From Linderina pennispora (lineage: Eukaryota; Kickxellomycota; Kickxellomycetes; Kickxellales; Kickxellaceae), in NCBI RefSeq assembly GCF_002104995.1, contig NW_024468257.1:248001-312000 (forward strand): a stretch of 64,000 nucleotides of DNA. The letters run 5' to 3'. Under the pieces are notes generated by a model. That model did no database searches, was not told the DNA's origin, and saw nothing but the letters and a program-made list of their open reading frames with translations. A program made the translations under genes and the position numbers. Numbering within the stretch: the stretch's first letter is position 1; each line of letters begins with the position of its first letter. Shown piece by piece: positions 1 through 64,000 of this stretch.

Positions 1-1199
1 TTTAGCAGGGAGATGTCGTGGCAGCTGGACACAGTGAACAGCGTCTTCACGCACAGCCCGCGCTGCAGATCCCAGACCTTGACTGTGCGGTCCTGGCTGT
101 ATGTGAATACACGCGACGAGTCGAGGCTGAATCGCGACTTGACCACACGGCCAATGTGGCCCGACAGCGATTTGTACTGGCGTCCGGTGTCGAGCTGCCA
201 GATGCGCGCAGTGTTGTCGCTGGACGCAGCCATCAGCAGCGAGCTGTCCGAGTTGAACTCGACGTGGTTGATGCCCTTCAGACAGCCGGCCAGGCGGTAG
301 ATGCTTTCGCCCGTCTCGGCGTCAAACACCTTGACAATGTTCTCCTGGCCGCCCGACGCCAGCAGCTGCCCAGACCCGGCGATGGCAATTGAGTGCAGCT
401 CGTTCGACCGGGTGTCGATTTTGCCTACCACGTCTCTGGGCTCCACGGATGCGCCGCGCATGTTGATGTTTGGCAGCGCAAAGAAGTCGTCGTCCTCGAT
501 GGGCACGTGCACGGTTCCAGGCGACAGTGCGGCGGTTTTGCGGATCAGCTCCAGCTCCTGCGTGACAGCGTTGACCTTGTCGGCCTCGTCGTTCATCTTC
601 TTGAGCCACCGCTTGACCAGCTCGTCGTTCTCTGCCTGCAGCCGCTCGCACTTGTGCTCAATCTGCGTTATTTCCAGCTGCAGCGCGCTGAGCTCGTCCT
701 GCAACACCTGGATAGTCCCGTCCTTCTCCTTCAGCGTGGCCCGCAGGTCTTCAGTCTTGTTGGTCGCCCGCCGCAGCTGCTCGCTGCTGTCGTTGAGCTC
801 CAGCGTCTGCCTACGCATCGTCTCCTCGCTCTCCCGCATCTTGTCGCTCAGATCTAGCAGCCGCTGGGCATTGGTTCCCTGCGTGCGGTACAGCTCCGTG
901 CGCTCCTCCTTCAGCGACTCGTTTTCGCGCTCGAGGTCGGCAATGCGCTGCTGGGCCAGCGGCATGGCTCGCACACCGCCGCCTCTGTCGACGTTTTCGA
1001 GAAGCCGCTCGTGCTCGTTGTGCATGTCCTTGTTGCGTGCCTCGAGGTCGCGCGTTTTCGCTGCGTAGTCGCCGACCTTCAGCGCCAGGCGATTGTATGA
1101 CTCGATTACTTTGGCTACTGTCGCGACACGAGCCTCGCGCTGCGTCACCTGCTGTACAATGCTGGCCTCCCATGGAGGCAGCTGCAATGTGCCGTGCAT
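1..1199 (-). CDS. ATG16: Autophagy protein Atg16 with C-terminal WD40 repeats (3' end cut off by window edge)
   Basis: Atg16 binds Atg5-Atg12 and directs lipidation of Atg8 at the growing autophagosome. The reading frame is open from the ATG at 1199 to the window edge (about 399 residues). The N-terminus has the short PPWEAS segment, where Atg5 would bind. A long charged coiled coil covers roughly residues 20-245 and contains the family-typical stretch ELVKRWLKKMNDEADKVN near residue 200. From about residue 268 WD40 blades follow, with repeats ending in VKVFD, ARIWQ and VKVWD. Atg16 of budding yeast lacks a WD40 domain, so this is the ATG16L1-like architecture. No intron is needed in the visible part. 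The gene is tandem to the Ypt7 gene, another autophagy/vacuole factor. Confidence 0.88.
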   Translation of the reverse strand, partial: MHGTLQLPPWEASIVQQVTQREARVATVAKVIESYNRLALKVGDYAAKTRDLEARNKDMHNEHERLLENVDRGGGVRAMPLAQQRIADLERENESLKEERTELYRTQGTNAQRLLDLSDKMRESEETMRRQTLELNDSSEQLRRATNKTEDLRATLKEKDGTIQVLQDELSALQLEITQIEHKCERLQAENDELVKRWLKKMNDEADKVNAVTQELELIRKTAALSPGTVHVPIEDDDFFALPNINMRGASVEPRDVVGKIDTRSNELHSIAIAGSGQLLASGGQENIVKVFDAETGESIYRLAGCLKGINHVEFNSDSSLLMAASSDNTARIWQLDTGRQYKSLSGHIGRVVKSRFSLDSSRVFTYSQDRTVKVWDLQRGLCVKTLFTVSSCHDISLL

Positions 1200-1405
1200 T
1201 ATGAAGAAAGAAAGAAATAAAAAAAAACTGCAAATTGTGAACGCTGAAGCGGAAGGGAGAGAAGAATTTATGCCGAGCCGGAGAGGTCTTCTGCCTTCCC
1301 TCGGCTGCGCGCGGCATTGACGCAATCACGGGACCAGATTAGTGCAGTCAAGGACAAAAAAAGCCTGGGATTGAAGTCGTCGAGCCAAAGGTTCTAGAGT
1401 GGGTT

Positions 1406-2117
1406 TCAGCAGGCGCACGACTGGTCATCCTCAGTGTCGGCGTCGATTCTGATGGGATCCGGGAAGTCGTTGTAGACATCCTCGCTCTCCTGCTCCAGCG
1501 CGTTCAGCACGACAGTCCTAAACGCATCGTCGACGTTGATGGCCTTCTTGGCGCTGGTCTCAAAGTACGGGATGTTGCCCTTGGCCACACACCACTCCAT
1601 GGCCCGCTTCTGCGACACCACCCGCTTGCCCTCGATGTCGACCTTGTTGCCAACCACCACAAACGGGAAGTTTTCCAGGTCGCGCGGGCCCACCTGCAGC
1701 AGGAACTCGTCCCGCCAGTTGTCCAGGTTCTCGAAGCTCCGTGCGTTGGTGACGTCAAAGCACAGCATGCAGCAGTCCGGCGCCGCGGTAGAAGGCAACG
1801 CCCAGGCTCTGGAACCGTTCCTGCCCGGCCGTATCCCAGCACGAAACCACAGCCACGCGGCCGTCGCCCACGTCGATGTCCTTCTTCAGGAAGTCTGCGC
1901 CGATGGTCGCCTTGTACTGGCTGTTGAACCGGCCCTGCACAAACTGGTGCATCAGCGATGTTTTGCCCACGCCGCTGTCGCCCAAGATAATAGCCTACAG
2001 TGCAAAAAAGCAATTAGGAGCCAATGCAAGGAATTGCGGCTGCTCGTACTGGAAGGCCCTTACTTTGACATAGATGTTGCGCTTCGACTGGCTGCCGCGG
2101 TTGCTAGCGTTGTTCAT
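1406..2117 (-). CDS. YPT7: Rab7/Ypt7 small GTPase, one intron, apparent +1 frameshift
   Basis: Late endosome/vacuole Rab GTPase that drives homotypic fusion and autophagosome-vacuole fusion. Exon 1 is 2064-2117 ([18 protein letters not shown]), the intron is 1995-2063 (gtaagg to ctgtag), and exon 2 runs from 1994 to the stop at 1406. Exon 2 shows the P-loop GDSGVGKT, switch region [35 protein letters not shown] and ETSAK. The C-terminal SCAC is a CXC double-prenylation signal. After YRGA the frame slips by one base: the codons expected next ([11 protein letters not shown]) are read only if one base of the CCGG run at 1777-1780 is skipped. No intron can explain a 1-nt gap, so this is a sequence error or a real mutation. 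Family identity is not in doubt. Confidence 0.88.
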
Positions 2118-2454
2118 TGCGAAATTAGGTCCTGGGGCTCGGTAAATAAGAAAAATAGTACGAAGCAAAAGAGAAAAAAGCTCGGTCTACGGGCCCGAAA
2201 CCTGCGGCGCGCATGTTTGACTTTGGAGCCCTGCGATATGCTCCACAGGGCCTGACAAATGGACGTCATGCCAATTTCCACGGCCGTGCCCCGTCTGCTG
2301 TCTTTCCCTCTCTCTTCGTGCGTCGCTTTTCTTTTCTTCATCACCTCTTTTTTTCTCCTCGTCCTGTATTTTTCTAATACGCCTTGCTTTTTTCTTCTAG
2401 TATACACGCACACCTGAGAAGAACCGTCAAGAAGGACAGCAAAACAGCCTGAGC

Positions 2455-3934
2455 ATGAGCGACAGCTTTGTTATCAAGGTCCGGCTGGCGTCGGGCGAGC
2501 TGGTGAACCTCCAGCTGCCCAGCGAAACCACGCTCATCTCTGAAGTCAAGCGGCGTCTGGCAGAGCACACACAGCTGCCGGTGCAGCGAATGAGATTGCT
2601 CTTCAACAGCTCAATTCTAGCCGACGACCAGAACCTCGAGTCATACGGTAAGTAGCTGGCTGAGTGATGAGAGGGGTGGGAGCTGGCCTGGGCTTTTCTA
2701 TATACCGCCGTGCTCTAAATTCGCCTCGTGAAGGAAAAAAAAAAGTAGGTATCGAGCAAAACTCGGTGCTACGACTCATTCAGCTGGCAAACAACGAGTC
2801 TGCCGCACGCGATGTCAGCGGCATTCGAGGAGCCAACGCACAGCGTCGGAATCCGGCCGCCCAGGCAATGAACAACCCGATATTGCAGGTAAGAAGCGGC
2901 ACTTGGATGAGGCCACGCAATCCCTTTGCAATCGCCATCACCTACCAACATGCATATCTCCTGTGCGACTTGTAGACGATGATGTCCAACCCGCAGTTTG
3001 CACAGAGCATGATGAACATGCACCCGCAGCTGCGCCAGGCGATGGAGGAGAACCCCGAGCTGCGGAACATGATAACCGACCCTGAGATGCTCCGGCAGAC
3101 GATGAGCGCTGCGTCCAACCCGATGCTGATGCAGGAGCTGCAGCGCAGCAACGACCGAGCGCTGGCAAACCTGGAGGCCATGCCCGGTGGCCTGGCCCAG
3201 ATCCGCCGCGTCTACAACAACTTCCAAGAGCCGCTGTCGCGCGCTGCCATGGACGGCCCGAACCAGTCGCTGGATGCGCTGAACGCACGGCGGGCGCGGT
3301 GCTGGGCGTGACGATTCCTGACAAGAGCTCAATCAATACATCACCGCTGCCCAACCCGTGGGCACGCCGGCCCAGCAGGGCTGCTGCTGCCCCTACCAGG
3401 CCGTCGGCACCGCCGGCATATGCGCGCCAGGGCCTGCACGCGTCGCTGAACGACCAGGTGTCCCGCAATGCCGAGCGCTTGGCGCGGCTCAATCTCTCGA
3501 GCCCAGGCAGTTCGGCTCAGCAGCAGGCGTCGCGCAACGTCATGGCGCAGAACCCGCTGGGACTGTCGTCGTACCCGCCATCGGACACGCTTGGGCTTTT
3601 CCCACCAGGGCTCCGCCTAGTACTGGCGGAATCCAGCAGCAGCAGCAGCAGCCAGCCGCCACGGATGAGCAGCATGTACATGACCAATCCCAGTGCTTCT
3701 GCATCTTCCTCTGCCACACCGGCACCCGTGCAGCAGGCATCCGCCAATGCAGCAGCCCCTGGACACACAATCTCCGAGGCCGAGCGCGCGTCGCTGCGCC
3801 AGCGCTTCCAGAGCGAGCTGGACCAGCTCGAGGAGATGGGGTTCCTGGACCAGGACAAGAACCTGAGGGCATTGTCGGTCACCAACGGCGACCTGAGTCT
3901 TGCCCTGAATCTTATTGCCGATAATGACGATTGA
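2455..3934 (+). CDS. DSK2: Ubiquilin/Dsk2-type UBL-UBA proteasome shuttle, two introns, apparent frameshift
   Basis: Shuttle receptor that carries ubiquitinated proteins to the proteasome. Exon 1 (2455-2647) encodes a ubiquitin-like domain (residues 3-64) ending LESYG. The intron 2648-2748 joins to exon 2 (2749-2888), and the intron 2889-2975 to exon 3 (2976-3934). Exon 3 carries the STI1-type region: NPQFAQSMM, NPELRNMITDPEMLRQ, then the conserved ALANLEAMPGGLAQIRR and the QEP motif. The hallmark PLPNPW follows, but in another frame. Around 3285-3300 the frame must change by -1 (equivalently +2), and the original frame hits a stop at 3309-3311. The C-terminus is a UBA domain (QLEEMGFLDQDKNLRAL). 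It is divergent from YPT7 (338 bp between start codons) and convergent with the NDUFA12 gene. Confidence 0.85.
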
Positions 3935-4088
3935 CCATTTTCCCTTTTGCATTTTAACGCTCTCTTAGCCTTTCTCTATGCTCTCCAAACGAGATGAATA
4001 TGCCTCCAGTCCCCTCCTCTACACTGTACATGGCCAGCAGTCACAGAGTCACCGATTTTTATTCTCTAAACCCCCAAGCATCATCCCC

Positions 4089-4512
4089 CTACTGGCGCGG
4101 AGCAACGGCGGGCTCCCAGCTCTCGTACTTTGGCTTGACCGTGTTGTACGTGACATAGGCCTTCCTGGTGCCAGTGTAGTTTTCGTAGTGCGGGAACGCC
4201 ATCCACTTGGGGCGGCACAGGTACTCTGCGTCCTCCTCGGCAGTGGCCTTGGGGATCTCGTCGGTGACCTTGTGGAGCCAGCCACGCCATCTGGGCGGAA
4301 TCCTGCTGGCATCGACATCAACGGCTCCTGCCGGCGGGGATGACCCAGCGCTCGCGGCCGTAGCGCTCAGTCGGGTTCATGAAGTAGCGGTTGCCGAGCT
4401 CATCAGTGCCGACGTGGGTACCCCACTTTGCGTCGTCGAGTTTGCGGTAGATCTCAAAGTTCTGGCGCGGCGAGTTTTTGAGCGAGAACTTAATGAAGCG
4501 TGCGAGAGACAT
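4089..4512 (-). CDS. NDUFA12: NADH dehydrogenase (complex I) accessory subunit NDUFA12/B17.2, apparent +1 frameshift
   Basis: Small accessory subunit of mitochondrial complex I; its presence indicates a classical proton-pumping complex I. The N-terminal part from 4512 reads MSLARFIKFSLKNSPRQNF, then WGTHVGTDELGNRYF and ERYGRERWVIPAG. The rest of the family pattern (DASRIPPRWRGWLHKVTDE, then CRPKWMAFPHYENYTGT and YNTVKPKYESWEP) continues one base off, to a TAG at 4089. The slip lies at about 4318-4325 (AGG AGC C GTT GAT), where one surplus C would explain it. Without correction the protein would end after 64 residues. The length after correction (about 140 residues) fits the family. The gene is divergent from the transporter gene at 4832. 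Confidence 0.85.
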
Positions 4513-4831
4513 TGTAGAATGTAGGCTGAATTGAAGAGACCCGGTTCAGAAGACAAGGTCTGAATTCGAAAAGCGAGGGGTTTGGCGCAGGCAGGCCTTC
4601 ACTTATCTGGCTGATCCTGGCGCCGATAATCGGCTAATCCGCGCGTCGAAGGCTCCAAATGCTTCACACAAGTACCAAACAGCGATCGCACCGCCCGTTG
4701 GCCGCAGGAAGGGAGCCTTCACCTCCATTTCCGCCACGGTAAACGGCATTTTGGCTCAGCCTGTAAAATTTTCTTCTGCTCCGTTTCTGCCACACAGATT
4801 TTTCTCTACCTTTTGCGCGACATCCCTCCCT

Positions 4832-5887
4832 ATGGCTTCAGCACTGTCGTCGCGGCGTATAGTGGGCCTCCTTCTGCTGCTCTGCGTGGTGTTTATCTGG
4901 GTCGGCTCGTCGTTCCTGGTCAGCAACCTGTTTGGCGAGCAAGACTTTAACCACCCGTTTTTCATCACATACCTGAACACAGGCACATTCTCGTTCTACC
5001 TGGTCGGGGCGTACTTTTCGCGGCGGCACTCGCACGACCGCATCGGCCAGCGCAAGCGGTCAGCGAGCGAAGAGAGCCTCAGCTCGCAGACAAGCGAGGA
5101 GGGCTCGCCATTAGTCAGCGATGGGCAGCCGGCACAGCATTCCCACGCACCACCACTCTTGCAGGCCAAGCTGACAGTGCGCGAGACGGTGCAGCTGGGA
5201 GTCAGCTTCTGCATGCTGTGGTTTGCAGCAAACATCACTCAGAATGCGTCTCTGGCATACACGACAGTGGCCAATTCGTCTATCTTGTGCGCGACCTCGG
5301 GCCTGTTTACGCTGGCAATTGGCGCAGTTGCAGGCGTGGAGCGGTTCAACGCGATGCGGCTGGGAGCGGTGCTGGTGAGCATCATGGGAGTGTACAGCAT
5401 CATGCACTACGGGGCCGACCCGGCGGGCGTGCAGGCCATGCCGCTGGCATGGTTCGGCGACCTGCTGGCACTGAGCAGCGCATTCCTGTACGGCTGCTAC
5501 ACGACGCTGCTGAAGCTGAAGATCGGCGACGAGTCAAGGCTCGACTCGTCGCTGTTCTTTGGGTCGGTCGGGCTGGCGAACATTGTGCTGCTGTGGCCCG
5601 GGTTCTTCCTGCTGCACTGGCTGGGCATTGAGACGTTTGCGCTGCCGGGGTCGGCGAGCCTCTGGCTGATGATCCTTGTCAACGCGCTCATCGGCACGTT
5701 CCTGTCGGACTACCTGTGGCTGATGGCGGTGCTGATGACCTCGCCGCTGGTGGTGACGCTGGGGCTGTCGTTGACCATTCCGCTGAGCATGGCCGGCGAT
5801 ATCCTGTGGAAGGGCGTTGCTGTTGGGCTGCCGTACTATGTTGGCGCGGTGATGATTTTGGCAGCGTTCATTGCGGCCAACCTGTAA
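4832..5887 (+). CDS. EamA/SLC35F5-like multi-pass transporter (Thi74/YML018C group)
   Basis: A 351-residue polytopic protein of the drug/metabolite transporter superfamily, similar to fungal vacuolar-membrane proteins of the Thi74/YML018C group and to animal SLC35F5. The first membrane segment is RIVGLLLLLCVVFIWVGSSF. After a polar, Ser-rich loop (about residues 70-115) come further helices, including NASLAYTTVANSSILCATSG, typical of this family. The substrate cannot be read from sequence. An upstream in-frame ATG at 4751 would add 27 residues that look like leader sequence. I prefer 4832 because hydrophobic family homology starts just after it. No introns. Confidence 0.8.
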   Translation: MASALSSRRIVGLLLLLCVVFIWVGSSFLVSNLFGEQDFNHPFFITYLNTGTFSFYLVGAYFSRRHSHDRIGQRKRSASEESLSSQTSEEGSPLVSDGQPAQHSHAPPLLQAKLTVRETVQLGVSFCMLWFAANITQNASLAYTTVANSSILCATSGLFTLAIGAVAGVERFNAMRLGAVLVSIMGVYSIMHYGADPAGVQAMPLAWFGDLLALSSAFLYGCYTTLLKLKIGDESRLDSSLFFGSVGLANIVLLWPGFFLLHWLGIETFALPGSASLWLMILVNALIGTFLSDYLWLMAVLMTSPLVVTLGLSLTIPLSMAGDILWKGVAVGLPYYVGAVMILAAFIAANL

Positions 5888-6088
5888 CCAGATGTGTCCC
5901 AGCAGAAATTTGCTCAATCACGCAAGTGCGCCAAGTGGGGGAACAATTTTGCCCCCTTTTTATCCCGCTCCCGCCCGATTTTCTCCCTTCTTCCCTTTGC
6001 TTCTCCAAAAGCTGTTTTTTTACTCGTAGTTTCTGTATTTTTGACCCCCCCCCTTTTACGCTCTCTGCAAGCACTTTACCTTTTGATA

Positions 6089-7798
6089 ATGGACCTGTTC
6101 TTTGGAAATAGCAGCAAGGCAGCCGCCCCACCAACCGTGAGCATCCGAATCGAGGAGCGGATAGTCAGCAAATCCGGGCGTACCGAGCGGCGACGGCCCC
6201 TGTCAACAACCAATGTGCCTGCATCAGTAGGCCGCAGCACCACCACCGCCAGCACCGCCAGCACCGCCCGGCGGTCCAGCCACCCACACACAGTGCGGCA
6301 GACGAGCACCGAGCGCGTGTCTCCTGTAAGGCATGCGCAGTCGCCGCTTAGCGGTGGCGAGATTAAGCGGCGACGCACATCGCATGCAACCGACCCAACG
6401 AGCAGGCGCAGCCCGCGCGACTCAGCGGCAACTGTCAGCCGTGGACGGGAGCGCATTGGGTCGCTGCCTGGGTCGCCTACGCCGAAGCGGCGCGGGTTCG
6501 ACGAGTCGCCACCACAGAGGGCGGCGAAGCGGCGGCTGCAGGTGAAGAGCAGCAGCGGTAGTCCGCCTGCAGGCGGGATCGAGCGCAGCTGCAGCGTCCC
6601 AGCAAGCCTGGGCAATCTCAAGGTTGCCGAGGCGCCAGCGCCAGCATCGCCGGTGGCCGGGAATGCAACGGAGGCGGTCAGCTCGGTGGATGCGGTCCGT
6701 CTGAGCGAAACAGTCTACGGAGAGTACTTTTCGTGGGCAGCATCGCGAAAGACACACCCGGTGCAGGTCGCCCTGCACTTGCCGGCGCCGGGGGCCACCG
6801 AGGAGTTCTCGCTGCTGATGCCCAAGGGCTACGACCGCGACGCCGAGGCCAAAGACGAGTACCTGCCGGTTAATGACCTGATGCTGACAGTATCGATGAT
6901 TGCCAGCTATCTGGTCGACTCGGAGTCGTTTGAGCAGCGGGTGTGCGGCGACAAGGAGAACGGCATTGCGCGGCGGCTGGAGCGGGCGCGGAATCGCAAG
7001 AACGGCGAGGACTTTGTCGAGGCCGTGGCAGACTTTAACGCGCTGCTGGATGCCGAGCAGACCAAGGGCAATGTCCGGATGCGGTTTGGTGCGGGCGAGA
7101 TCCCGGCTGACCTGGCGATCCACGTGGTGGAGCAGACGTACAACCGCGTGGTAGCGCCGACGGTGGACCTGCTGCGACAGTACAAGGCATTCTCCAACAA
7201 CGTGTATGGCGAGATCCTGCCGATGCTGATCAGCGAGTTCATTGAGCGGACAGGCATAACCCACGACTCGGTGTTTATCGACCTTGGCTGCGGAATCGGC
7301 AACGTCGTGCTGCAGGTGGCAGCGCAGACCGGCTGCCATGCATCAGGCATCGAGATCATGAAGGTCCCAGCGCGGTTCGCCAGGCGGCAGGCAGTTGAGT
7401 TCCGCAACCGCATGCGCCAGCTGCAGTTCAGTCACGGGCAAGTGGACATCTGGCGCGGGGATTTCTGCGAAGCGCCCGAGATCACACGACTGCTGCCGAA
7501 AGCCGACGTGCTCCTGGTGAACAACTACGCGTTTGACAGCGCACTGAACCAGAACCTGCTGCAGATGTTCCTTGATCTGAAGGAAGGCACCCGGATCATC
7601 TCGCTGAAGCCGTTTGTGACACCCGACTACAAGATCAATGCCCGGAACGTGCAGGCACCCGAGAGCATCCTGGCAGTCAAGCGGTACCAGTACTGGAGCC
7701 AGTGCGTCAGCTGGACCGACAACGGCGGCGAGTACTTTATCCAGACCGTCGACCGGTCCCGTGTCAAGGAGTTCCTGGCCAGCCGCGGCATGGCCTAG
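6089..7798 (+). CDS. DOT1: Dot1 histone H3-K79 methyltransferase
   Basis: Methylates lysine 79 on the nucleosome face of histone H3 from S-adenosylmethionine; acts in telomeric silencing and checkpoint signalling. The protein is 569 residues. Residues 1-200 are basic, Ser/Arg-rich and low-complexity, and probably bind DNA. The catalytic domain begins near residue 240. It shows VYGEILPMLISEFIERTG (residues ~370-390), the SAM-binding motif DLGCGIGNVVLQVA (D398), a GIEIMKVP acidic motif, and NNYAFD near residue 479, the Dot1 counterpart of an N/DPPY-type active site. The C-terminus (VSWTDNGGEYFIQTVDRS) matches the family end. The start at 6089 is preferred because upstream in-frame codons are Phe/Ser-rich UTR-like sequence. 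No intron. Confidence 0.93.
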   Translation: MDLFFGNSSKAAAPPTVSIRIEERIVSKSGRTERRRPLSTTNVPASVGRSTTTASTASTARRSSHPHTVRQTSTERVSPVRHAQSPLSGGEIKRRRTSHATDPTSRRSPRDSAATVSRGRERIGSLPGSPTPKRRGFDESPPQRAAKRRLQVKSSSGSPPAGGIERSCSVPASLGNLKVAEAPAPASPVAGNATEAVSSVDAVRLSETVYGEYFSWAASRKTHPVQVALHLPAPGATEEFSLLMPKGYDRDAEAKDEYLPVNDLMLTVSMIASYLVDSESFEQRVCGDKENGIARRLERARNRKNGEDFVEAVADFNALLDAEQTKGNVRMRFGAGEIPADLAIHVVEQTYNRVVAPTVDLLRQYKAFSNNVYGEILPMLISEFIERTGITHDSVFIDLGCGIGNVVLQVAAQTGCHASGIEIMKVPARFARRQAVEFRNRMRQLQFSHGQVDIWRGDFCEAPEITRLLPKADVLLVNNYAFDSALNQNLLQMFLDLKEGTRIISLKPFVTPDYKINARNVQAPESILAVKRYQYWSQCVSWTDNGGEYFIQTVDRSRVKEFLASRGMA

Positions 7799-7974
7799 CA
7801 CAAGCGTCTGATAAATGCACAAAGGACAATAAAGCATGAGCTGAAGTAGTCAGCACCCACAACGAACAAGCGCTTTGATGGCGATTACGAGGTAAATCGG
7901 AAACCGGGCGAGTGGCGCTGCACCACAACAACCCGTGCTTTTTCTTCTTCTTCCTCTTCTTAGTCTTTGTTGGC

Positions 7975-8985
7975 ATGTTGAACCGCGACCTGCACATCCG
8001 CTACTTCAAGCGCTGCCTTGAGATGCTGCCAGCAGCTATGCAGTCGCTGGACGCAACGCGCATGATGCTGGTGCAGCTGAGCCTGGTGGGACTGGCGGCG
8101 CTTGGCGCTATCGACGAGGCACTCACCAGCAACGACAGGCACGGCATCATCGAGTGGATCTATGCGCAGCAGGTGCCAGCAAACGCAGACAACAGCAACG
8201 CCAAGTACCGCGGCTTCCGCGGCAGCAGTATGTTTGGCCCACACGACCAGATCGAGTATATGCCGGCCAACTGCGGCAACCTGGCAGCCACGTACTCAGC
8301 ACTGAGCGCCCTGGTTCTGCTGGGAGACTCGCTGGAGCGGGTCGACAAGAAGGCAATTATCGGCGTCATGCGCGAGCTGCAGCAGGAATCCGGCTGCTTC
8401 TCGCCCCACCCGCACACGACTGAGCGCGACCCGCGATTCATCTACTGCGCGTGCGCTGTGTCCGAGATTCTGGGCGACTGGTCTGGGGTCGACAAGCAGG
8501 CTGCGGTTGCGTATATCCAGAGCTGCATGTGCTATGACGGCGGACTCACACAGGTACCGTTCCAAGAGTCCCATGGCGGTCACGTCTACTGCTGCGTGGC
8601 CAGCCTGGCGCTGATGGGCCGCTTGGATGCCATCCCGACGGACCGGGTGCTGCGGTGGGCGCTGTATCGCCAAAACGATGGCTACAACGGCCGTGTCAAC
8701 AAGGACCCTGATGCGTGCTATGCCTTCTGGGTCGGCGCGGCCGTGGAGATGCTCGGCGGCCACGAGCTGATTGACAGCGACGGCACCTTCGGCTTCCTGA
8801 TGACGTGCCAGAGCAAGTTTGGCGGTGTTGGCAAGACGCCCGGCGACTACCCTGACCCGCTGCACTCGGCGCTGGGCCTTGTCGGGTACTCGTTCTGCCG
8901 CCCTGAGCAGCTGCAGGTGATGTCACCAGCCCTGCTGCTGCCACTGCCGCTGATGGAAGCCCGCGGCATTGGCGCCAGCCTATAA
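7975..8985 (+). CDS. CDC43: Geranylgeranyltransferase type I, beta subunit
   Basis: Catalytic subunit that attaches geranylgeranyl to CaaL-type Rho/Ras GTPases, paired with a RAM2-type alpha subunit. The 336-residue frame matches the family from near its start: LHIRYFKRCLEMLP is the counterpart of the HVRFFQRCLQVLP region of animals. GFRGSSMFG follows, then repeated alpha-alpha barrel units. The zinc ligands are visible as Asp246 and Cys248 (DPDACYAFW) and His297 (YPDPLHSALG). The true start is uncertain. A mini-exon at 7878-7891 (MAIT), followed by gtaaat and an acceptor at about 7962, would be out of frame by one base, so I use the internal ATG. The gene is tandem behind DOT1. Confidence 0.88.
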   Translation: MLNRDLHIRYFKRCLEMLPAAMQSLDATRMMLVQLSLVGLAALGAIDEALTSNDRHGIIEWIYAQQVPANADNSNAKYRGFRGSSMFGPHDQIEYMPANCGNLAATYSALSALVLLGDSLERVDKKAIIGVMRELQQESGCFSPHPHTTERDPRFIYCACAVSEILGDWSGVDKQAAVAYIQSCMCYDGGLTQVPFQESHGGHVYCCVASLALMGRLDAIPTDRVLRWALYRQNDGYNGRVNKDPDACYAFWVGAAVEMLGGHELIDSDGTFGFLMTCQSKFGGVGKTPGDYPDPLHSALGLVGYSFCRPEQLQVMSPALLLPLPLMEARGIGASL

Positions 8986-9079
8986 ATAGGATGCTGGCAC
9001 TGCTGCTTGCCAAGACAACCCTGCTTCTTTTTTTCTGTCCTTTTAACACCCTATTTAAGCCAAGCTGTCGCCTCTGGGA

Positions 9080-10342
9080 ATGAATGCCGCAACCAATTTG
9101 ACCCGACCCCAGCTAGCAACTATCTCTCTTGTGTCCTTTTTCCTCATTTCCCTCATTCTATACATCCCCTACACGAACAACGGCACTATGCACCGCCCGC
9201 GCAAAATCGCCTACTATCCGGCATGGGCCATCTACGACCGCAAGTTCAACCCCGCCGACGTTCCCGTCGAGCGCCTGACTCACATCAACTACGGCTTTGC
9301 CAACCTCGTGAACAATAAGATTGCGCTAGGCGACCCCTGGGCCGACGTCGAGAAGCCGTGGCCCGACACTCAGTACCAGCCTGGTGACATCAAGGGCAGC
9401 TTTGGCGAGTTCAACAACCCTGCCAGCCCGGTGCGCCGCCGCAACCCACATCTGCGGTCCATCATCTCTGTAGGCGGATGGACGTGGTCGGCCGGCTTCT
9501 CAAAGATGACGTCGGCGTACGAGTCACGCATGGAGTTCATCCGGTCCGTGGGCGAGTTCCTGCAAAAGTACCAGTTCGACGGAGTCGATATCGACTGGGA
9601 GCATCCCGTTGAGGGCGGCATGGAGGGGAACCCACATTCGCCAGCCGATGCGACTAATTACGCCCACCTGCTGTACGATCTGCGCACGCACCTGGACTCG
9701 CTGCCGCCCCCGCGCTTCGGCCGCTACGAGATTAGCATCTCGACGTCAGCCGCACGCAGCGTCTACAGGCACCTGGATCTCGCCGCCATCGCGCACGTTG
9801 TTGACACAATCAACATCATGACATACGACTATGCTGGTGCCTGGTCGCCCACCACTGCGCACCAGCAGAACCTGTTTGAGTCATCGCTGGCCTCCTCGGG
9901 CATCACCGGTGACACGACCGTCTCTGACTACATCCGCGCTGGTGTGCCTCCTGAGAAGGTTGTCCTTGGCATCGGCTTCTACGGCCGTGGATTCGCCCAC
10001 GTCAAGCACGAGCAGGGCCGTGGCCCAGTGCCAGGCCTTGGATGTCCCTTCTCGGGCGTCCCCAAGGGCACGTGGGAGGATGGCGTCTTTGACTACAAGG
10101 CGCTGAGAGCAGACCAGATGCTGGCCAACTCATCATATACACCGTACTGGGACGACCGCGCCCAGGCACCGGTGCTGTACAGCGAAAAAGAGTGCGTGCT
10201 GATTACCTTTGACGACCCCGTGTCAGTGAGCTGGAAGGCCGACTATGTGCTGCGCCGGCGCTTGGGCGGTGTCATGATCTGGGAGATCACCCAGGACTAC
10301 AACAGCGAGCTGCTGGCCAAGATCTGCGAGTACCTGGGCTAG
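9080..10342 (+). CDS. GH18 family chitinase with N-terminal membrane anchor or signal
   Basis: Hydrolyses beta-1,4 links of chitin, in cell-wall remodelling or nutrition. The protein is 420 residues. Residues 12-31 form a hydrophobic segment with no obvious signal-peptidase site, so it may be a type II anchor. The GH18 (class V) barrel begins with KIAYYPAWAIYDRKF. It has the SVGGWTWS motif (strand 3) and the catalytic DGVDIDWE, with the proton donor at Glu174. INIMTYDYAGAW (strand 6) and MIWEITQDY (strand 8) follow. No chitin-binding or Ser/Thr-rich domain is present. A TATA-like tatttaag lies about 30 bp upstream. Single exon. Confidence 0.93.
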   Translation: MNAATNLTRPQLATISLVSFFLISLILYIPYTNNGTMHRPRKIAYYPAWAIYDRKFNPADVPVERLTHINYGFANLVNNKIALGDPWADVEKPWPDTQYQPGDIKGSFGEFNNPASPVRRRNPHLRSIISVGGWTWSAGFSKMTSAYESRMEFIRSVGEFLQKYQFDGVDIDWEHPVEGGMEGNPHSPADATNYAHLLYDLRTHLDSLPPPRFGRYEISISTSAARSVYRHLDLAAIAHVVDTINIMTYDYAGAWSPTTAHQQNLFESSLASSGITGDTTVSDYIRAGVPPEKVVLGIGFYGRGFAHVKHEQGRGPVPGLGCPFSGVPKGTWEDGVFDYKALRADQMLANSSYTPYWDDRAQAPVLYSEKECVLITFDDPVSVSWKADYVLRRRLGGVMIWEITQDYNSELLAKICEYLG

Positions 10343-10533
10343 GCCAAAATCATGTAATTTTTTGCATGCCAACGCGTGGATTAATTATTCACGCCACCCC
10401 CGCCAGCGAATTTTTGCAGAACCGCCTGGAAATATAAGCATGCCCTGCCCCCTTGTCCGCCTGGGAACGACACGAATCCCATTTCTCCTTCACTCCCCTC
10501 TCCTTTGAATACACTCTACTCTCAGCAAACACC

Positions 10534-10800
10534 ATGACCCGTGGAAACCAGCGCGAACTTGCCCGTGCCAAGAACCTGAAGAAGCAGGCCAAGGCCGGTG
10601 GCAACAAGAAGGACGACGGTATATCGTTCAAGTCGAAGCAGGAGCACGATGCGGAGATTATGCGCCAGAAGCAGGCCGTAAGTAAAGACGAACGAGACAA
10701 ATCGCATGAGGGGTTTATTTGAGCGCGGAATGGTTCTCTAGCTAAACATGGTCTGCTTTCTCTGTAGAAGGCTCAGGCGAAGAAGGAGGGCAAAGCATAG
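10534..10800 (+). CDS. SERF/4F5-family small basic protein, one intron
   Basis: A 58-residue protein. Exon 1 (10534-10677) encodes the signature MTRGNQRELARAKNLKK and ends in CAG GCC. The intron is 10678-10767 (gtaagt to tgtag). Exon 2 (10768-10800) encodes KAQAKKEGKA and a stop. The SERF N-terminal motif is nearly invariant from yeast to humans. Family members bind RNA and acidic proteins and can speed amyloid formation; the role here is unknown. It converges with the SMN gene, with about 118 bp between the stops. Confidence 0.9.
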
Positions 10801-10918
10801 CTTTTGCCAGGCGAAGTAGGCACCAACTATCCTGACCTCGCGAGCCCTGTTAGTCTGTGTTGGCTTGGCTCTTGCCGTGTCGATATGCCTACACCTCGAA
10901 TTATTTACAAAAAGAATG

Positions 10919-11698
10919 TCAGCCTGAAGAACCCTCTTCGTGCTGCTGTTCGACCCCTTCCGATATACTGCATATATAACCTCCCCTTTTTTTGGTCTGC
11001 CAAGTTTTTGCATTCTTGCAGTGAAAAATAAACCATTCACTTTATGCAATGCTTTCTTTCGCTGTTCCGAATTCTTACCTGGTAGTATCCTGCGTAGTAT
11101 CCCGCATAGTACCACGACATGTTGAGCCGGTACAATGCGTCATCCTCTACAAGTAGAACATTCACCTTTGTCCATTAATCCGGCCCCAGTCACGCATAGC
11201 TTGAACCCAGCCACTGCTTTTCCTTGCAGAAGACGGCCTACACTCAAGACCAGCCAACTCCTCCTCCTGCAACGTACCTGACGCCGGTGGCTCTGGGTTT
11301 GACACTTGCCACCCGCCATATTCGCACTGAGATTCTCCATGGCCTTCGCTTGCGCTTTCTGTCCGTGCCCGCTTGGTTGTCCGACCCGCATCCACTTGCT
11401 CAATGTCCTCCACTGCCTTCCACTCCCCCACCTTGCTTTCTGTCTGGCGTCGCTCCTCGGCCGCCTGCTGATCGCCAAGAACGTTTGCATGCTGCTTGCG
11501 GTAATCTGCGATTGTGCTGTCCCATGCCTGAATCAGCTCGCTGTCATCCCATGTTCCTTGGCAGGAGACGATCTCAGAAACATCGACCTTGGCTGTCTCC
11601 TCTACGCTGCTAGGGGCTGGTTCGGACGTACCCGCCTGCCCTGCCTCCTCCGTCTCCGAAAACAGGTCATTGTAGCTCACTATCTGCCGTTTTGACAT
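10919..11698 (-). CDS. SMN1: Survival motor neuron (SMN) homologue, three exons
   Basis: Oligomeric core of the complex that loads Sm proteins onto snRNAs. Exon 1 (11278-11698) starts MSKRQIVSYNDLF and holds the Gemin2-binding helix GTWDDSELIQAWDSTIADY (about residues 46-66), followed by an acidic linker. The intron 11147-11277 (gtacgt to ttgtag) joins in phase to a 68-nt exon 2 (11079-11146). Exon 2 encodes DDALYRLNMSWYYAGYYAGYYQ, a clear YG-zipper oligomerisation box. Exon 3 (10919-10996, 25 residues) is a tentative choice after a third intron. No Tudor domain is visible, as in other fungal SMN proteins. A protein read through without splicing would miss the YG box. Total about 188 residues. 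Confidence 0.8.
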
Positions 11699-12907
11699 TT
11701 GCCGTTGAATGAAGTTAGGGGATACTTGGTCACGAGAGGCAGCGGTGTGATGTATGAAGTGCGGTTTTATGCTGCAATAAATAACATTATCCAAAACACC
11801 GAAATGGCTGGAATGCCACATATCGACAACTATGGTTGCTGGGCTTTATGCATGAACTCGATCAGGCTTGGCTCTGGATATTTTTAGAACTCTAACCAAT
11901 CCCACTCGGTAACGGCTGGATGCTATTCCAAAATACCCTTGGCCAAGAACTCCATATCTCATTCTATCCTTCCAGCCCTTTGGTAGGGCAATCCGACAGA
12001 TTTGGCTCGTGCGAGACCAGTTTGTTTGTGCCACACTGCCTAGAAAATAAAGAGCCAGAGCCGACCTCAGGAATGCTTCTACCTGTTAACTTGGGGAATG
12101 AGTGGTTATAGAATATATGGAAAAATAACTTCTCAAATTGACTGAGGGGAAGAAGGAAGGCTGGTCGTCTGTCTGGGCCTTTGTACGTATGCGTTTCGGC
12201 CTTGTCTATGATGGCACAGGGGGACTCCGGACCCCGAATGTCAACACATACAATGGCTGACTGAAGCTTTTGTTCCAATTCACTTTCATACTCTACCCCA
12301 TTATTGCCTGAGTTAGAAATATAGACCATCTAGTTAAGACTGGGCTAGGCTGGTGGACTCTTACGGTTTCGCTGTGCATTTCAAACACAATATTCCTTTG
12401 AAATACAAAGCCTATTTAGCAAATACAGATTCTAGATATTACTTTCTTTCGCTGAAGGACATCTTGTACTATATTTGTGAGTTACTGTGATTACCATCTT
12501 AGTCAACATGTCAACAAGAACTTTCATATGCTATACAGTCAATGCCCCCTATCTCTCCCTGTCCAGCAACAGGGGTTCTTATATTCCTCTCCAAGCAGCT
12601 GATTTATATGGAGTGTCATTGTTAGCTAAGCTTGTGATATAACTAGGAAATTATCATCTGTACTCAACATAGATAAATAGTTCTTGTCGGCCCCTAGCGG
12701 CAATAATCCTACTAGCTGTGGTACAGCCCACTGCATCCTTGTTGAATATACCAGCAGTACTTGATTCAGAGCATTTGAAGTTTTAAATTGGTGCCCAACT
12801 TTGATTAATTGAGCACATCATAGGTAATGATAAATAATATTTAAACCTCACGCTCACCGATTTGTTGATAATCTCAACTATAAAACATAGCACAGCCTTT
12901 CAGCGTA
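11699..12907. other. Intergenic AT-rich stretch, left part of the repeat island
   Basis: No gene is supportable here. The only recognisable structure is a solo LTR-like repeat at 12084-12246. The stretch from about 12350 to 12905 is AT-rich with short broken frames only, and may hold older retroelement debris. Confidence 0.6.
12084..12246 (-). repeat. Solo LTR-like repeat, 163 bp, copy A
   Basis: Read on the minus strand, the unit begins TGTTGACA at 12246 and ends GTTAACA at 12084, the TG...CA ends expected of an LTR. It matches a second copy at 35030-35194 over its whole length, at roughly 80 percent by eye. Shared blocks include GGAGTCC, AACGCATACGTACAAAGG and the segment around CCCAGACAG. 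I see no target-site duplication around this copy, so it is probably the older one. Confidence 0.7.
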
Positions 12908-12911
12908 GTAT

Positions 12912-13158
12912 TGTGGTGATCACACCACAGTCACTCAAAGCCAATGCTTATGCGACTCAGCCGATCACAGATGATGAGACCGATTCATCACCCCAGGCTA
13001 GGCCACATAGTTAGGGCTATAAAATAGACACCGGATCACTCCAGGAGTGACTCGGGAGGAATCATCTCTTCTTGTTTAATAATATTAACTGTCCCTATCA
13101 ATTGATTAGTGCCTGGGCGAGTAGACGAAGCTCATGACCTTTAAATAGGGTCGCGACA
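12912..13158 (+). repeat. 5' LTR of the gag element
   Basis: 247 bp with TG...CA ends (TGTGG...GCGACA). It contains a TATA box and is followed after one base by a tRNA-primer-like TGGTAGCATCACC. The boundary on the right is inferred from the CA end and that site. Only the first 200 bp are repeated, inverted, at the far end of the element. Confidence 0.75.
13018..13024 (+). promoter_or_regulatory. TATA box inside the 5' LTR
   Basis: TATAAAA within the LTR, about 210 bp upstream of the gag ATG and well placed for a U3 promoter. Its mirror copy in the right arm (about 14385-14391) would direct transcription leftward into gag antisense. Confidence 0.6.
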
Positions 13159-13159
13159 T

Positions 13160-13172
13160 TGGTAGCATCACC
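13160..13172 (+). other. Putative primer-binding site
   Basis: TGGTAGCATCACC lies one base after the LTR end. The leading TGG is complementary to a tRNA CCA end, and TGGTA resembles initiator-tRNA-Met priming sites of LTR elements. The assignment to a particular tRNA is not secure. Confidence 0.5.
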
Positions 13173-13231
13173 TAAGTCCCTTATTCTGTCCTCAGAACTA
13201 TTGTCTACGTCCACTCCATTTTTTCAGCACC

Positions 13232-14188
13232 ATGAACAACAACGCCAATGCCAGTACTAACGCTAACCCGACCTCTGAGCAGCAGGAGGCCCAGTTAAAC
13301 CAACTCCTGCAGCTGCTGAACGAGCATCCTGTCCTGGGCGATCGTCTCGTGGGCTATATCCAGCAGAGGATGGACAGCCAGAACCAACCAGGAGCAGTGA
13401 CAGTCCATGCCAACGAAGCACCGAATATTGAACCATACGACATGGTGACGTCGAATGTTACCTTTAAGAATTGGGGAGATAAATGGTCAGCGTACATGGA
13501 CACAATGCAATCTGGCACGTTGCCTCAAAAGGCGTTGTACTTACGAAATGCAGTAGTCGGACAGGCCAAGACGATGATCGACGTGCACTTAAGCCGACAC
13601 CCGGGGCGGCAAGCTTTGATCATGGCCACACCGGCGTTCTTCATTGCAGAATTCGACTCAATGCTTTCGCGTCCTGACCACCTGTATGTCTTCCGACACC
13701 GCTTGATTGAGCTGAACCAGCGGGGTAAAACTCTACAGCAATATATCGCGGCGGAAGCAGAAATCGTAGGCGGCAGCGATATCGCAGACGTTGAGCGAAT
13801 TTCGTATTTCCTGCATGGGCTGAATCCTAGTCTCTATAAAGCGCTGGTTTGGAAAGCGCCTACTGAGTTTGTAGAAGCACTACGGCTAGTCAACAATGCC
13901 GATGTGTTAGAACAGACAGCAGCAGAGGCTACGGGGTTGCAGCCAGCAGCAACTGGCGTATCCAGTCTGCCAGATCAACCAGAACCAATGGAAGTTTCTG
14001 CGGTATATACGAAGGGTAGCTCGATCATTTGGATCAAGGTCGGTTCCGTCTCGGTACCCTTAGCCAAGGACCACCCCACATGTAAGCAATGGCTACGTGC
14101 ACAACGCCGTTGCTTTACTTGCGGTGATCCTGGTCATGTCTCGCAGAACTGCACCAAGAAGCCGGGAAAAGGTGCAGGGCAGCAGTGA
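13232..14188 (+). CDS. Retrotransposon Gag protein (Ty3/gypsy-like) with CCHC knuckle
   Basis: A 318-residue capsid-nucleocapsid protein. An Asn/Gln-rich head is followed by a Ty3-type capsid domain (about residues 75-225) with FKNWGDKWSAYM, FRHRLIELNQRGKTLQQYI and YFLHGLNPSLYKALV. A single zinc knuckle, CFTCGDPGHVSQNC (residues 294-307), comes next, and then a basic tail. The frame is intact, as expected of a young copy. Just before the stop a second open frame (about 14185-14373) may be the first codons of pol, but it runs straight into the inverted LTR arm. The product could still form particles; no enzyme is encoded here. Confidence 0.88.
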   Translation: MNNNANASTNANPTSEQQEAQLNQLLQLLNEHPVLGDRLVGYIQQRMDSQNQPGAVTVHANEAPNIEPYDMVTSNVTFKNWGDKWSAYMDTMQSGTLPQKALYLRNAVVGQAKTMIDVHLSRHPGRQALIMATPAFFIAEFDSMLSRPDHLYVFRHRLIELNQRGKTLQQYIAAEAEIVGGSDIADVERISYFLHGLNPSLYKALVWKAPTEFVEALRLVNNADVLEQTAAEATGLQPAATGVSSLPDQPEPMEVSAVYTKGSSIIWIKVGSVSVPLAKDHPTCKQWLRAQRRCFTCGDPGHVSQNCTKKPGKGAGQQ

Positions 14189-14297
14189 CGGATTCGCTGT
14201 TGCCCACACCAGAACTGCCAGCCCTGAACTTTGACTCTCGCGAGCCAGAGGGGGAAGGCAGGTCACCCGCAGATGATCTCGACGAACATGTTGATGA

Positions 14298-14497
14298 CAC
14301 TAATCAATTGATAGGGACAGTTAATATTATTAAACAAGAAGAGATGATTCCTCCCGGGTCACTCCTGGAGTGATCCGGTGTCTATTTTATAGCCCTAACT
14401 ATGTGGCCTAGCCTGGGGTGATGAATCGGTCTCATCATCTGTGATCGGCTGAGTCGCATAAGCATTGGCTTTGAGTGACTGTGGTGTGATCACCACA
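14298..14497 (-). repeat. Right inverted arm: partial LTR in opposite orientation
   Basis: Reverse complement of 12912-13111 with a single mismatch (CTCGGG versus CCCGGG). It lacks the last 47 bp of the LTR, including the U5 end. It ends CCACA at 14497, next to the GTAT duplication. Confidence 0.9.
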
Positions 14498-14599
14498 GTA
14501 TACAGACCATTTCGCTAAACAAACAGTGGCATGGCTTCAACAAAATGAGAGACAGCTGTGAACTGCCGGTGGATTCGCAGACCACAGCAAAAGCAAAAG

Positions 14600-14671
14600 T
14601 TCCGCAACGGGGAATCGAACCCCGGCCACGACGGTGAGAGCGTCGGATCCTAGCCACTGGACCATTGCGGA
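14600..14671 (-). tRNA. tRNA-Glu (anticodon CTC)
   Basis: The gene reads from 14671 to 14600. The acceptor stem TCCGCAA pairs perfectly with TTGCGGA. The D-arm contains GGTCCAGTGGCTAGGA (A box) and the T-arm contains GGTTCGATTCC (B box). The anticodon loop CTCTCAC gives CTC, decoding GAG. There is no intron. The base after the stem is A, then a TTTT run (about 14594-14597) serves as the Pol III terminator. It lies 36 bp from an LTR-like repeat on its 5' side and 99 bp from the gag element's TSD on its 3' side. Confidence 0.95.
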
Positions 14672-14707
14672 TTTGAGACGCTTTCCCAAGAGAATCGTCT
14701 TTCAAGC

Positions 14708-15293
14708 TGTCATACTCGCAGTACTTAAAAGGAGTGAAGGAGAGGCTTGATCAGTGGGTCGATTACCAGCACTGACTGGATCGGTCATGAAGGACATTGT
14801 AGTCGCTTGTCTCGCTTTGTCTTACTTGTAACGCTTTGTCTTGCTTGTAACGGTCCTGACTTAATAACTTGGAAAACTAAATAGAAATATAACTCAGTGA
14901 ACTGTTCCTTAATGAGATCATATACTAAAAAGTTGGCAATAAAACTAAAAGTTGCTCACTGCTCACAGCCATATTTATACTCATTTGGTGGGATGGACTT
15001 CGGCAAATGGAGTATAATACATGCTATTATCAGCTGCCGGGCGCCCACAGGATAGTGCTCCTACATCCAGATAGAGCCAATCTATGCATATCGGAGGTCA
15101 TCTGTTGGTAGATGTCGGGCGTTAGACATATATCGAATCCATTCGCGGGAGTCAACTTGACCCGCGATAGTCAGGGATGGTTAGCACAGATAACGGAACA
15201 GCGGCAAAAGAACGGAGGTAAAAGAAACAATTTGGTCCAGTTGCTTTGTGTAACCATGTCATGATCTGACCATGGACTGATTACGACATGACA
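14708..15293 (+). repeat. LTR-like repeat, unit 1 (586 bp)
   Basis: Bounded by TGTCAT at 14708 and ATGACA at 15293, inverted ends typical of LTRs. It starts just upstream of the tRNA-Glu gene. It shares long diverged blocks with the next unit, including TTAAAAGGAGTGAAGGAGAGG, TTGATCAGTGGGTCGATT, GAGATCATAT, GGGATGGACTT and CATCTGTTGGTAGA. No coding capacity. Probably a solo LTR of a tRNA-targeting element. Confidence 0.65.
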
Positions 15294-16008
15294 GCTATAC
15301 TCGTAGTGTTTAAAAGGAGTGAAGGAGAGGTTTGATCAGTGGGTCGATTGCCAGCACTGTCTTGGTCGGTTGCGAAAGACATAGTAGTCACTGGTCCCAC
15401 TTGAAACGATATCCGTGAATAAAGGGTTACAAGAATAATAATAAAAACGGTCGCGGGAATATAAATATCCTGGTGAAATGGTAAACAACCAGGCTCTTTT
15501 CTCTCATTCGTGGAAACCTGCAAGGTAGTCTACGATTTCGATTGTAGCGGCCTTGGCTAATATCTTTGGATACCTCAATAGAATAAATCTCAGTAAAACT
15601 ATTCTTTATGAGATCATATTCTGAAGAGTAGAAATTAAAACCAAATGTTGCTCGCTGCTCATGGCTTTATTTATACTCGTTCAGTGGGATGGACTTTGGC
15701 AAATGGAGTATGCTACTTGCTGCTATCAACCACTGGGAGACCACGGGATAGTTCTCCCACATTCATATAGACCTGATGTATACACATTGGAGGCCATCTG
15801 TTGGTAGACGTCGCGAGCCAGACACATCATAATAAATCTATTTATGGGTATCAGCTCGACCTGCAATAGTCAGGGGCATCAGCACTGATAGCGGAACAGT
15901 AGCATTTGACAAAGGAGAGAAGAGAAGTAATGGAAAAAGGGAATACAAATAGAACCCTTGATGTGTAACCATGTCATAGTCCAACTATGGACCAGTTATG
16001 GTATGACA
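15294..16008 (+). repeat. LTR-like repeat, unit 2 (715 bp), abutting unit 1
   Basis: Diverged direct copy of the preceding unit, beginning at CTATACTCG and ending ATGACA at 16008. It is longer than unit 1, mainly from about 15400 to 15560, where it carries sequence absent from unit 1. Both units end with a similar short palindromic segment (CATGTCAT...ATGACA). The direct abutment suggests insertion at the edge of an older LTR, or a collapsed tandem element. Confidence 0.6.
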
Positions 16009-17926
16009 TTTTTTGCTCAACTCGAATAAATATGAAAGTAATGAAGTCTACTATCAAGATTAAGACTTGGGTCAAGATAACATCATATAAGTATAAGGTA
16101 CTACCTATAATATAAACATAAGACTCAGCACACTGCTTTATTAATAGAACAATTCTGCTCCTTATATTCCTCTTAGGGATCTAAATATAGTAATCACTAT
16201 AGGAGGTTATATAGGGTTACTTATCTACCTATCTACTTATCAATTATTTTAGCATATTATAACTTCTAGTACTTTCAGTGAAATAGCTAAAAGCATTTCT
16301 ATTTTAGAACTCATTTTTAAGTATATAAACATTCTAGATATAATATTTAGTAATATCAATACTAAAAATAACTAGTAGCAAAAATCTTTTCAGAAAATGA
16401 TTATTTAAATATATAACTAAGTACATTACAAATTACTAAAATTTACAAGTTCAAGAATGACCCCTATAATACCACTAATTAACTATTTTATTTATGGTCA
16501 AAATATATAAATGCTAGCTAAGTTTGATATATTATTTTATTTACCTCACTCCTCACAACTTTATTCTAGTAAGTCTAGTGCATCATGTAAAAAAGTATAT
16601 TTAGTACATTTTTAACAAACTGGATAAGTAGTATAAACTACAAAGCAAACCTATAACAATAGTATAAGTAACTATATCACATAGACTAGTGGAGCACAAA
16701 TAAGATCTATAGGATTTTTTTTTATAAACTACATGGATAATAGTAATGATGGCATATATGTCATGCCGCTAGGGTGGTTCCGACTCACCCAAGGCGGATT
16801 ACTCACTGAGAGTGGCGCAGCTTTATCCAGGGCCATACGCGGCTTAGATGAGGGCTCAGTATGCGCACTCGGCGCTTGCTTAAATACCCCTTGCTGGCTC
16901 CTAGCAGCAGGGATTCCTTCTGGTTTTTCCAATATATTTTTGTGAACGCTTACTTTTGGTTTTATCAGCACATTTACAATCATCACTAGGAGAACACGCT
17001 ACCTAGTTTCCTCTTCCCTGACTATTGACCTAGGTCGTTTTAGGCACGCACCGTATTATTGAAGTATATTTTGTGGGCTATGATGAGTGCTGACAGAAGA
17101 AAGGCACCTGGCACCACATATATGTTGTGTTAGAATAACTAATTTCCAAAAAAGCCTTTGCTCTATGCACTAAATAACTAATATAGCTTCTGTCTTCATT
17201 AGCTCATGCATTTGTTGATACTAGTCTGGTGGGTATCCCCGATTGATGGCATGTATTGGTACGTTGTTGACATATTTCAATATCCTATTACTGCCACTAG
17301 CACCTTCTTATACTCCTTTACCTATATGTTCAATAATTGGTCATGCCTCTCAAGTAGTACTATAAATGCTCGCTATTCACTGCCTCGCGCTCATTTCTTC
17401 AGTTTTGCATGTGCCATTAGATATTTTGCCTTTGTAGCGACTCCTTAAGACCAGCTTCCTGCTTCTAGCTTACCTATGGGCTGCGATATTCGCCTTCATA
17501 CGCATTATCACTATGTGCGGAATACCAAACCAAACAAATTATAGATTTAGGACCAGTATTTCGCATCCTCCTTTGTTTTGTACACCACCTCTCCTCAAAA
17601 CTATCGTTATCATTGCGTTGGATACTATTATGTTGGTTCTAACGAAGGGGGTGGTTATATTCGATGGTACTTGTTATCATGCAACATCAAAGCTTTCTAG
17701 TATATGGCGTGCATGCGGCAATTTCCATATACCGCCCGCACCCTTGCCAATTACCAATTGCCAATCCCCACCAGTGCGTGTTTCAACAATACCTATCTCG
17801 TAGAAGATATTTGATTTGAAATATAGACAACAAGGTAAGATGTGGAGGGTGGACTTGGAGGACGAGTGTTGGAAATTGAGTATTAAATATTGGAGGAAAT
17901 GGAAAATGGATGGCTTGCGACACAAC
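16009..17926. other. AT-rich gene desert
   Basis: Roughly 1.9 kb, strongly AT-rich from 16010 to about 16730 with many TATATA, ATTAT and CTA-rich stretches and no open frame of note. A GC-richer patch at about 16740-16960 is open on both strands but matches nothing I know. From 17200 to 17900 the sequence is again AT-rich with only short frames. It could be decayed transposon sequence. Confidence 0.6.
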
Positions 17927-18727
17927 TCAATGCATGCTGCTTTGGCCCATGTTGATTCCAAAGAACCGCACCCGGTGGAACGCCGGTAGCTTTGCAATGA
18001 GAATGATGAGCAAGGCGGTGAAATTGATGATGAACGTCGGTACGTCGTAGTTTGTGTAGTGCGTGCTTATAAGGAACCTACAGGGAAGCACGGAGAAAGA
18101 TCATCAGTGTTAGTTGTAGGGATTCTACGCAGAAACCTCTGGTCTCTTTTTCAGCGCGGACATGCCACAGGTCCTGCACTACGCACATGCTAAAATGATT
18201 CTCGGGTAGCCCCAAATAGGGGCAATTCCGTTGCATGTCTTGGCACGCAATACACTAGGGAGTGTATGCATATCCGACGACTCGTCGGTCGACACTTACA
18301 CAATAATAGGGACCACGGTCAGGAACTTTTTTGTCGGGGTATATTGTTCGCCGTTGTCCATCTGCTCCCACAGCGTCAGGTTGTCGTACTCGCCCTGGTT
18401 GACCTCGAATGGCGTGCCGATGATGCCATGGAACATCAGGTACTGGAATAGGCAGTATGACAGATTCGTCAGTGTCCAGCTCAGCTCCGGCGTTGACCAT
18501 GGAATAACGCCAAATACAAACCGGAAGACGATAATAATCACAATGTTGGTTGTCCACGAGCCTACACACAAGAGCTGCTGTTAGCACGGCTGGTGCTGTT
18601 GCGTCTGCCCAGGCACTATTGGCGTAGTCCTGTCCTTACCTTTGTGATTGACCCAGTGCGAATTGGGATTGACAGAGAATTCGTTCAGATTAGCCACAGA
18701 AGCTACGCGCTGTACAATAGTCGGCAT
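17927..18727 (-). CDS. ORM1: ORMDL/Orm family sphingolipid regulator, three exons
   Basis: ER membrane protein that binds and restrains serine palmitoyltransferase, setting sphingolipid synthesis. Exon 1 (18640-18727) reads MPTIVQRVASVANLNEFSVN, then NPNSHWVNHK. The intron is 18562-18639. Exon 2 (18300-18561) encodes the core, with TLTNLSYCLFQYLMFHGIIG, TPFEVNQGEYDNLTLWEQMD and the GEQYTPTKKFLTVVPI motif. The intron 18078-18299 (222 nt) leads to exon 3 (17927-18077) with FIINFTALLIILIAKLPAFH and RVRFFGIN. Phases join exactly and total 166 residues, near the usual ORMDL length. The N-terminal Ser cluster of yeast Orm1/2, target of Ypk1, is not evident. Two double-hairpin membrane segments are visible. 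Confidence 0.93.
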
Positions 18728-20408
18728 TTGTTTAGTGGCTCTCGAGCACGCAACACGCTGTTAATAAAGAAGCAAAGGGAACGAGTGGAAGGGAGAGAGG
18801 GGTTTGCTGTCTGCGAAATGCACGTTGGCAGAGGGGGGGAAAAGCTGCTAATTCTACAAGCGAGTAATAAAATAGTGAAGCGAAGGCAAAAGGGCTGCAG
18901 CAAGGGGCAGGGGGCGAAAGGCTTGAGAACACGGCTTGCTGAGCCAGCCTGCGTTTTGTGGTGAACAAGGAAAGCTCCACCAACCAGAATATTAACACGC
19001 AATGCGCTCTCAGCTCGCGGCCCAAGGCTGGCGCCGAAGGACAGCTCTGCGCTGTTCCTGCAGCTCTTGTTTACAGGAGCGGGTTGCCACACTTGTGTGA
19101 TGCAGCCCAAATCCGGCTGTTTCCCACCAGCCACGTCAGGACTGGATCGGGTTGGTGCGATCTCCAAGGTTTTTTCCTTTTCTCCTCTGCTCCGAAATTC
19201 GCGCTTTCCCAATTTCCACACTCTATTCTGCTTGCACCAGACGGCAGCCCTGCAGCCACTGTTCGGCCATCTAGTTCTAGCAGCTCTCGTGCCGCCAGAA
19301 CCGACGGCGCTGAGCGAGGATGGCAGGCGGTCTTTGGCCGCAGCGCTATTGGAGCACGCTATACAGAGTCCGCTTCGATCCGCAACCTCCCCAAGCTGGA
19401 GTTTAAGGGTAACTTGTGTTCGTGGTGAACGGTCGGGGGAAAGCAACAGAGGAAAAGTGCTCCTCAGTGGCTTCAGACCTTGTCCGAGAAGGCAGACGCT
19501 AAAAAGGTCATTTATCACATTCTGTACCATGCCCTCGCGGCCCAGTCACTCAGCTCATCTGTGCGCTCCTAGGCGGCTCTTCCAAATGCGGACTCTATGG
19601 CTGCATGCAAGAATCCGTCTGGCCAGGCGGAAAGAGACTGTGCCTTGATATGGGGAGGGGCGGACGAAGAGTTCGTCCTTTCCGATGGGGCAGCTCTTTT
19701 GTGCCTCGCCAGAAGGAATTTTCTAACCCCTCGTGTGTCGTGCTCCCGCTGCAGGCGTCAATTGACGGCTGTATCTTTCTGAGGATGTGGAGAATCGCAC
19801 TGATGCTTGCTTGCCACGGGTGAGGGCCCTCTCCATGGTGGCCTTCTTATCTAGTGGTGACGGGCTAGTGTAGACCACGTAACCATTCCTGTTCCTTTGT
19901 GGGCATTCCGTGGCACAGCCCAGTGGGCCGTTCGTGCACGTTCTGTCGGCGGACAGGTGTCGGATCCGGCCGATTCCTGGAGTGTCTTGTTTTGCTACGC
20001 GTCCTCTCATTCCTGGCGTGCATTTCCTCTCTCGGCCCCACTCTGCTGCGAGGGATGCGCAGGCATTTTGGCCGAGTTCGACTGAATGTCGATTGCGTAG
20101 GGGGCTTGCGATTTACTTGTGCGTGGAAAAGGCTTCTGAGAGGAAACGCACTGACGTCAGACCGAGAGTGAGCGGCCGGCCTCGTAGGACGATCGGAGCT
20201 GAGGAGTACATTACGTAGTGTGCTCCTCCCTGTTCTGTCTTCCGAAAGTTGCACGAGGGTGTGGGCCTGTGTGTGCTGGATGTCGCAAGAGCTAGTGAGG
20301 GTTTTTTCTTTTGACAATTCTTTTTTGTTTTTCTTCTGGCGTTCCCTCAGCTCACGCTGTCTCGTGTCCAAGTGAACTTTCCAAGGGATGGATGGGGCAG
20401 TGACATGT
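18728..20408. other. Intergenic, no recognisable gene
   Basis: About 1.7 kb of moderately GC-rich sequence. Several frames of 150-275 codons are open on both strands, but they overlap each other, have unbiased composition and match no family I know. A short coding-like run ending ASIRNLPKLEFKG, followed by gtaact, is seen on the plus strand near 19300-19410. I could not find a partner exon. Confidence 0.4.
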
Positions 20409-20993
20409 TCATTTCCTGGACAGCCCGCCAAAAAAAAGCAACCATGTCATCTGCCTAGCGTGTATTTGGCTGGGACGCTGGGATCGTGAGGTGCAGAGCG
20501 GTGCGGAGCATGGTTTATGTGCTTTTTTGTCGTCCTTGGTCAAGGCCTGCTGGCCGTCGTTTTCTCCTCCACTCCTCGGTCCACTGGGCTTTGTTTGGAT
20601 GACGTCCGGTGCTTTCTGATGGCCACTGTCTAGTTCTGTGGGCGCAGTTGGTAAAGGTAGGATTGCTGGCACTTTGAGGGTCGGGCAGAAGGGAATGTGT
20701 CCGTTGTGAGCAGAGCGTGGGTGGCCGAGAGCAGGCGCGTTGCACTTTTCGAGCCGACTTGTCAAGTGATGAAGAATGCTTCCACAGACGAATGCTTGCG
20801 GGCGCAGCATCTGCAGTACCATATTCTCAGGCTGTCTGGCAAACTGGGCTGCGATTAGCTCGTGGGCTTGGTTTACTAGGTCTGTCTTGGAAGGAGCGCA
20901 GGAGTCTTCAGCACATGGTCGTGCGTCAGGTGTGGGATTGCCAGCCTTGCGGTCCTGCACCTGACCTTGGTTTGAAGCAGTTTCTGATGACAT
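20409..20993 (-). CDS. Possible hypothetical protein (weak)
   Basis: An open frame of 194 codons from an ATG at 20993 (MSSETASNQ). The product would be Pro/Ser/Lys-rich and mostly disordered, with one likely helical stretch (DLVNQAHELIAAQFARQPEN) and a Lys-rich tail. I recognise no domain. It is the longest frame in a 2.7-kb gap between ORMDL and the RhoGAP gene. The composition is not decisive and chance is possible. Confidence 0.3.
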   Translation of the reverse strand: MSSETASNQGQVQDRKAGNPTPDARPCAEDSCAPSKTDLVNQAHELIAAQFARQPENMVLQMLRPQAFVCGSILHHLTSRLEKCNAPALGHPRSAHNGHIPFCPTLKVPAILPLPTAPTELDSGHQKAPDVIQTKPSGPRSGGENDGQQALTKDDKKAHKPCSAPLCTSRSQRPSQIHARQMTWLLFFGGLSRK

Positions 20994-21499
20994 ACTCGGC
21001 TTGAGAAGGCATGGCCTTGAACAATAATGGCCAGGAGCTGCACGGCGACGCTGCTCAAATGAGTGCAGATCCTGGCTGGTATATATTAAGAGCAGTGTTT
21101 TTGTTTTTGCTTGCTGGCTCCTGGCTGGCATCCAGATTCAGTCTCTTTTGAAGGTGTTAGGAAATGAACGAGGGAGGAAATCGCACACCCCCCTTATGGT
21201 TTCCGAGCAATAGTGTGGATACAAGGTAAACAAGAAACAGGAAGCAGGAGCGGACCAAAGACCACCTTGTCCCGGCAATCCATTTGGTTAAAAAATGGAT
21301 GCATTGCACGATTTGCGGGTTCACGAGCAAGTACCATACACGAACAGTTTCTTATTTGGAGCCACAGCCGGAGCCTGCGTTGTTGGCTACAGCACCTCGT
21401 TCATTTTTCCTTTTCGCCTCTTTTCCATAGCCCTGTAATATTTTATTCAAACTAATATTTTTTCTCTACGCCAAGCGCGACAGACACATTCTGAGGAAA

Positions 21500-23767
21500 A
21501 TGGACTCAGCAGAACACGCACATGTGCCCGACTGGCTGGAGCTCCACGACCCGCAGACAGGCCGGGTTGTTTATGCCAACACAGTATGTAGACGAGACGC
21601 ACGGGTGAGGGGGAGGACTGGAGGCGTTTGGTGGGAGGCTCTAACAGGCTGTTATTGGTTTTAGGCAACAGGCGAATGCAGCTGGGCGCGGCCACAGAGC
21701 ACGATGTAAGTAGGGGAGGCATTCTGGCAGAGGAGAGCTTTATTGCGTTGCTTTTTCGCTAAGCAGGATGGCATTGTTTGCTGTAGCAAACCACGAGACC
21801 CAGCTGGCGAGTGGTGGGAGCTGCAGGACGAGGAGACCGGGATCCCGTACTACTACAACTCGCGGACAGGCGCAACCGAGTGGGATCCACCCGGGCACGC
21901 AACGGTCGTGCCATTCCACGCGCTGCTGGGGTCGTCGGTGGGCAAACGGCTGTCGATGGTGGTGGCCAGCCGGGCATCGATTGCGTTCAGCGACGACCAG
22001 GTAGACCCGCTGGTACGTAAGGCGTCGCGTGCATCGCTCCGGAGCGTCGAGGGGCGGGTGTCGCGCAAGAACTCGCTGGCAGCGCACCACCGCAAAAACA
22101 GCGCAGCGGGCGGCGGCGGCTCATCGACACTGAGCCCACAGGTAACGGCCACAGCAGTGGGCGCGCGGTCGCCATCGATTGCGCAGGCACAGGCGCGGCT
22201 CGAGTCCGGGCGGCGCGGCGGCAGCGCAGCGGCTGATGCGGAGCGGCAGAAGAAGCGGCTGTCGAATCAGCGGCACAGCCAGTCGGAGACGGCGCTGGAG
22301 ACGCTGAAGGAAGCAATGGACGGAGGGCTCCGGATCGCCGAGGAGGAGGATGGGGCGGAGCAGCGGTCGGGCGACAGCGACACCGACAGCGTGGCGATGC
22401 GGTATGCGGTGAGCCAGCAGGGCCGGCGTGTCACGGAGGTGAGCTTTGAGGTGACGCAGGAGCCAGCACGCATGTCGGAGCAGATTCCACGCAAGGGCAG
22501 CCGCGGCCGCCCGCGCGAGCTCAGCGAGGTATCGGGCAAGTCGGCGTTTGAGCCGAGTCGCAGCATGGCTACGCTTGGCTCGCACCGCAACCGCAGCATG
22601 CCGTCGATCCGCCCCGACCGTGCGCTGTTCGGGATGCGCGCATTTGCTGCAGCGCACTTTGCTGCCCAGAAGCGCGGCTTCCTGCGCCGCAAGGTGCCGG
22701 TGGAGGAGCTGATTTCATACAGCGCCGAGCCGCTGGCGCGCCCGCTGATGAACCTTCCGCGCGAGCTGAACCGCGACGCCGCGCGCAGCTTCGCCATCAT
22801 CCAGTGCTTCATGCGCGATCTCGAGGGTGCCATGTCCGACACCGATCTGTTCTCTGAGGTGCTGTGGCTGGCGAACCAGGGCATCCGCCACCAGCTGCTG
22901 CGCGACGAGGTCTTCTGCCAGCTGGCAAAGCAGGTCACTGGCCATCCGAGCCACGATTCCGCCGAGCGCGGCTGGGTGCTGATGGGCGTGCTGTTCTATG
23001 CCTTCCGCCCGTCGCAGCTGCTGTTCCCGCACCTCGAGGTCTTTGTGGAGTCGGCGCAGCTGGAGTCGGCGAACCTCAAGCGCTTTCTGCTGTTGCAGCT
23101 GGGCCGCATCAAGCGCACTGGCAGCCGCACCACGCCGATGACGAAGGAGGAGCTGCGCCTGGCGCTGCTCGTGCCGCGCCGCCCCCTGGTGTTTGGCGGG
23201 TCGCTGAAGGAGATCATGCAGAACCCCGAGCTGGTCAATGCTGAGGGCCGCCTGCCCCGCGTCCTGGAGCTGCTGACCGCCCAGATCACACGTCTAGGTG
23301 GCGAGCGCACCGAGGGCCTGTTCCGCGTGCCCGGCGATGCCGATGCCGTGGCTATGGCGCGCCTCATGATCGAGGCTGGCCAGCAGACCGACTTTCCGAA
23401 TCTCCGCGATCCTAATGTGCCCGCGTCGCTGCTGAAGGAGTGGCTGCGAGACCTGGCTGACCCACTGATCCCCGAGGTGCTCTATGACCAGTGTATTGCG
23501 CGCTCTGGCGACCGCAAGGCGTCCCTGGAGATCCTGAGCGCCCTGCCCGAGGAGTCGTATTGCGTCGTGGACTTTTTGCTGCGCTTTTTGAAACATCTGC
23601 TGGATCCCGAGATCGAAAAGTTGACCAAGATGGACAGCAGCAATCTGGCCCTCGTGTTTGGGCCCTCGTTCCTCAGGAACCCCGTCAGCGACCTTAAAGA
23701 CGTGTTTGCGAATTCATCCGCCGAGCAGACATTCTTGCTGACACTGCTCGAGTCGTTCCAGGGATGA
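21500..23767 (+). CDS. WW-WW-MyTH4-RhoGAP protein (ARHGAP39/Vilse-like), three exons
   Basis: GTPase-activating protein for Rho/Rac/Cdc42 GTPases. Exon 1 is 21500-21583, the intron 21584-21664, exon 2 21665-21705, the intron 21706-21786, and exon 3 21787-23767; 701 residues. WW1 (residues ~10-42) is split over exons 1-2. WW2 (about 47-76) has EWWELQDEETGIPYYYNSRT and TEWDPPG. A long Ser/Arg-rich disordered part follows. The MyTH4 domain is at about 340-490 (SYSAEPLARPLMNLPRELNR). The RhoGAP domain is at about 505-700, with the arginine finger Arg555 in GLFRVPGDAD and later NLALVFGPSFLRN. This architecture is that of animal ARHGAP39/Vilse. It converges with the Swi3 gene. Confidence 0.9.
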
Positions 23768-23869
23768 ATATATTCTGTTCTACGCGTAACTGTTAGTATT
23801 TTTTTTTAAATGTTGCTTATATTCTGTCGAGGCTTGTTAAGGGTGGTATAGGAAAGGAAAGAGGAGAAA

Positions 23870-26800
23870 TTAAGCAGAGGATGACGCGGGTGCATCGGTG
23901 GGTGGCATGGGCTGCATGTCTGTGGGAGCCGTCGCTGGGACTTGTGTTTCAGGGGCTGGCGCAGCAGACACTGGAGCCGCAGAGGGGGCCGCAGATAGAG
24001 CCGTAGGCAGCGCAGGGACGGCGGACGGCGCACCCACCGCTGGCTTCACACCTGTCGGCGTGACGGACGGGGGTGACGGAGCAGTTGGGACCGACTGAGG
24101 CGCTGCTGGGACAGCCGGAGCTGTTGGGAGGGTAGGAATCACATCAGTCACCGCAACCGGTGTTGATGGTGCTGGTGCTGGCGCTGGCGCTGGAGTGCTT
24201 GACGCCTCAGAAGCAGAAGCTGTAGATGCGGCTGTAGCTGCACCTGTTGCCGCAGCCGGAGCTGGTGCCACAGCTGGGGTTGGCACAGGAGCCGGCGCAA
24301 CCGGCGGCCTGACAATCTGATTGACATTATCATCGGCAGCAAACATCTGTGTCTGCGCCGCCTGCGCAATTCTCCCTGCATTACCAGACTCGAACAGCGC
24401 CATTTTCTTCTTCAGCGCCCAGCACTCCTCGATCAGCTGCTGGCGCTGTCTGGCCAGATCCTTGCGCTCCTGCTCCACTGCTGCCTCCATCTCCTCGAAC
24501 TGCCGCATCTTGAGCTCGAGCTTGCTCATCTGTAGTTCGACCGCACGGTGTACCATTGTTTCCAGCTGCCGCTCTTCATATTCAGCCAGCTTGGCCGCCT
24601 TGGCCGCCGCCGTGCCGAGTGCTGTAGCCGCAGCAACCGCCATCTGGGAGACTGCTGGACGCGGCTGCTTGGGTGCATCGTCGGTGGTCTTTTCCGCCTC
24701 ATCGTCGCTCTTCATTGAGGCGTCGGACGCTGTGGCGCTGATGCCGTTTGGCAGGGCCTTTTCCTCCTCCTTGTCTACATCCATAGCCCCATCGTCCTTA
24801 GGCTTCTCAGAAGCCTCGGCAGCGCCTTCCGCGTCGGCAGACTTTTCGGTGACACCACCTACCTTGTCAGCAGCTTCGGTGACCTCAGTAGCCTCAGTGG
24901 TTTCGGCGGCTTCAGTGGTTTCGGCGGCCTCGGCGGCCTCAGCGGTCTCGGCAGGCTTCTCGGAAGCCTCCTTATCAGCACCGCCTACCTCAATAGGCTT
25001 TGCACTCTTTGTCAGCTCAGCCAGCGCCGCCTTCGCGGCTGCCGCAGCGACACCTGGGTTGACATTCGATGCCAAGAACGCAACCACAGACATGATTGGG
25101 TTGTCAGCACGCGAAAACGGCACAACTGCCGCCTGTGCGAGCTTTGCGTCCTTGGTCGGCGCTACGTCATACGGGTCCTCAATCGGCAACTTCAAGAAAT
25201 GCAGCACGCACTCTTCGCGCGACCGCGTACCGACATGCTCTGCAATCCGGTTCCAGTCATCATCGAACATCTCGATGCCTTCCAGCAATAGCAGCGTCTC
25301 CTGGTCGCTCCAGTCTTCACCCGACCCAGGGTTGCCTGTGGTCGAGTCCGTCAGTTTGACAAAGTCGGCGCTCGACAGTGTGCCTGGGAACCGCCCGTCC
25401 TGGTAGCAGGGCCCGCACAGGTCCACGCGCTGCCGCAGACTCTTGACGCAGTGGTAGTACGCTGCTGTGCAGTTGACGCCGCACGTGTAGCAGAACACAT
25501 CCTTGGTGGTTGGCGTGCTCTCGGATGCGTTGGTCTCGCGAGCGGGTCTTGCTGCCTCACTGCCGATCGTCGGCGAGTCGTAGATGGCCTTGCGCGTCGC
25601 CAGCCCGTTGGTCGTGGCAACGTCGCCAGGACGTCTGCGGCTTGGAAGCCGGCGCCGGCGTTCCGCCATTGGCCTTGCTGCCCGCAAGCTTCGCTGCAGA
25701 GAGACTCGGCTGGAATGGCATCAGGCCGCGCGGCGTATCAGCGGTGACGCGGAAGTGGCCGGTGAATGGCGGCCCAATAGCAGAGGGCTGCGAGTCAGCG
25801 TCGGCCTGGTAGTTGATCAGGCCCCACTGCTCTAGAAAAGCGTGTACACGCATGATCGCGCACACATCACCGGCGAGGTTGCGGCGGCAGGCAGTGACAG
25901 TAAGATACTCTGACGGGTTCAGCCGGTAGCTGTTGACCATGAAGTTGCGGTACTCCTGGTAGATTGTCGGCGTTTTTGACGGGTTGCGTGAGTTGAAGAA
26001 CTCGGGCAGTGCGCGCTTTTCGTTATCGTGGACGGACGAGAGGTTGAACCAGGCTGCGTAGCTCGGCACAATGATCTCCTGCGTCTGCTCCACAAGCAGC
26101 CTTCGAGCATCCTCCTCACGCTGGTGCTGCTTTTGCTGCTGTGTCTCGCTGTCTTCGGCGGGCTTTTCGGCTGTCTCGGTCTCCTTCTTATCGACATCCA
26201 TGCTATCGCTCTCCTTGTCAGCTTCACCCTCCTTAGCCTGCCTCGCCGTTAACAGCGGCTTCCTTGTTGGGCTCGCTCGCCTCATTATCCGCCTCCTTGC
26301 TCTTGGACTCGTCAACCACACCCTCTGCAGGTACATTTGCCAGCTCACCGTTCACAAGAGGCTCAAACTCGTTGTTGCGCTTGCGGTTCCCAGCTGCAAG
26401 CGCTGCTTCCTCGAGATCCTGCGCCTCGACACCCTCGGGCATCTCGCCGTTTTCGCCGTCCACGCGCAGCCGCTTCTCGTCGCCGGCAAGCGACACATGT
26501 GCGCGGCGCTTAGTACCCACGCTGCTGCTGGCCTCGCCTGACGCCGCCTCGGCATTATCGGCGCTGGCACTCGACTCGTAGTCCTCCTCATTAAGCCACT
26601 CGTTGTACTTTACGCTATCCTCGATCCACTGCACCGATACGCGCCACGGGCCAGTATGGTCAGGCGCGTCCTCTGGCTCTGCCGCGTATGGCGGTGCGGC
26701 AGTCACCCAGGCGTCGTATGAGTCGGGTGTGTACCACCAGTGCACGAGCACCATCTCGTTGTGCTTCTTGAGCGTACGGAACCACACGTCGTCGCCCGAC

Positions 26801-27420
26801 ACTGCTCCGCCGGCCTCATTACCGCGCACCTTGACGCTCTCTACAATATGCGTCGCCTCTTGTTCCGAGCTGACGATGCGGCCACCCAGATCGCTAACAG
26901 TCTTGCCAAGTCTGGCGGCATCGTCAGCAGCGATGTCAGACGCAAGGTGCACGCGTACCGCTGGCAACTGGCGGTTATCGGCGAGCTTCTGCCGCACCTG
27001 CGTCAGAATGTGACCAGCCGTTGGGCCGGTGGCCCACTGCGTGCTGTCAAGATCCACGCCATTCAGGACTGCGTATTCGAGCGTCGCGCTGAGCATGTTG
27101 TACAGCGGCCCTAGCTCCTTGACTGAGTCGCTGGGGACAGAAAACAAACTGGCAGGCAGCTTTGCTGAGCCAGGCACCTGGCTCTCGCGGCTCTTGCCCA
27201 AGACTCGCTCCTGCGCTATCTGCAGCTGGTGCGTAATCTGCGCCAAAAGCTCAGCTGTGATTTTGGGCGCGGTCGCGTCTGACGGGGCCGTCGATGCTGA
27301 GATCTCCACCTCTGTGACGAGCGAGTCCACAATGTCCTCAAACTGCTTCACCACGTCCTCGGATGCGAAGTACGCTGACCACGTCTGCCGCTGACACTGA
27401 TGGGTGGCAAGCGACGCCAT
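23870..27420 (-). CDS. Swi3/Rsc8/SMARCC chromatin-remodelling subunit, two apparent +1 frameshifts
   Basis: Scaffold subunit of SWI/SNF- or RSC-type remodellers. Read from 27420, the N-terminal SMARCC-type module (about residues 1-290) holds [35 protein letters not shown] and [13 protein letters not shown]. The SWIRM domain follows ([20 protein letters not shown] ... [11 protein letters not shown]). Then come a ZZ-type zinc finger (CYTCGVNC ... [11 protein letters not shown]), a SANT domain ([20 protein letters not shown] ... [11 protein letters not shown]), a Glu/Ala-rich repeat, a coiled coil and a Pro/Ala-rich tail. The frame slips by one base near 26238-26244 (surplus G in GCAGGCT) and near 25632-25640. 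Removing one base at each gives 1182 residues with no stop. Swi3 versus Rsc8 paralogy cannot be decided. Confidence 0.88.
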
Positions 27421-27747
27421 TTGCGAATACGTGTTTTTGCTTGTTTCTTCTCGCTGTGCTGGTGATGGGCAGAGACTCGTGGTCGCGTGCTAAACGAAAA
27501 AATAAATTGAAAAAAGATTGAGCCTTCAGCTATAAAATATGAATAAATGGTGCGCAACTGTGTCTTAAAAGGGCGAGAAAAATGCAAACCGCAAACGCGC
27601 GCTGGCTGTGTTTTCCACTTTGCCTGAACAAAGGGGGAGGCGGCGCAAGCGAGGTGGTAATCTCATGATCATGGATTGCAGTTGATTTGATAGAAATAAC
27701 AATTTACAGTGTCGATGGATCAGGGCTGCTGGCGATCTTGCCGCCCG

Positions 27748-29214
27748 CTAATCGGCGCGGCGGCGCTTGGCCGGGCTGCTGTTGGCCAGCGTCTCGCGCA
27801 GCGACTGTAGTGACGCTGGCGCCGGCAGGATTGGCACCACTGCTTGGTGCGACCTGAGCGGCTGCAGCTGCGGCTGTTGCCTCTGTTGCCCATTGCATTT
27901 TGCACCTTCCATCATGCCAGAGATCGGCGGCAGTACCACACGCATGGATGGCAGCGTCTGCGCACCAGGTGGAGTGTTGGCCAGCAGTGAGTCGGGCGAG
28001 GGCGTTGGATTATCGCCTGCTTCGCTGCTGGACGATGCGCTCATGTTGCTGGAGCTGCTGTTCGATCGGCGCTTGCGCACCAGCACAGCATCACGGCTGC
28101 GGCTCATGGTGGAGAATGAGGTGGGTGGTGAGAGACTGGGGACACGGAGCTGGAAGGGGGCCTGCTGAGGGGTGCGCTTTGGCAGAATGTACGGCAGCCC
28201 TTCGTGCCTTCTCACTTCGGGGCGAAACGAGGCGGTCGGAGGGACTTTGGCCTCCTGCACGGCTGGCGGTGCCGCCATAGGTGTGGAAAAGGCGAGTGGC
28301 GGGGGACCAAGGTACCTGCTCGCCATGAGCGGGGCCGTCGCCTCGGCCAGCTGCTGGAACCTTTCGGCTGTCTCGCTGCTCTGGCCCTGCATGCTAGGCT
28401 TGACCACAGCAGATTCTAGGAAGCGGAGCAGGCCTGCAAATGCATCCTGCGTCTTCATGTGGGCTGTGCGTAGATCCTGGTTCTCATCGTACAACGCGCG
28501 GTTCGCCCGCTGCATGTTGTAGATGCTCTCCTCGAGCTGGTAGATGCGGCTGTTGAGCCGCTCGAATCTGGACATGAGGTCGGGTGCTGCGGGCGTCGCA
28601 GGCTGCGCTGTGGGCTGCACAGCAATCGGAGCCAGAGAAGTCCCGGTCGGGGTGGCCGGCGACGCAGCCGCTCTTGGTGTGCTGTGCTCGGACGCCTCAT
28701 GGGGACCGCAGGGCTTTGTGGATCCGGGACCACGCCGCTTAATCATCTGCAAGCGCTTTGGCTGGCCACGCAGGAAGTGCAGGTGCTTGAACATCCATAG
28801 CTGCGTATCGCCAAAGACGCCGCCATACTCCAGGTCGTTGACTTTGTGGAACCCGTACATGTTGAGCTGCCGCACAAAGCTCTGCCAATTGCCATGCTTA
28901 AAGTACAGCGGCAGTATCTCCTGCGACAGCTCCATCGGGTCCATGACCTGGAAGCTGTCGCCATCGGCTGTCCACGATATCAGCTGGTCGGTCTTGCTGT
29001 CGCTGACCATTGCGTAGAGTTTCGAGACAAAAGCTGCGTGCGTGCGCTGGATCACCAGCCGCGGCTTCTTCCCGCTCTGTGAGGCGCTGTCACCCTCGTG
29101 CTGCTTGTGGAGCTCGCCAGTGATGGGTGAGGAGCTGGCGCTCACTATGCGGTCTCCAGCATCACATGTGCTGGCGTTCTCCTGGGGCTCAGGCGAGCTG
29201 GCTGCCGTTGACAT
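27748..29214 (-). CDS. HSF-type transcription factor
   Basis: A 488-residue DNA-binding protein of the heat-shock-factor family. Residues ~58-162 form the winged-helix domain: FVSKLYAMV, SWTADGDSFQVMDP, then the recognition helix NWQSFVRQLNMYGFHKV and WMFKHLHFLRGQPKRL. A predicted coiled coil (RFERLNSRIYQLEESIYNMQ, about residues 215-265) probably mediates trimerisation. The rest is Pro/Ser-rich with a Ser run and a basic end (SSPAKRRRAD) that may be a nuclear signal. No receiver domain is present, so it is not Skn7. It could be Hsf1 or an Sfl1-type paralogue. Single exon. About 440 bp separate it from the Swi3 gene start. Confidence 0.9.
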   Translation of the reverse strand: MSTAASSPEPQENASTCDAGDRIVSASSSPITGELHKQHEGDSASQSGKKPRLVIQRTHAAFVSKLYAMVSDSKTDQLISWTADGDSFQVMDPMELSQEILPLYFKHGNWQSFVRQLNMYGFHKVNDLEYGGVFGDTQLWMFKHLHFLRGQPKRLQMIKRRGPGSTKPCGPHEASEHSTPRAAASPATPTGTSLAPIAVQPTAQPATPAAPDLMSRFERLNSRIYQLEESIYNMQRANRALYDENQDLRTAHMKTQDAFAGLLRFLESAVVKPSMQGQSSETAERFQQLAEATAPLMASRYLGPPPLAFSTPMAAPPAVQEAKVPPTASFRPEVRRHEGLPYILPKRTPQQAPFQLRVPSLSPPTSFSTMSRSRDAVLVRKRRSNSSSSNMSASSSSEAGDNPTPSPDSLLANTPPGAQTLPSMRVVLPPISGMMEGAKCNGQQRQQPQLQPLRSHQAVVPILPAPASLQSLRETLANSSPAKRRRAD

Positions 29215-30343
29215 GGTCTATGTGTTTTGTATGGTGGTGCACAACAAGGCAAATGAACAAATAAAGTGTTGCAGGCGTGAGAGACAGGCGTGGAGTAAGA
29301 AAGTAAAGCGAGCGAAAAATAAAAAGAGGAGAAGAAAGAGGATGAGTGGTTTTTGCGGGCGGTGGAATCTTTGAGGAACAACTTTTTTTACAAATGTGGC
29401 TGCTCATTCAGTAGCAAAAATCGCTCACTCCTTCCTTCCAGCAAATCGCTGGCCTGCCAAGCCGAACCAGCGTCGATGTTGCCTTTTCCGAGTCCCCTCG
29501 GTGTGGATTATTCTCTTCTTCACATGAGCTTCTGTCCACAAAAGGGATCGACGGATTGCGACGATGTTTTCCTTTCCTTTCCCTATGCCGCGATGAGCGC
29601 TTTTTGCCTCTCCCCACCCGGTCTGTCACACGTCTGGCGCCTGCTTGTGCGGGAAACAAGCAGCTCTGCCCCCGCCTTCCACAATGGCAGCGCCTGCCTC
29701 CACACTGGCTCTGTTGCGGGCTGTGGGTGTCCGAGATATTTATATTGCCCCTCATTCCCTCGCTGACCCGCACCGATGCTGCATCAGCGTCAGTCTTCTG
29801 CTCGTCTCTGCCACGCTGTTTCGCTTTTCGCAGACCCTGGGTGCCAGACAAGACAAACAGCCAGCAGCTCCGCCATTGTTGTTGCAGCCGCTGGTGCCAA
29901 GCTGTATCTCCTGGGTGTCTTGGCCAGCTGGTCCTGGCACCAGTCTTCATGTCCATGGTCAAAAGCCATCCAGAGGCACAGATGCGCCCAGAACACTACG
30001 TCAATAAGGGCTACATACGCCAGCAGCAGAAGTATCTCAAAATTAAAGCTGGTATAACACTCTGCTAGTATAGATGTTGGGGTGTGCTTGGCAATTGACC
30101 AATAGCTCAAAGCTACACCCTGGTCATTCGCTGCTAGATACAAAGCTGGAGACAGCCTCTGTTGCTGCCCAAGCTATATTTAGCATTGCAGCTCCCACAG
30201 CCATGCATATGTAGGTGATTGGGTCAAAGTGGTGCTTTACTAGTCTGTATTCTCGGCTACCCCCTCCCTGCCAACGCACCTAAAACACCTGTAATTGTCC
30301 AACGTGTCCACTGAATACTCTGTACACATGTTCAGCAATTCTG
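29215..30343. other. Intergenic, no supportable gene
   Basis: Upstream region of the HSF gene followed by AT-rich sequence. The frames present (up to 184 codons) overlap on both strands and lack recognisable motifs. Confidence 0.5.
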
Positions 30344-31374
30344 TTGAGCGGCTTTCTCATATTCCATTTTTCTCCTCTTGCCCAGGCCCCAGGACCCCTC
30401 CTGAACAAATTTTCTAACGTGCTGCTCAAGTGCCGTGTTATCCGCGGACAGTACCATTCGCATACAAGCGCACTCCATGCCAAGTATGGCGAAGTTGTGC
30501 GCATTGGATACAACCATGTCTCTCTGTCCAATATCTCCGATGCTCGGCTCGTTCTTGCCACCCATGCATTTCTGAAAGGCCCTATGTATTAAAAGGGGCA
30601 CCTGATTGAGGCCAATACCTTCTCGACTATCGACCCTGAGGAGAACAAGATACGCAAGCGGCTCATCGAAGAAGCTGGTGCGCCGCCGCGCGTCGATGTG
30701 CTGCAAAAGTTTATCGGTGCAGAGTATCCGGTTACTGGTGACAAGCTAACGCTTCGCCAGCTCCAGTCCGAGGTGGCGCTGATGCTTGTTGCTGGCACCG
30801 ACACTACCAGCAACACGATAACGTATGCGATTGTTCATCTGCTTCACAACCCAAGCGTTTACAAGCGTGTCACCGAGGAAGTCCGCTCTACATTCCCAGA
30901 TAGCTCCCAGGTCATCTCGTTTAAGGACGCGAAAGCCAAGCTACCGTACCTCTCGGCAGTCATCTATGAGACAATGCGAATCAACCCCCCAGTCTCAGGC
31001 ATGCTTCCACGCAGCGCTCCAGCGAAGGGGATAACAATTCAGGGATACAACATCCCGCACGATACGCAGATTGGCGTGTCAATCGCCGCTTGTCACCGCA
31101 ATCCGCATACATGGAAGAACCCGATGTATTTAACCCTGAGCGTTTCCTTGGTCCCGACTCAGCAGAGCGAGTCAAGGATACACTGGTATTTATTTCAGGC
31201 GTTCGCGTTTGTATCGGACGAAACCTTGCTTGGCTTGAACTTTACACGGTTCTTGCCAACACCCTGCGCAAGTACGATTTCTCGTTGCCCGCGGATGCGC
31301 CCTATGGACCACATAGGCTGGGCAAGTCTGGTATTCCAGTTGAAATTCCGGCTGTGTCCCCACATCGGTACTAA
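30344..31374 (+). pseudogene. Cytochrome P450 pseudogene 1 (stop, deletion, frameshift)
   Basis: Closely related to the intact P450 downstream. It retains GPLLNKFSNVLLKCRVIRGQ, HAKYGEVVRIG, the I-helix MLVAGTDTTSNT, YETMRINPP (ExxR), PERFLGPDSAERVKD and the heme loop SGVRVCIGRNLAWLELYT. Three lesions are visible. A TAA stands at 30591-30593 after GPMY. A loss of about 127 codons between NKIRKR and LIEEAG fuses two similar short motifs in frame. A missing base at about 31117-31121 shifts the frame before PDVFNPERF. The membrane anchor is also missing. The reading frame around the deletion is preserved, so the deletion may have come first. Confidence 0.88.
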
Positions 31375-32231
31375 CCTGGAGAGTCCAAAGAGTAATTGCT
31401 GAGTCGTTATCTGACCAGCAATACCAGACTATATTTGGCGAAATATAAACATTTAGCATGAATTACCAGCTACTTGCCTATCCAGCAGGCTTTAAGTGTA
31501 ACCCTTGTGGTATCAAGGATACAAAAGTCTGACAGATATTGCAAGAAAAGATCAGGGTCTGTGGGCAAGTGAAAGTAGGAGGGGAGTGCTCGTGAAGGCG
31601 TATGTGGTCCAATGATCCATTGAGGTACGATTTTGATAGCCATGGTTATGTTGGCGGATGCTGTCCCCAGCTGTCAGACACCCGAGTTATACCTGGATAT
31701 ATCCGTGCTATCCTTTTGCACTTGCTAATACACGTTGCTAGGACAGCCTATACCCCTTTTAACATGGTACTAGTACCTGCCGTCTATCCTTGCTTTTGTC
31801 CAACCGAAGCACCTGGCCATGGCCTATCATTCAAACCATTATTTTATCTACCTCAGTCCCACCTATCGACGAGCCGATCCACTAACCCGGCGTCACACGT
31901 TCCAGCGCACATATTCCTTATGTTACATGTATAATTATGCCGTAGTCCCAAGTGTCGCTGGTGGCAGCCTACGGTTTGAGCCGGATTATCTTGAAACTCA
32001 GGCTGAATACCAATATGCCGCCGTTGCATTAATCAGAATTAAAGGCTGTTCTCCAAGCACTATGGCTGACAAACAGCAATTTTGGATTTGCATGCAGCTG
32101 GCATATACGGGCGTCGACAATCACAATACGTCACACATTTATCACGGACATGGGAGCTCACAGGCCAGGAACATGTCCGCCTCTGCCAACAGCGAGGCAC
32201 TTTGCCGATGCAACCGCGGACGGAGTTCAGT
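31375..32231. other. Intergenic between P450 pseudogene and intact P450
   Basis: AT-rich sequence with only short frames (up to 138 codons) and no recognisable motif. Confidence 0.5.
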
Positions 32232-32290
32232 ATGAACACCTATTTATTAGGAACACCCATTTATTATGAACACCCATTCACTATGAACAA
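32232..32290. repeat. Short imperfect tandem repeat in the P450 promoter
   Basis: About three and a half copies of a ~17-bp unit resembling ATGAACACCCATTYATT, ending about 90 bp upstream of the TATA box of the intact P450. Such a cluster could hold repeated transcription-factor sites; this is inference. Confidence 0.55.
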
Positions 32291-32381
32291 TGGGCATTCG
32301 TCGGCCCCGGCGTCAACTGCTTGCGTTCACCGTGCAATACACACATAGCTACCCCATCTGCAATGCAGGTAGATTCCAGGG

Positions 32382-32389
32382 TATAAAAG
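32382..32389 (+). promoter_or_regulatory. TATA box of the intact P450 gene
   Basis: TATAAAAG, 93 bp upstream of the preferred ATG at 32482. A strong TATA box suits an inducible gene. Confidence 0.55.
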
Positions 32390-32448
32390 GGCAGAATGCT
32401 TATGTTGTTTTTCAAGAGAAATCAAGCACCTGCCCGCTAACGTAGCAT

Positions 32449-34020
32449 TTGAATTCTACCGTGCGCCATTTCTTTTCTACCATGATATTAGAGATTCTCT
32501 CCTTCGCAACGCTGCTGGCTCTCCCAGCCATATTGCTGGCCATAGTGGTCTACGCTGCCCTTACTGTCAAGCGTGCATTCTTCTCGCCCCTCTCCACAAT
32601 TCCTGGACCGTTCCTGAACAAGCTCTCCAACCTTCCTCTCAGGTACCACACCATGACTGGAAGCTACCACTCATACACTACCCAGCTCCATGCCAAGTAT
32701 GGCGAGGTTGTTCGCGTTGGCACAGACTTCGTCTCTCTATCCAGCACGTCGGACACACGTCTCGTTCTAGCGACCCATGCATTCAGAAAGGGCCCGTCAT
32801 ATACCATTGGTATGATGCTGGCAGAAAATTCATTTTCGACAACCAATCCCGAGCTCAACAAGGTTCGGCGCCGGCAGATTGGCGATGCTTTTGCTGTGCA
32901 CACGATGCGGGCAGTTGAGGACTTGGTTGTTGATGCTGGTGCCAACTCGCTGATCAAGGTGTGGGATGCGGCTCTTGCAGAGCAAGGCGACAAGGCCCGC
33001 ATCAACTACTTCTACTCGTTCCATCGCGCTGGATTCGATGTTATTGGCGCTCTAGGATTCGGCCAGAGTTTCAATATCCTGCAGACCGGCAACACTGAGG
33101 TCATTGACAACATGCAGAACGCCATTCACCTGAAGGTGCTGACTAGCATGATTCCGTTTTCCCGGTTTGTGCCAGCGCTATTCAAGGAGGAGAAGCAGTC
33201 GCAAAACGCGACGGTCCAGCTGATCCGAGACACCATCGACATGCGCAAGAAGCTGATCAGCGAGACTGGTAAGCCGCCGCAAATCGATGTGTTGCAAAAG
33301 TTCATCGACGCCAAGGACCCAGTGACGGGTGAGATGCTTGCTGATAAGAGCCTGATGTCGGAGATCTTCTTGATGCTCGTTGCTGGTACTGACACCACAA
33401 GCAACACGCTCTCGTGGGTCATGATGCAGCTTATGCACCACCCGTATGTGTACCAGCGTGTCACTGAGGAGGTGCGCACAACATTCCCTGATACCTCGCA
33501 GACCATTTCGTTCAGTGAGGCGAAATCCAAGCTCCCGTATCTCTCAGCTGTCATCCATGAGACCATGCGTATCAATCCCTCGGTTGCCGGGTTTCTTCCG
33601 CGCTGCGCCCCGGCGGAGGGAGCGACAATTCAGGGACATTATATCCCAGCCGACGCACAGATTTGTGTTTCCACCGCAGCATGCCAACGTAATCCGCGCA
33701 CTTGGAAGAACCCGGAGACGTTTGACCCTGAACGCTTCCTCGGCCAAGACTCCGCGGAGCGACTTAAGGACTTGCTGACATTCAGCTCAGGCGTTCGGGT
33801 CTGTATCGGCCGTAACCTTGCCTGGCTCGAACTCTACACGGTTCTTGCCAATGTATTGCGCAGGTATGATTTTGAGCTGCCCGAGGATGCACCATATGGT
33901 GCTCACAAGCTAAGCAATCTGGGCATTCCGGTTGAGATTCCAAGCGAGTCGTTTATTGTCACATCTCCTGTGAACCCGAAGGTCAACTGCTGGGTTAATG
34001 TTTCTCTTGCCAAGGTTTAG
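32449..34020 (+). CDS. Cytochrome P450 monooxygenase
   Basis: Heme-thiolate monooxygenase, ER-anchored, probably acting on a lipid or secondary metabolite; the substrate is unknown. It has 523 residues from 32449, or 512 from the ATG at 32482, whose context sits directly at the membrane anchor (ILSFATLLALPAILLAIVVY). Visible are the hinge PGPFLNKLSN, the I-helix MLVAGTDTTSNTLS, the ExxR motif HETMRIN, PETFDPERF and the heme-binding FSSGVRVCIGRNLAWLE, with the cysteine ligand at residue 452. The pattern resembles fungal families such as CYP52/CYP56-like or pisatin-demethylase-like groups, but I would not assign one. No intron, no lesion. It lies between two P450 pseudogenes, evidence of tandem duplication and decay. 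Confidence 0.93.
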   Translation: MNSTVRHFFSTMILEILSFATLLALPAILLAIVVYAALTVKRAFFSPLSTIPGPFLNKLSNLPLRYHTMTGSYHSYTTQLHAKYGEVVRVGTDFVSLSSTSDTRLVLATHAFRKGPSYTIGMMLAENSFSTTNPELNKVRRRQIGDAFAVHTMRAVEDLVVDAGANSLIKVWDAALAEQGDKARINYFYSFHRAGFDVIGALGFGQSFNILQTGNTEVIDNMQNAIHLKVLTSMIPFSRFVPALFKEEKQSQNATVQLIRDTIDMRKKLISETGKPPQIDVLQKFIDAKDPVTGEMLADKSLMSEIFLMLVAGTDTTSNTLSWVMMQLMHHPYVYQRVTEEVRTTFPDTSQTISFSEAKSKLPYLSAVIHETMRINPSVAGFLPRCAPAEGATIQGHYIPADAQICVSTAACQRNPRTWKNPETFDPERFLGQDSAERLKDLLTFSSGVRVCIGRNLAWLELYTVLANVLRRYDFELPEDAPYGAHKLSNLGIPVEIPSESFIVTSPVNPKVNCWVNVSLAKV

Positions 34021-34287
34021 TGTGTTAGCATCAGTAAATATGCCGTTGCGGTGCTGGACGCATTGGCAATACATTTGTCAGCGAGGTTGTCAACGCTCAC
34101 TGTTTAGAAAAACAGGGGCCACCTGTCATGTATGAGCAAATTTCCGAAGCATCGCTTACACATTACCATAAATGGAATGCATGCTGCAGTAGTCACTTAG
34201 CAAGCGCACTCATGTGAAAGCACTATGTGAAAGCACTGCTCGCTGCTGGCAGTAGTAAACTGCTTTAGCAAGAAATGACGGTGATTA

Positions 34288-34996
34288 ATGAGAACAAATT
34301 TGCCCCTCTCTATGCACAGGCTACAAGCCATTGGGCACCTGGTCGTTGACACAGATGTTGACTCGTTGATTAAACTGTGGGATGCTGAGATTACGAAGCA
34401 TGGAAGGGCATCAAGAGACAGCTACTATTGTGCTATACATTGCATGGTGCTTGACGTTATTGGAGCTGTAAGATTCGGCCATAGCCTCAATATCGCGAAG
34501 ACCGGCAACACTAGCGCCATCGACAAAACGATGGACGCTATTTACCTGAAGGTGCTGGCTAGAATGATGCGGTTTATCTGATTTGACCTGGGGCAATCTG
34601 AAAAAGAAGCAGTCAAAAAAGACAACGGTCCAGCATATCTGTGGTGCTATTGGGATGCACAAGAAGCCAGCCAGCAAGACTGGTAAGCCATTGCGGAACG
34701 AGAACATGCAGAAGATGACTTTTATAACCGACCCAGTGGCGGACCAGTTTTCCGATGGAGATAATAGTGAGTCTGAAGCTAGGCTGATGCTGGTTGCTAG
34801 AACAGATGCTACCAACAACACGATATCATATGCAATCATTCATTTGGTCTACAGCTTTGCATCCTCAAAGGAGATGGTATGAGAAATACTTGCGAGCATT
34901 AGGCACACTACTTTGACGATGTGCTTGTAAACGCCAAAATCCAATCCACAACACGTCTCGGCAGTAATTGATGAGGCAATGTATTTGAATTCATTT
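34288..34996 (+). pseudogene. Cytochrome P450 pseudogene 2 (heavily decayed fragment)
   Basis: Matches the middle of the intact P450. HLVVDTDVDSLIKLWDAEI parallels its DLVVDAGANSLIKVWDAAL. VLDVIGAVRFGHSLNIAKTG and MDAIYLKVLARMM follow. In another frame a damaged I-helix reads LMLVARTDATNNTISYA, where the catalytic Gly and Thr positions are changed. A last trace, SAVIDEAMYLN, mirrors SAVIHETMRIN near 34950-34985. There are stops and frame changes throughout; both N-terminus and heme loop are gone. It is older than pseudogene 1. A solo LTR lies directly after it. Confidence 0.85.
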
Positions 34997-35024
34997 GTTT
35001 CGGATATGCTATCATTGAAAAAGT

Positions 35025-35199
35025 ACCAGTGTTAACACTCGGAGTCTGGAGTCCACCGGCGCCACCATGGGCAAGGCCGGAACGCATACGTACAAAGGCC
35101 CAGACAGGCGATCGCCTTTTCTTCTTCCCTTCAGCTACTTTCGAAAAGTTATTATTCATATATACCTAATAGCCACTCATCCCCTAGGTTAGCAACCAG
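35025..35199 (+). mobile_element. Solo LTR, copy B, with 5-bp target-site duplication
   Basis: LTR from TGTTAACA at 35030 to GTTAGCA at 35194 (165 bp), flanked by the direct repeat ACCAG at 35025-35029 and 35195-35199. Related to copy A at 12084-12246. The duplication proves insertion by an integrase-type mechanism, followed by loss of the internal part through LTR-LTR recombination. It landed at the edge of the decayed P450 copy. A small CAACCAG-type microsatellite follows, so the right-hand repeat could be partly coincidental. Confidence 0.75.
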
Positions 35200-35807
35200 C
35201 AACCAGCAACTAGCAGCCAGCATGTTTACATAATGTTAAACGTTAATTGAGCACCATGCGGGTAGAGCCAGAATATTCCAGGAACATGCATGTTTGAGAA
35301 ATTCCTGTTTTACACTTGCTTGAACTGGCTGATGCCTAGTACAATCGTGGCTTTTACCTAATCGGCGAGCTTGGCAACAAATAGTGGAATTTTCTATTGT
35401 TTTGCATGTGCGGGCTTGGGGTCTTTGCCAAGACCCTGCAAACCCCCTAGCAACCCCGTACACATGGGCTGTATGTGGTCCAATTTCAGAAGGCGCCAAG
35501 CAGCTCAGCCCCAGTTTTTCCGCACCATCTTGGTATTTTGTCGAGGCGATGACCTTGGCACACTATGGCCCTTAGGTAATAGAAAATTTGTGCGGAATTT
35601 CCTGCGAGTTCTTGGAAACTTTGCTTAGCAATCTTGGCAATAGCAATATATTGTTGCTCTATTTTCTTTGTTCTACCGCTGGTACACGACTGCGGCCAAA
35701 AGTATGGAAATATGTGGTATATAAGAAGCCGATATAGCTTCCATCAGCCCCACATGTCCTCACTCATCCACTGACAGCTTCAAGATTGTACATCTAGCTT
35801 TTCTACA
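35200..35807. other. Intergenic, promoter region of the RTA1-like gene
   Basis: No gene seen. The sequence is moderately AT-rich, with a GC-richer block at 35400-35600 that is open in two plus frames but carries no motif. Confidence 0.5.
35718..35724 (+). promoter_or_regulatory. TATA box of the RTA1-like gene
   Basis: TATATAA, 84 bp before the ATG at 35808, followed by a CT-rich stretch. Confidence 0.5.
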
Positions 35808-36626
35808 ATGGCATACACACTTCAAGACCTTTTCGACTACCACCCTGTCAACGGTGTGCCTGGAGCAGCAGCAGGTCTATTTGCTATTATCGCTGCAATC
35901 CACATCTGGCAGACAATCCACTACAACGCGCCGAAATGGATGTACATCTTGGTCGGCACTGCAGTAGCAGAGAGCGTCGGGTACATCGTCCGTAACGTCC
36001 TCATCTACCACACATCCTTGGGCTTGTTTGTCTTCATGAACCTGTGTCTGCTGCTACCGCCCAATGCGCTGGCGCTGTTCAACTACAAGACAATTGGCGA
36101 GGTCGTGCGCCGCTCAAACGTGGCGGCACACCGGTTCTGGCTCAAGCCCAAGTTCATCACATGGTTCTTCTTTGGCAGCGACATATTCTCGTTCCTGATC
36201 CAGGCGACCGGCGGCAGCATGCAGGCGACAGAGAGCACACGCAATGCGGGAAAGTACATTGCCCTGTTTGGCCTGGCGGTCCAGCTTATTTTCTTTGCCT
36301 GCTTCCTTGCAATTACCATTTACGTCAAGCGCTCGGCTGCGTATGTGGTCAGTGCAGGGCCCAAGGACAAGACGGGGACAGGGGCCAAAATTAAGCTGAT
36401 GCGTGTTATTATCGCCACCACTATTCTGCTCTACGTCCGATCCATCTACCGTGTGGCAGAGTTTGCTGACGGGTATGGTGGAAAGATATACGGTGCCGAG
36501 TGGGCGTTCTACGTGTTCGACTGCCTGGCGATTCTGTTCAGTTTTGTTATCTACATTTTGTGGTTTGTTGGGCATCACTTCCCACCCCGTGTTCCTGAGG
36601 AGGCTATTTCGATGATCTCTGTCTAA
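35808..36626 (+). CDS. RTA1-like seven-transmembrane protein
   Basis: A 272-residue member of the fungus-specific RTA1/Rsb1/Pug1 family. Its members affect lipid export, resistance to 7-aminocholesterol and long-chain bases, or heme handling. Seven hydrophobic segments can be drawn, starting with AAGLFAIIAAIHIWQTIHY. Family-typical motifs are ESVGYIVRN (TM2), LLPPNALALFNYKTIGEVVR, the DIFSFLIQATGGSMQA motif of TM4, and RSIYRVAEFADGYGGKI before TM7. No intron. Placement beside P450 genes is compatible with a lipid or xenobiotic response locus, but that is only context. The substrate is unknown. Confidence 0.92.
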   Translation: MAYTLQDLFDYHPVNGVPGAAAGLFAIIAAIHIWQTIHYNAPKWMYILVGTAVAESVGYIVRNVLIYHTSLGLFVFMNLCLLLPPNALALFNYKTIGEVVRRSNVAAHRFWLKPKFITWFFFGSDIFSFLIQATGGSMQATESTRNAGKYIALFGLAVQLIFFACFLAITIYVKRSAAYVVSAGPKDKTGTGAKIKLMRVIIATTILLYVRSIYRVAEFADGYGGKIYGAEWAFYVFDCLAILFSFVIYILWFVGHHFPPRVPEEAISMISV

Positions 36627-37353
36627 CCCATTTACATTTCTCGGTTGATACATGTTTGTTCTTTAATACAAGGTGTATAGATGATTGGAAACGAAGTTAT
36701 TCATGGCAAGCTCTTCCAATACACGCAAAGCGGGAGATATGATCTCTCTCCTCGTATCCATTGTGTTCCATTTGATTTATTTGCAATTCCGACTGTCCAG
36801 TGCTGATTCGAACTCGTCATGCTTGTTGGGGATGGAGTATTAGCACATGGAAGGATAGCCGGATTTGCACATGCTCACCTAATTGGATGCCTGTCTGCGC
36901 AACATGCCCTGTGGGATCACACCAGCGCATGGATTATTTGGTCGAAAGGGAAAGATATGCACAAAGCACAATAAGTAATCACGTTATGAAGCACCGCCTG
37001 CGATATTGAATTTGGAACTCGGATATTGTACAATTAGCGCAGCATGCGGGATTGCCTGGTGGCATTTTTGTTACAATTACAGAATTAGCTCCACTCCTCA
37101 CCATACATGAGCGTAGGCGCAATGACCTAAAACACAGGCTATTGTACTCGAGCTACATGCAAAGGCACTGCTGCAGTGTCGTGCTCTGCCAAGCGATGCC
37201 TTTCACCCAGAATAAAAGTTTCTCTGTCCTCCAATTCCGCAGACTTGTCTACCACAGAGTATATATGCTGCTGTTGCCGCACTCGCTCGCTATGCTTCCA
37301 CAAAAATGCGTACCAGCCTTTTCTATAATCTCAATCTGTATGCTCTTTAGAAG
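36627..37353. other. Intergenic
   Basis: AT-rich 3' and promoter sequence. A TATATA at about 37260 precedes the small secreted-peptide gene by about 95 bp. Nothing else recognised. Confidence 0.5.
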
Positions 37354-37518
37354 ATGAACGTAGCCAAAATCTCCCCTCTTATGCTTGCTGTGCTTCTTAC
37401 ATCAGTTTCTGCTGCACCTATCCCGAATCCCAACCCACAGTATATTACAGGCGCACGGCAGTACACACCCCAACAGGCGCTGTGGATGTACCTCTGGCTG
37501 ATGGCAAAAAGTCGCTAA
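37354..37518 (+). CDS. Putative small secreted peptide (54 residues)
   Basis: The open frame MNVAKISPLMLAVLLTSVSA followed by APIPNPNPQYITG and a C-terminal QQALWMYLWLMAKSR has the form of a signal peptide: short basic start, hydrophobic core, and small residues at an AxA-like cleavage site around residue 20-21. The mature part of about 34 residues is Pro/Asn-rich, then aromatic and amphipathic. There are no cysteines and no dibasic site except near the end. It has its own TATA-like element upstream and sits in a 1.25-kb gap between RTA1-like and TRM7 genes. I recognise no family. It may be a signalling or membrane-active peptide, or a chance frame; the well-formed leader favours a gene. Confidence 0.5.
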   Translation: MNVAKISPLMLAVLLTSVSAAPIPNPNPQYITGARQYTPQQALWMYLWLMAKSR

Positions 37519-37876
37519 ACGCCACCAGGATTCCATTGTACTCTCTTGTAGTTGCTATATCTTAGTATTAATACCAGATTTATGGTGCTCGTGATGCGAG
37601 CTCGGCTAGTCAGTATGGTTTAGACAGTCGATAATGTGGCAGGGAATCTGCCACGGGGCTTCACGGCCTAGGACCGATATAAAGATTGCGTCTTGCTCGA
37701 AGCCGCTCCATGTACGTGATGAGCCGATGTGAGATTTGCCGAGTCGAGCCGATCTCTGCTCAGCCGCTCCTATTTTGTCAAACATTTTTCACTGAAGCGC
37801 TGGGCTCTAGCCCCGACTCGCTTCACAGTTTAGCGTTCCGACCAATTTTTCTCTCCAACAATTGCAGTCTTTTACA

Positions 37877-38816
37877 ATGGGCAAATCGTCAAAGGACAAG
37901 CGTGACGTTTACTACCGGCTGGCAAAGGAGCAGGGCTGGAGAGCGCGCAGCGCGTTCAAGCTGCTGCAAGTGGATGAAGAGTTCAACATATTCGACGGTA
38001 GGTACAAACAGGGGGCGCTTCTCTCAAGCACATGGGGGCAATACTAAATGTGCAGAAGTAGGTGTTACGCGAGCGGTTGATCTGTGTGCAGCGCCTGGTA
38101 GTTGGTCGCAGGTGTTGAGCAAGAAGCTGAAGCGGCAGGGTGATGTGGACCCAAAGATCGTTGCAGTGGACCTGCAGGCCATGGCACCGTTACCGGGCGT
38201 GATCCAAATCCAAGGCGACATTACAAAGCTGACAACGGCGGAGCAGATCATCGGGCACTTTGACGGCGAGAGCGCAGATCTGGTGGTAAGCGACGGTGCG
38301 CCTGACGTCACGGGTCTGCATGACCTGGACGAGTACATCCAGGCGCAGCTGATTCTGGCAGCACTGAACATCACGACGCATATTCTGAGAAGAGGCGGGA
38401 CATTTGTGGCCAAGATATTCCGCGGCAAGGACGTTACGTTGCTGTATGCGCAGCTCAAGGTGTTCTTTAAGACGGTGCATGTGGCGAAACCAAGGTCGTC
38501 GCGCAATTCGAGCATCGAGGCATTCATTGTGTGTCTGGATTACAACCCGCCAGCCGACTACGTGCCAAACATGGCAAATCCGCTGATGGATGTGCCATAT
38601 AACATGGAGAACCCGATTGTCGGCAGCAACAGGGTGGTCGTTCCGTTTGTTGCGTGCGGCGATCTGCGCGGGTTTGATTCGGACCGGACGTACGGGCTGG
38701 AGTTTGAGGGCACGCCGTCATACGAGTCAAGGGAACCGACCCAGTCGCCGATCAACCCGCCGTACAAGAAGGCGCTGGAGCTGAAGCGCTCAAACTTTTA
38801 CAACAACTCGCTGTAG
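37877..38816 (+). CDS. TRM7: Trm7/FTSJ1 tRNA 2'-O-ribose methyltransferase, one intron
   Basis: Methylates riboses 32 and 34 in the anticodon loop of tRNA-Phe, -Trp and -Leu, with partner proteins Trm732 and Trm734. Exon 1 (37877-37997) starts [36 protein letters not shown], diagnostic for Trm7 rather than for the rRNA enzymes Spb1 or Mrm2. The intron is 37998-38061, and exon 2 (38062-38816) joins in phase. An acceptor six bases earlier (cag at 38054-38055) would add two residues. Exon 2 shows the SAM motif [30 protein letters not shown] and [19 protein letters not shown]; the K-D-K-E tetrad appears complete. About 291 residues. It converges with the HROB gene, with 17 bp between them. Confidence 0.93.
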
Positions 38817-38833
38817 CATGTCTGGAATATATT

Positions 38834-40213
38834 TTAGTCGTCGTTGAAAAAGCTCATGTCGATGCTGCCCAGATCAAACAGGTCATCTGCGGGCTGTTCC
38901 GGCTGTGCGGTATCCAGGTCTATGGCTTTCTGCTGCTGGTCTTTGGATCCCAGCATCGGGTTCTCCTGTGCTGGCTGCTTTGAAGCCCTGCTGGGTGTCG
39001 CCGCTGTCATCTGATGGACCGAGTCCTGCGTGACCAGGTTAATGGGTCTGTTCATCTGCGACACCGTGATCTGGCCCGGCCGGTTTGCGTGGTCTGGGGC
39101 AAAGATCTTCTCAATCGACGCTTCCGTGACAACCAGAAACGGCGGGGTGCCGGGCATCTTCATCGATACAACATCGCGCAGTACGATAGAGCTGTCAGCG
39201 GTCAGAAACTGGCCGTATTTACGCATGATTTGCTTGTGGACTGAGGCTCGTATTTCGCCGGTGGGATCGACAAGTACTGCGCTGCTGTCAACGTCGGACG
39301 AGTGCACGTCGCTGATGCGCACCAGCATCGTCGGCACGCGCTTTGTCTCGGTGTACTGAAGGACTGTACGGATGGGCCACTTCGCGTGATCGATATCTGC
39401 AGTGATGCTGGCGGCATTTGACGGCTTGTAATCGGGCATCTTCAGGAACTTTAGTAGCTCTGCCCATGTGTCGCTTGCAAAATCCGAATCTGCCGCACAC
39501 TCGCTGCGGACCTTCTTTGTTAGCGGTGTCCTGAATTGGGGTGCTGGTCGCTGAGTGACCGAGCTCAACGACACTTGCTTGCCAATTAGCCCTGCCGGTC
39601 CAGGAATCTCTGTAGACGCAGGCCCTGTGGCTGGCGTGCCTGTGGTGGTGGGCCGAGTTCTGGCAACCGATTCAACCTGGTGCACAACACTGCCGGGGCG
39701 CCGGGCGCCGGGCGGGCGCGGGGTCGAGTAGGGGCTGCGGAAGGGCTGCGACCCAATATTGGGCTGGGATGGGGGCGACGGGCGCTGTGGCGTGGTGAAT
39801 TGCAGTGACTGGTGGGGCACTGGGCGGTGTGGTGTGGATGCTGGTGGACAGAGCTGATTGGTGGGGTTCTGGGCTGGCGACTGCGGTCTGGGAGCAGGGC
39901 GGGCTGGGGGCAATATCTGCACTGGCCTCTGAATGCGTTTCTGGAACGCTGGGGGTGGTGGGCACAGCAACGGGCTGGGCTCAGGCATATCCAGTCCCAG
40001 GTCTTCGTCCAGCAGGCCGTCGAGCAGGCCATCAGCGCCGTGCAGTTCGTCCAGTGTGCCCAGATCAAAATCCAAAGCGCCATCCTGACCTCTGGCGTCA
40101 GCATTGCTGCTCGTTGCGGTAGGGGCTACAGCGGGTCGTTTTGCTGGTGGCGGCTGCGTCTGCTTCTTGTTTTCGTGCAACTTCTTTATCGCATCCTGCA
40201 GAGACGAGAACAT
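38834..40213 (-). CDS. HROB: HROB-like homologous-recombination OB-fold protein
   Basis: In animals HROB (MCM8IP) recruits the MCM8-MCM9 helicase to promote repair synthesis during homologous recombination. The 459-residue protein has a long Pro/Gln-rich disordered N-terminal half with an acidic patch (LLDGLLDEDLGLDMPEP). A conserved C-terminal OB-fold follows at about residues 260-390: KRVPTMLVRISDV, SSAVLVDPTGEIRASVHKQI, LTADSSIVLRDV and PFLVVTEASIEKIFAPDH. The DPTGE...VH core is the family signature. The C-terminus is acidic (DLFDLGSIDMSFFNDD). An upstream in-frame ATG at 40306 adds 31 residues that look like promoter. MCM8/9 themselves are not in this window. Confidence 0.78.
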   Translation of the reverse strand: MFSSLQDAIKKLHENKKQTQPPPAKRPAVAPTATSSNADARGQDGALDFDLGTLDELHGADGLLDGLLDEDLGLDMPEPSPLLCPPPPAFQKRIQRPVQILPPARPAPRPQSPAQNPTNQLCPPASTPHRPVPHQSLQFTTPQRPSPPSQPNIGSQPFRSPYSTPRPPGARRPGSVVHQVESVARTRPTTTGTPATGPASTEIPGPAGLIGKQVSLSSVTQRPAPQFRTPLTKKVRSECAADSDFASDTWAELLKFLKMPDYKPSNAASITADIDHAKWPIRTVLQYTETKRVPTMLVRISDVHSSDVDSSAVLVDPTGEIRASVHKQIMRKYGQFLTADSSIVLRDVVSMKMPGTPPFLVVTEASIEKIFAPDHANRPGQITVSQMNRPINLVTQDSVHQMTAATPSRASKQPAQENPMLGSKDQQQKAIDLDTAQPEQPADDLFDLGSIDMSFFNDD

Positions 40214-40314
40214 GGTGATTATATATGGAGTTAAAGAGCACCAAAGCTGTTTCATCCAGAGACATGGCATCTGGCCATTTCTGAAACTGGCTGCGCAATG
40301 TGTCAATCATGGCG

Positions 40315-42087
40315 TTATGGCGCGCCCGAAAATCTTAGAAACGGGGCTTTCAGCAGGGACTTGAACCGGATAAGCATATCCTCGAACGACAGGAACAGAT
40401 CGAATGCCCACAGCGCCGTGTCCTGGGCCCAGAACCCAATCCAGTTGGCCAGTATGCCTGTTAGACGTCGGACGCTGAAGCGTGAGCCGGACTGGCGGAT
40501 CTCCACTGCACGGGTGTCGCGGATTGACATTAAGCAGTAGTGACTGAGACGGGTCCACGTCTTCAGCTGAGCATGCTGCTGCACAGCTGGCGGCTGGTCG
40601 GCAAACAGCTTTTGGTCGACCATGCGCAGCAGGTCGTTGGTTTTGAGCACCAAGAGCAGGACAGGCGGCACCGATGCCAGCACTTCAGTAATCTGAGCGA
40701 TCAGGTTCGGATGCTGCTGCAGCATCGTGTCCATGCTGAACGACGCCTGCTCGGTCGTAGACGCCAGCGCCTTGTTTTCAATGGTGTCCCAGTTTTGGCC
40801 AGTCAGGATGGTGGAGAACAGCTTGTAGAGGTCAGTGCCCGATAGCCGCTTCGACCAGTACCGGATCTGCTCCTGGTCGCCGCGCATCATGGCGTGCCAC
40901 ATTTCGGCGTACTCGTAGCGGAACCGTGGGGGCAACTGGCGGTACAGCCCGTGGTCCAGCAGAACCAGATCGAAATTGTGGCCGTGGGCGGTCTCGGATC
41001 TGTTGCGAGGCCTGACAAACATGTTGCCTGGGTGTGGGTCGCAGTGCAGGAATCCGTCGACAAACGTCATCTCAGCAAAGACTCTGCCAATCTGTTTGGA
41101 GACTTCAGCTGGATCAATGTTGTGCTGCCTCAGATACTCCAGGCTGTCGCACCGCTTGCCGTCAACGTACTCCATGATCAAGACGCGCTCCGACGCCTGG
41201 ATCATCCGCGGTACGGCCAGCGGAATGTCGGGCCGTTTTGAGAAATTCCAGAGGACCTGCTCGGCGTTGTTTTTGTCGCTGCGGAAATCCAGCTCCTTGG
41301 GCAGACTCTCCTTCATCTCGGCGCTGAGCCACATGAATTTGAAGTCGGCGAACATGCTGTGGATGAACTCGAACATCACCGAGACGGTTGCAATGTCAAT
41401 GTCGCTGTACTTGCGCACCGTCGGGTGCTGTACTTTGACGGCCACGGGCTGGCCAGTCGATCTCAGCACGGCTCTATGCACCTGCGCTAGCGAGGCCACG
41501 CCGATGGGTGTCGGATCAAACTCGCTGAACATGTCGTCGATGGCTTGGCCGAACTCGCTGTGGATCACACTATTGACGTCGTCGAGGGAGCTGGCTGTGT
41601 TCTGGTCCTGCAAGGCCTGCATTGTGGAGCACCACTCGAGCGGCAGCACGTACTGCATGGCGCTAATGTGCTGCCCCAGCTTAATATACACGCCGCCATT
41701 CTTCATCAGCGCGAGTTTGACGCGCTCGGCGCTCCGCTGGTGCACCAGCGACCGCTGGTCAAGGATCTGCTGCATCTCGGCAGCACTCACCGGCTCACTG
41801 GGCAGTTCTGGGAAGTGACGCAGGTAGTCGTACGCTACTTTGCATGTGACGCTAGCCGCCACCGAGCATCGCTGCAGACTGGCAAACACCAGGTACGCAG
41901 TGTCGTAGTTGTAGACTGTGTAGCTGCCGAGTGCCAGGGCTCCACCGGTAACAATTGCGGTGCGGCGGAAGCGCTTTGACTGCAGAATGCTGCTTTCGAG
42001 GACGTCTGCCTGGCTGGTGTGCATGCGGCGTGGTTGTTTGGCGCGGAGAAGGCGTGCCCGGGAGCTGAGCAGTCGGAATGCCGCCAT
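40315..42087 (-). CDS. MCP2: UbiB/ABC1-family mitochondrial kinase-like protein (Mcp2/ADCK1 type)
   Basis: Atypical kinase-fold protein of mitochondria. Yeast Mcp2 (Cqd2) influences coenzyme Q and phospholipid distribution. 590 residues from the ATG at 42087; an in-frame ATG at 42123 would add 12. The N-terminus is Arg/Ser-rich with no acidic residue, a good mitochondrial presequence, followed by a membrane segment (TAIVTGGALALGSYTVYNY). Family motifs are YIKLGQHISAMQYVLPLEW (KxGQ), FDPTPIGVASLAQVHRA with the Ala-rich nucleotide loop, VAVKVQHP, LIMEYVDG, GFLHCDPHPGNMFVRP and LVLLDHG. It is divergent from the PLPBP gene across about 300 bp. No intron. Confidence 0.9.
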   Translation of the reverse strand: MAAFRLLSSRARLLRAKQPRRMHTSQADVLESSILQSKRFRRTAIVTGGALALGSYTVYNYDTAYLVFASLQRCSVAASVTCKVAYDYLRHFPELPSEPVSAAEMQQILDQRSLVHQRSAERVKLALMKNGGVYIKLGQHISAMQYVLPLEWCSTMQALQDQNTASSLDDVNSVIHSEFGQAIDDMFSEFDPTPIGVASLAQVHRAVLRSTGQPVAVKVQHPTVRKYSDIDIATVSVMFEFIHSMFADFKFMWLSAEMKESLPKELDFRSDKNNAEQVLWNFSKRPDIPLAVPRMIQASERVLIMEYVDGKRCDSLEYLRQHNIDPAEVSKQIGRVFAEMTFVDGFLHCDPHPGNMFVRPRNRSETAHGHNFDLVLLDHGLYRQLPPRFRYEYAEMWHAMMRGDQEQIRYWSKRLSGTDLYKLFSTILTGQNWDTIENKALASTTEQASFSMDTMLQQHPNLIAQITEVLASVPPVLLLVLKTNDLLRMVDQKLFADQPPAVQQHAQLKTWTRLSHYCLMSIRDTRAVEIRQSGSRFSVRRLTGILANWIGFWAQDTALWAFDLFLSFEDMLIRFKSLLKAPFLRFSGAP

Positions 42088-42384
42088 GGCTGGTTGTGTG
42101 CCCCTCGGTCCTGCCAGAAGCATGGTGGGGCAGTGCTTTTTGGTAGCGCGGTTTGGTGTAGAAACGGATGGTAGATAAAAGCAGAAAGGGCGTCAGCTGG
42201 AAAACGAGCGGTGGCAAAGATAACAGGCGAGTGGAGGGGCGCGATTATGAGGGCCATGCAATTGGATGCCTCGCTCGCTGCGGCTTGATAGGCTGGACCA
42301 CAGCAGCGGCAGCGCCATTGTCGGAGCCTGGCCGGAGCGGCTTTTCCCACTCCTACGTCTCTGAACATACTCTTTTTTCTCCGC

Positions 42385-43170
42385 ATGTCGTTGCGCATTC
42401 TCTGCACCAGACCGCCAATCGCCAACCAATTTGCAAGCTGCACGTATTCGATTCTGAGAATGGCCTCGCCCGAACAACGCCAGACGGAAATTGCCCAGGG
42501 GCTCACGCACATTAGGGAGCTGGTGGAGGCCAAGCGCACCACGCCGACTGCGCGGCTGGTAGCAGTCAGCAAGCTGAAGCCGTCGTCGGATCTGCAGATT
42601 GCGTACGATCTCGGGCAGCGGCACTTTGGCGAGAACTACGTGCAGGAGCTGGCGGACAAGGCCCAGGAGCTGGCGACGGACATCAAGTGGCACTTTATTG
42701 GGCGGCTCCAGAGCAACAAGTGCAAGATGCTGGCGGCAATCCCGAACCTGTGGGCAGTCGAGACCATCGACGATGCAGCCAAGGCACGCAAGCTGGATGC
42801 GGCGTGGGCCAGTGCGGGGCGCGACAGGCCGCTCAACATCTACGTGCAGGTGAACACCAGCGAGGAGCCAAACAAGGGCGGCGCCGAGATCGACGACGTG
42901 CCCGGCGTGGTCGAGGCAATCCGGGAGCAGTGCAAGAACCTGCGAGTCATTGGCCTGATGACGATCGGGTCCATCGAGGGATCCGACCAGATCCCCAACC
43001 CCGACTTTGTGCGCCTGGTGAAGCTGCGCGACGCGATCCAGAGCCAGACCGGCCAGGAGCTGGAGCTGAGCATGGGCATGTCGGGCGACTTCGAGCACGC
43101 GCTGGAGCTGGGCGCGACCAACGTGCGAGTGGGCTCCAGTATCTTTGGTTCGCGCAAGATGAAGAATTAA
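42385..43170 (+). CDS. PLP homeostasis protein (PLPBP/PROSC/YggS family)
   Basis: Single-domain, alanine-racemase-like barrel that binds pyridoxal 5'-phosphate and buffers free vitamin B6; it has no known catalytic role. 261 residues from 42385. The PLP lysine is in ARLVAVSKLKP (Lys63), followed by HFGENYVQEL, WHFIGRLQSNK, VQVNTSEEPNKGG, LMTIGS and SMGMSGDFEHALELGATNVR, which holds the phosphate-binding loop. The family proper starts at the internal Met26 (42460). The 25-residue extension has several Arg and no acidic residues, so it may be a mitochondrial leader, giving dual targeting through two starts. Single exon. Confidence 0.93.
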   Translation: MSLRILCTRPPIANQFASCTYSILRMASPEQRQTEIAQGLTHIRELVEAKRTTPTARLVAVSKLKPSSDLQIAYDLGQRHFGENYVQELADKAQELATDIKWHFIGRLQSNKCKMLAAIPNLWAVETIDDAAKARKLDAAWASAGRDRPLNIYVQVNTSEEPNKGGAEIDDVPGVVEAIREQCKNLRVIGLMTIGSIEGSDQIPNPDFVRLVKLRDAIQSQTGQELELSMGMSGDFEHALELGATNVRVGSSIFGSRKMKN

Positions 43171-44625
43171 ATTGCTGCTCAGGCACTGACCAACTGTGAC
43201 CAGGTGCCATGGCGCCATGTGTAGCTGGGTGTGTTATCGGTAGGCGCTGGGCTCGCGCCGTTGCCCGCTTCGGGAACAGCCTGCAGAAGTGATTGACTGC
43301 AGAGCCCTATCAAAAGCGGGCGCAATGCCTCGCCTGCCCAGCCAGGCGGCGTGTTTTGCCCAATGGCTATTTGGAACTCGGGCCCACTCCGACGTCTTCC
43401 CAGACCCGAGTGAACACCACTGCCGCTCCCCCAACCCTGGTGCGCTGCAGTTGCAATCGATGGCACAGATCGATTGCCTGCTGCAAGCTAGAGCCGCGAC
43501 CGCTTTGGTCTTCTTTTGCAAGTGGGACGAGAGGCCTTCTCCGATCTCCAGCACTCGCACTGTCTCCTCGGGCCTGTTTTAGAAGGACGTACTCTCCCAT
43601 CTCTATTTTGGGGGCGGGTCAGCGCATGAAAAGTGTGTCCCTTCTGCGCGCCCGCACACGCAGCACAAGCCCTCCACCACTCCTGCCCGCCCTACATCTC
43701 GCATGCCTGCTCCGAGAAGCGACAGGTTGCGGCCGAGCATAGCTGCTCCGCGCGCATTGCCAGAGCGGGTGTGTGGGGAGGGCCGCCCGAGATTTCTTTA
43801 AAAGGGCAGCGTGACCCACCACACCTTGGCCATGATACCAGCAGAATCCTTTTTTATCTCCTCCCGCCTTTTTGTTTTATTTCCAAGCACACTCTATACA
43901 CATCCTCTATTTCTCTCTCTCTATTTCAAGATGGACAGGAACCCTAGGTAAGAATCCGGCATCTTGTTCTGCTCCGCAGCGCGCCAATGCCTGTGCATGC
44001 ATCAATGCACATGTCCCGCCGCCCCCCGATCCAAGCACGCAAGGCGCAGCCCTCCCCTGCGGGCCTGTTTTCTTACTCGGTGATGTCCCTCCGTCCCTCT
44101 CCTCCATTGCAGCGTCGCTTGGGCGGGCATATATGCTGTCCAGGTGCCCGGCGTATTTCTCTATTGGAACATCCTTGATTTGCAATCATTGCCATCCAGG
44201 TCACGCAGCGGCTGCTGTGGATCTCTCTACTACACGGCGTGGAGGGGAGGGGCTCGCCTCGTCCTCCTGCGTGTATGTGTGCGTGGCTCTCTCGTGCAAG
44301 TCACACGTCTGCGGTGTATGTAGAGGAGAGAATCGCTGAGCGCAGCCGCGAGGAGGGCTCTCCCCTGTCACGGAGCATCGGATGCCGGTTGTGCAGATTT
44401 CGTTCCAGTCATGAGGCCCTCCCATCCCGGTTGTTCTCTTGCATCGCATTCAACATCCTGCAGCGGGGGCGAGGGGAGCACACGCCTTCTAGCTGAGTAC
44501 ATGAACGCTGTGGCTCTTTCGACACTGCACATATGAACAGCTAGCGCCTCCTTCTTTCCCTCGTTTCCCTCTCAGTCTTTCATTACACGCTCATTCTGCT
44601 AACCACCCTCCGCCTTTTTCATATT
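43171..44625. other. Long intergenic/leader region upstream of glycogen phosphorylase
   Basis: About 1.45 kb with no supportable protein gene. A TATA-like TTTAAAAGGG at 43797-43806 is followed by a CT-rich stretch and, at 43931, by an ATG-led mini-frame (MDRNPR) that runs straight into a strong donor (gtaaga). This looks like a transcription start plus a short leader exon, so the phosphorylase transcript may have a ~0.6-kb intron in its 5' leader. Acceptor candidates near 44575 do not join in frame, so I do not extend the protein. Confidence 0.4.
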
Positions 44626-46682
44626 ATGACGCTCGATAACGGATACTTTAGCACTACTATTCCTCTGTCGACTGCCAAGGCCACCACCCCAGGCGTCCAG
44701 TCTGATGTGCCCGTGGCGACCCTGCCGACTCCCCTGAAGCGCGTCGTCTCTGGCGCCGCCCTCAAGGAGCTGCTGGCGGGCTCGGCCGGCCAGCCCAAGA
44801 CCCCCAGCCACGGCGATGCCGAGTTCCGTGACTACACGCACTACGAGCTGCCCCGCGATCTGGTCACCATCAAGAACACGGTCATCATGCACCTGTCGGC
44901 CACCTTTCTGCGCACCCCCTCCAGCATCGACTCGGCCCACGCCTACCTGGCCAGCGCCTTTGCCGTCCGCGACCGTCTGCTGCAGCGCTGGAACCTGACC
45001 AACGAGGTAAGTGGCTATACACAATGTATTTGCGCACACATCTGCACGGAGAATGATGACGTTGCGGCGGTGTGTGCATCACCAGCCCTCACCCTGGCAA
45101 CAGCCAGAGAAAATCAGCTACATCAAAAGCGGCAATTGGCCGAAAGAGAATGGTGCCGCTAATGCCATCGCTGGTCACTAAGCAACGTGTCCCACCTGTC
45201 ACATCTGTGTAGTACCACGACCGCATCAATGCCAAGCGCATCTACTACATGTCGCTCGAGTTCCTGATCGGCCGTACCTTTGACAACGCCCTTCTGGCGC
45301 TCAACCTGCGCGAGGAGTACTCCAAGGTGCTGGGCAAGGTCGGCTTCAAGCTCGAGGATATCATTGACGAGGAGCGCGATGCTGCTCTCGGCAACGGCGG
45401 CCTCGGCCGTCTGGCAGCCTGCTACGTCGACTCGATGGCGTGCAAGGACTACCCCGGCTGGGGCTACGGGCTGCGCTACAAGTACGGCATGTTCCAGCAG
45501 CAGATCATCAACGGCTACCAGGTCGAGGCGCCCGACTGCTGGCTCGACACCCCCAACCCCTGGGAGTTCCCGCGTCCCGACGTCACGTACCCGGTCAAGT
45601 TCTACGGCCATCTGGTGCACGACCCGACCAACCCGCGGCGCTTCAAGTGGGAGAGCGACGTTGTGTACGACGCCATGGCCTTTGATGTGCCTGTCCCGGG
45701 CTACGGCACCAAGAACGTCGGCAACATCCGCCTGTGGAGCTGCAAGACCAACCACCTGTTTGACCTCAACAAGTTCAACTCGGGCGACTATGCCGGTGCC
45801 ACCGGCGGCCAGGTTGCCGCCCAGGTTCTGACCGACGTGCTGTATCCCAACGACAACACCAACGAGGGCAAGGAGCTGCGTCTGCGCCAGGAGTACCTGT
45901 TCTGCTCGGCCACCCTGCAGGACATTATTGCGCGCTTCAAGAAGACCGGCAAGCCCTGGGTCGAGATGCCCGACCTTGTCGCCATCCAGCTCAACGACAC
46001 CCACCCGACCCTGGGCGTGCCCGAGCTGATGCGCATCCTCATCGACGAGGAGGGCCTGGAGTGGGACGCCGCCTGGGACATCACCAAGCGCGTGTTTGCG
46101 TTCACCAACCACACCATCCTGCCCGAGGCCATGGAGAAGTGGCCGGTCCCCATGCTCGACAAGATCCTGCCCCGCCACATGGGCATCATCTACGACATCA
46201 ACCTGTTCTTCCTGCAGGAGGTCGAGAAGCTGTATCCCAACGACCGCGACCTGCTGCGCCGCATCTCCGTCATCGAGGAGTCGAACCCGCAGCAGGTGCG
46301 CATGGCGTACCTGGCATGCGTCGGCTCGCACAAGGTCAACGGTGTCGCTGCCATCCACTCGGACATCATCAAGCAGACCATCTTCTCTGACTTTGTCAAG
46401 GTGCAGGGCGAGGACAAGTTCATCAACAAGACCAACGGCGTGTCGCCGCGTCGCTGGATGAACGAGTGCAACCCGGCCATGAGCGCGCTGATCACCGAGG
46501 TCGTCGGCGACAGCTCGTGGATCAACGAGCTGACCAAGATCAAGGCCATTGAGGCCAAGGTCGACGATGCCGACTTCCGCGAGCGCTGGTGGGCCGCCAA
46601 GCAGCAGGCCAAGGCCCACCTGGCCGAGTACATTCTCAGCACTACCGGCATCAAGGTCAACCCGAACGCCCTGTTCGATATC

Positions 46683-46715
<33 letters not shown>

Positions 46716-47501
46716 TTCATGAACATCCTCAGCGTCATCCACCGCTACGGCCAGCTCAAGAAGATGTCTGCCGAGGAGCGCGCCAAGCAGCTCCACCGCG
46801 TCGTCATCTTCGCCGGTAAGGCTGCGTCGGGCTACTGGGTTGCCAAGCAGGTCATCAAGCTGATCAACTCGGTGGCCGAGGTCATCAACAACGACGAGGA
46901 GATTGGCGATGTCCTCAAGGTCGTCTTCATCCCCGACTACAGCGTCACCGCCGCCGAGTCCATCATCCCGGCCAGCGACATCTCGCAGCACATCTCGACT
47001 GCTGGCACCGAGGCGTCGGGTACCTCGAACATGAAGTTCTGCCTCAACGGCGGCATCATCCTTGGCACTGTCGACGGCGCCAACATCGAGATTGGCGAGG
47101 AGGTTGGCGAGGAGAACATCTTCTTCTTTGGCTGCCTTGCCCACGAGGTCGAGGACTTCCGCCACTACCTGCGCTTCCACCAGCCCAAGCCGGACGAGGC
47201 GCTGCAGGCTGCGTTCGACCTCATCCAGGCCGGCACTTTCGGCGAGGCCCACATCTTCCAGCCGCTCATCGACTCGATCCTGCGCGGCGGTGACGTGTAC
47301 CTGCTGTCTGTCGACTTCCCCTCGTACATCCAGGCCCACCAGGCCGTCGAGGAGGCCTACCGCGACCACGACGAGTGGATCACCAAGTCCATCCTCAACG
47401 TTGCCCGCATGTCCAAGTTCTCGTCTGACCGCTCCATCCAGGAGTACGCCGAGGAGGTCTGGAACATCGAGCCCCTGCCTGTCGATAACTCCAAGGTCTA
47501 A
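44626..47501 (+). CDS. GPH1: Glycogen phosphorylase, one intron
   Basis: Releases glucose-1-phosphate from glycogen with pyridoxal phosphate as cofactor. Exon 1 is 44626-45006 (127 codons), the intron 45007-45212 (gtaagt to tgtgtag), and exon 2 45213-47501; 889 residues, near fungal homologues. Visible motifs are YYMSLEFLIGRTFDNALL, DAALGNGGLGRLAACYVDSM, YGLRYKYGMFQQ, IQLNDTHPTL, FTNHTILPEAMEKWP, TNGVSPRRW, QVKRIHEYKRQFMN and EASGTSNMKFCLNGG, with the PLP-binding lysine in SNMKF. The N-terminus resembles the fungal form with a Thr/Ser-rich tail that could be phosphorylated (KRVVSGAAL), but no strict animal-type Ser14 motif. Codon use is strongly biased to C-ending codons, consistent with high expression. 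Confidence 0.96.
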
Positions 47502-48637
47502 GTCGTAGAAACGCATTAGTTTCGCTCGATTTTCTCTATTCATTTCATTTCTTCCGTTTATACGATAATGCGGGCCGTAGCATGGCCAGCAGCAATATAC
47601 GCCGATCAGTAGGCAGTATTCTGGACCATAGGCGCAGAGTCGCCAGCCCGATCGACCGCGCATTTTGCGTGTTGCTGAAAGCAGGGGCTCTTTTTGCGCT
47701 GTTTGTCGCCCGCGTGTTCAGCGGTGACAATTTTGATTTTCCTGTGCCTGCTGTGTGGGCCCACCTTCCTATATTTGGCACCGGGTAACTGCTATTCGAT
47801 TCGCTGGACAGGACGGAACCCCTGCGGCACTGGTGCATCATCTAGCAGAACGATGAGCCAAGCAGTATTCAGAGGCAGAACGCGATCGAACACACTCGAA
47901 GCTGGCTGCTACTGAGGCTGCGGCTATGGCTGGCTGGCTGGCTGATCAGACGGACTGATGTGGGCCCTATGTGCCAGCTGTTCTTGTGACCGCTTTGCTT
48001 TAATTTCCTGCAGCCAGCTCCAGCTGCTACCCCCTACCATCACCACAACCACCACAACCACCACAACCACAACTACCATTGTTTACAGGTTTCGGGCGGT
48101 ACACACGCTCCCAATGCAACACAAGACGTCGTGCCGCTATCGGGAGAGAAGGCGCGGCCAAGACCAACAAATACGGTAATTACTAATCCTCTAGAGAGCA
48201 GGCTGTTTGTCACATCGAGCGATATCGCCTTCAACGGAAATACAAAAGTGCCGCCCGCAGCAGAGGCCAAGCCCACAAATTATAAATTGGCCAAACTTTG
48301 ATCGCTTCGGCGGGGGGCTGGCCAATGGGGCGTGTGGGCGTTTATTTTTGAACCTTTGCCGGTATAAAGGCCGCCTCGCCGGCCCCGATTGCGTGTACTC
48401 TCTTGCTTTTTCGCACACACGCTCATAATATTTCTCTCTTTTCGCTCCCTCACTTTTTCTTTTGCTTGGGACACCAAATCTAGTGCTTTTTGTTCTTTTT
48501 GGAGTTGAGCTATTTCCCTTAACCAAGGCTCTTTTTCTCTCCTTTTCTCCCCTTTATTCTTGCATTTTGCAGCCTCATTTTCTCTTTTCGTAAGCAGCAG
48601 CAACAGCGCATCGACAGCACCTCCTTTCTTTACAGCA
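47502..48637. other. Intergenic with simple repeats
   Basis: No gene seen. There is a short GGCT run at about 47925-47943 and a CAC/CAACCAC repeat at about 48042-48075. The right end is the promoter of the A20/AN1 gene, with a TATA box at 48363 and a long CT-rich leader. Confidence 0.55.
48363..48369 (+). promoter_or_regulatory. TATA box of the A20/AN1 gene
   Basis: TATAAAG in a GGTATAAAGGCC context, 275 bp before the ATG, followed by a very CT-rich leader as seen in highly expressed fungal genes. Confidence 0.5.
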
Positions 48638-49911
48638 ATGGAGAAGAACCCCGATTCACAGCAGCCCGAGTTCTGCGTCAACAACTGCGGCTTCTATGGC
48701 AACCCCATCTACAACAACATGTGCTCGAAATGCTTCAAGGAGCAGGAGCAGCAAAAGCAGAACAGCAAAGTTGCGCAAGGTACGTTTTACTTCCACCCAG
48801 CGTCTTTGCTTTTTGTGTCAGGCGGGCCACGGCAATTGCGCTAGAAAAAAGGTGCGACGGCTGGTGTCAGCACGTTTCTCACGTGCTGGGATATAGTGTT
48901 GCCATTTTTCTCCCCTCTGCGTCCCCCTTGCCTATCTGGCTCCATTTCTCACCTGTCTTCTAGTCTGGGCACACACGGGCACAGGCCAATACTGCTGCTG
49001 TTCCGCTGCTGGTGTGAGGGAGGGGGCCAGAGCTTCTTTTTTTTTACCCATCCCTTTTGTGACGGAAAGGGCCAGCGCACAGTTCTGGACTCTGGGGTGT
49101 TTTCTTGGGACAGAGATGTGTGTACAAACAGCTTTCATGCACGTCCCCCTATGCTTATTTCCGACTCTGGGCTTCTCCCGTATGCCGCGCAGATGAGCCA
49201 TTATATTGCTGCCATGTCCGAACACAGCCAAAACAACACTATACGCAGATGCTCTAACCCGGCACTCTTCCTTACTGACACTCCCCCAAACGCCTCTGTC
49301 AATGTTCCTGCTCAATAGGTTCCGCTGCCGCCAGCCAGACACCAACGGCCGCCACTACCATTCAGTCACCTGCCGTGGAGGCTGCAATGAACAACGCGAT
49401 TGCTGCTGCCGCCGCTGCCGCCGCTGCTACTACCACCACCACTACCACCACTGCCACTGCCACTACCACCACCACATCAGCGACTACTGCAGCAGTTGCG
49501 CAGTCGGCAAGCACGGTCTCGGAGCCGGCCACTGCACACAACCCACTGGTTGAATCCCTGATTCACACCAACCCCGACACATCCTCCCTCGTGTCGAGCT
49601 CGGCGCCTGGTTCCGGCATGCCCTCGCCGCTGGTCGCGCTGTCTCCGTCGGCCTCGGGCTCCTCAACGCCGACGAAGCGGGCACAGGCCAACAAGGGCCG
49701 GTGCTTCAAGTGCCGCTCGCGAGTGCCGCTGGTGAAGCAGACGACCAACAAGTGCCGGTGCGAACACATCTTCTGCGACACCCACCGATTCCCAGATCAG
49801 CACGCCTGCGAGTTTGACTTTATGTCGCGCGACCGCAAGGACCTGGAGAAGAGAAACCCCAAGATCAACGACCATCCCAAGGGCGGCCGTAGCTTCACTC
49901 GCATAGACTAA
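48638..49911 (+). CDS. A20/AN1 zinc-finger protein (ZFAND5/6, plant SAP-like), one large intron
   Basis: Ubiquitin-binding stress-associated protein. Exon 1 (48638-48779) encodes an A20 finger with the four cysteines in CVNNCGFYGNPIYNNMCSKC. The intron 48780-49318 is 539 nt, the longest in the window. Exon 2 (49319-49911) encodes a low-complexity linker with an Ala run, a long Thr run and a Ser/Pro-rich part. It ends with an AN1 finger (CFKCRSRVPLVKQTTNKCRC, HIFCDTHRFPDQHACEFDF). The final HPKGGRSFTRID is typical of the family. Total 244 residues. Animal ZFAND5 stimulates the proteasome and plant members act in stress tolerance; the fungal role is open. Confidence 0.92.
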
Positions 49912-50428
49912 GGTGGAGCCGCGCCTCCGGGCCGTCTGATCTCATTATCCCACTACTTATCCTCACCAACCTCTACCTCTGTTTTTCTATTTCCTTTATC
50001 GTATCCTTTCCTGTTCTTTTTTGCATTTTGAAGTGTAAAATTCAAGCTTTTGTTTCTAGCAAGCAAAGAGAACCTTCAAAAACAGCCAAAAGTGTCTTGT
50101 GAGTGAGCGCGGGCATGGTGGTGCATATACGACGGGTGCAACAGGCTTGGTAGGCTGCACAGCGGGCGCCTATTCCCAATAACACCCATATATGCAAATA
50201 TGGCTAGCGCAGCGTCTTTTCATCCGAGTCAACCGTGCGCACCGTATAATCTTGCGTTATTTCTCCAACAAGGAGCATTTCTGTTGCACTCATTCCAGCT
50301 TGTCTGCTTTTTGCATATTTTCCGTGTACCACTACTCTTTCTATTCATTCAACTCTTTCTGCGAATCGGCCATTGCACCTTTCCACCGCCAAAGCAAACG
50401 AGCGGGCGAGCGCCTTTTACAGCAAACT

Positions 50429-53400
50429 ATGAGCGACAAGACCAGGTTCGTAGCGCCCGTGCATTTACCACCGAGCGTGGCTGGCGGGCCATGCCAGTGA
50501 ACATAAACGCTAACACAGCCAAATTGCGAACTGCACTTTAGTGAAAAACCACTGTCATTCAAGCGGAAAGCGACGGTCATTGATATCCCCACTACGCTGC
50601 AAACACCAGAGGTAGGTACTGGCATGCTGCTGAGCATTTCGAGAGAAAAAAGCAGCTGCAAAGCGCCTGCATTCTAACGCGTCCCCTTTTTCTTTATCAT
50701 AGGAAGCGCAGCAGCGCCGCCAGTTCATAGAATATAATGGAAGAAGCATTCTGCCGCAGACGCGCAGCAGCAGAGGCCACCCGTACAGCAGAGACATCGG
50801 ACAGACGGCCAGCGGGGGCACTGGGCGGCAGCGCACAAACAGAGTCAAAGAGATAGGCGGCAGGACGCGGCAGTTGAATCTCAGACCCAGCAGCGAGGCT
50901 AGTGGCAGCAAAGGGGTTGTCCAGTCACGAGTCAGTCAGTTTGAAAGCATGGCCCCGCAGAGCAAGATCCCCCGGTTAAATCTTCAGAGGTCATCGGCTG
51001 CCACCAGCAAACCCAGCGACAGCCAGGACGGTTCGGTGATGCATATTGACGATTCAGATGCCGACCCGGAAGATGGGGCCACGGCCGAGGCGAAGAAGCT
51101 GATTGAGGTCGATGATGTGCCTAGTCCAACAAGTGCGCGGGATCTGACCCGGGCAGCATCTGTGGGCAGAGGATCACCGCTGCTAGAGGTGACTCACAAG
51201 GCAAATGAGTCGGTCAGCCGAGTAGCCTTGAGAGCAACGCAGTATGGACTAGGATCTACTGCTGCCAAAGTACAAGGTTTCAGCAAGCAATATCCAGGCT
51301 CTGGCACAAATGCCCGGCTGGCCAGCCTGCGAGATCCATCCAATTCGCTGCAGAGGATGCAGTACTCGTCGCCGCTGTCGTCGTTGCCAGGCAACAGTCG
51401 CGGAGACTGTATGGATACTGCGTCGATTAAGGGCCTCATGAAACCGCCAAAGGTGTCAATTGCGGCGGGCTTGCAACCCAAGCAGCAGCACGATAGCCAC
51501 AGCAGCAGCAGCAGCAGCATAGCATCCTCACCACCACCGAGGCGGGGCTGCTCGCCACCGCGCCTAATCAAACCAGCGGTGAATAGCTCACACACATCGG
51601 CTACTGGCGCTGCGAGCGGGTATTCTACTTCGGCTAGATCACGACGAAAGGCTGCAGAAATATACACAGAGTATCAGTCCGACGACCTCGCCATCTAGGC
51701 CGGGGCCTGTGCTGACCGGGCGCCGAAAGTCAATGGACACGGCGTCAATTATTCTTGAGTCGCCATCTCCGCCCACGTCACCTACATCGCCCACATCGCC
51801 CACATCAGCACCCAGGCTCTCAGTTAGTTCAGCCCGGAGGGCAAAGCGTCGACAGACTGCAGCTGTGTTTGATAGTCCTCGGCAGAACATCCCAGCAAAG
51901 CATCTGACGCTGCGTGGGGTGAAGATCGGAACCCACGTTCAGCAGACCGACATGTCGGCAGTGCAGTCTGCTCACTCTACGCTGCGGCTGACAGTCAACT
52001 TTATGCGGCGCTCGTTTGAAATCACCGGTCTGCAGGACGGCAGCGTCACGATGAAGTTTGACGCCAACGACATGGACGCGCTGGATTACTTTGAAACGAA
52101 TGGTTTTGTGATTATGCGGGTCAAGCCAAAATCGACGATGGAGTCGGTGTTTGAGGAGCTGGTGTTTGATCCGAGCAGCAGCGACATGGCCATTCAGCAT
52201 GATATTCATGTGCTGGCAGTCCCAGTCCAAGGCCGATGCCGGAGTGATTGAGCGGATCGCCAAGGTGTTTGATGCGCAGCATGCGATTGGCACACACGAT
52301 TTGAGTGTCTATATTGCCGTGGCGGAGGAGCTGACCAAGGCCTACAGCATTGACTTGATTTCGTCGTCAGAGGATGAGCAGGGCGAAAAGATCTCGGCTG
52401 GAGCAAGCTTCAGAAAACCAGGCCTAGCTTCGGCCTTGGGTCCAGCGTCTGACAGTGCAGCGGCCAACCGTAGACCCTTTACATCAGGCACCATTACTGG
52501 CTCCTGGCAGCAAGCACCCGCCAAGGACAGCTGCTGCGGTGATGACGACAGCGGTGATGACAGCGATGACGAATGGGGCGTGAAAAGGAGCACCAGGCTG
52601 CGGGACAGCAAGCAACACCCTGGCTGCCAAGCCAGACCAGTTCTCGGCGGCCCCTTCGTCACCCACGTCTCAGCACAGGCGGCGGTCAAACCGGACGCCA
52701 GGTGGCCTGGCAGAGGTCGGCTCGGACTCATCTGGTAGCGACGATATTGTGGTGCACAAGCGCGAATTTTCCACTACTGACTACACGCTAAAGTTTGAGT
52801 ACCCGCTGGGCGAGCGCAAGGCGACGTCGGTGATGGGCAGCGACATCTCGCGGCTGTACAGAGGCGAGTTCCTCAACGACACGATCATGGAGTTTTACAT
52901 GCGCTATATCTCCGAGGACATACGCAGGAACAACCCAGTGCTGCACAGCGAGTGCTTCTTTTTCAACACATTCTTTTTCAAAAAGCTGTCGTCGCAGCGC
53001 AGCCGCGCAGCCGCCGGGTCTGTGGTCAGAGAGAATAACCCGGTAGCGGCCTTGCATGGGCAGCTGAAGCGGTGGATTGGCAGTGTGGACCTGCTGGCAA
53101 AGAAGTACATTTTCGTGCCGATCAACGAGAACCTGCATTGGTACTTGGCCATCATCACCAACCCGGGTCCTGCTGCTTGGCCACGATGACAAGAGGAGCA
53201 GCGACATTGCGCAGGGGCAGGTGAAAGTCGATGCCAGCGAATTAAATGGGACCGATCAGGGTGATCCGAAAGCCAAACCTGCAGAGGCTGCAGAGTCACC
53301 CAGCAGGCTAAAGTCGCGGAAGACCCTGGAGGAGTACGAGATCAACAGCTTTTTCCCAGCGCAGAAGACATCGCCGCAGCGCAGCGAGCACAGGGCTGCT

Positions 53401-54494
53401 AGCTATGACTCGGACGGAGATGCGCGTATGGACGGCGGCATGGCTGCATAGCAGACTGCTACTGTCGGTGCAGTTTCAGAGAAACATGAAAACTCGGGTG
53501 CAGCAGCAGATAGCAGCGCCAGCAGCAGCAGCACCAGCAACGAGAGGGGCGCTACAACAATGCTAATTCCCGAGACGCCAGTCGCCGATCGTGCAGAGAG
53601 CTGCTACCGCTGGGCACTCGACACGGGTTGAGAGGGGAAATTGCAGCTTTGTTGACCTGTCGTCGCCGCCCACCCTGGGTTCCCAGGACCATTATCAGCG
53701 CAGCTGTGAGAATGGATGAGGCGTCGCCGCGTGATGGCGCCGCGCCTGAGCCTGTTGTGATTCGGTTCAAGAACAGCGAGTTTAAGATAACTGCGGCAAA
53801 GTACAAGGATCCCAGCAAGCACCCGTACATCCTGATCCTTGATTCACTGGGTAGCAAGCACCAGACGACGTTCAAGCTGCTGCGCGAGTACATAAACTCG
53901 GAGATTGAGTCTCGCAGTCCCCCCGCTGCAGCAGACAGCAGCGATGCAGCAGCCGAGCCAGCACCGGAGCGTCTTCGGGTGACTGGCAGGTATGCAATGG
54001 TGCCACTGCAGACCAACATGTGCGATTGCGGAGTCTTCGTGCTGCACTACGTGGAGGAGTTTCTGCGCGATCCGCAGACGCTGCTGGCGTTGGCAGTCAA
54101 CAATGTGAGTCTGCGCGAGTGGTTCGCCCCCGGGCTTATGCGGCAGAAGCGGAAGGGGATGCTGGACCTGGCCACGGACCTGGCGAGGGCGTATGCGGAG
54201 GCGAAGCAGTGTGGGGAGAATGGGGGCGCTGCAGCGGGATCGACGATTGGCGATCTGGGGACGACCCCTCCCTTGCTGGCCGAGCCCAAGCAAGATGGTG
54301 CCATGGGAACCGGGGATTCTGATGGCTCGATGGCGACCGCCCTGGGTGACGCGGCGGCGGCAGGCTCGGCTGCAGTGTCGGCTGACGCTAGTGCCGAGAA
54401 GAGCGCAAGAAATGGCGGCCCCGCCCCTGACGATCTGCGCGATGCGACCGCTGCAGCCGCCAAGATTGGAGCGGAGAGCGATGATTTCCAGTAG
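50429..54494 (+). CDS. ULP2: Ulp2/SENP6-7-type SUMO protease, three exons, six apparent +1 frameshifts and one in-frame stop
   Basis: Cysteine protease that trims poly-SUMO chains. Exon 1 is 50429-50445, the intron 50446-50541 (weak donor gttcgt), exon 2 50542-50611, the intron 50612-50702, and exon 3 50703-54494. A long disordered N-terminal part is followed by a PH-like region (about 51900-52370) and the split catalytic domain. The domain holds GSDISRLYRGEFLNDTIMEF, KKYIFVPINENLHWYLAI (catalytic His codon 53136), PYILILDSLGS (Asp, 53841) and PLQTNMCDCGVFVLHYVEEF (Cys, 54027). The frame slips by one surplus base near 51690, 52225, 52615, 53165, 53626 and 53714. A TAG interrupts at 53449-53451. 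Dropping six bases gives about 1290 residues. It is either a badly sequenced gene or a fresh pseudogene. Confidence 0.8.
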
Positions 54495-55154
54495 ATTATA
54501 CAGCTAATGGAGGTCCACATATCGTGTTCTTGCATGATGTGCGCGGCGACTTAAGCTAAAATAAACCAAAGCGTGCTTTGTATGAAAGCGCCTGGGGAGC
54601 AGAGTGGGGGCTGGGGGCGATAGCCAGCGCAGCCGCGATCCATGCAACATAGGCAGATCGGCCTTCTCGTCGCAATTTCGCTGCCAGTTTTTCCGTGGTC
54701 AATTTGCCGAGTAAGCCCTGGATGCATGTCACTCGGGCGGGTCCTAGCATGTCACTAGGAAGTATGTTTCTGACTTTTGTATTAGCAAGACGATCGTAGG
54801 CGGAAAGTGGGGAATCTGGGACATAATATGCACACATAACTCCGCATTCATCTCATGTAAGACCGTGCTCGACTTTCTGCACCGTTAGTAAGCCCAGCAG
54901 CATCGCCGCGACCGAGCGCATTGGCAATCGGCGTTTGACAATAGCTGCACTATCCGCACCATCTCCAGGACATAGATTAGCGCAGCCCAGAGGGCAAGAT
55001 GGAGTGCTTGGGCACAGCCTATATTGCACTGTGAAAGGAAAGAAGAAGAAGAAAAGGTAGACTAAACAATATGTGGGAATATGTGGAAGAGAATCGATCC
55101 CCCCCAATAGACGCCACGCCGCATACATCTAGTGTGTCCGACGCAGCCGCCCCC
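54495..55154. other. Intergenic between convergent genes
   Basis: 3' regions of the SUMO protease and malonyl-CoA synthetase genes. Nothing else recognised. Confidence 0.5.
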
Positions 55155-56686
55155 TCACGCAAACATAGCCTTGACGGCCTTCTTGTCGAGCTTGCCCATG
55201 AGATTCCGGGGCAGCTCGTCGACGATACGCAGCAGCTTCGGGGTCTTGTAGCGCGAGATGCGCTCATAGCACCAGGGCTTGAGCTCCTCGATGGTCAGCG
55301 TCGTATCGGGCTTGAGGGTGACGGCAGTGGCCACGACCTCGCCCCAGTCCTCGCTGGGCACGCCCACGACCGCGACATCGACAATGTTCGGGTGCTCAAG
55401 CAGCTCGCGCTCAATCTCGAGAGCCGACAGCTTGAAGCCGCCCGACTTGATGATGTCGACGCTCATGCGGCCCATGATGTAGTAGAGGCCGTCCGAGTCG
55501 CGCGTGCCCACATCGCCGGTGATGAACCAGCCGTCGGACGTGAATTCCTTGGCGGTTTTCTCGGGGAGGCCGTAGTAGGCGTGGAACACATTGGGGCCCT
55601 TGATTTGGATGGTGCCTGATGCGCCTGGCGTCTCAGTCACGTCCTTGCCCTCGGCATCTATCAGGCGCACCTGCACCTTGGGCAGCGGCTTGCCGACCGA
55701 CCCGGCCTTGCGGTTCTGCGGGTTCAGGCCGTCGTTGCTCAGAGCCATGCCGATTTCAGACATGCCGTAGCGCTCCAGCATAATCTGGCCCGTGGCCTTT
55801 TGCCAGCGGCGGAACACCGATGTCGGCAGGGCCGCCGAGCCAGAGCACGTCAGCCGCAGGCTGTTCATGGCCGTGTATGCCTGGCGCTGGCGCTCGGTCG
55901 GCATCTCCTCGGCAGCCTGCACAAGGCGGGCGTACATGGTGGGCACAGCCCATGATGATTGAGACGTCCTGCGGCCCGTCGATGATACGGTTCCAGACGC
56001 GGTCCTTGTCGAACTTGGGCAGCATCTCGGTGGTGGCTCCCGACCACAGCGCAGTGCACAGCGCGACAATAATGCCGTGCAGGTGGTGCAGAGGCAGGAC
56101 GTGCAGCAGACGGTCCTCGGGCGTCCATCCCCAGGCCTCCTCGAGGTCAGTAATCTGGGCCGCAATGTTGGCGTGTGTCAGAACCACACCCTTGGGCTTC
56201 CCGGTGGTGCCGCTGGTGTAGATGAACAGCGCTCCCTGCTCATCATCGACAGCGAGGTCGTCGGCCTGAGGCAGGTTGGGCAGGTCATGGATGACATCGG
56301 TGCTGACAACCGAGATCTGGCCCTGCAGACGGTCGAGCACAGGCTGCACGTTAGGCAGCAGCGCCGGGTGGCATACGAGGGTCTTGGCCTCCGAGTTTGT
56401 GATGAAGTACTCGAGCTCGCGGTCCGGGTGCATGGGACTCAGAGGCACAACTGCACCACCAGCAGCCCAGATTCCCCACTGCACGGCGGCATACTGGTAG
56501 CCGTTGGGAACCAGCATCGCAATGCTGGCGCCCTTGTGGTCCCGATCGCCCAGGGCGCTCTTGACCTTGCGCGCATCCTGCAGCAGCTGCACGTACGTGT
56601 GCTCGCCGGCATCATCGACAATAGCGACCTTGCTTCTCTGCGCCGGGTCCTGCGACTGTCGCGTATCTCTTGGCAGCGTTGAACAT
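55155..56686 (-). CDS. Malonyl-CoA synthetase-like AMP-forming ligase (ACSF3 type), two apparent +1 frameshifts
   Basis: ANL-superfamily ligase. Its closest pattern is ACSF3, which makes malonyl-CoA for mitochondrial fatty-acid synthesis; a general acyl-CoA synthetase is the alternative. Read from 56686 (MFNAAKRYAT). The adenylate-forming motif is LFIYTSGTTGKPKGVVLTHA. HVLPLHHLHGI, CSGSAALPTSVFRRW, ERYGMSEIGMALS, DGWFITGDVGTRD, SVDIIKSGGFKLSALEIE and PRNLMGKLDKKAVK follow, with the catalytic lysine in MGKLDKK. The frame slips near 56650-56656 (start region) and near 55949-55951, where ATG GGCT needs one G fewer to continue AVPTMYARLVQA. With both removed the product is 509 residues. Divergent from the ankyrin gene. 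Confidence 0.87.
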
Positions 56687-58352
56687 TGGCAGGATTGGTC
56701 AGTCCTAATAAAGATGGATAGGAATTGTGTGTAAAGAGACTGTACAGGTACAAACAGATATTCCTAGTCGAATATTGCAGTCGAGAGGTTATCTCTAATA
56801 TTTGCAGAGGTGTAAATGGCAATGACAAATGGGGAGGTGGGTGAGGAATAAGGCGTTCCGGGTTTAGTTGTTGAGCAGGTGCGCGAAATGCTGACCTATA
56901 TATATGGACGCCCCCCCTTGTTTTGCCACACAACCGCAACTTTACTCTTTCAAGTGTGAGGGGGGGGAGGCGCTCAGCCCAAGATCCCAAGGTGCAAATA
57001 ATGCAGACTTTTTTTCGCACCACTACATCTCCCTCATTTGCTGGCAACGCTATTTCCTCAGGCATGCAATGGGAACATTTGCCAGTGTAGCCAGCTGTCG
57101 GAGAAAATCTATGTGGGGGAGCGGGCGCTGCAGCCGAATCCCGCGTTCTCACATATGCGTATCTCTATCCCCCACCAGCCAAGGAAAGCAGACGTGGCAA
57201 CACACTCTGCAGCTCAGCAGGCGGGATGTGCAAGGCATTGACTGGTTCACTGGCAAGACCGTGTCACTGGAGCTTTCAGAGAGGCAGCTATTTATAAATC
57301 AATTGTGAGCGGGGACCGGTGTTCCCGCACAAGCACAGCTCGCGGATCGCGTCGCCACAAAAGATTTGCGCTGAGCTCGGTTGCTGATTTTCCCTCAGTC
57401 AACCACGTATGTGACTGGGGCAAGGGTGGCAGCTTCACGCAGACTGGCGCTTAAGGGCGGGCAGGAGGCGAGTGTCTTGAGTGCACTCGATTCACAAGCC
57501 CTGCTCCTTGCACTTGTGAACTGCAAGCTGAACAAGCGGCCTGAGGTGCAGCCACAAATTTGCAGCAGCTTCCTGTTCCTCGATTCACTATTCTTAAACC
57601 CCAGGGCGTGGGTCGAGAGGGGGGTTGCTTACCTCGCCGAAGAATGTGCGCCATGGGAGCCCGGTTGTGCATCAGGATTGCACGCGCTGCTGTCCGAATC
57701 GGAGCCCGAAGCAGACTACTCATTGTTACAAGCCTGTATAGTCTATGGGTAACGTATAAATAGTCGTGGTAGTGGAAGGGCAGTAGAGATAAGAAACCGC
57801 TCGGAAAAATAAGCGCTCGGATCTCTATACACCACCTTTGTCCCTGTCAGCTTTTCGGAATGACTCGTCGTCGACGTTTCACAAGCCTGCTCTTTCTGTG
57901 TGTTGGCGCTCAGCAGTCGCTCGGTATTGCGAAGATCCAGTCTGGCCGCGCTCCTCCGCCCGCTGCCGCAAATCTGCTTATTACGTGCTGCCGCCCGGAG
58001 TAGCGGCCAGCGCTATGGCACCTCAGACGCCTCACCACCAAACCTTGTATAAAAATAAAACGTCCTTCACCCAAACTCGTGGAGCCGCAGCAGGCACCAC
58101 AGAACCGAAGAGCAGGACTCGACTCGGGGATAGCAGTGTTTTTAAAGGGCGGTGGCAAAAAGCACGGCTCTCCTGGTGGTAGTCCCAAAGAGCCAGCCAT
58201 AACTGGATTGATGCGGGCCAGGCTGGGTCGATGGGGGGGGCGGGTGGAATAGCCCGGCCCGCCAGAGGAAATTCTCGCTGTCACTGCTCTTCGTCTCTCC
58301 CCCTTTCTTTTCACCTGAAACACGATATTTAGCCGTTCTATCGCCCAGCACA
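56687..58352. other. Intergenic, divergent promoter region
   Basis: About 1.67 kb between the divergent malonyl-CoA synthetase and ankyrin genes. Frames of up to 147 codons exist but overlap on both strands and show no motif. TATATA at about 56899 and TATAAATAG at about 57757 may be core promoter elements. Confidence 0.45.
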
Positions 58353-59012
58353 ATGGCCAAGGAGTCGAACATCTGGATCGCCGTCAGCGACGATGACATT
58401 GAGCGCGTCAAGCAGCTCGTCGAAGCGGACAAGACGCAGGTCAACGCCCAGGACCCCAACGGATACAGCCCCCTCCACGCTGCCGCCTCGTGGAAGCGCC
58501 TGGAGCTGCTGAAGTACCTGCTGGAGAATGGCGGTAACGTCAACATCGCTGATGCCGACGGCGACACGCCGCTGCACATCTGTGAGGACAAGGCGTGTGC
58601 TGAGCTGCTGCTGGAGCACGGTGCCGATCCTGAGTGCAAGAATAGCGAGGGCCTGACGCCTGTCCATACAACCCTTGAGAACGAAGCCATTGAGGTCACT
58701 GAGCTGCTGTGCGAGCGCCTCGAGATCCCGGTGCCAGAGATCGACCAGGTCGACGAGGCCGAGGAGCAGCACCAGGTCAATGTGTCGGAGGAAAAACTGC
58801 AGGATATCTCCAACTGGATCATGCAGCAGGCCGACGACGCCGACGACGCCGATGAGGACGCGCTGCGCGAGATGGTCACAAAGTACATCATGAACAACCT
58901 ACGCATCTCCAGTGGCAAAGATGACGACACAGCTGCGGCCACAATAGCCACGTCGGCCGACAACACCAAGCCCCAGGACAACGAGTCTTCAGCGACTGAC
59001 GCTAAGAAGTAA
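58353..59012 (+). CDS. Ankyrin-repeat protein (YCR051W-like)
   Basis: A 219-residue protein. Ankyrin repeats cover residues ~1-125: IWIAVSDDDIERVKQLVEAD, DPNGYSPLHAAASWKRLELL, NIADADGDTPLHICEDKACA and NSEGLTPVHTTLENEAIEV. An acidic tail (residues 130-219) follows, with an amphipathic helix (EKLQDISNWIMQQ) and a DADDADEDA run. Size and layout resemble the uncharacterised yeast protein YCR051W. A protein-binding adaptor is likely; the partner is unknown. Single exon. It converges with EAF7, with 35 bp between. Confidence 0.85.
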   Translation: MAKESNIWIAVSDDDIERVKQLVEADKTQVNAQDPNGYSPLHAAASWKRLELLKYLLENGGNVNIADADGDTPLHICEDKACAELLLEHGADPECKNSEGLTPVHTTLENEAIEVTELLCERLEIPVPEIDQVDEAEEQHQVNVSEEKLQDISNWIMQQADDADDADEDALREMVTKYIMNNLRISSGKDDDTAAATIATSADNTKPQDNESSATDAKK

Positions 59013-59047
59013 ACCGCCGTTTTCTTTTTTGTTAACACGAGAAAACG

Positions 59048-59956
59048 CTATTTTCCTCTGCTCGACCGCTTGCTACGTGTGCTGGCCAGCGGCTTTGAAC
59101 GGGTGCGCGGCACCGGTGTCGATGAGCGCCCACGACGCCGCGTCGAGACATAGGACTTGTCTTCTTTGTCGTCCTCATCGTCCTCGTCCTCGTCGTCGTC
59201 CTCATTGTCATCATCATTGTCATCATCATCGTCGTCGTCATCGTCGTTGTTATTGTCGTCGGATTCAGGCTCTGGGCTTGCGTTTTTCGACGATGAGGGA
59301 TCTGCAGCAGATGCCATGTCATCCGTATCATCGACACCCGCCCCTGCGCGCTCTACCATCATCGTGCCAAATTCCGTCCATGGCAGTGCGAATTCTGCAT
59401 TGGCCTTGCGCCAGAACAGCGGGTCCGATGTGTCCAGTACGGTGCCGATACTGGATGGTGGAATATTGGTTTCTGAGCTGTGCTGATCTTCTCCAGCGCT
59501 ATCTTCGCCATCACCCTCACCATCGCCTTCGCCTTCACCATCCTCGTCTTCATCCCCTTCTTCATCGTCTTCTTCATCATCTGGCTCCTCAGATTCATCC
59601 TTGGTGGTCCTCCGCCTTTTGCTTGGCCTCAAACCAGCTTCGGCCTGATCGTCCTGTGCCGCATCCTCCTCTTCTGCCTCCGCATCATCTTCGGCCTCGT
59701 CGTCCTCGTCGTCCTCGTTCTCATCTTCCATCTCCTCTAGCAGCTCCATATCATACAGTGTCTCGAGTCGCCTCCATACATCTGCTGGCTTTACATCCCT
59801 GTTGCTGAGCCGTCCCATTAGCCGCGTGTATATGTTGACCATGCGAAAGTGTCTGTGAATCCCGACAGGTCTTAGCCCGATCATCGATATGAACAGCGAC
59901 AAGTCTGCGTCGGGTGTCCACATCGGGTTTGGTGTCTGCGTCGCCTCGTTGGCCAT
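59048..59956 (-). CDS. EAF7: Eaf7/MRGBP subunit of the NuA4 histone acetyltransferase complex
   Basis: Non-catalytic NuA4 subunit that, with Eaf3, forms the TINTIN module linked to transcription elongation. 302 residues from the ATG at 59956; an upstream in-frame ATG at 60043 adds 29 residues of UTR-like sequence. The N-terminal CT20 domain (residues 8-75) reads MWTPDADLSLFISMIGLRPV, GIHRHFRMVNIYTRLMG, VKPADVWRRLETLYDM. A second conserved block is FWRKANAEFALPWTEF (about residues 175-190). Between and after these lie very long Asp/Glu runs, then a basic RS-rich C-terminus (RTRSKPLASTRSKRSSRGK). The acidic runs come from near-perfect GAN trinucleotide repeats, likely to vary in length between strains. 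Confidence 0.88.
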   Translation of the reverse strand: MANEATQTPNPMWTPDADLSLFISMIGLRPVGIHRHFRMVNIYTRLMGRLSNRDVKPADVWRRLETLYDMELLEEMEDENEDDEDDEAEDDAEAEEEDAAQDDQAEAGLRPSKRRRTTKDESEEPDDEEDDEEGDEDEDGEGEGDGEGDGEDSAGEDQHSSETNIPPSSIGTVLDTSDPLFWRKANAEFALPWTEFGTMMVERAGAGVDDTDDMASAADPSSSKNASPEPESDDNNNDDDDDDDDDNDDDNEDDDEDEDDEDDKEDKSYVSTRRRGRSSTPVPRTRSKPLASTRSKRSSRGK

Positions 59957-60120
59957 TATACACAAAAAGGAACCAGTACTAGTCAGCGAGTAGTGCCAAA
60001 TCTCCCGCCATTCGCCGCATTTCGACAAATTCATACTTGGCACCAGTAGCCCATTGGCAACTGCTTAGGGGAACAGAAAATGTTGCTGACAATTGGATTT
60101 TTATACGAGAAAAATATTGC

Positions 60121-61296
60121 TTAGAGCTCGTCCTTGACATGCTCGCCTCGGCCTCGGCCTCGGCAGCCTCATCCTGGTTCTTGAGATCCTTGGCCTTGCC
60201 CAAGAACACATCCAGCACGTTCTGGCGGATGGCAAAGCTGTCGAGCTTGCCGGCGTTGACCGCGCCGCTCTTGACAATGTTAGCCAGACGCTCAGACTCC
60301 CTGGCGGCAAAGTCAGATGCGCTGCTGACCTTCTCCATGACCTTGACGTAGTACTTGGCAAACTTGGCCTGGGCCTTGTCGTGCACCTCGCTGGCGACCA
60401 CCTTGGCGTTGGAGATGATCTTCTTGCGCTGGGCGGTGGTAGCATCGAATGAAGTCGCGTGCCAGGGCATCAAGGGCAGCCAGGCGGCCAGCAGTCTGGT
60501 CCAGAGTGCCTGTAGCAGTGCGCTGGGTGCCGGCGTGCTTGTTGACAAAGGCAACCAGGGACTCGAGCGAGCGGTCGCCCTCGAACTCGATGCGCTTGGC
60601 GTCCTTGCCAGCCGGGAAGGCGATCAGAGTCGGGAAGCCCTGGATCGTGACCTCGTCGCGGATCTTGGTGTCCTCGCTGGCATCATAGTTGGCAATCACC
60701 ACGTTGTCGTCGTTCTGGAACACCTCGGACAGCTGGGCATAGATGGGCGCCAGGCGCTTGCAGTGGCCACACCACGGGGCGTAGAACTCGACCAAAACAA
60801 ACTTGTCCTCATCCAGGGCGATCTGCTTGAACTTGTCAAAGTCCAGCTCCTCGACCAGCGACACAGGCTTCTTGATGCGTCCAACAACACCGGTCTTTTC
60901 GCGAACAAAGTCCACCAGCGAGTCCAGGTCGCGGCCGCTCGAGTAATCGACAGGGGTCTTGATGTCCTCACCCTTGGGGAAGAACTTTAGCGTCGGGAAT
61001 CCCTGAACAGCAAACTGGTTGCCCAGGTCCCGGTGCTCGTCGGCGTTGACCTCGGCGATCACAATGTCGCTGGCATGGCTGTAGCCTTCGGCCAGCTTCT
61101 CGTAGTCCTCAGCCATGTTCTTGCAGTGGCCGCACCACGGGGCGTAGAACTTGACAAGCACATCCTTGCTGCCATCAACCACCTGCTTGAAGTTCTTGGG
61201 CGTCAAATCTACAACAGGGCCGCTGCCCGCACCCAGCGCGACGGTGGCCAGCGCAGCAACAGCCGCGACGGCTGCAACCTTGATATTGAACAACAT
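60121..61296 (-). CDS. ER protein disulfide isomerase (two thioredoxin domains plus ERp29c, HVKDEL), two apparent frameshifts
   Basis: Oxidative folding catalyst of the ER lumen. From 61296: a signal peptide (VAAVAAVAALATVALGAGS), thioredoxin domain a (VLVKFYAPWCGHCKNMAEDY), domain a' (VLVEFYAPWCGHCKRLAPIY), both with CGHC sites, then an all-helical ERp29-type C-terminal domain (AQRKKIISNAKVVASEVHDK, NVLDVFLGKAKDL). This is the ERp38/PDI-D layout of fungi and plants. The frame slips by one surplus base near 60449-60455 (after LARDF). At 60139-60145 one base is missing; in the corrected frame the protein ends EHVKDEL-stop at 60121, the ER retrieval signal. The exact recovery of HVKDEL is good evidence that the uncorrected ends are artefacts. 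About 391 residues. Confidence 0.88.
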
Positions 61297-61559
61297 TACT
61301 GATAAAGGGCGATTTCTTCTCTGTGTTTGCAAGTAAAAAACAAAAGAAAAACTCGAGAAGAGAAAAGCGAAAAGGCCGAGCTGCAGCTGCACCAGCAAAA
61401 TGGACGCGCTGTCGCACATCGGGCCAAGCAAAGAACGTTTGCCAAATTGTGGAATCAGTTGTTGACACGTCACCGTGATCTCCCAGTGCCTTCCCGGATC
61501 ACCGCATCACAGCCTGGGTTGCGGATACTGCCGGGTTCACTGATGCTCTGAGAGACACA

Positions 61560-61994
61560 TCATACAGGCTTGGGGCTAGCCACGCCGGTCTTGTCCTTGA
61601 TGAACGACGCCATGTCCTTCGCCGTGCGCAACCGGTCGTACTTGATTGTGCGCTTGCCATTGTCGGCAAGCAGGAGAATGGTCGGGTAGGCGTGGACGTC
61701 GAATTTATGCGACAGATCGCGATCGCGGCTCGAGTCGACTGTCGCTATCCTGACGTCATGACTGCCCTCGAAGCCGGCCGCCAGTTTGCCGTACTCGGGC
61801 GCCATTTTATTGCAGTAAACACATGACGGCGTATGGAACAGCACCATGATGTTCCTGGTGCCCTGCAGCGCACGATCAAACTCATCGCCAGCTATCCGCA
61901 GCGCCTGGAGCTGCGGGTCGGATGCCGGCTCTGGTTTGTTGGTCGCGGCGCGTGCTACACCAAACAGAAAACACACAAGCAAGGTGTAACGCAT
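61560..61994 (-). CDS. Small secretory-pathway thioredoxin-fold protein (CVYC)
   Basis: A 144-residue protein with a signal peptide (MRYTLLVCFLFGVARA) and one thioredoxin domain. Visible are the active-site region NIMVLFHTPSCVYCNKMAPE with CVYC instead of the CGHC of PDI, RIATVDSSRDRDLSHKF, the cis-proline segment HAYPTILLL, and a final helix (DMASFIKDKTGV). There is no KDEL-type end and no membrane segment, so it may be secreted or held by partners. It is tandem upstream of the PDI gene. CxYC sites occur in reductase-like PDI relatives; direction of action is unknown. Single exon. Confidence 0.85.
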   Translation of the reverse strand: MRYTLLVCFLFGVARAATNKPEPASDPQLQALRIAGDEFDRALQGTRNIMVLFHTPSCVYCNKMAPEYGKLAAGFEGSHDVRIATVDSSRDRDLSHKFDVHAYPTILLLADNGKRTIKYDRLRTAKDMASFIKDKTGVASPKPV

Positions 61995-62116
61995 GTCGAC
62001 AAACGAACTAGCAGAAAAACAAATAAGAATGCGCTATTGAAAACATGCAATACACAAAAACGAGGGGCAGGCCTCTCGTTCTAATATTATCTCCAGGGGC
62101 AGAAGCCGAATGCCCT

Positions 62117-62836
62117 CTACATGGCAAATGAAACAGTCTTTTTAGGCTTGGCGGCGCCTGCCAGAGCATCGCTGCCACTGGACGCAATCTCATCGCTGTC
62201 CCATTCCCGGTTGATTGCGCTGAGCGTGCGGGACAGCCCAGCCTTGCCCGGAGACTTTTTGGCCTGCTTCTTCGCCCGCCGCTTCTGCATCGTCTTCTCC
62301 AGCAATTTGGCCTTCATATCGTCCTATATTCCACCACTTATTAGGTTCGTATATTGTGTGCGGAGGGAAATATCGTTGCGGAGGTTGGAGATGCAATATC
62401 CAAAACTTACCAGCTTCCGGCCGATCTTGCTTTTGCGCTCCATCGACTTCTTCTCCTTTTCCTTTGTCAACGACTTTACAACCTGCTGCCGCTTCATCTT
62501 CTTCTCGAGCCGCATCTCCTCGATGCCGCTGACCTGGCTGAGGATGCTGAGCATTGAATCCTAAGAATATTAACGTGTAGGTGGGTAAGCGAAAAAAGAT
62601 GAGAAAGATATTGTGGATAGCTGTGTGGACCGCGTCGCTGCCTAGGCACTAGTGCTTGGCGAGTGGGCTCTGCCAATGCAGAATATTTATGTGCAGCAGT
62701 GTCGTACCTTGGTTGCAAACTTTTTGCCCTTCTTTCCACTCTTCTTAATTCTGCCGGCTTCTGGTTTGTCAACTGGGGCCACACCAGCAGACTGATCTAC
62801 CGCTGCCTCCTCTATGCGCTTGTCCTCCTTTGCCAT
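62117..62836 (-). CDS. Small basic coiled-coil protein, three exons, function unknown
   Basis: 161 residues. Exon 1 is 62708-62836 (43 codons), exon 2 62411-62560 (50 codons), exon 3 62117-62323. Both introns (147 and 87 nt) are phase 0 with gtacga/gtaagt donors and tag acceptors. The sequence is Lys-rich: GRIKKSGKKGKKFATK, a helical EEMRLEKKMKRQQVVKSLTK, MQKRRAKKQAKKS, then NREWDSDEI and KPKKTVSFAM at the end. Composition suggests a nucleolar or ribosome-biogenesis factor, perhaps of the Alb1 or Slx9 type, but I cannot match it. KTVSF fits the RVxF docking motif for protein phosphatase 1 (inference). Confidence 0.7.
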
Positions 62837-64000
62837 TATTGTGTCTACGGGGGCGCTTTTGGTGTGTGTCAAGTGCTGGTAAACAAATGGAAAACAGAAA
62901 TACGGGGAAGAGGAGAGGGCAAGGCCTAGGAGCGTGAACGGAATGTGGACTGGTGCTTGTGCTAAAAATAATTGGCAGCTTACAAACTTTTGGTGATGTT
63001 GATTTTCATGCGATTGTCTGATTGGATCATCCTTGCAAGCGGGAGGCGTTGATCGGGATTAAGGTTTTTAGGGTGGTTCGCATTGGTGCCAACAATTGTG
63101 CTATTCGGGGAGGCAACAGATAAATGGCTACAAATAATCACAAATCCAGCAGTCAGACGGGGTAGCCTGGCACTGACAGCACAGTTTTGATGGCAGCTCC
63201 AGGCAAGGGGGCTTGGGTCGCCTTGTCTCTTGCCGAACTGCTATAGCTGGCAACCCGCTCGCGCTAGGAAGCAGGTTCATTATGAATCCATAATGTATAT
63301 CCACATGAAACTGTATAATGTCAAAACACTGCATGGTTTGGTTCACAACTGCATGCTATCTTACCGGCTATATATACTCATTAGCTGTCCATGCTTTGCT
63401 TTGTTGCTGAACTCTACATGAGATGTCTCATAGCATATTGACACCTTCCACAAGTATAACTACATATCGATAGCTAACAAACTACCAGTGCCCCAGCGGT
63501 TCAGGCATTGGATCAAGTAAAAAAAGTTGGAGTGACATAAGATATGGAATAAATTCCTCCTGCTACCCAATCATAGAGATCGATTTTTCGAAGCCAGTAC
63601 AACTACCTCCAGCAAAAACATGAATAGATCGGATTGAGACAGCGGCACGCTATGTACATATTGTTTCCGTTTACATTACGCTGCCATCGAAAATTTAGGA
63701 GCGGGTGAGGGATAGAGAGCAATAATTACAACTGCTAATGCATATCTGCCGCCTCCCAAGGTGGATTAAATGCTCAGTTTGGTGTCCTAATGGGAGGTGG
63801 CTGAAAAACAGCCTGAAGTATGGATAGAAGTGGTATGTATCACATAGCCTCTGGTATCCATGTGGCAGTAGTATTCGTTTTCACCATCAGATGCACTGCC
63901 ATGTAGGACCAAAAGCGAAGTCAGTGCCAGACTAAGAGTGTCTAGTGTAGAATCAAGGGAAAACCCCCTGATCATTGGTTCAATAAAGTCATTAAAACGA
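62837..64000. other. Intergenic, AT-rich right end
   Basis: No gene supportable in the last 1.16 kb. A 62-codon minus-strand frame at 63787-63975 has a hydrophobic stretch but no motif. The sequence becomes AT-rich with TATATA elements, like the accessory stretches at 12-17 kb. Confidence 0.5.

Follow-up and report, generated by a model that had tools for sequence, protein, structure and literature searches.

The window, a 64,000-nucleotide stretch of the Linderina pennispora genome, contains an inserted unit of 1,586 bp (12912-14497) with the tetranucleotide GTAT directly on either side. Elsewhere in the window, a glycogen phosphorylase (45249-47498) has its best listed relative in Martensiomyces pterosporus (91% identity), ahead of those from Coemansia, Kickxella and Dipsacomyces; Martensiomyces is a member of the Kickxellales, in keeping with a host of this order. 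From left to right, the unit consists of a full 247-bp LTR, a PBS-like sequence, a leader, gag, the start of pol and an inverted U3 (Table 1). The left LTR shares 97% identity with the 247-bp LTRs of full-length copies in the same assembly and is followed downstream by TTGGTAGC. Based on the PBS sequences of Ty3 and Ty1, we presume that the PBS-like TGGTAGC pairs with an initiator-Met tRNA primer; a search with an initiator-tRNA pattern typed by hand gave no match.

The two arms of the unit lie in opposite orientation and are identical at 199 of 200 positions, as a sequence-only reading of this DNA had claimed. That reading took both arms for inverted LTR copies. The inverted orientation holds, but the left arm is part of a full LTR and the right arm corresponds to LTR nt 1-200 only. 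In detail, the right arm runs from LTR nt 200 to nt 1 and terminates precisely at the U3 end (...CCACA), and both outer termini of the unit are U3, reading TGTGG inward from each side. The unit has no canonical pair of direct LTRs with U3 and U5 as outer ends, and a 14-nt PPT-like tract of the parent elements (described below) is absent from both of its strands as an exact match. The unit is derived from this family but is not a canonical Ty3/gypsy member, as its right end is an inverted U3.

Table 1. Features of the inserted unit and its immediate surroundings (window positions).
Feature	Position	Strand	Basis
Target-site duplication GTAT, left copy	12908..12911	.	Sequence; one GTAT at the paralogous empty site L058
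Complete 5' LTR (U3-R-U5), 247 bp	12912..13158	+	Comparison with full-length copies
Left inverted arm (LTR nt 1-200)	12912..13111	+	Self-comparison and family alignment
TATA-like CTATAAAATAG in U3	13017..13027	+	Inverted copy in right arm; putative function
PBS-like TGGTAGC, 1 nt 3' of LTR	13160..13166	+	Sequence
gag ORF, 318 aa, intact	13232..14188	+	ORF reading and genome gag search
Gag CCHC zinc knuckle (PF00098)	14108..14158	+	Pfam
Start of pol frame, -1 relative to gag, ended by the switch	14185..14302	+	Comparison with parent
Switch point CACTA, 5-bp microhomology between parent pol start and antisense U3 nt 200-196	14298..14302	.	
Right arm, LTR nt 200-1 inverted, U3 terminus outermost	14298..14497	-	
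Target-site duplication GTAT, right copy	14498..14501	.	Sequence; empty-site comparison
tRNA-Glu (CTC), ~100 bp from the insertion	14599..14671	-	Part of the repeated target segment, outside the element

The parent family

A DNA search of the assembly (26.2 Mb, 222 contigs) returned at least 55 matches, from 26 scored candidates. Five genomic copies match nt 1-1401 of the unit at 96.65-98.0% identity. The full-length or near-full-length members of the family have an LTR, a PBS-like sequence and a gag like those of the unit. Three of them (L009, L010 and L011) are 5,034 bp long, and the direct 247-bp LTRs of each are identical; a fourth (L014) spans 5,483 bp and has non-identical LTRs. On contig C201, two LTRs lie ~10 kb apart (L012/L013), and we take this copy for an interrupted element. 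The sequence-only reading had proposed a search for an autonomous parent, and the 5,034-bp elements with normal direct LTRs represent the parental form.

Pfam searches of L010, conducted on separate pieces, identified protease, reverse transcriptase, RNase H, H2C2 and rve integrase domains in this order, which we take to be the Ty3/gypsy arrangement. A purine-rich tract, AAAGAGGAGGATGA, lies immediately 5' of the 3' LTR of the parent. Whereas the parents have two direct 247-bp LTRs, pol and this PPT-like tract, the unit has one LTR and an inverted U3, and lacks both the PPT-like tract and a sense 3' LTR. In the genome, a search with gag yielded at least nine matches: the unit itself, the five parents, one of which is split into two pieces, and two remote relatives. 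The Gag protein had no match at E 0.001 among 1,176 protein-database candidates.

The three 5,034-bp elements do not differ from each other before nt 695 or after nt 4716. Between these positions, they differ pairwise at 28, 42 and 52 sites, with transitions making up 25, 39 and 50 of these, and the differences are unevenly spread. Another family member, L015:1063-1404, is a 3'-truncated copy (nt 1-343) with an LTR that carries most of the subfamily variants of the unit. All the full-length copies found belong to the other subfamily.

Target site and relationship of the arms

The unit and family copies alike have 4-bp target duplications. Exactly 4-bp duplications were detected for 12 of the 13 family insertions tested, including the unit, and the single exception without a duplication is L018. 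These 12 are not 12 independent events, because L014, L017 and L019 have the same flanks. Six members (L015, L022, L023, L026, L027 and L028) were omitted from the comparison, because truncation, degradation or uncertainty affects one or both of their LTR ends. The composite on C201 was kept outside the score, and its flanks have CACC in common.

Both flanks of the unit match a paralogous segment on contig C124. When joined, the flanks form one 982-bp alignment with locus L058, at 91.5% identity, which runs through the junction and includes no element. The junction at L058 reads GTAGTATACAGACC, with a single GTAT. Eleven loci were compared, and alignments to nine of them span the junction. The element is absent from all nine, and the exact GTAT is kept at L058 only. 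The two loci without a spanning alignment are L066, which was included because of an LTR fragment and has no flank match, and L067, which matches in pieces. Given the contiguous alignment of the joined flanks to L058 with one GTAT and no element, we exclude chance or a local rearrangement as the source of the observed arrangement. The empty site at L058, a paralogue and not an allele, and the family-length duplication together indicate that the unit inserted into a known target, in agreement with the GTAT duplication described by the sequence-only reading.

The insertion hit a repeated segment that includes a tRNA-Glu gene (window 14502-15500 and L058-L065), and a 77-bp stretch of it (14725-14801) contributes 20 of the 41 listed genome matches of the right flank. 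ARAGORN found no tRNA at 20 other family loci, which gives no sign of a preference for tRNA genes. At L018:1001-1590 (C109), the flank that abuts U3 in L014, L017 and L019 abuts U5. This flank forms one end of a high-copy repeat, for which there are 210 candidate places (40 of them scored), and the other flank of L018 has one further genomic match. Family members may thus be inserting repeatedly at the edge of this repeat.

We compared the arms with the other 21 LTR sequences aligned. The right arm differs from the left at one position, whereas from each of the other LTRs it differs at four or more, the nearest being L015 and L018 (four differences each). The variant set of the arm pair is intermediate between the two subfamilies, and its haplotype occurs in none of the 21. 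As the right arm is nearest to the left arm (one versus at least four differences), we infer that both arms derive from one RNA lineage. The sole difference between the arms is at position 141, which is T in the left arm and C in the right. Among the other 21 LTRs, this position is C in 17, a gap in three (L021, L027 and L028) and T in L025, a rearranged LTR that at this point is already outside the U3 homology. The T of the left arm looks as if it arose later by mutation, or by an error in copying.

The bases beyond the right U3 terminus are the native right flank and not the reverse complement of the left flank. Had the right arm been copied in place from the left LTR, continued copying should have brought left-flank sequence to the right end. 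Such sequence is missing, which speaks against in-place copying of the right arm.

The junction and the origin of two U3 ends

The unit corresponds to nt 1-1390 of the parent, followed by antisense U3. Parent-like sequence runs to ...GATGACACTA and is continued by antisense U3, CACTAATCAATTG..., and the two overlap in the 5 bp CACTA. An overlap of at least 5 bp is expected at ~0.5% of random junctions, if equal base frequencies are assumed. The normal structure of the parent, the retention of its first 1,390 nt and a microhomology switch to antisense U3 argue that the cDNA most likely already carried the inverted structure, and that integrase would have joined two U3 ends. The sequence-only reading had arrived at the same pre-integration cDNA from the duplication around the whole unit; the empty paralogue, the 4-bp duplications of 12 of 13 insertions and the direct-LTR parents now support it. 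Its suggestion of template-switched reverse transcription is consistent with the 5-bp microhomology at the junction.

We assign a probability of roughly 60% to the reading that the unit is the integrated product of one aberrant reverse transcription of the Ty3/gypsy type, which proceeded via a stalled strong-stop primer. Plus-strand strong-stop DNA primed at the PPT would have stalled near LTR nt 200, with a 3' end of ...GATTAGTG. Once displaced, this DNA would have annealed by TAGTG to CACTA in gag-pol genomic RNA or plus-strand DNA and primed a minus strand there, replacing the normal minus-strand 5' end and copying gag, the leader and the PBS. A second, normal plus-strand strong-stop DNA would then have transferred to the 3' end of this minus strand, and both strands would have been completed. 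The predicted outcome is a linear DNA with two PPT-defined U3 ends and no U5 end, and after processing of both U3 termini, integrase would have inserted this DNA at a target cut with a 4-bp stagger. In Ty3 of budding yeast, plus-strand synthesis begins from a PPT that lies immediately 5' of U3. This PPT apparently serves as a primer repeatedly, and Ty3 particles accumulate large amounts of dead-end plus-strand strong-stop DNA (PMC5371799, excerpt).

The strong-stop primer-template duplex ranks third of 97 candidate sites with at least three matched 3' bases (-10.4 kcal/mol), and two other sites pair better. For the reverse arrangement, in which the gag end of the plus strand pairs with U3, the rank is sixth of 44 sites (-8.7 kcal/mol). 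This calculation is a rough one, with RNA parameters for both strands and L009 as template in place of the unit's own full-length parent, which is not among the copies found, and we read the ranking as a weak signal and a mild preference for strong-stop priming.

Three routes lead to the same final sequence, namely the strong-stop route, snap-back copying and microhomology joining of fragments. In snap-back copying or template switching, which is possible but clearly less probable, the elongating plus strand would stop at parent nt 1390, its 3' ...CACTA would pair with TAGTG (LTR nt 196-200) of its own 5' end or of another strong-stop DNA, and U3 would be copied to the 5' terminus, with second-strand synthesis and integration to follow. 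This accounts equally for the microhomology and for the exact run-off at the U3 terminus, and the predicted pairing is the one ranked sixth of 44. However, the primer pairing is weaker than that of the strong-stop route, and an intramolecular snap-back would give a hairpin with one terminus, from which two ends would arise only by extra second-strand steps. A microhomology of 5 bp is also typical of end joining, and host microhomology-mediated joining of a truncated 5' half and a U3 fragment, head-to-head and before integration, is compatible with the derivation of both arms from one lineage. We regard it as unlikely, as it would involve two independently broken cDNAs and a joining step that left ends still usable by integrase, more steps than a switch by reverse transcriptase.

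In a rearrangement after integration, a normal element or oppositely oriented nested insertions would have reached the present form through later deletion, conversion or repair; the existence of a rearranged LTR in the family (L025) is a point in its favour. In such a history, a U5 end must have become an exact U3 terminus with the second GTAT kept to the base, and in-place copying of the left LTR should have run into the left flank; moreover, the haplotype common to the arms is absent from the 21 other LTRs. We therefore consider it very improbable. More improbable still is an assembly or library artefact. A fold-back chimera is not expected to end at a U3 terminus, nor to return to native flanking sequence beyond a 4-bp duplication in agreement with the paralogous empty site, and the locus is internal to a 908,848-bp contig.

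Other element types were rejected. Autointegration joins at an LTR terminus, whereas the internal junction of the unit lies at LTR nt 200/196 and has microhomology. A TIR DNA transposon or MITE does not fit ends that are LTR U3 and an interior that is the gag of an LTR element. A DIRS or other tyrosine-recombinase element was rejected given the rve integrase of the parent and the target duplication of the unit.

One further locus has an inverted U3. The solo LTR at L025:848-1154 (G000:C112:258747-259053), with the duplication TGAG, includes an internal U3 in inverted orientation. Its start coincides exactly with the U3 terminus, and its junction with the outer U3 lies near a CACTCC(A/T)GGAGTG-like palindrome. 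This inner U3 resembles a different subfamily, that of L028, both by eye and by a 79% match. We did not count L025 as a second inverted-U3 product. Because the inner U3 resembles another subfamily and the junction is near the 13-bp U3 palindrome, a nested insertion followed by a deletion is at least as likely as a strand switch.

Fate of the unit and comparison with known systems

Among the matches listed (at least 55 in the DNA search and at least nine in the gag search), there is no second copy with the structure of the unit. The sequence-only reading had considered it as the founding copy of a gag-only family, and this we rejected. A member of such a family would keep both PBS and PPT; the unit keeps a PBS-like sequence and lacks the exact PPT tract of its parent. 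It most likely arose as a by-product of a single error in reverse transcription and does not found a new family. As the unit has neither a PPT nor a sense 3' LTR, retrotransposition by the normal path should fail, and the unit is probably a dead end.

The proposal of a recent event agrees with the arms, which differ at one of 200 positions, but the intact gag adds no independent support. Compared with four parents, gag has a pS of 0.032-0.041 and a pN of 0.011-0.015. Because the arms differ by only 0.5%, this divergence probably mostly predates integration, and thus the intact ORF does not point to selection after insertion. If active, the promoters in the two U3 copies would face inward, and the family might conceivably be controlled by antisense RNA or by Gag alone. 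A combined scenario, in which integrase used a two-U3 cDNA in vivo with U5 dispensable and the convergent-U3 product makes sense and antisense gag RNA or Gag that restrains the parents, seems doubtful to us.

Several known systems share parts of this architecture. TR-GAG, TRIM and LARD elements are shortened LTR elements without pol that are mobilised in trans; these elements have retained PBS, PPT and a direct pair of LTRs and occur as families, whereas the unit is single-copy with inverted ends. Aberrant retroviral cDNAs described in the 1980s are by-products with inverted LTR material, like the unit, but were mainly unintegrated or circular, and the unit is integrated. The Ty3 PBS resembles the PBS-like TGGTAGC, and Ty3 makes target duplications of 5 bp rather than 4 bp. 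Ty3 and the parent of the unit have in common the protease-reverse transcriptase-RNase H-integrase order, and the PPT that primes the Ty3 plus strand just 5' of U3 has its counterpart in the PPT-like tract before the 3' LTR of the parent. Normal Ty3 products end in U3 on one side and in U5 on the other, in contrast to the unit with its two U3 ends (PMC5371799, excerpt).

DIRS-1 is similar to the unit in having gag between inverted LTRs; it carries a tyrosine recombinase gene, and its integrating intermediates are presumed to be circular (PMC5633606, excerpt). In contrast, the parent of the unit encodes an rve integrase, and the unit has a target duplication. Tyrosine-recombinase elements of the DIRS type are not known to make a target duplication.

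Integration is normally described as the joining of one U3 and one U5 end. The unit is a natural example of two U3 ends joined in an otherwise clean insertion. As U3 was joined on both sides, concerted integration by the integrase of this family seems able to proceed without U5, and one end of each kind would not be a strict requirement for integration in cells. The unit also preserves what is probably a side product of reverse transcription, including its switch point. Among the open-licence titles and opening parts of abstracts listed, an integrated element with two U3 ends is undescribed, which is weak evidence of absence, and passages of two HIV papers concern template choice and asymmetric LTRs rather than inverted ends (PMC5651808, PMC9278108). 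Inverted U3 (or U5) LTR ends combined with a target duplication provide a search image for further cases, which tools that look for direct LTRs are expected to miss.

A related element at L036:1230-1381 (C23) has a reverse transcriptase with 54% identity, a 137-bp LTR and the same PBS-like TTGGTAGCATCACC. Among the 35 places listed for this 137-bp-LTR family, no U3-U3 pair was found. On contig C57, one closely spaced pair of its LTRs in opposite orientation has the U5 ends outward, and the identities of the two are unequal (96 and 86%).
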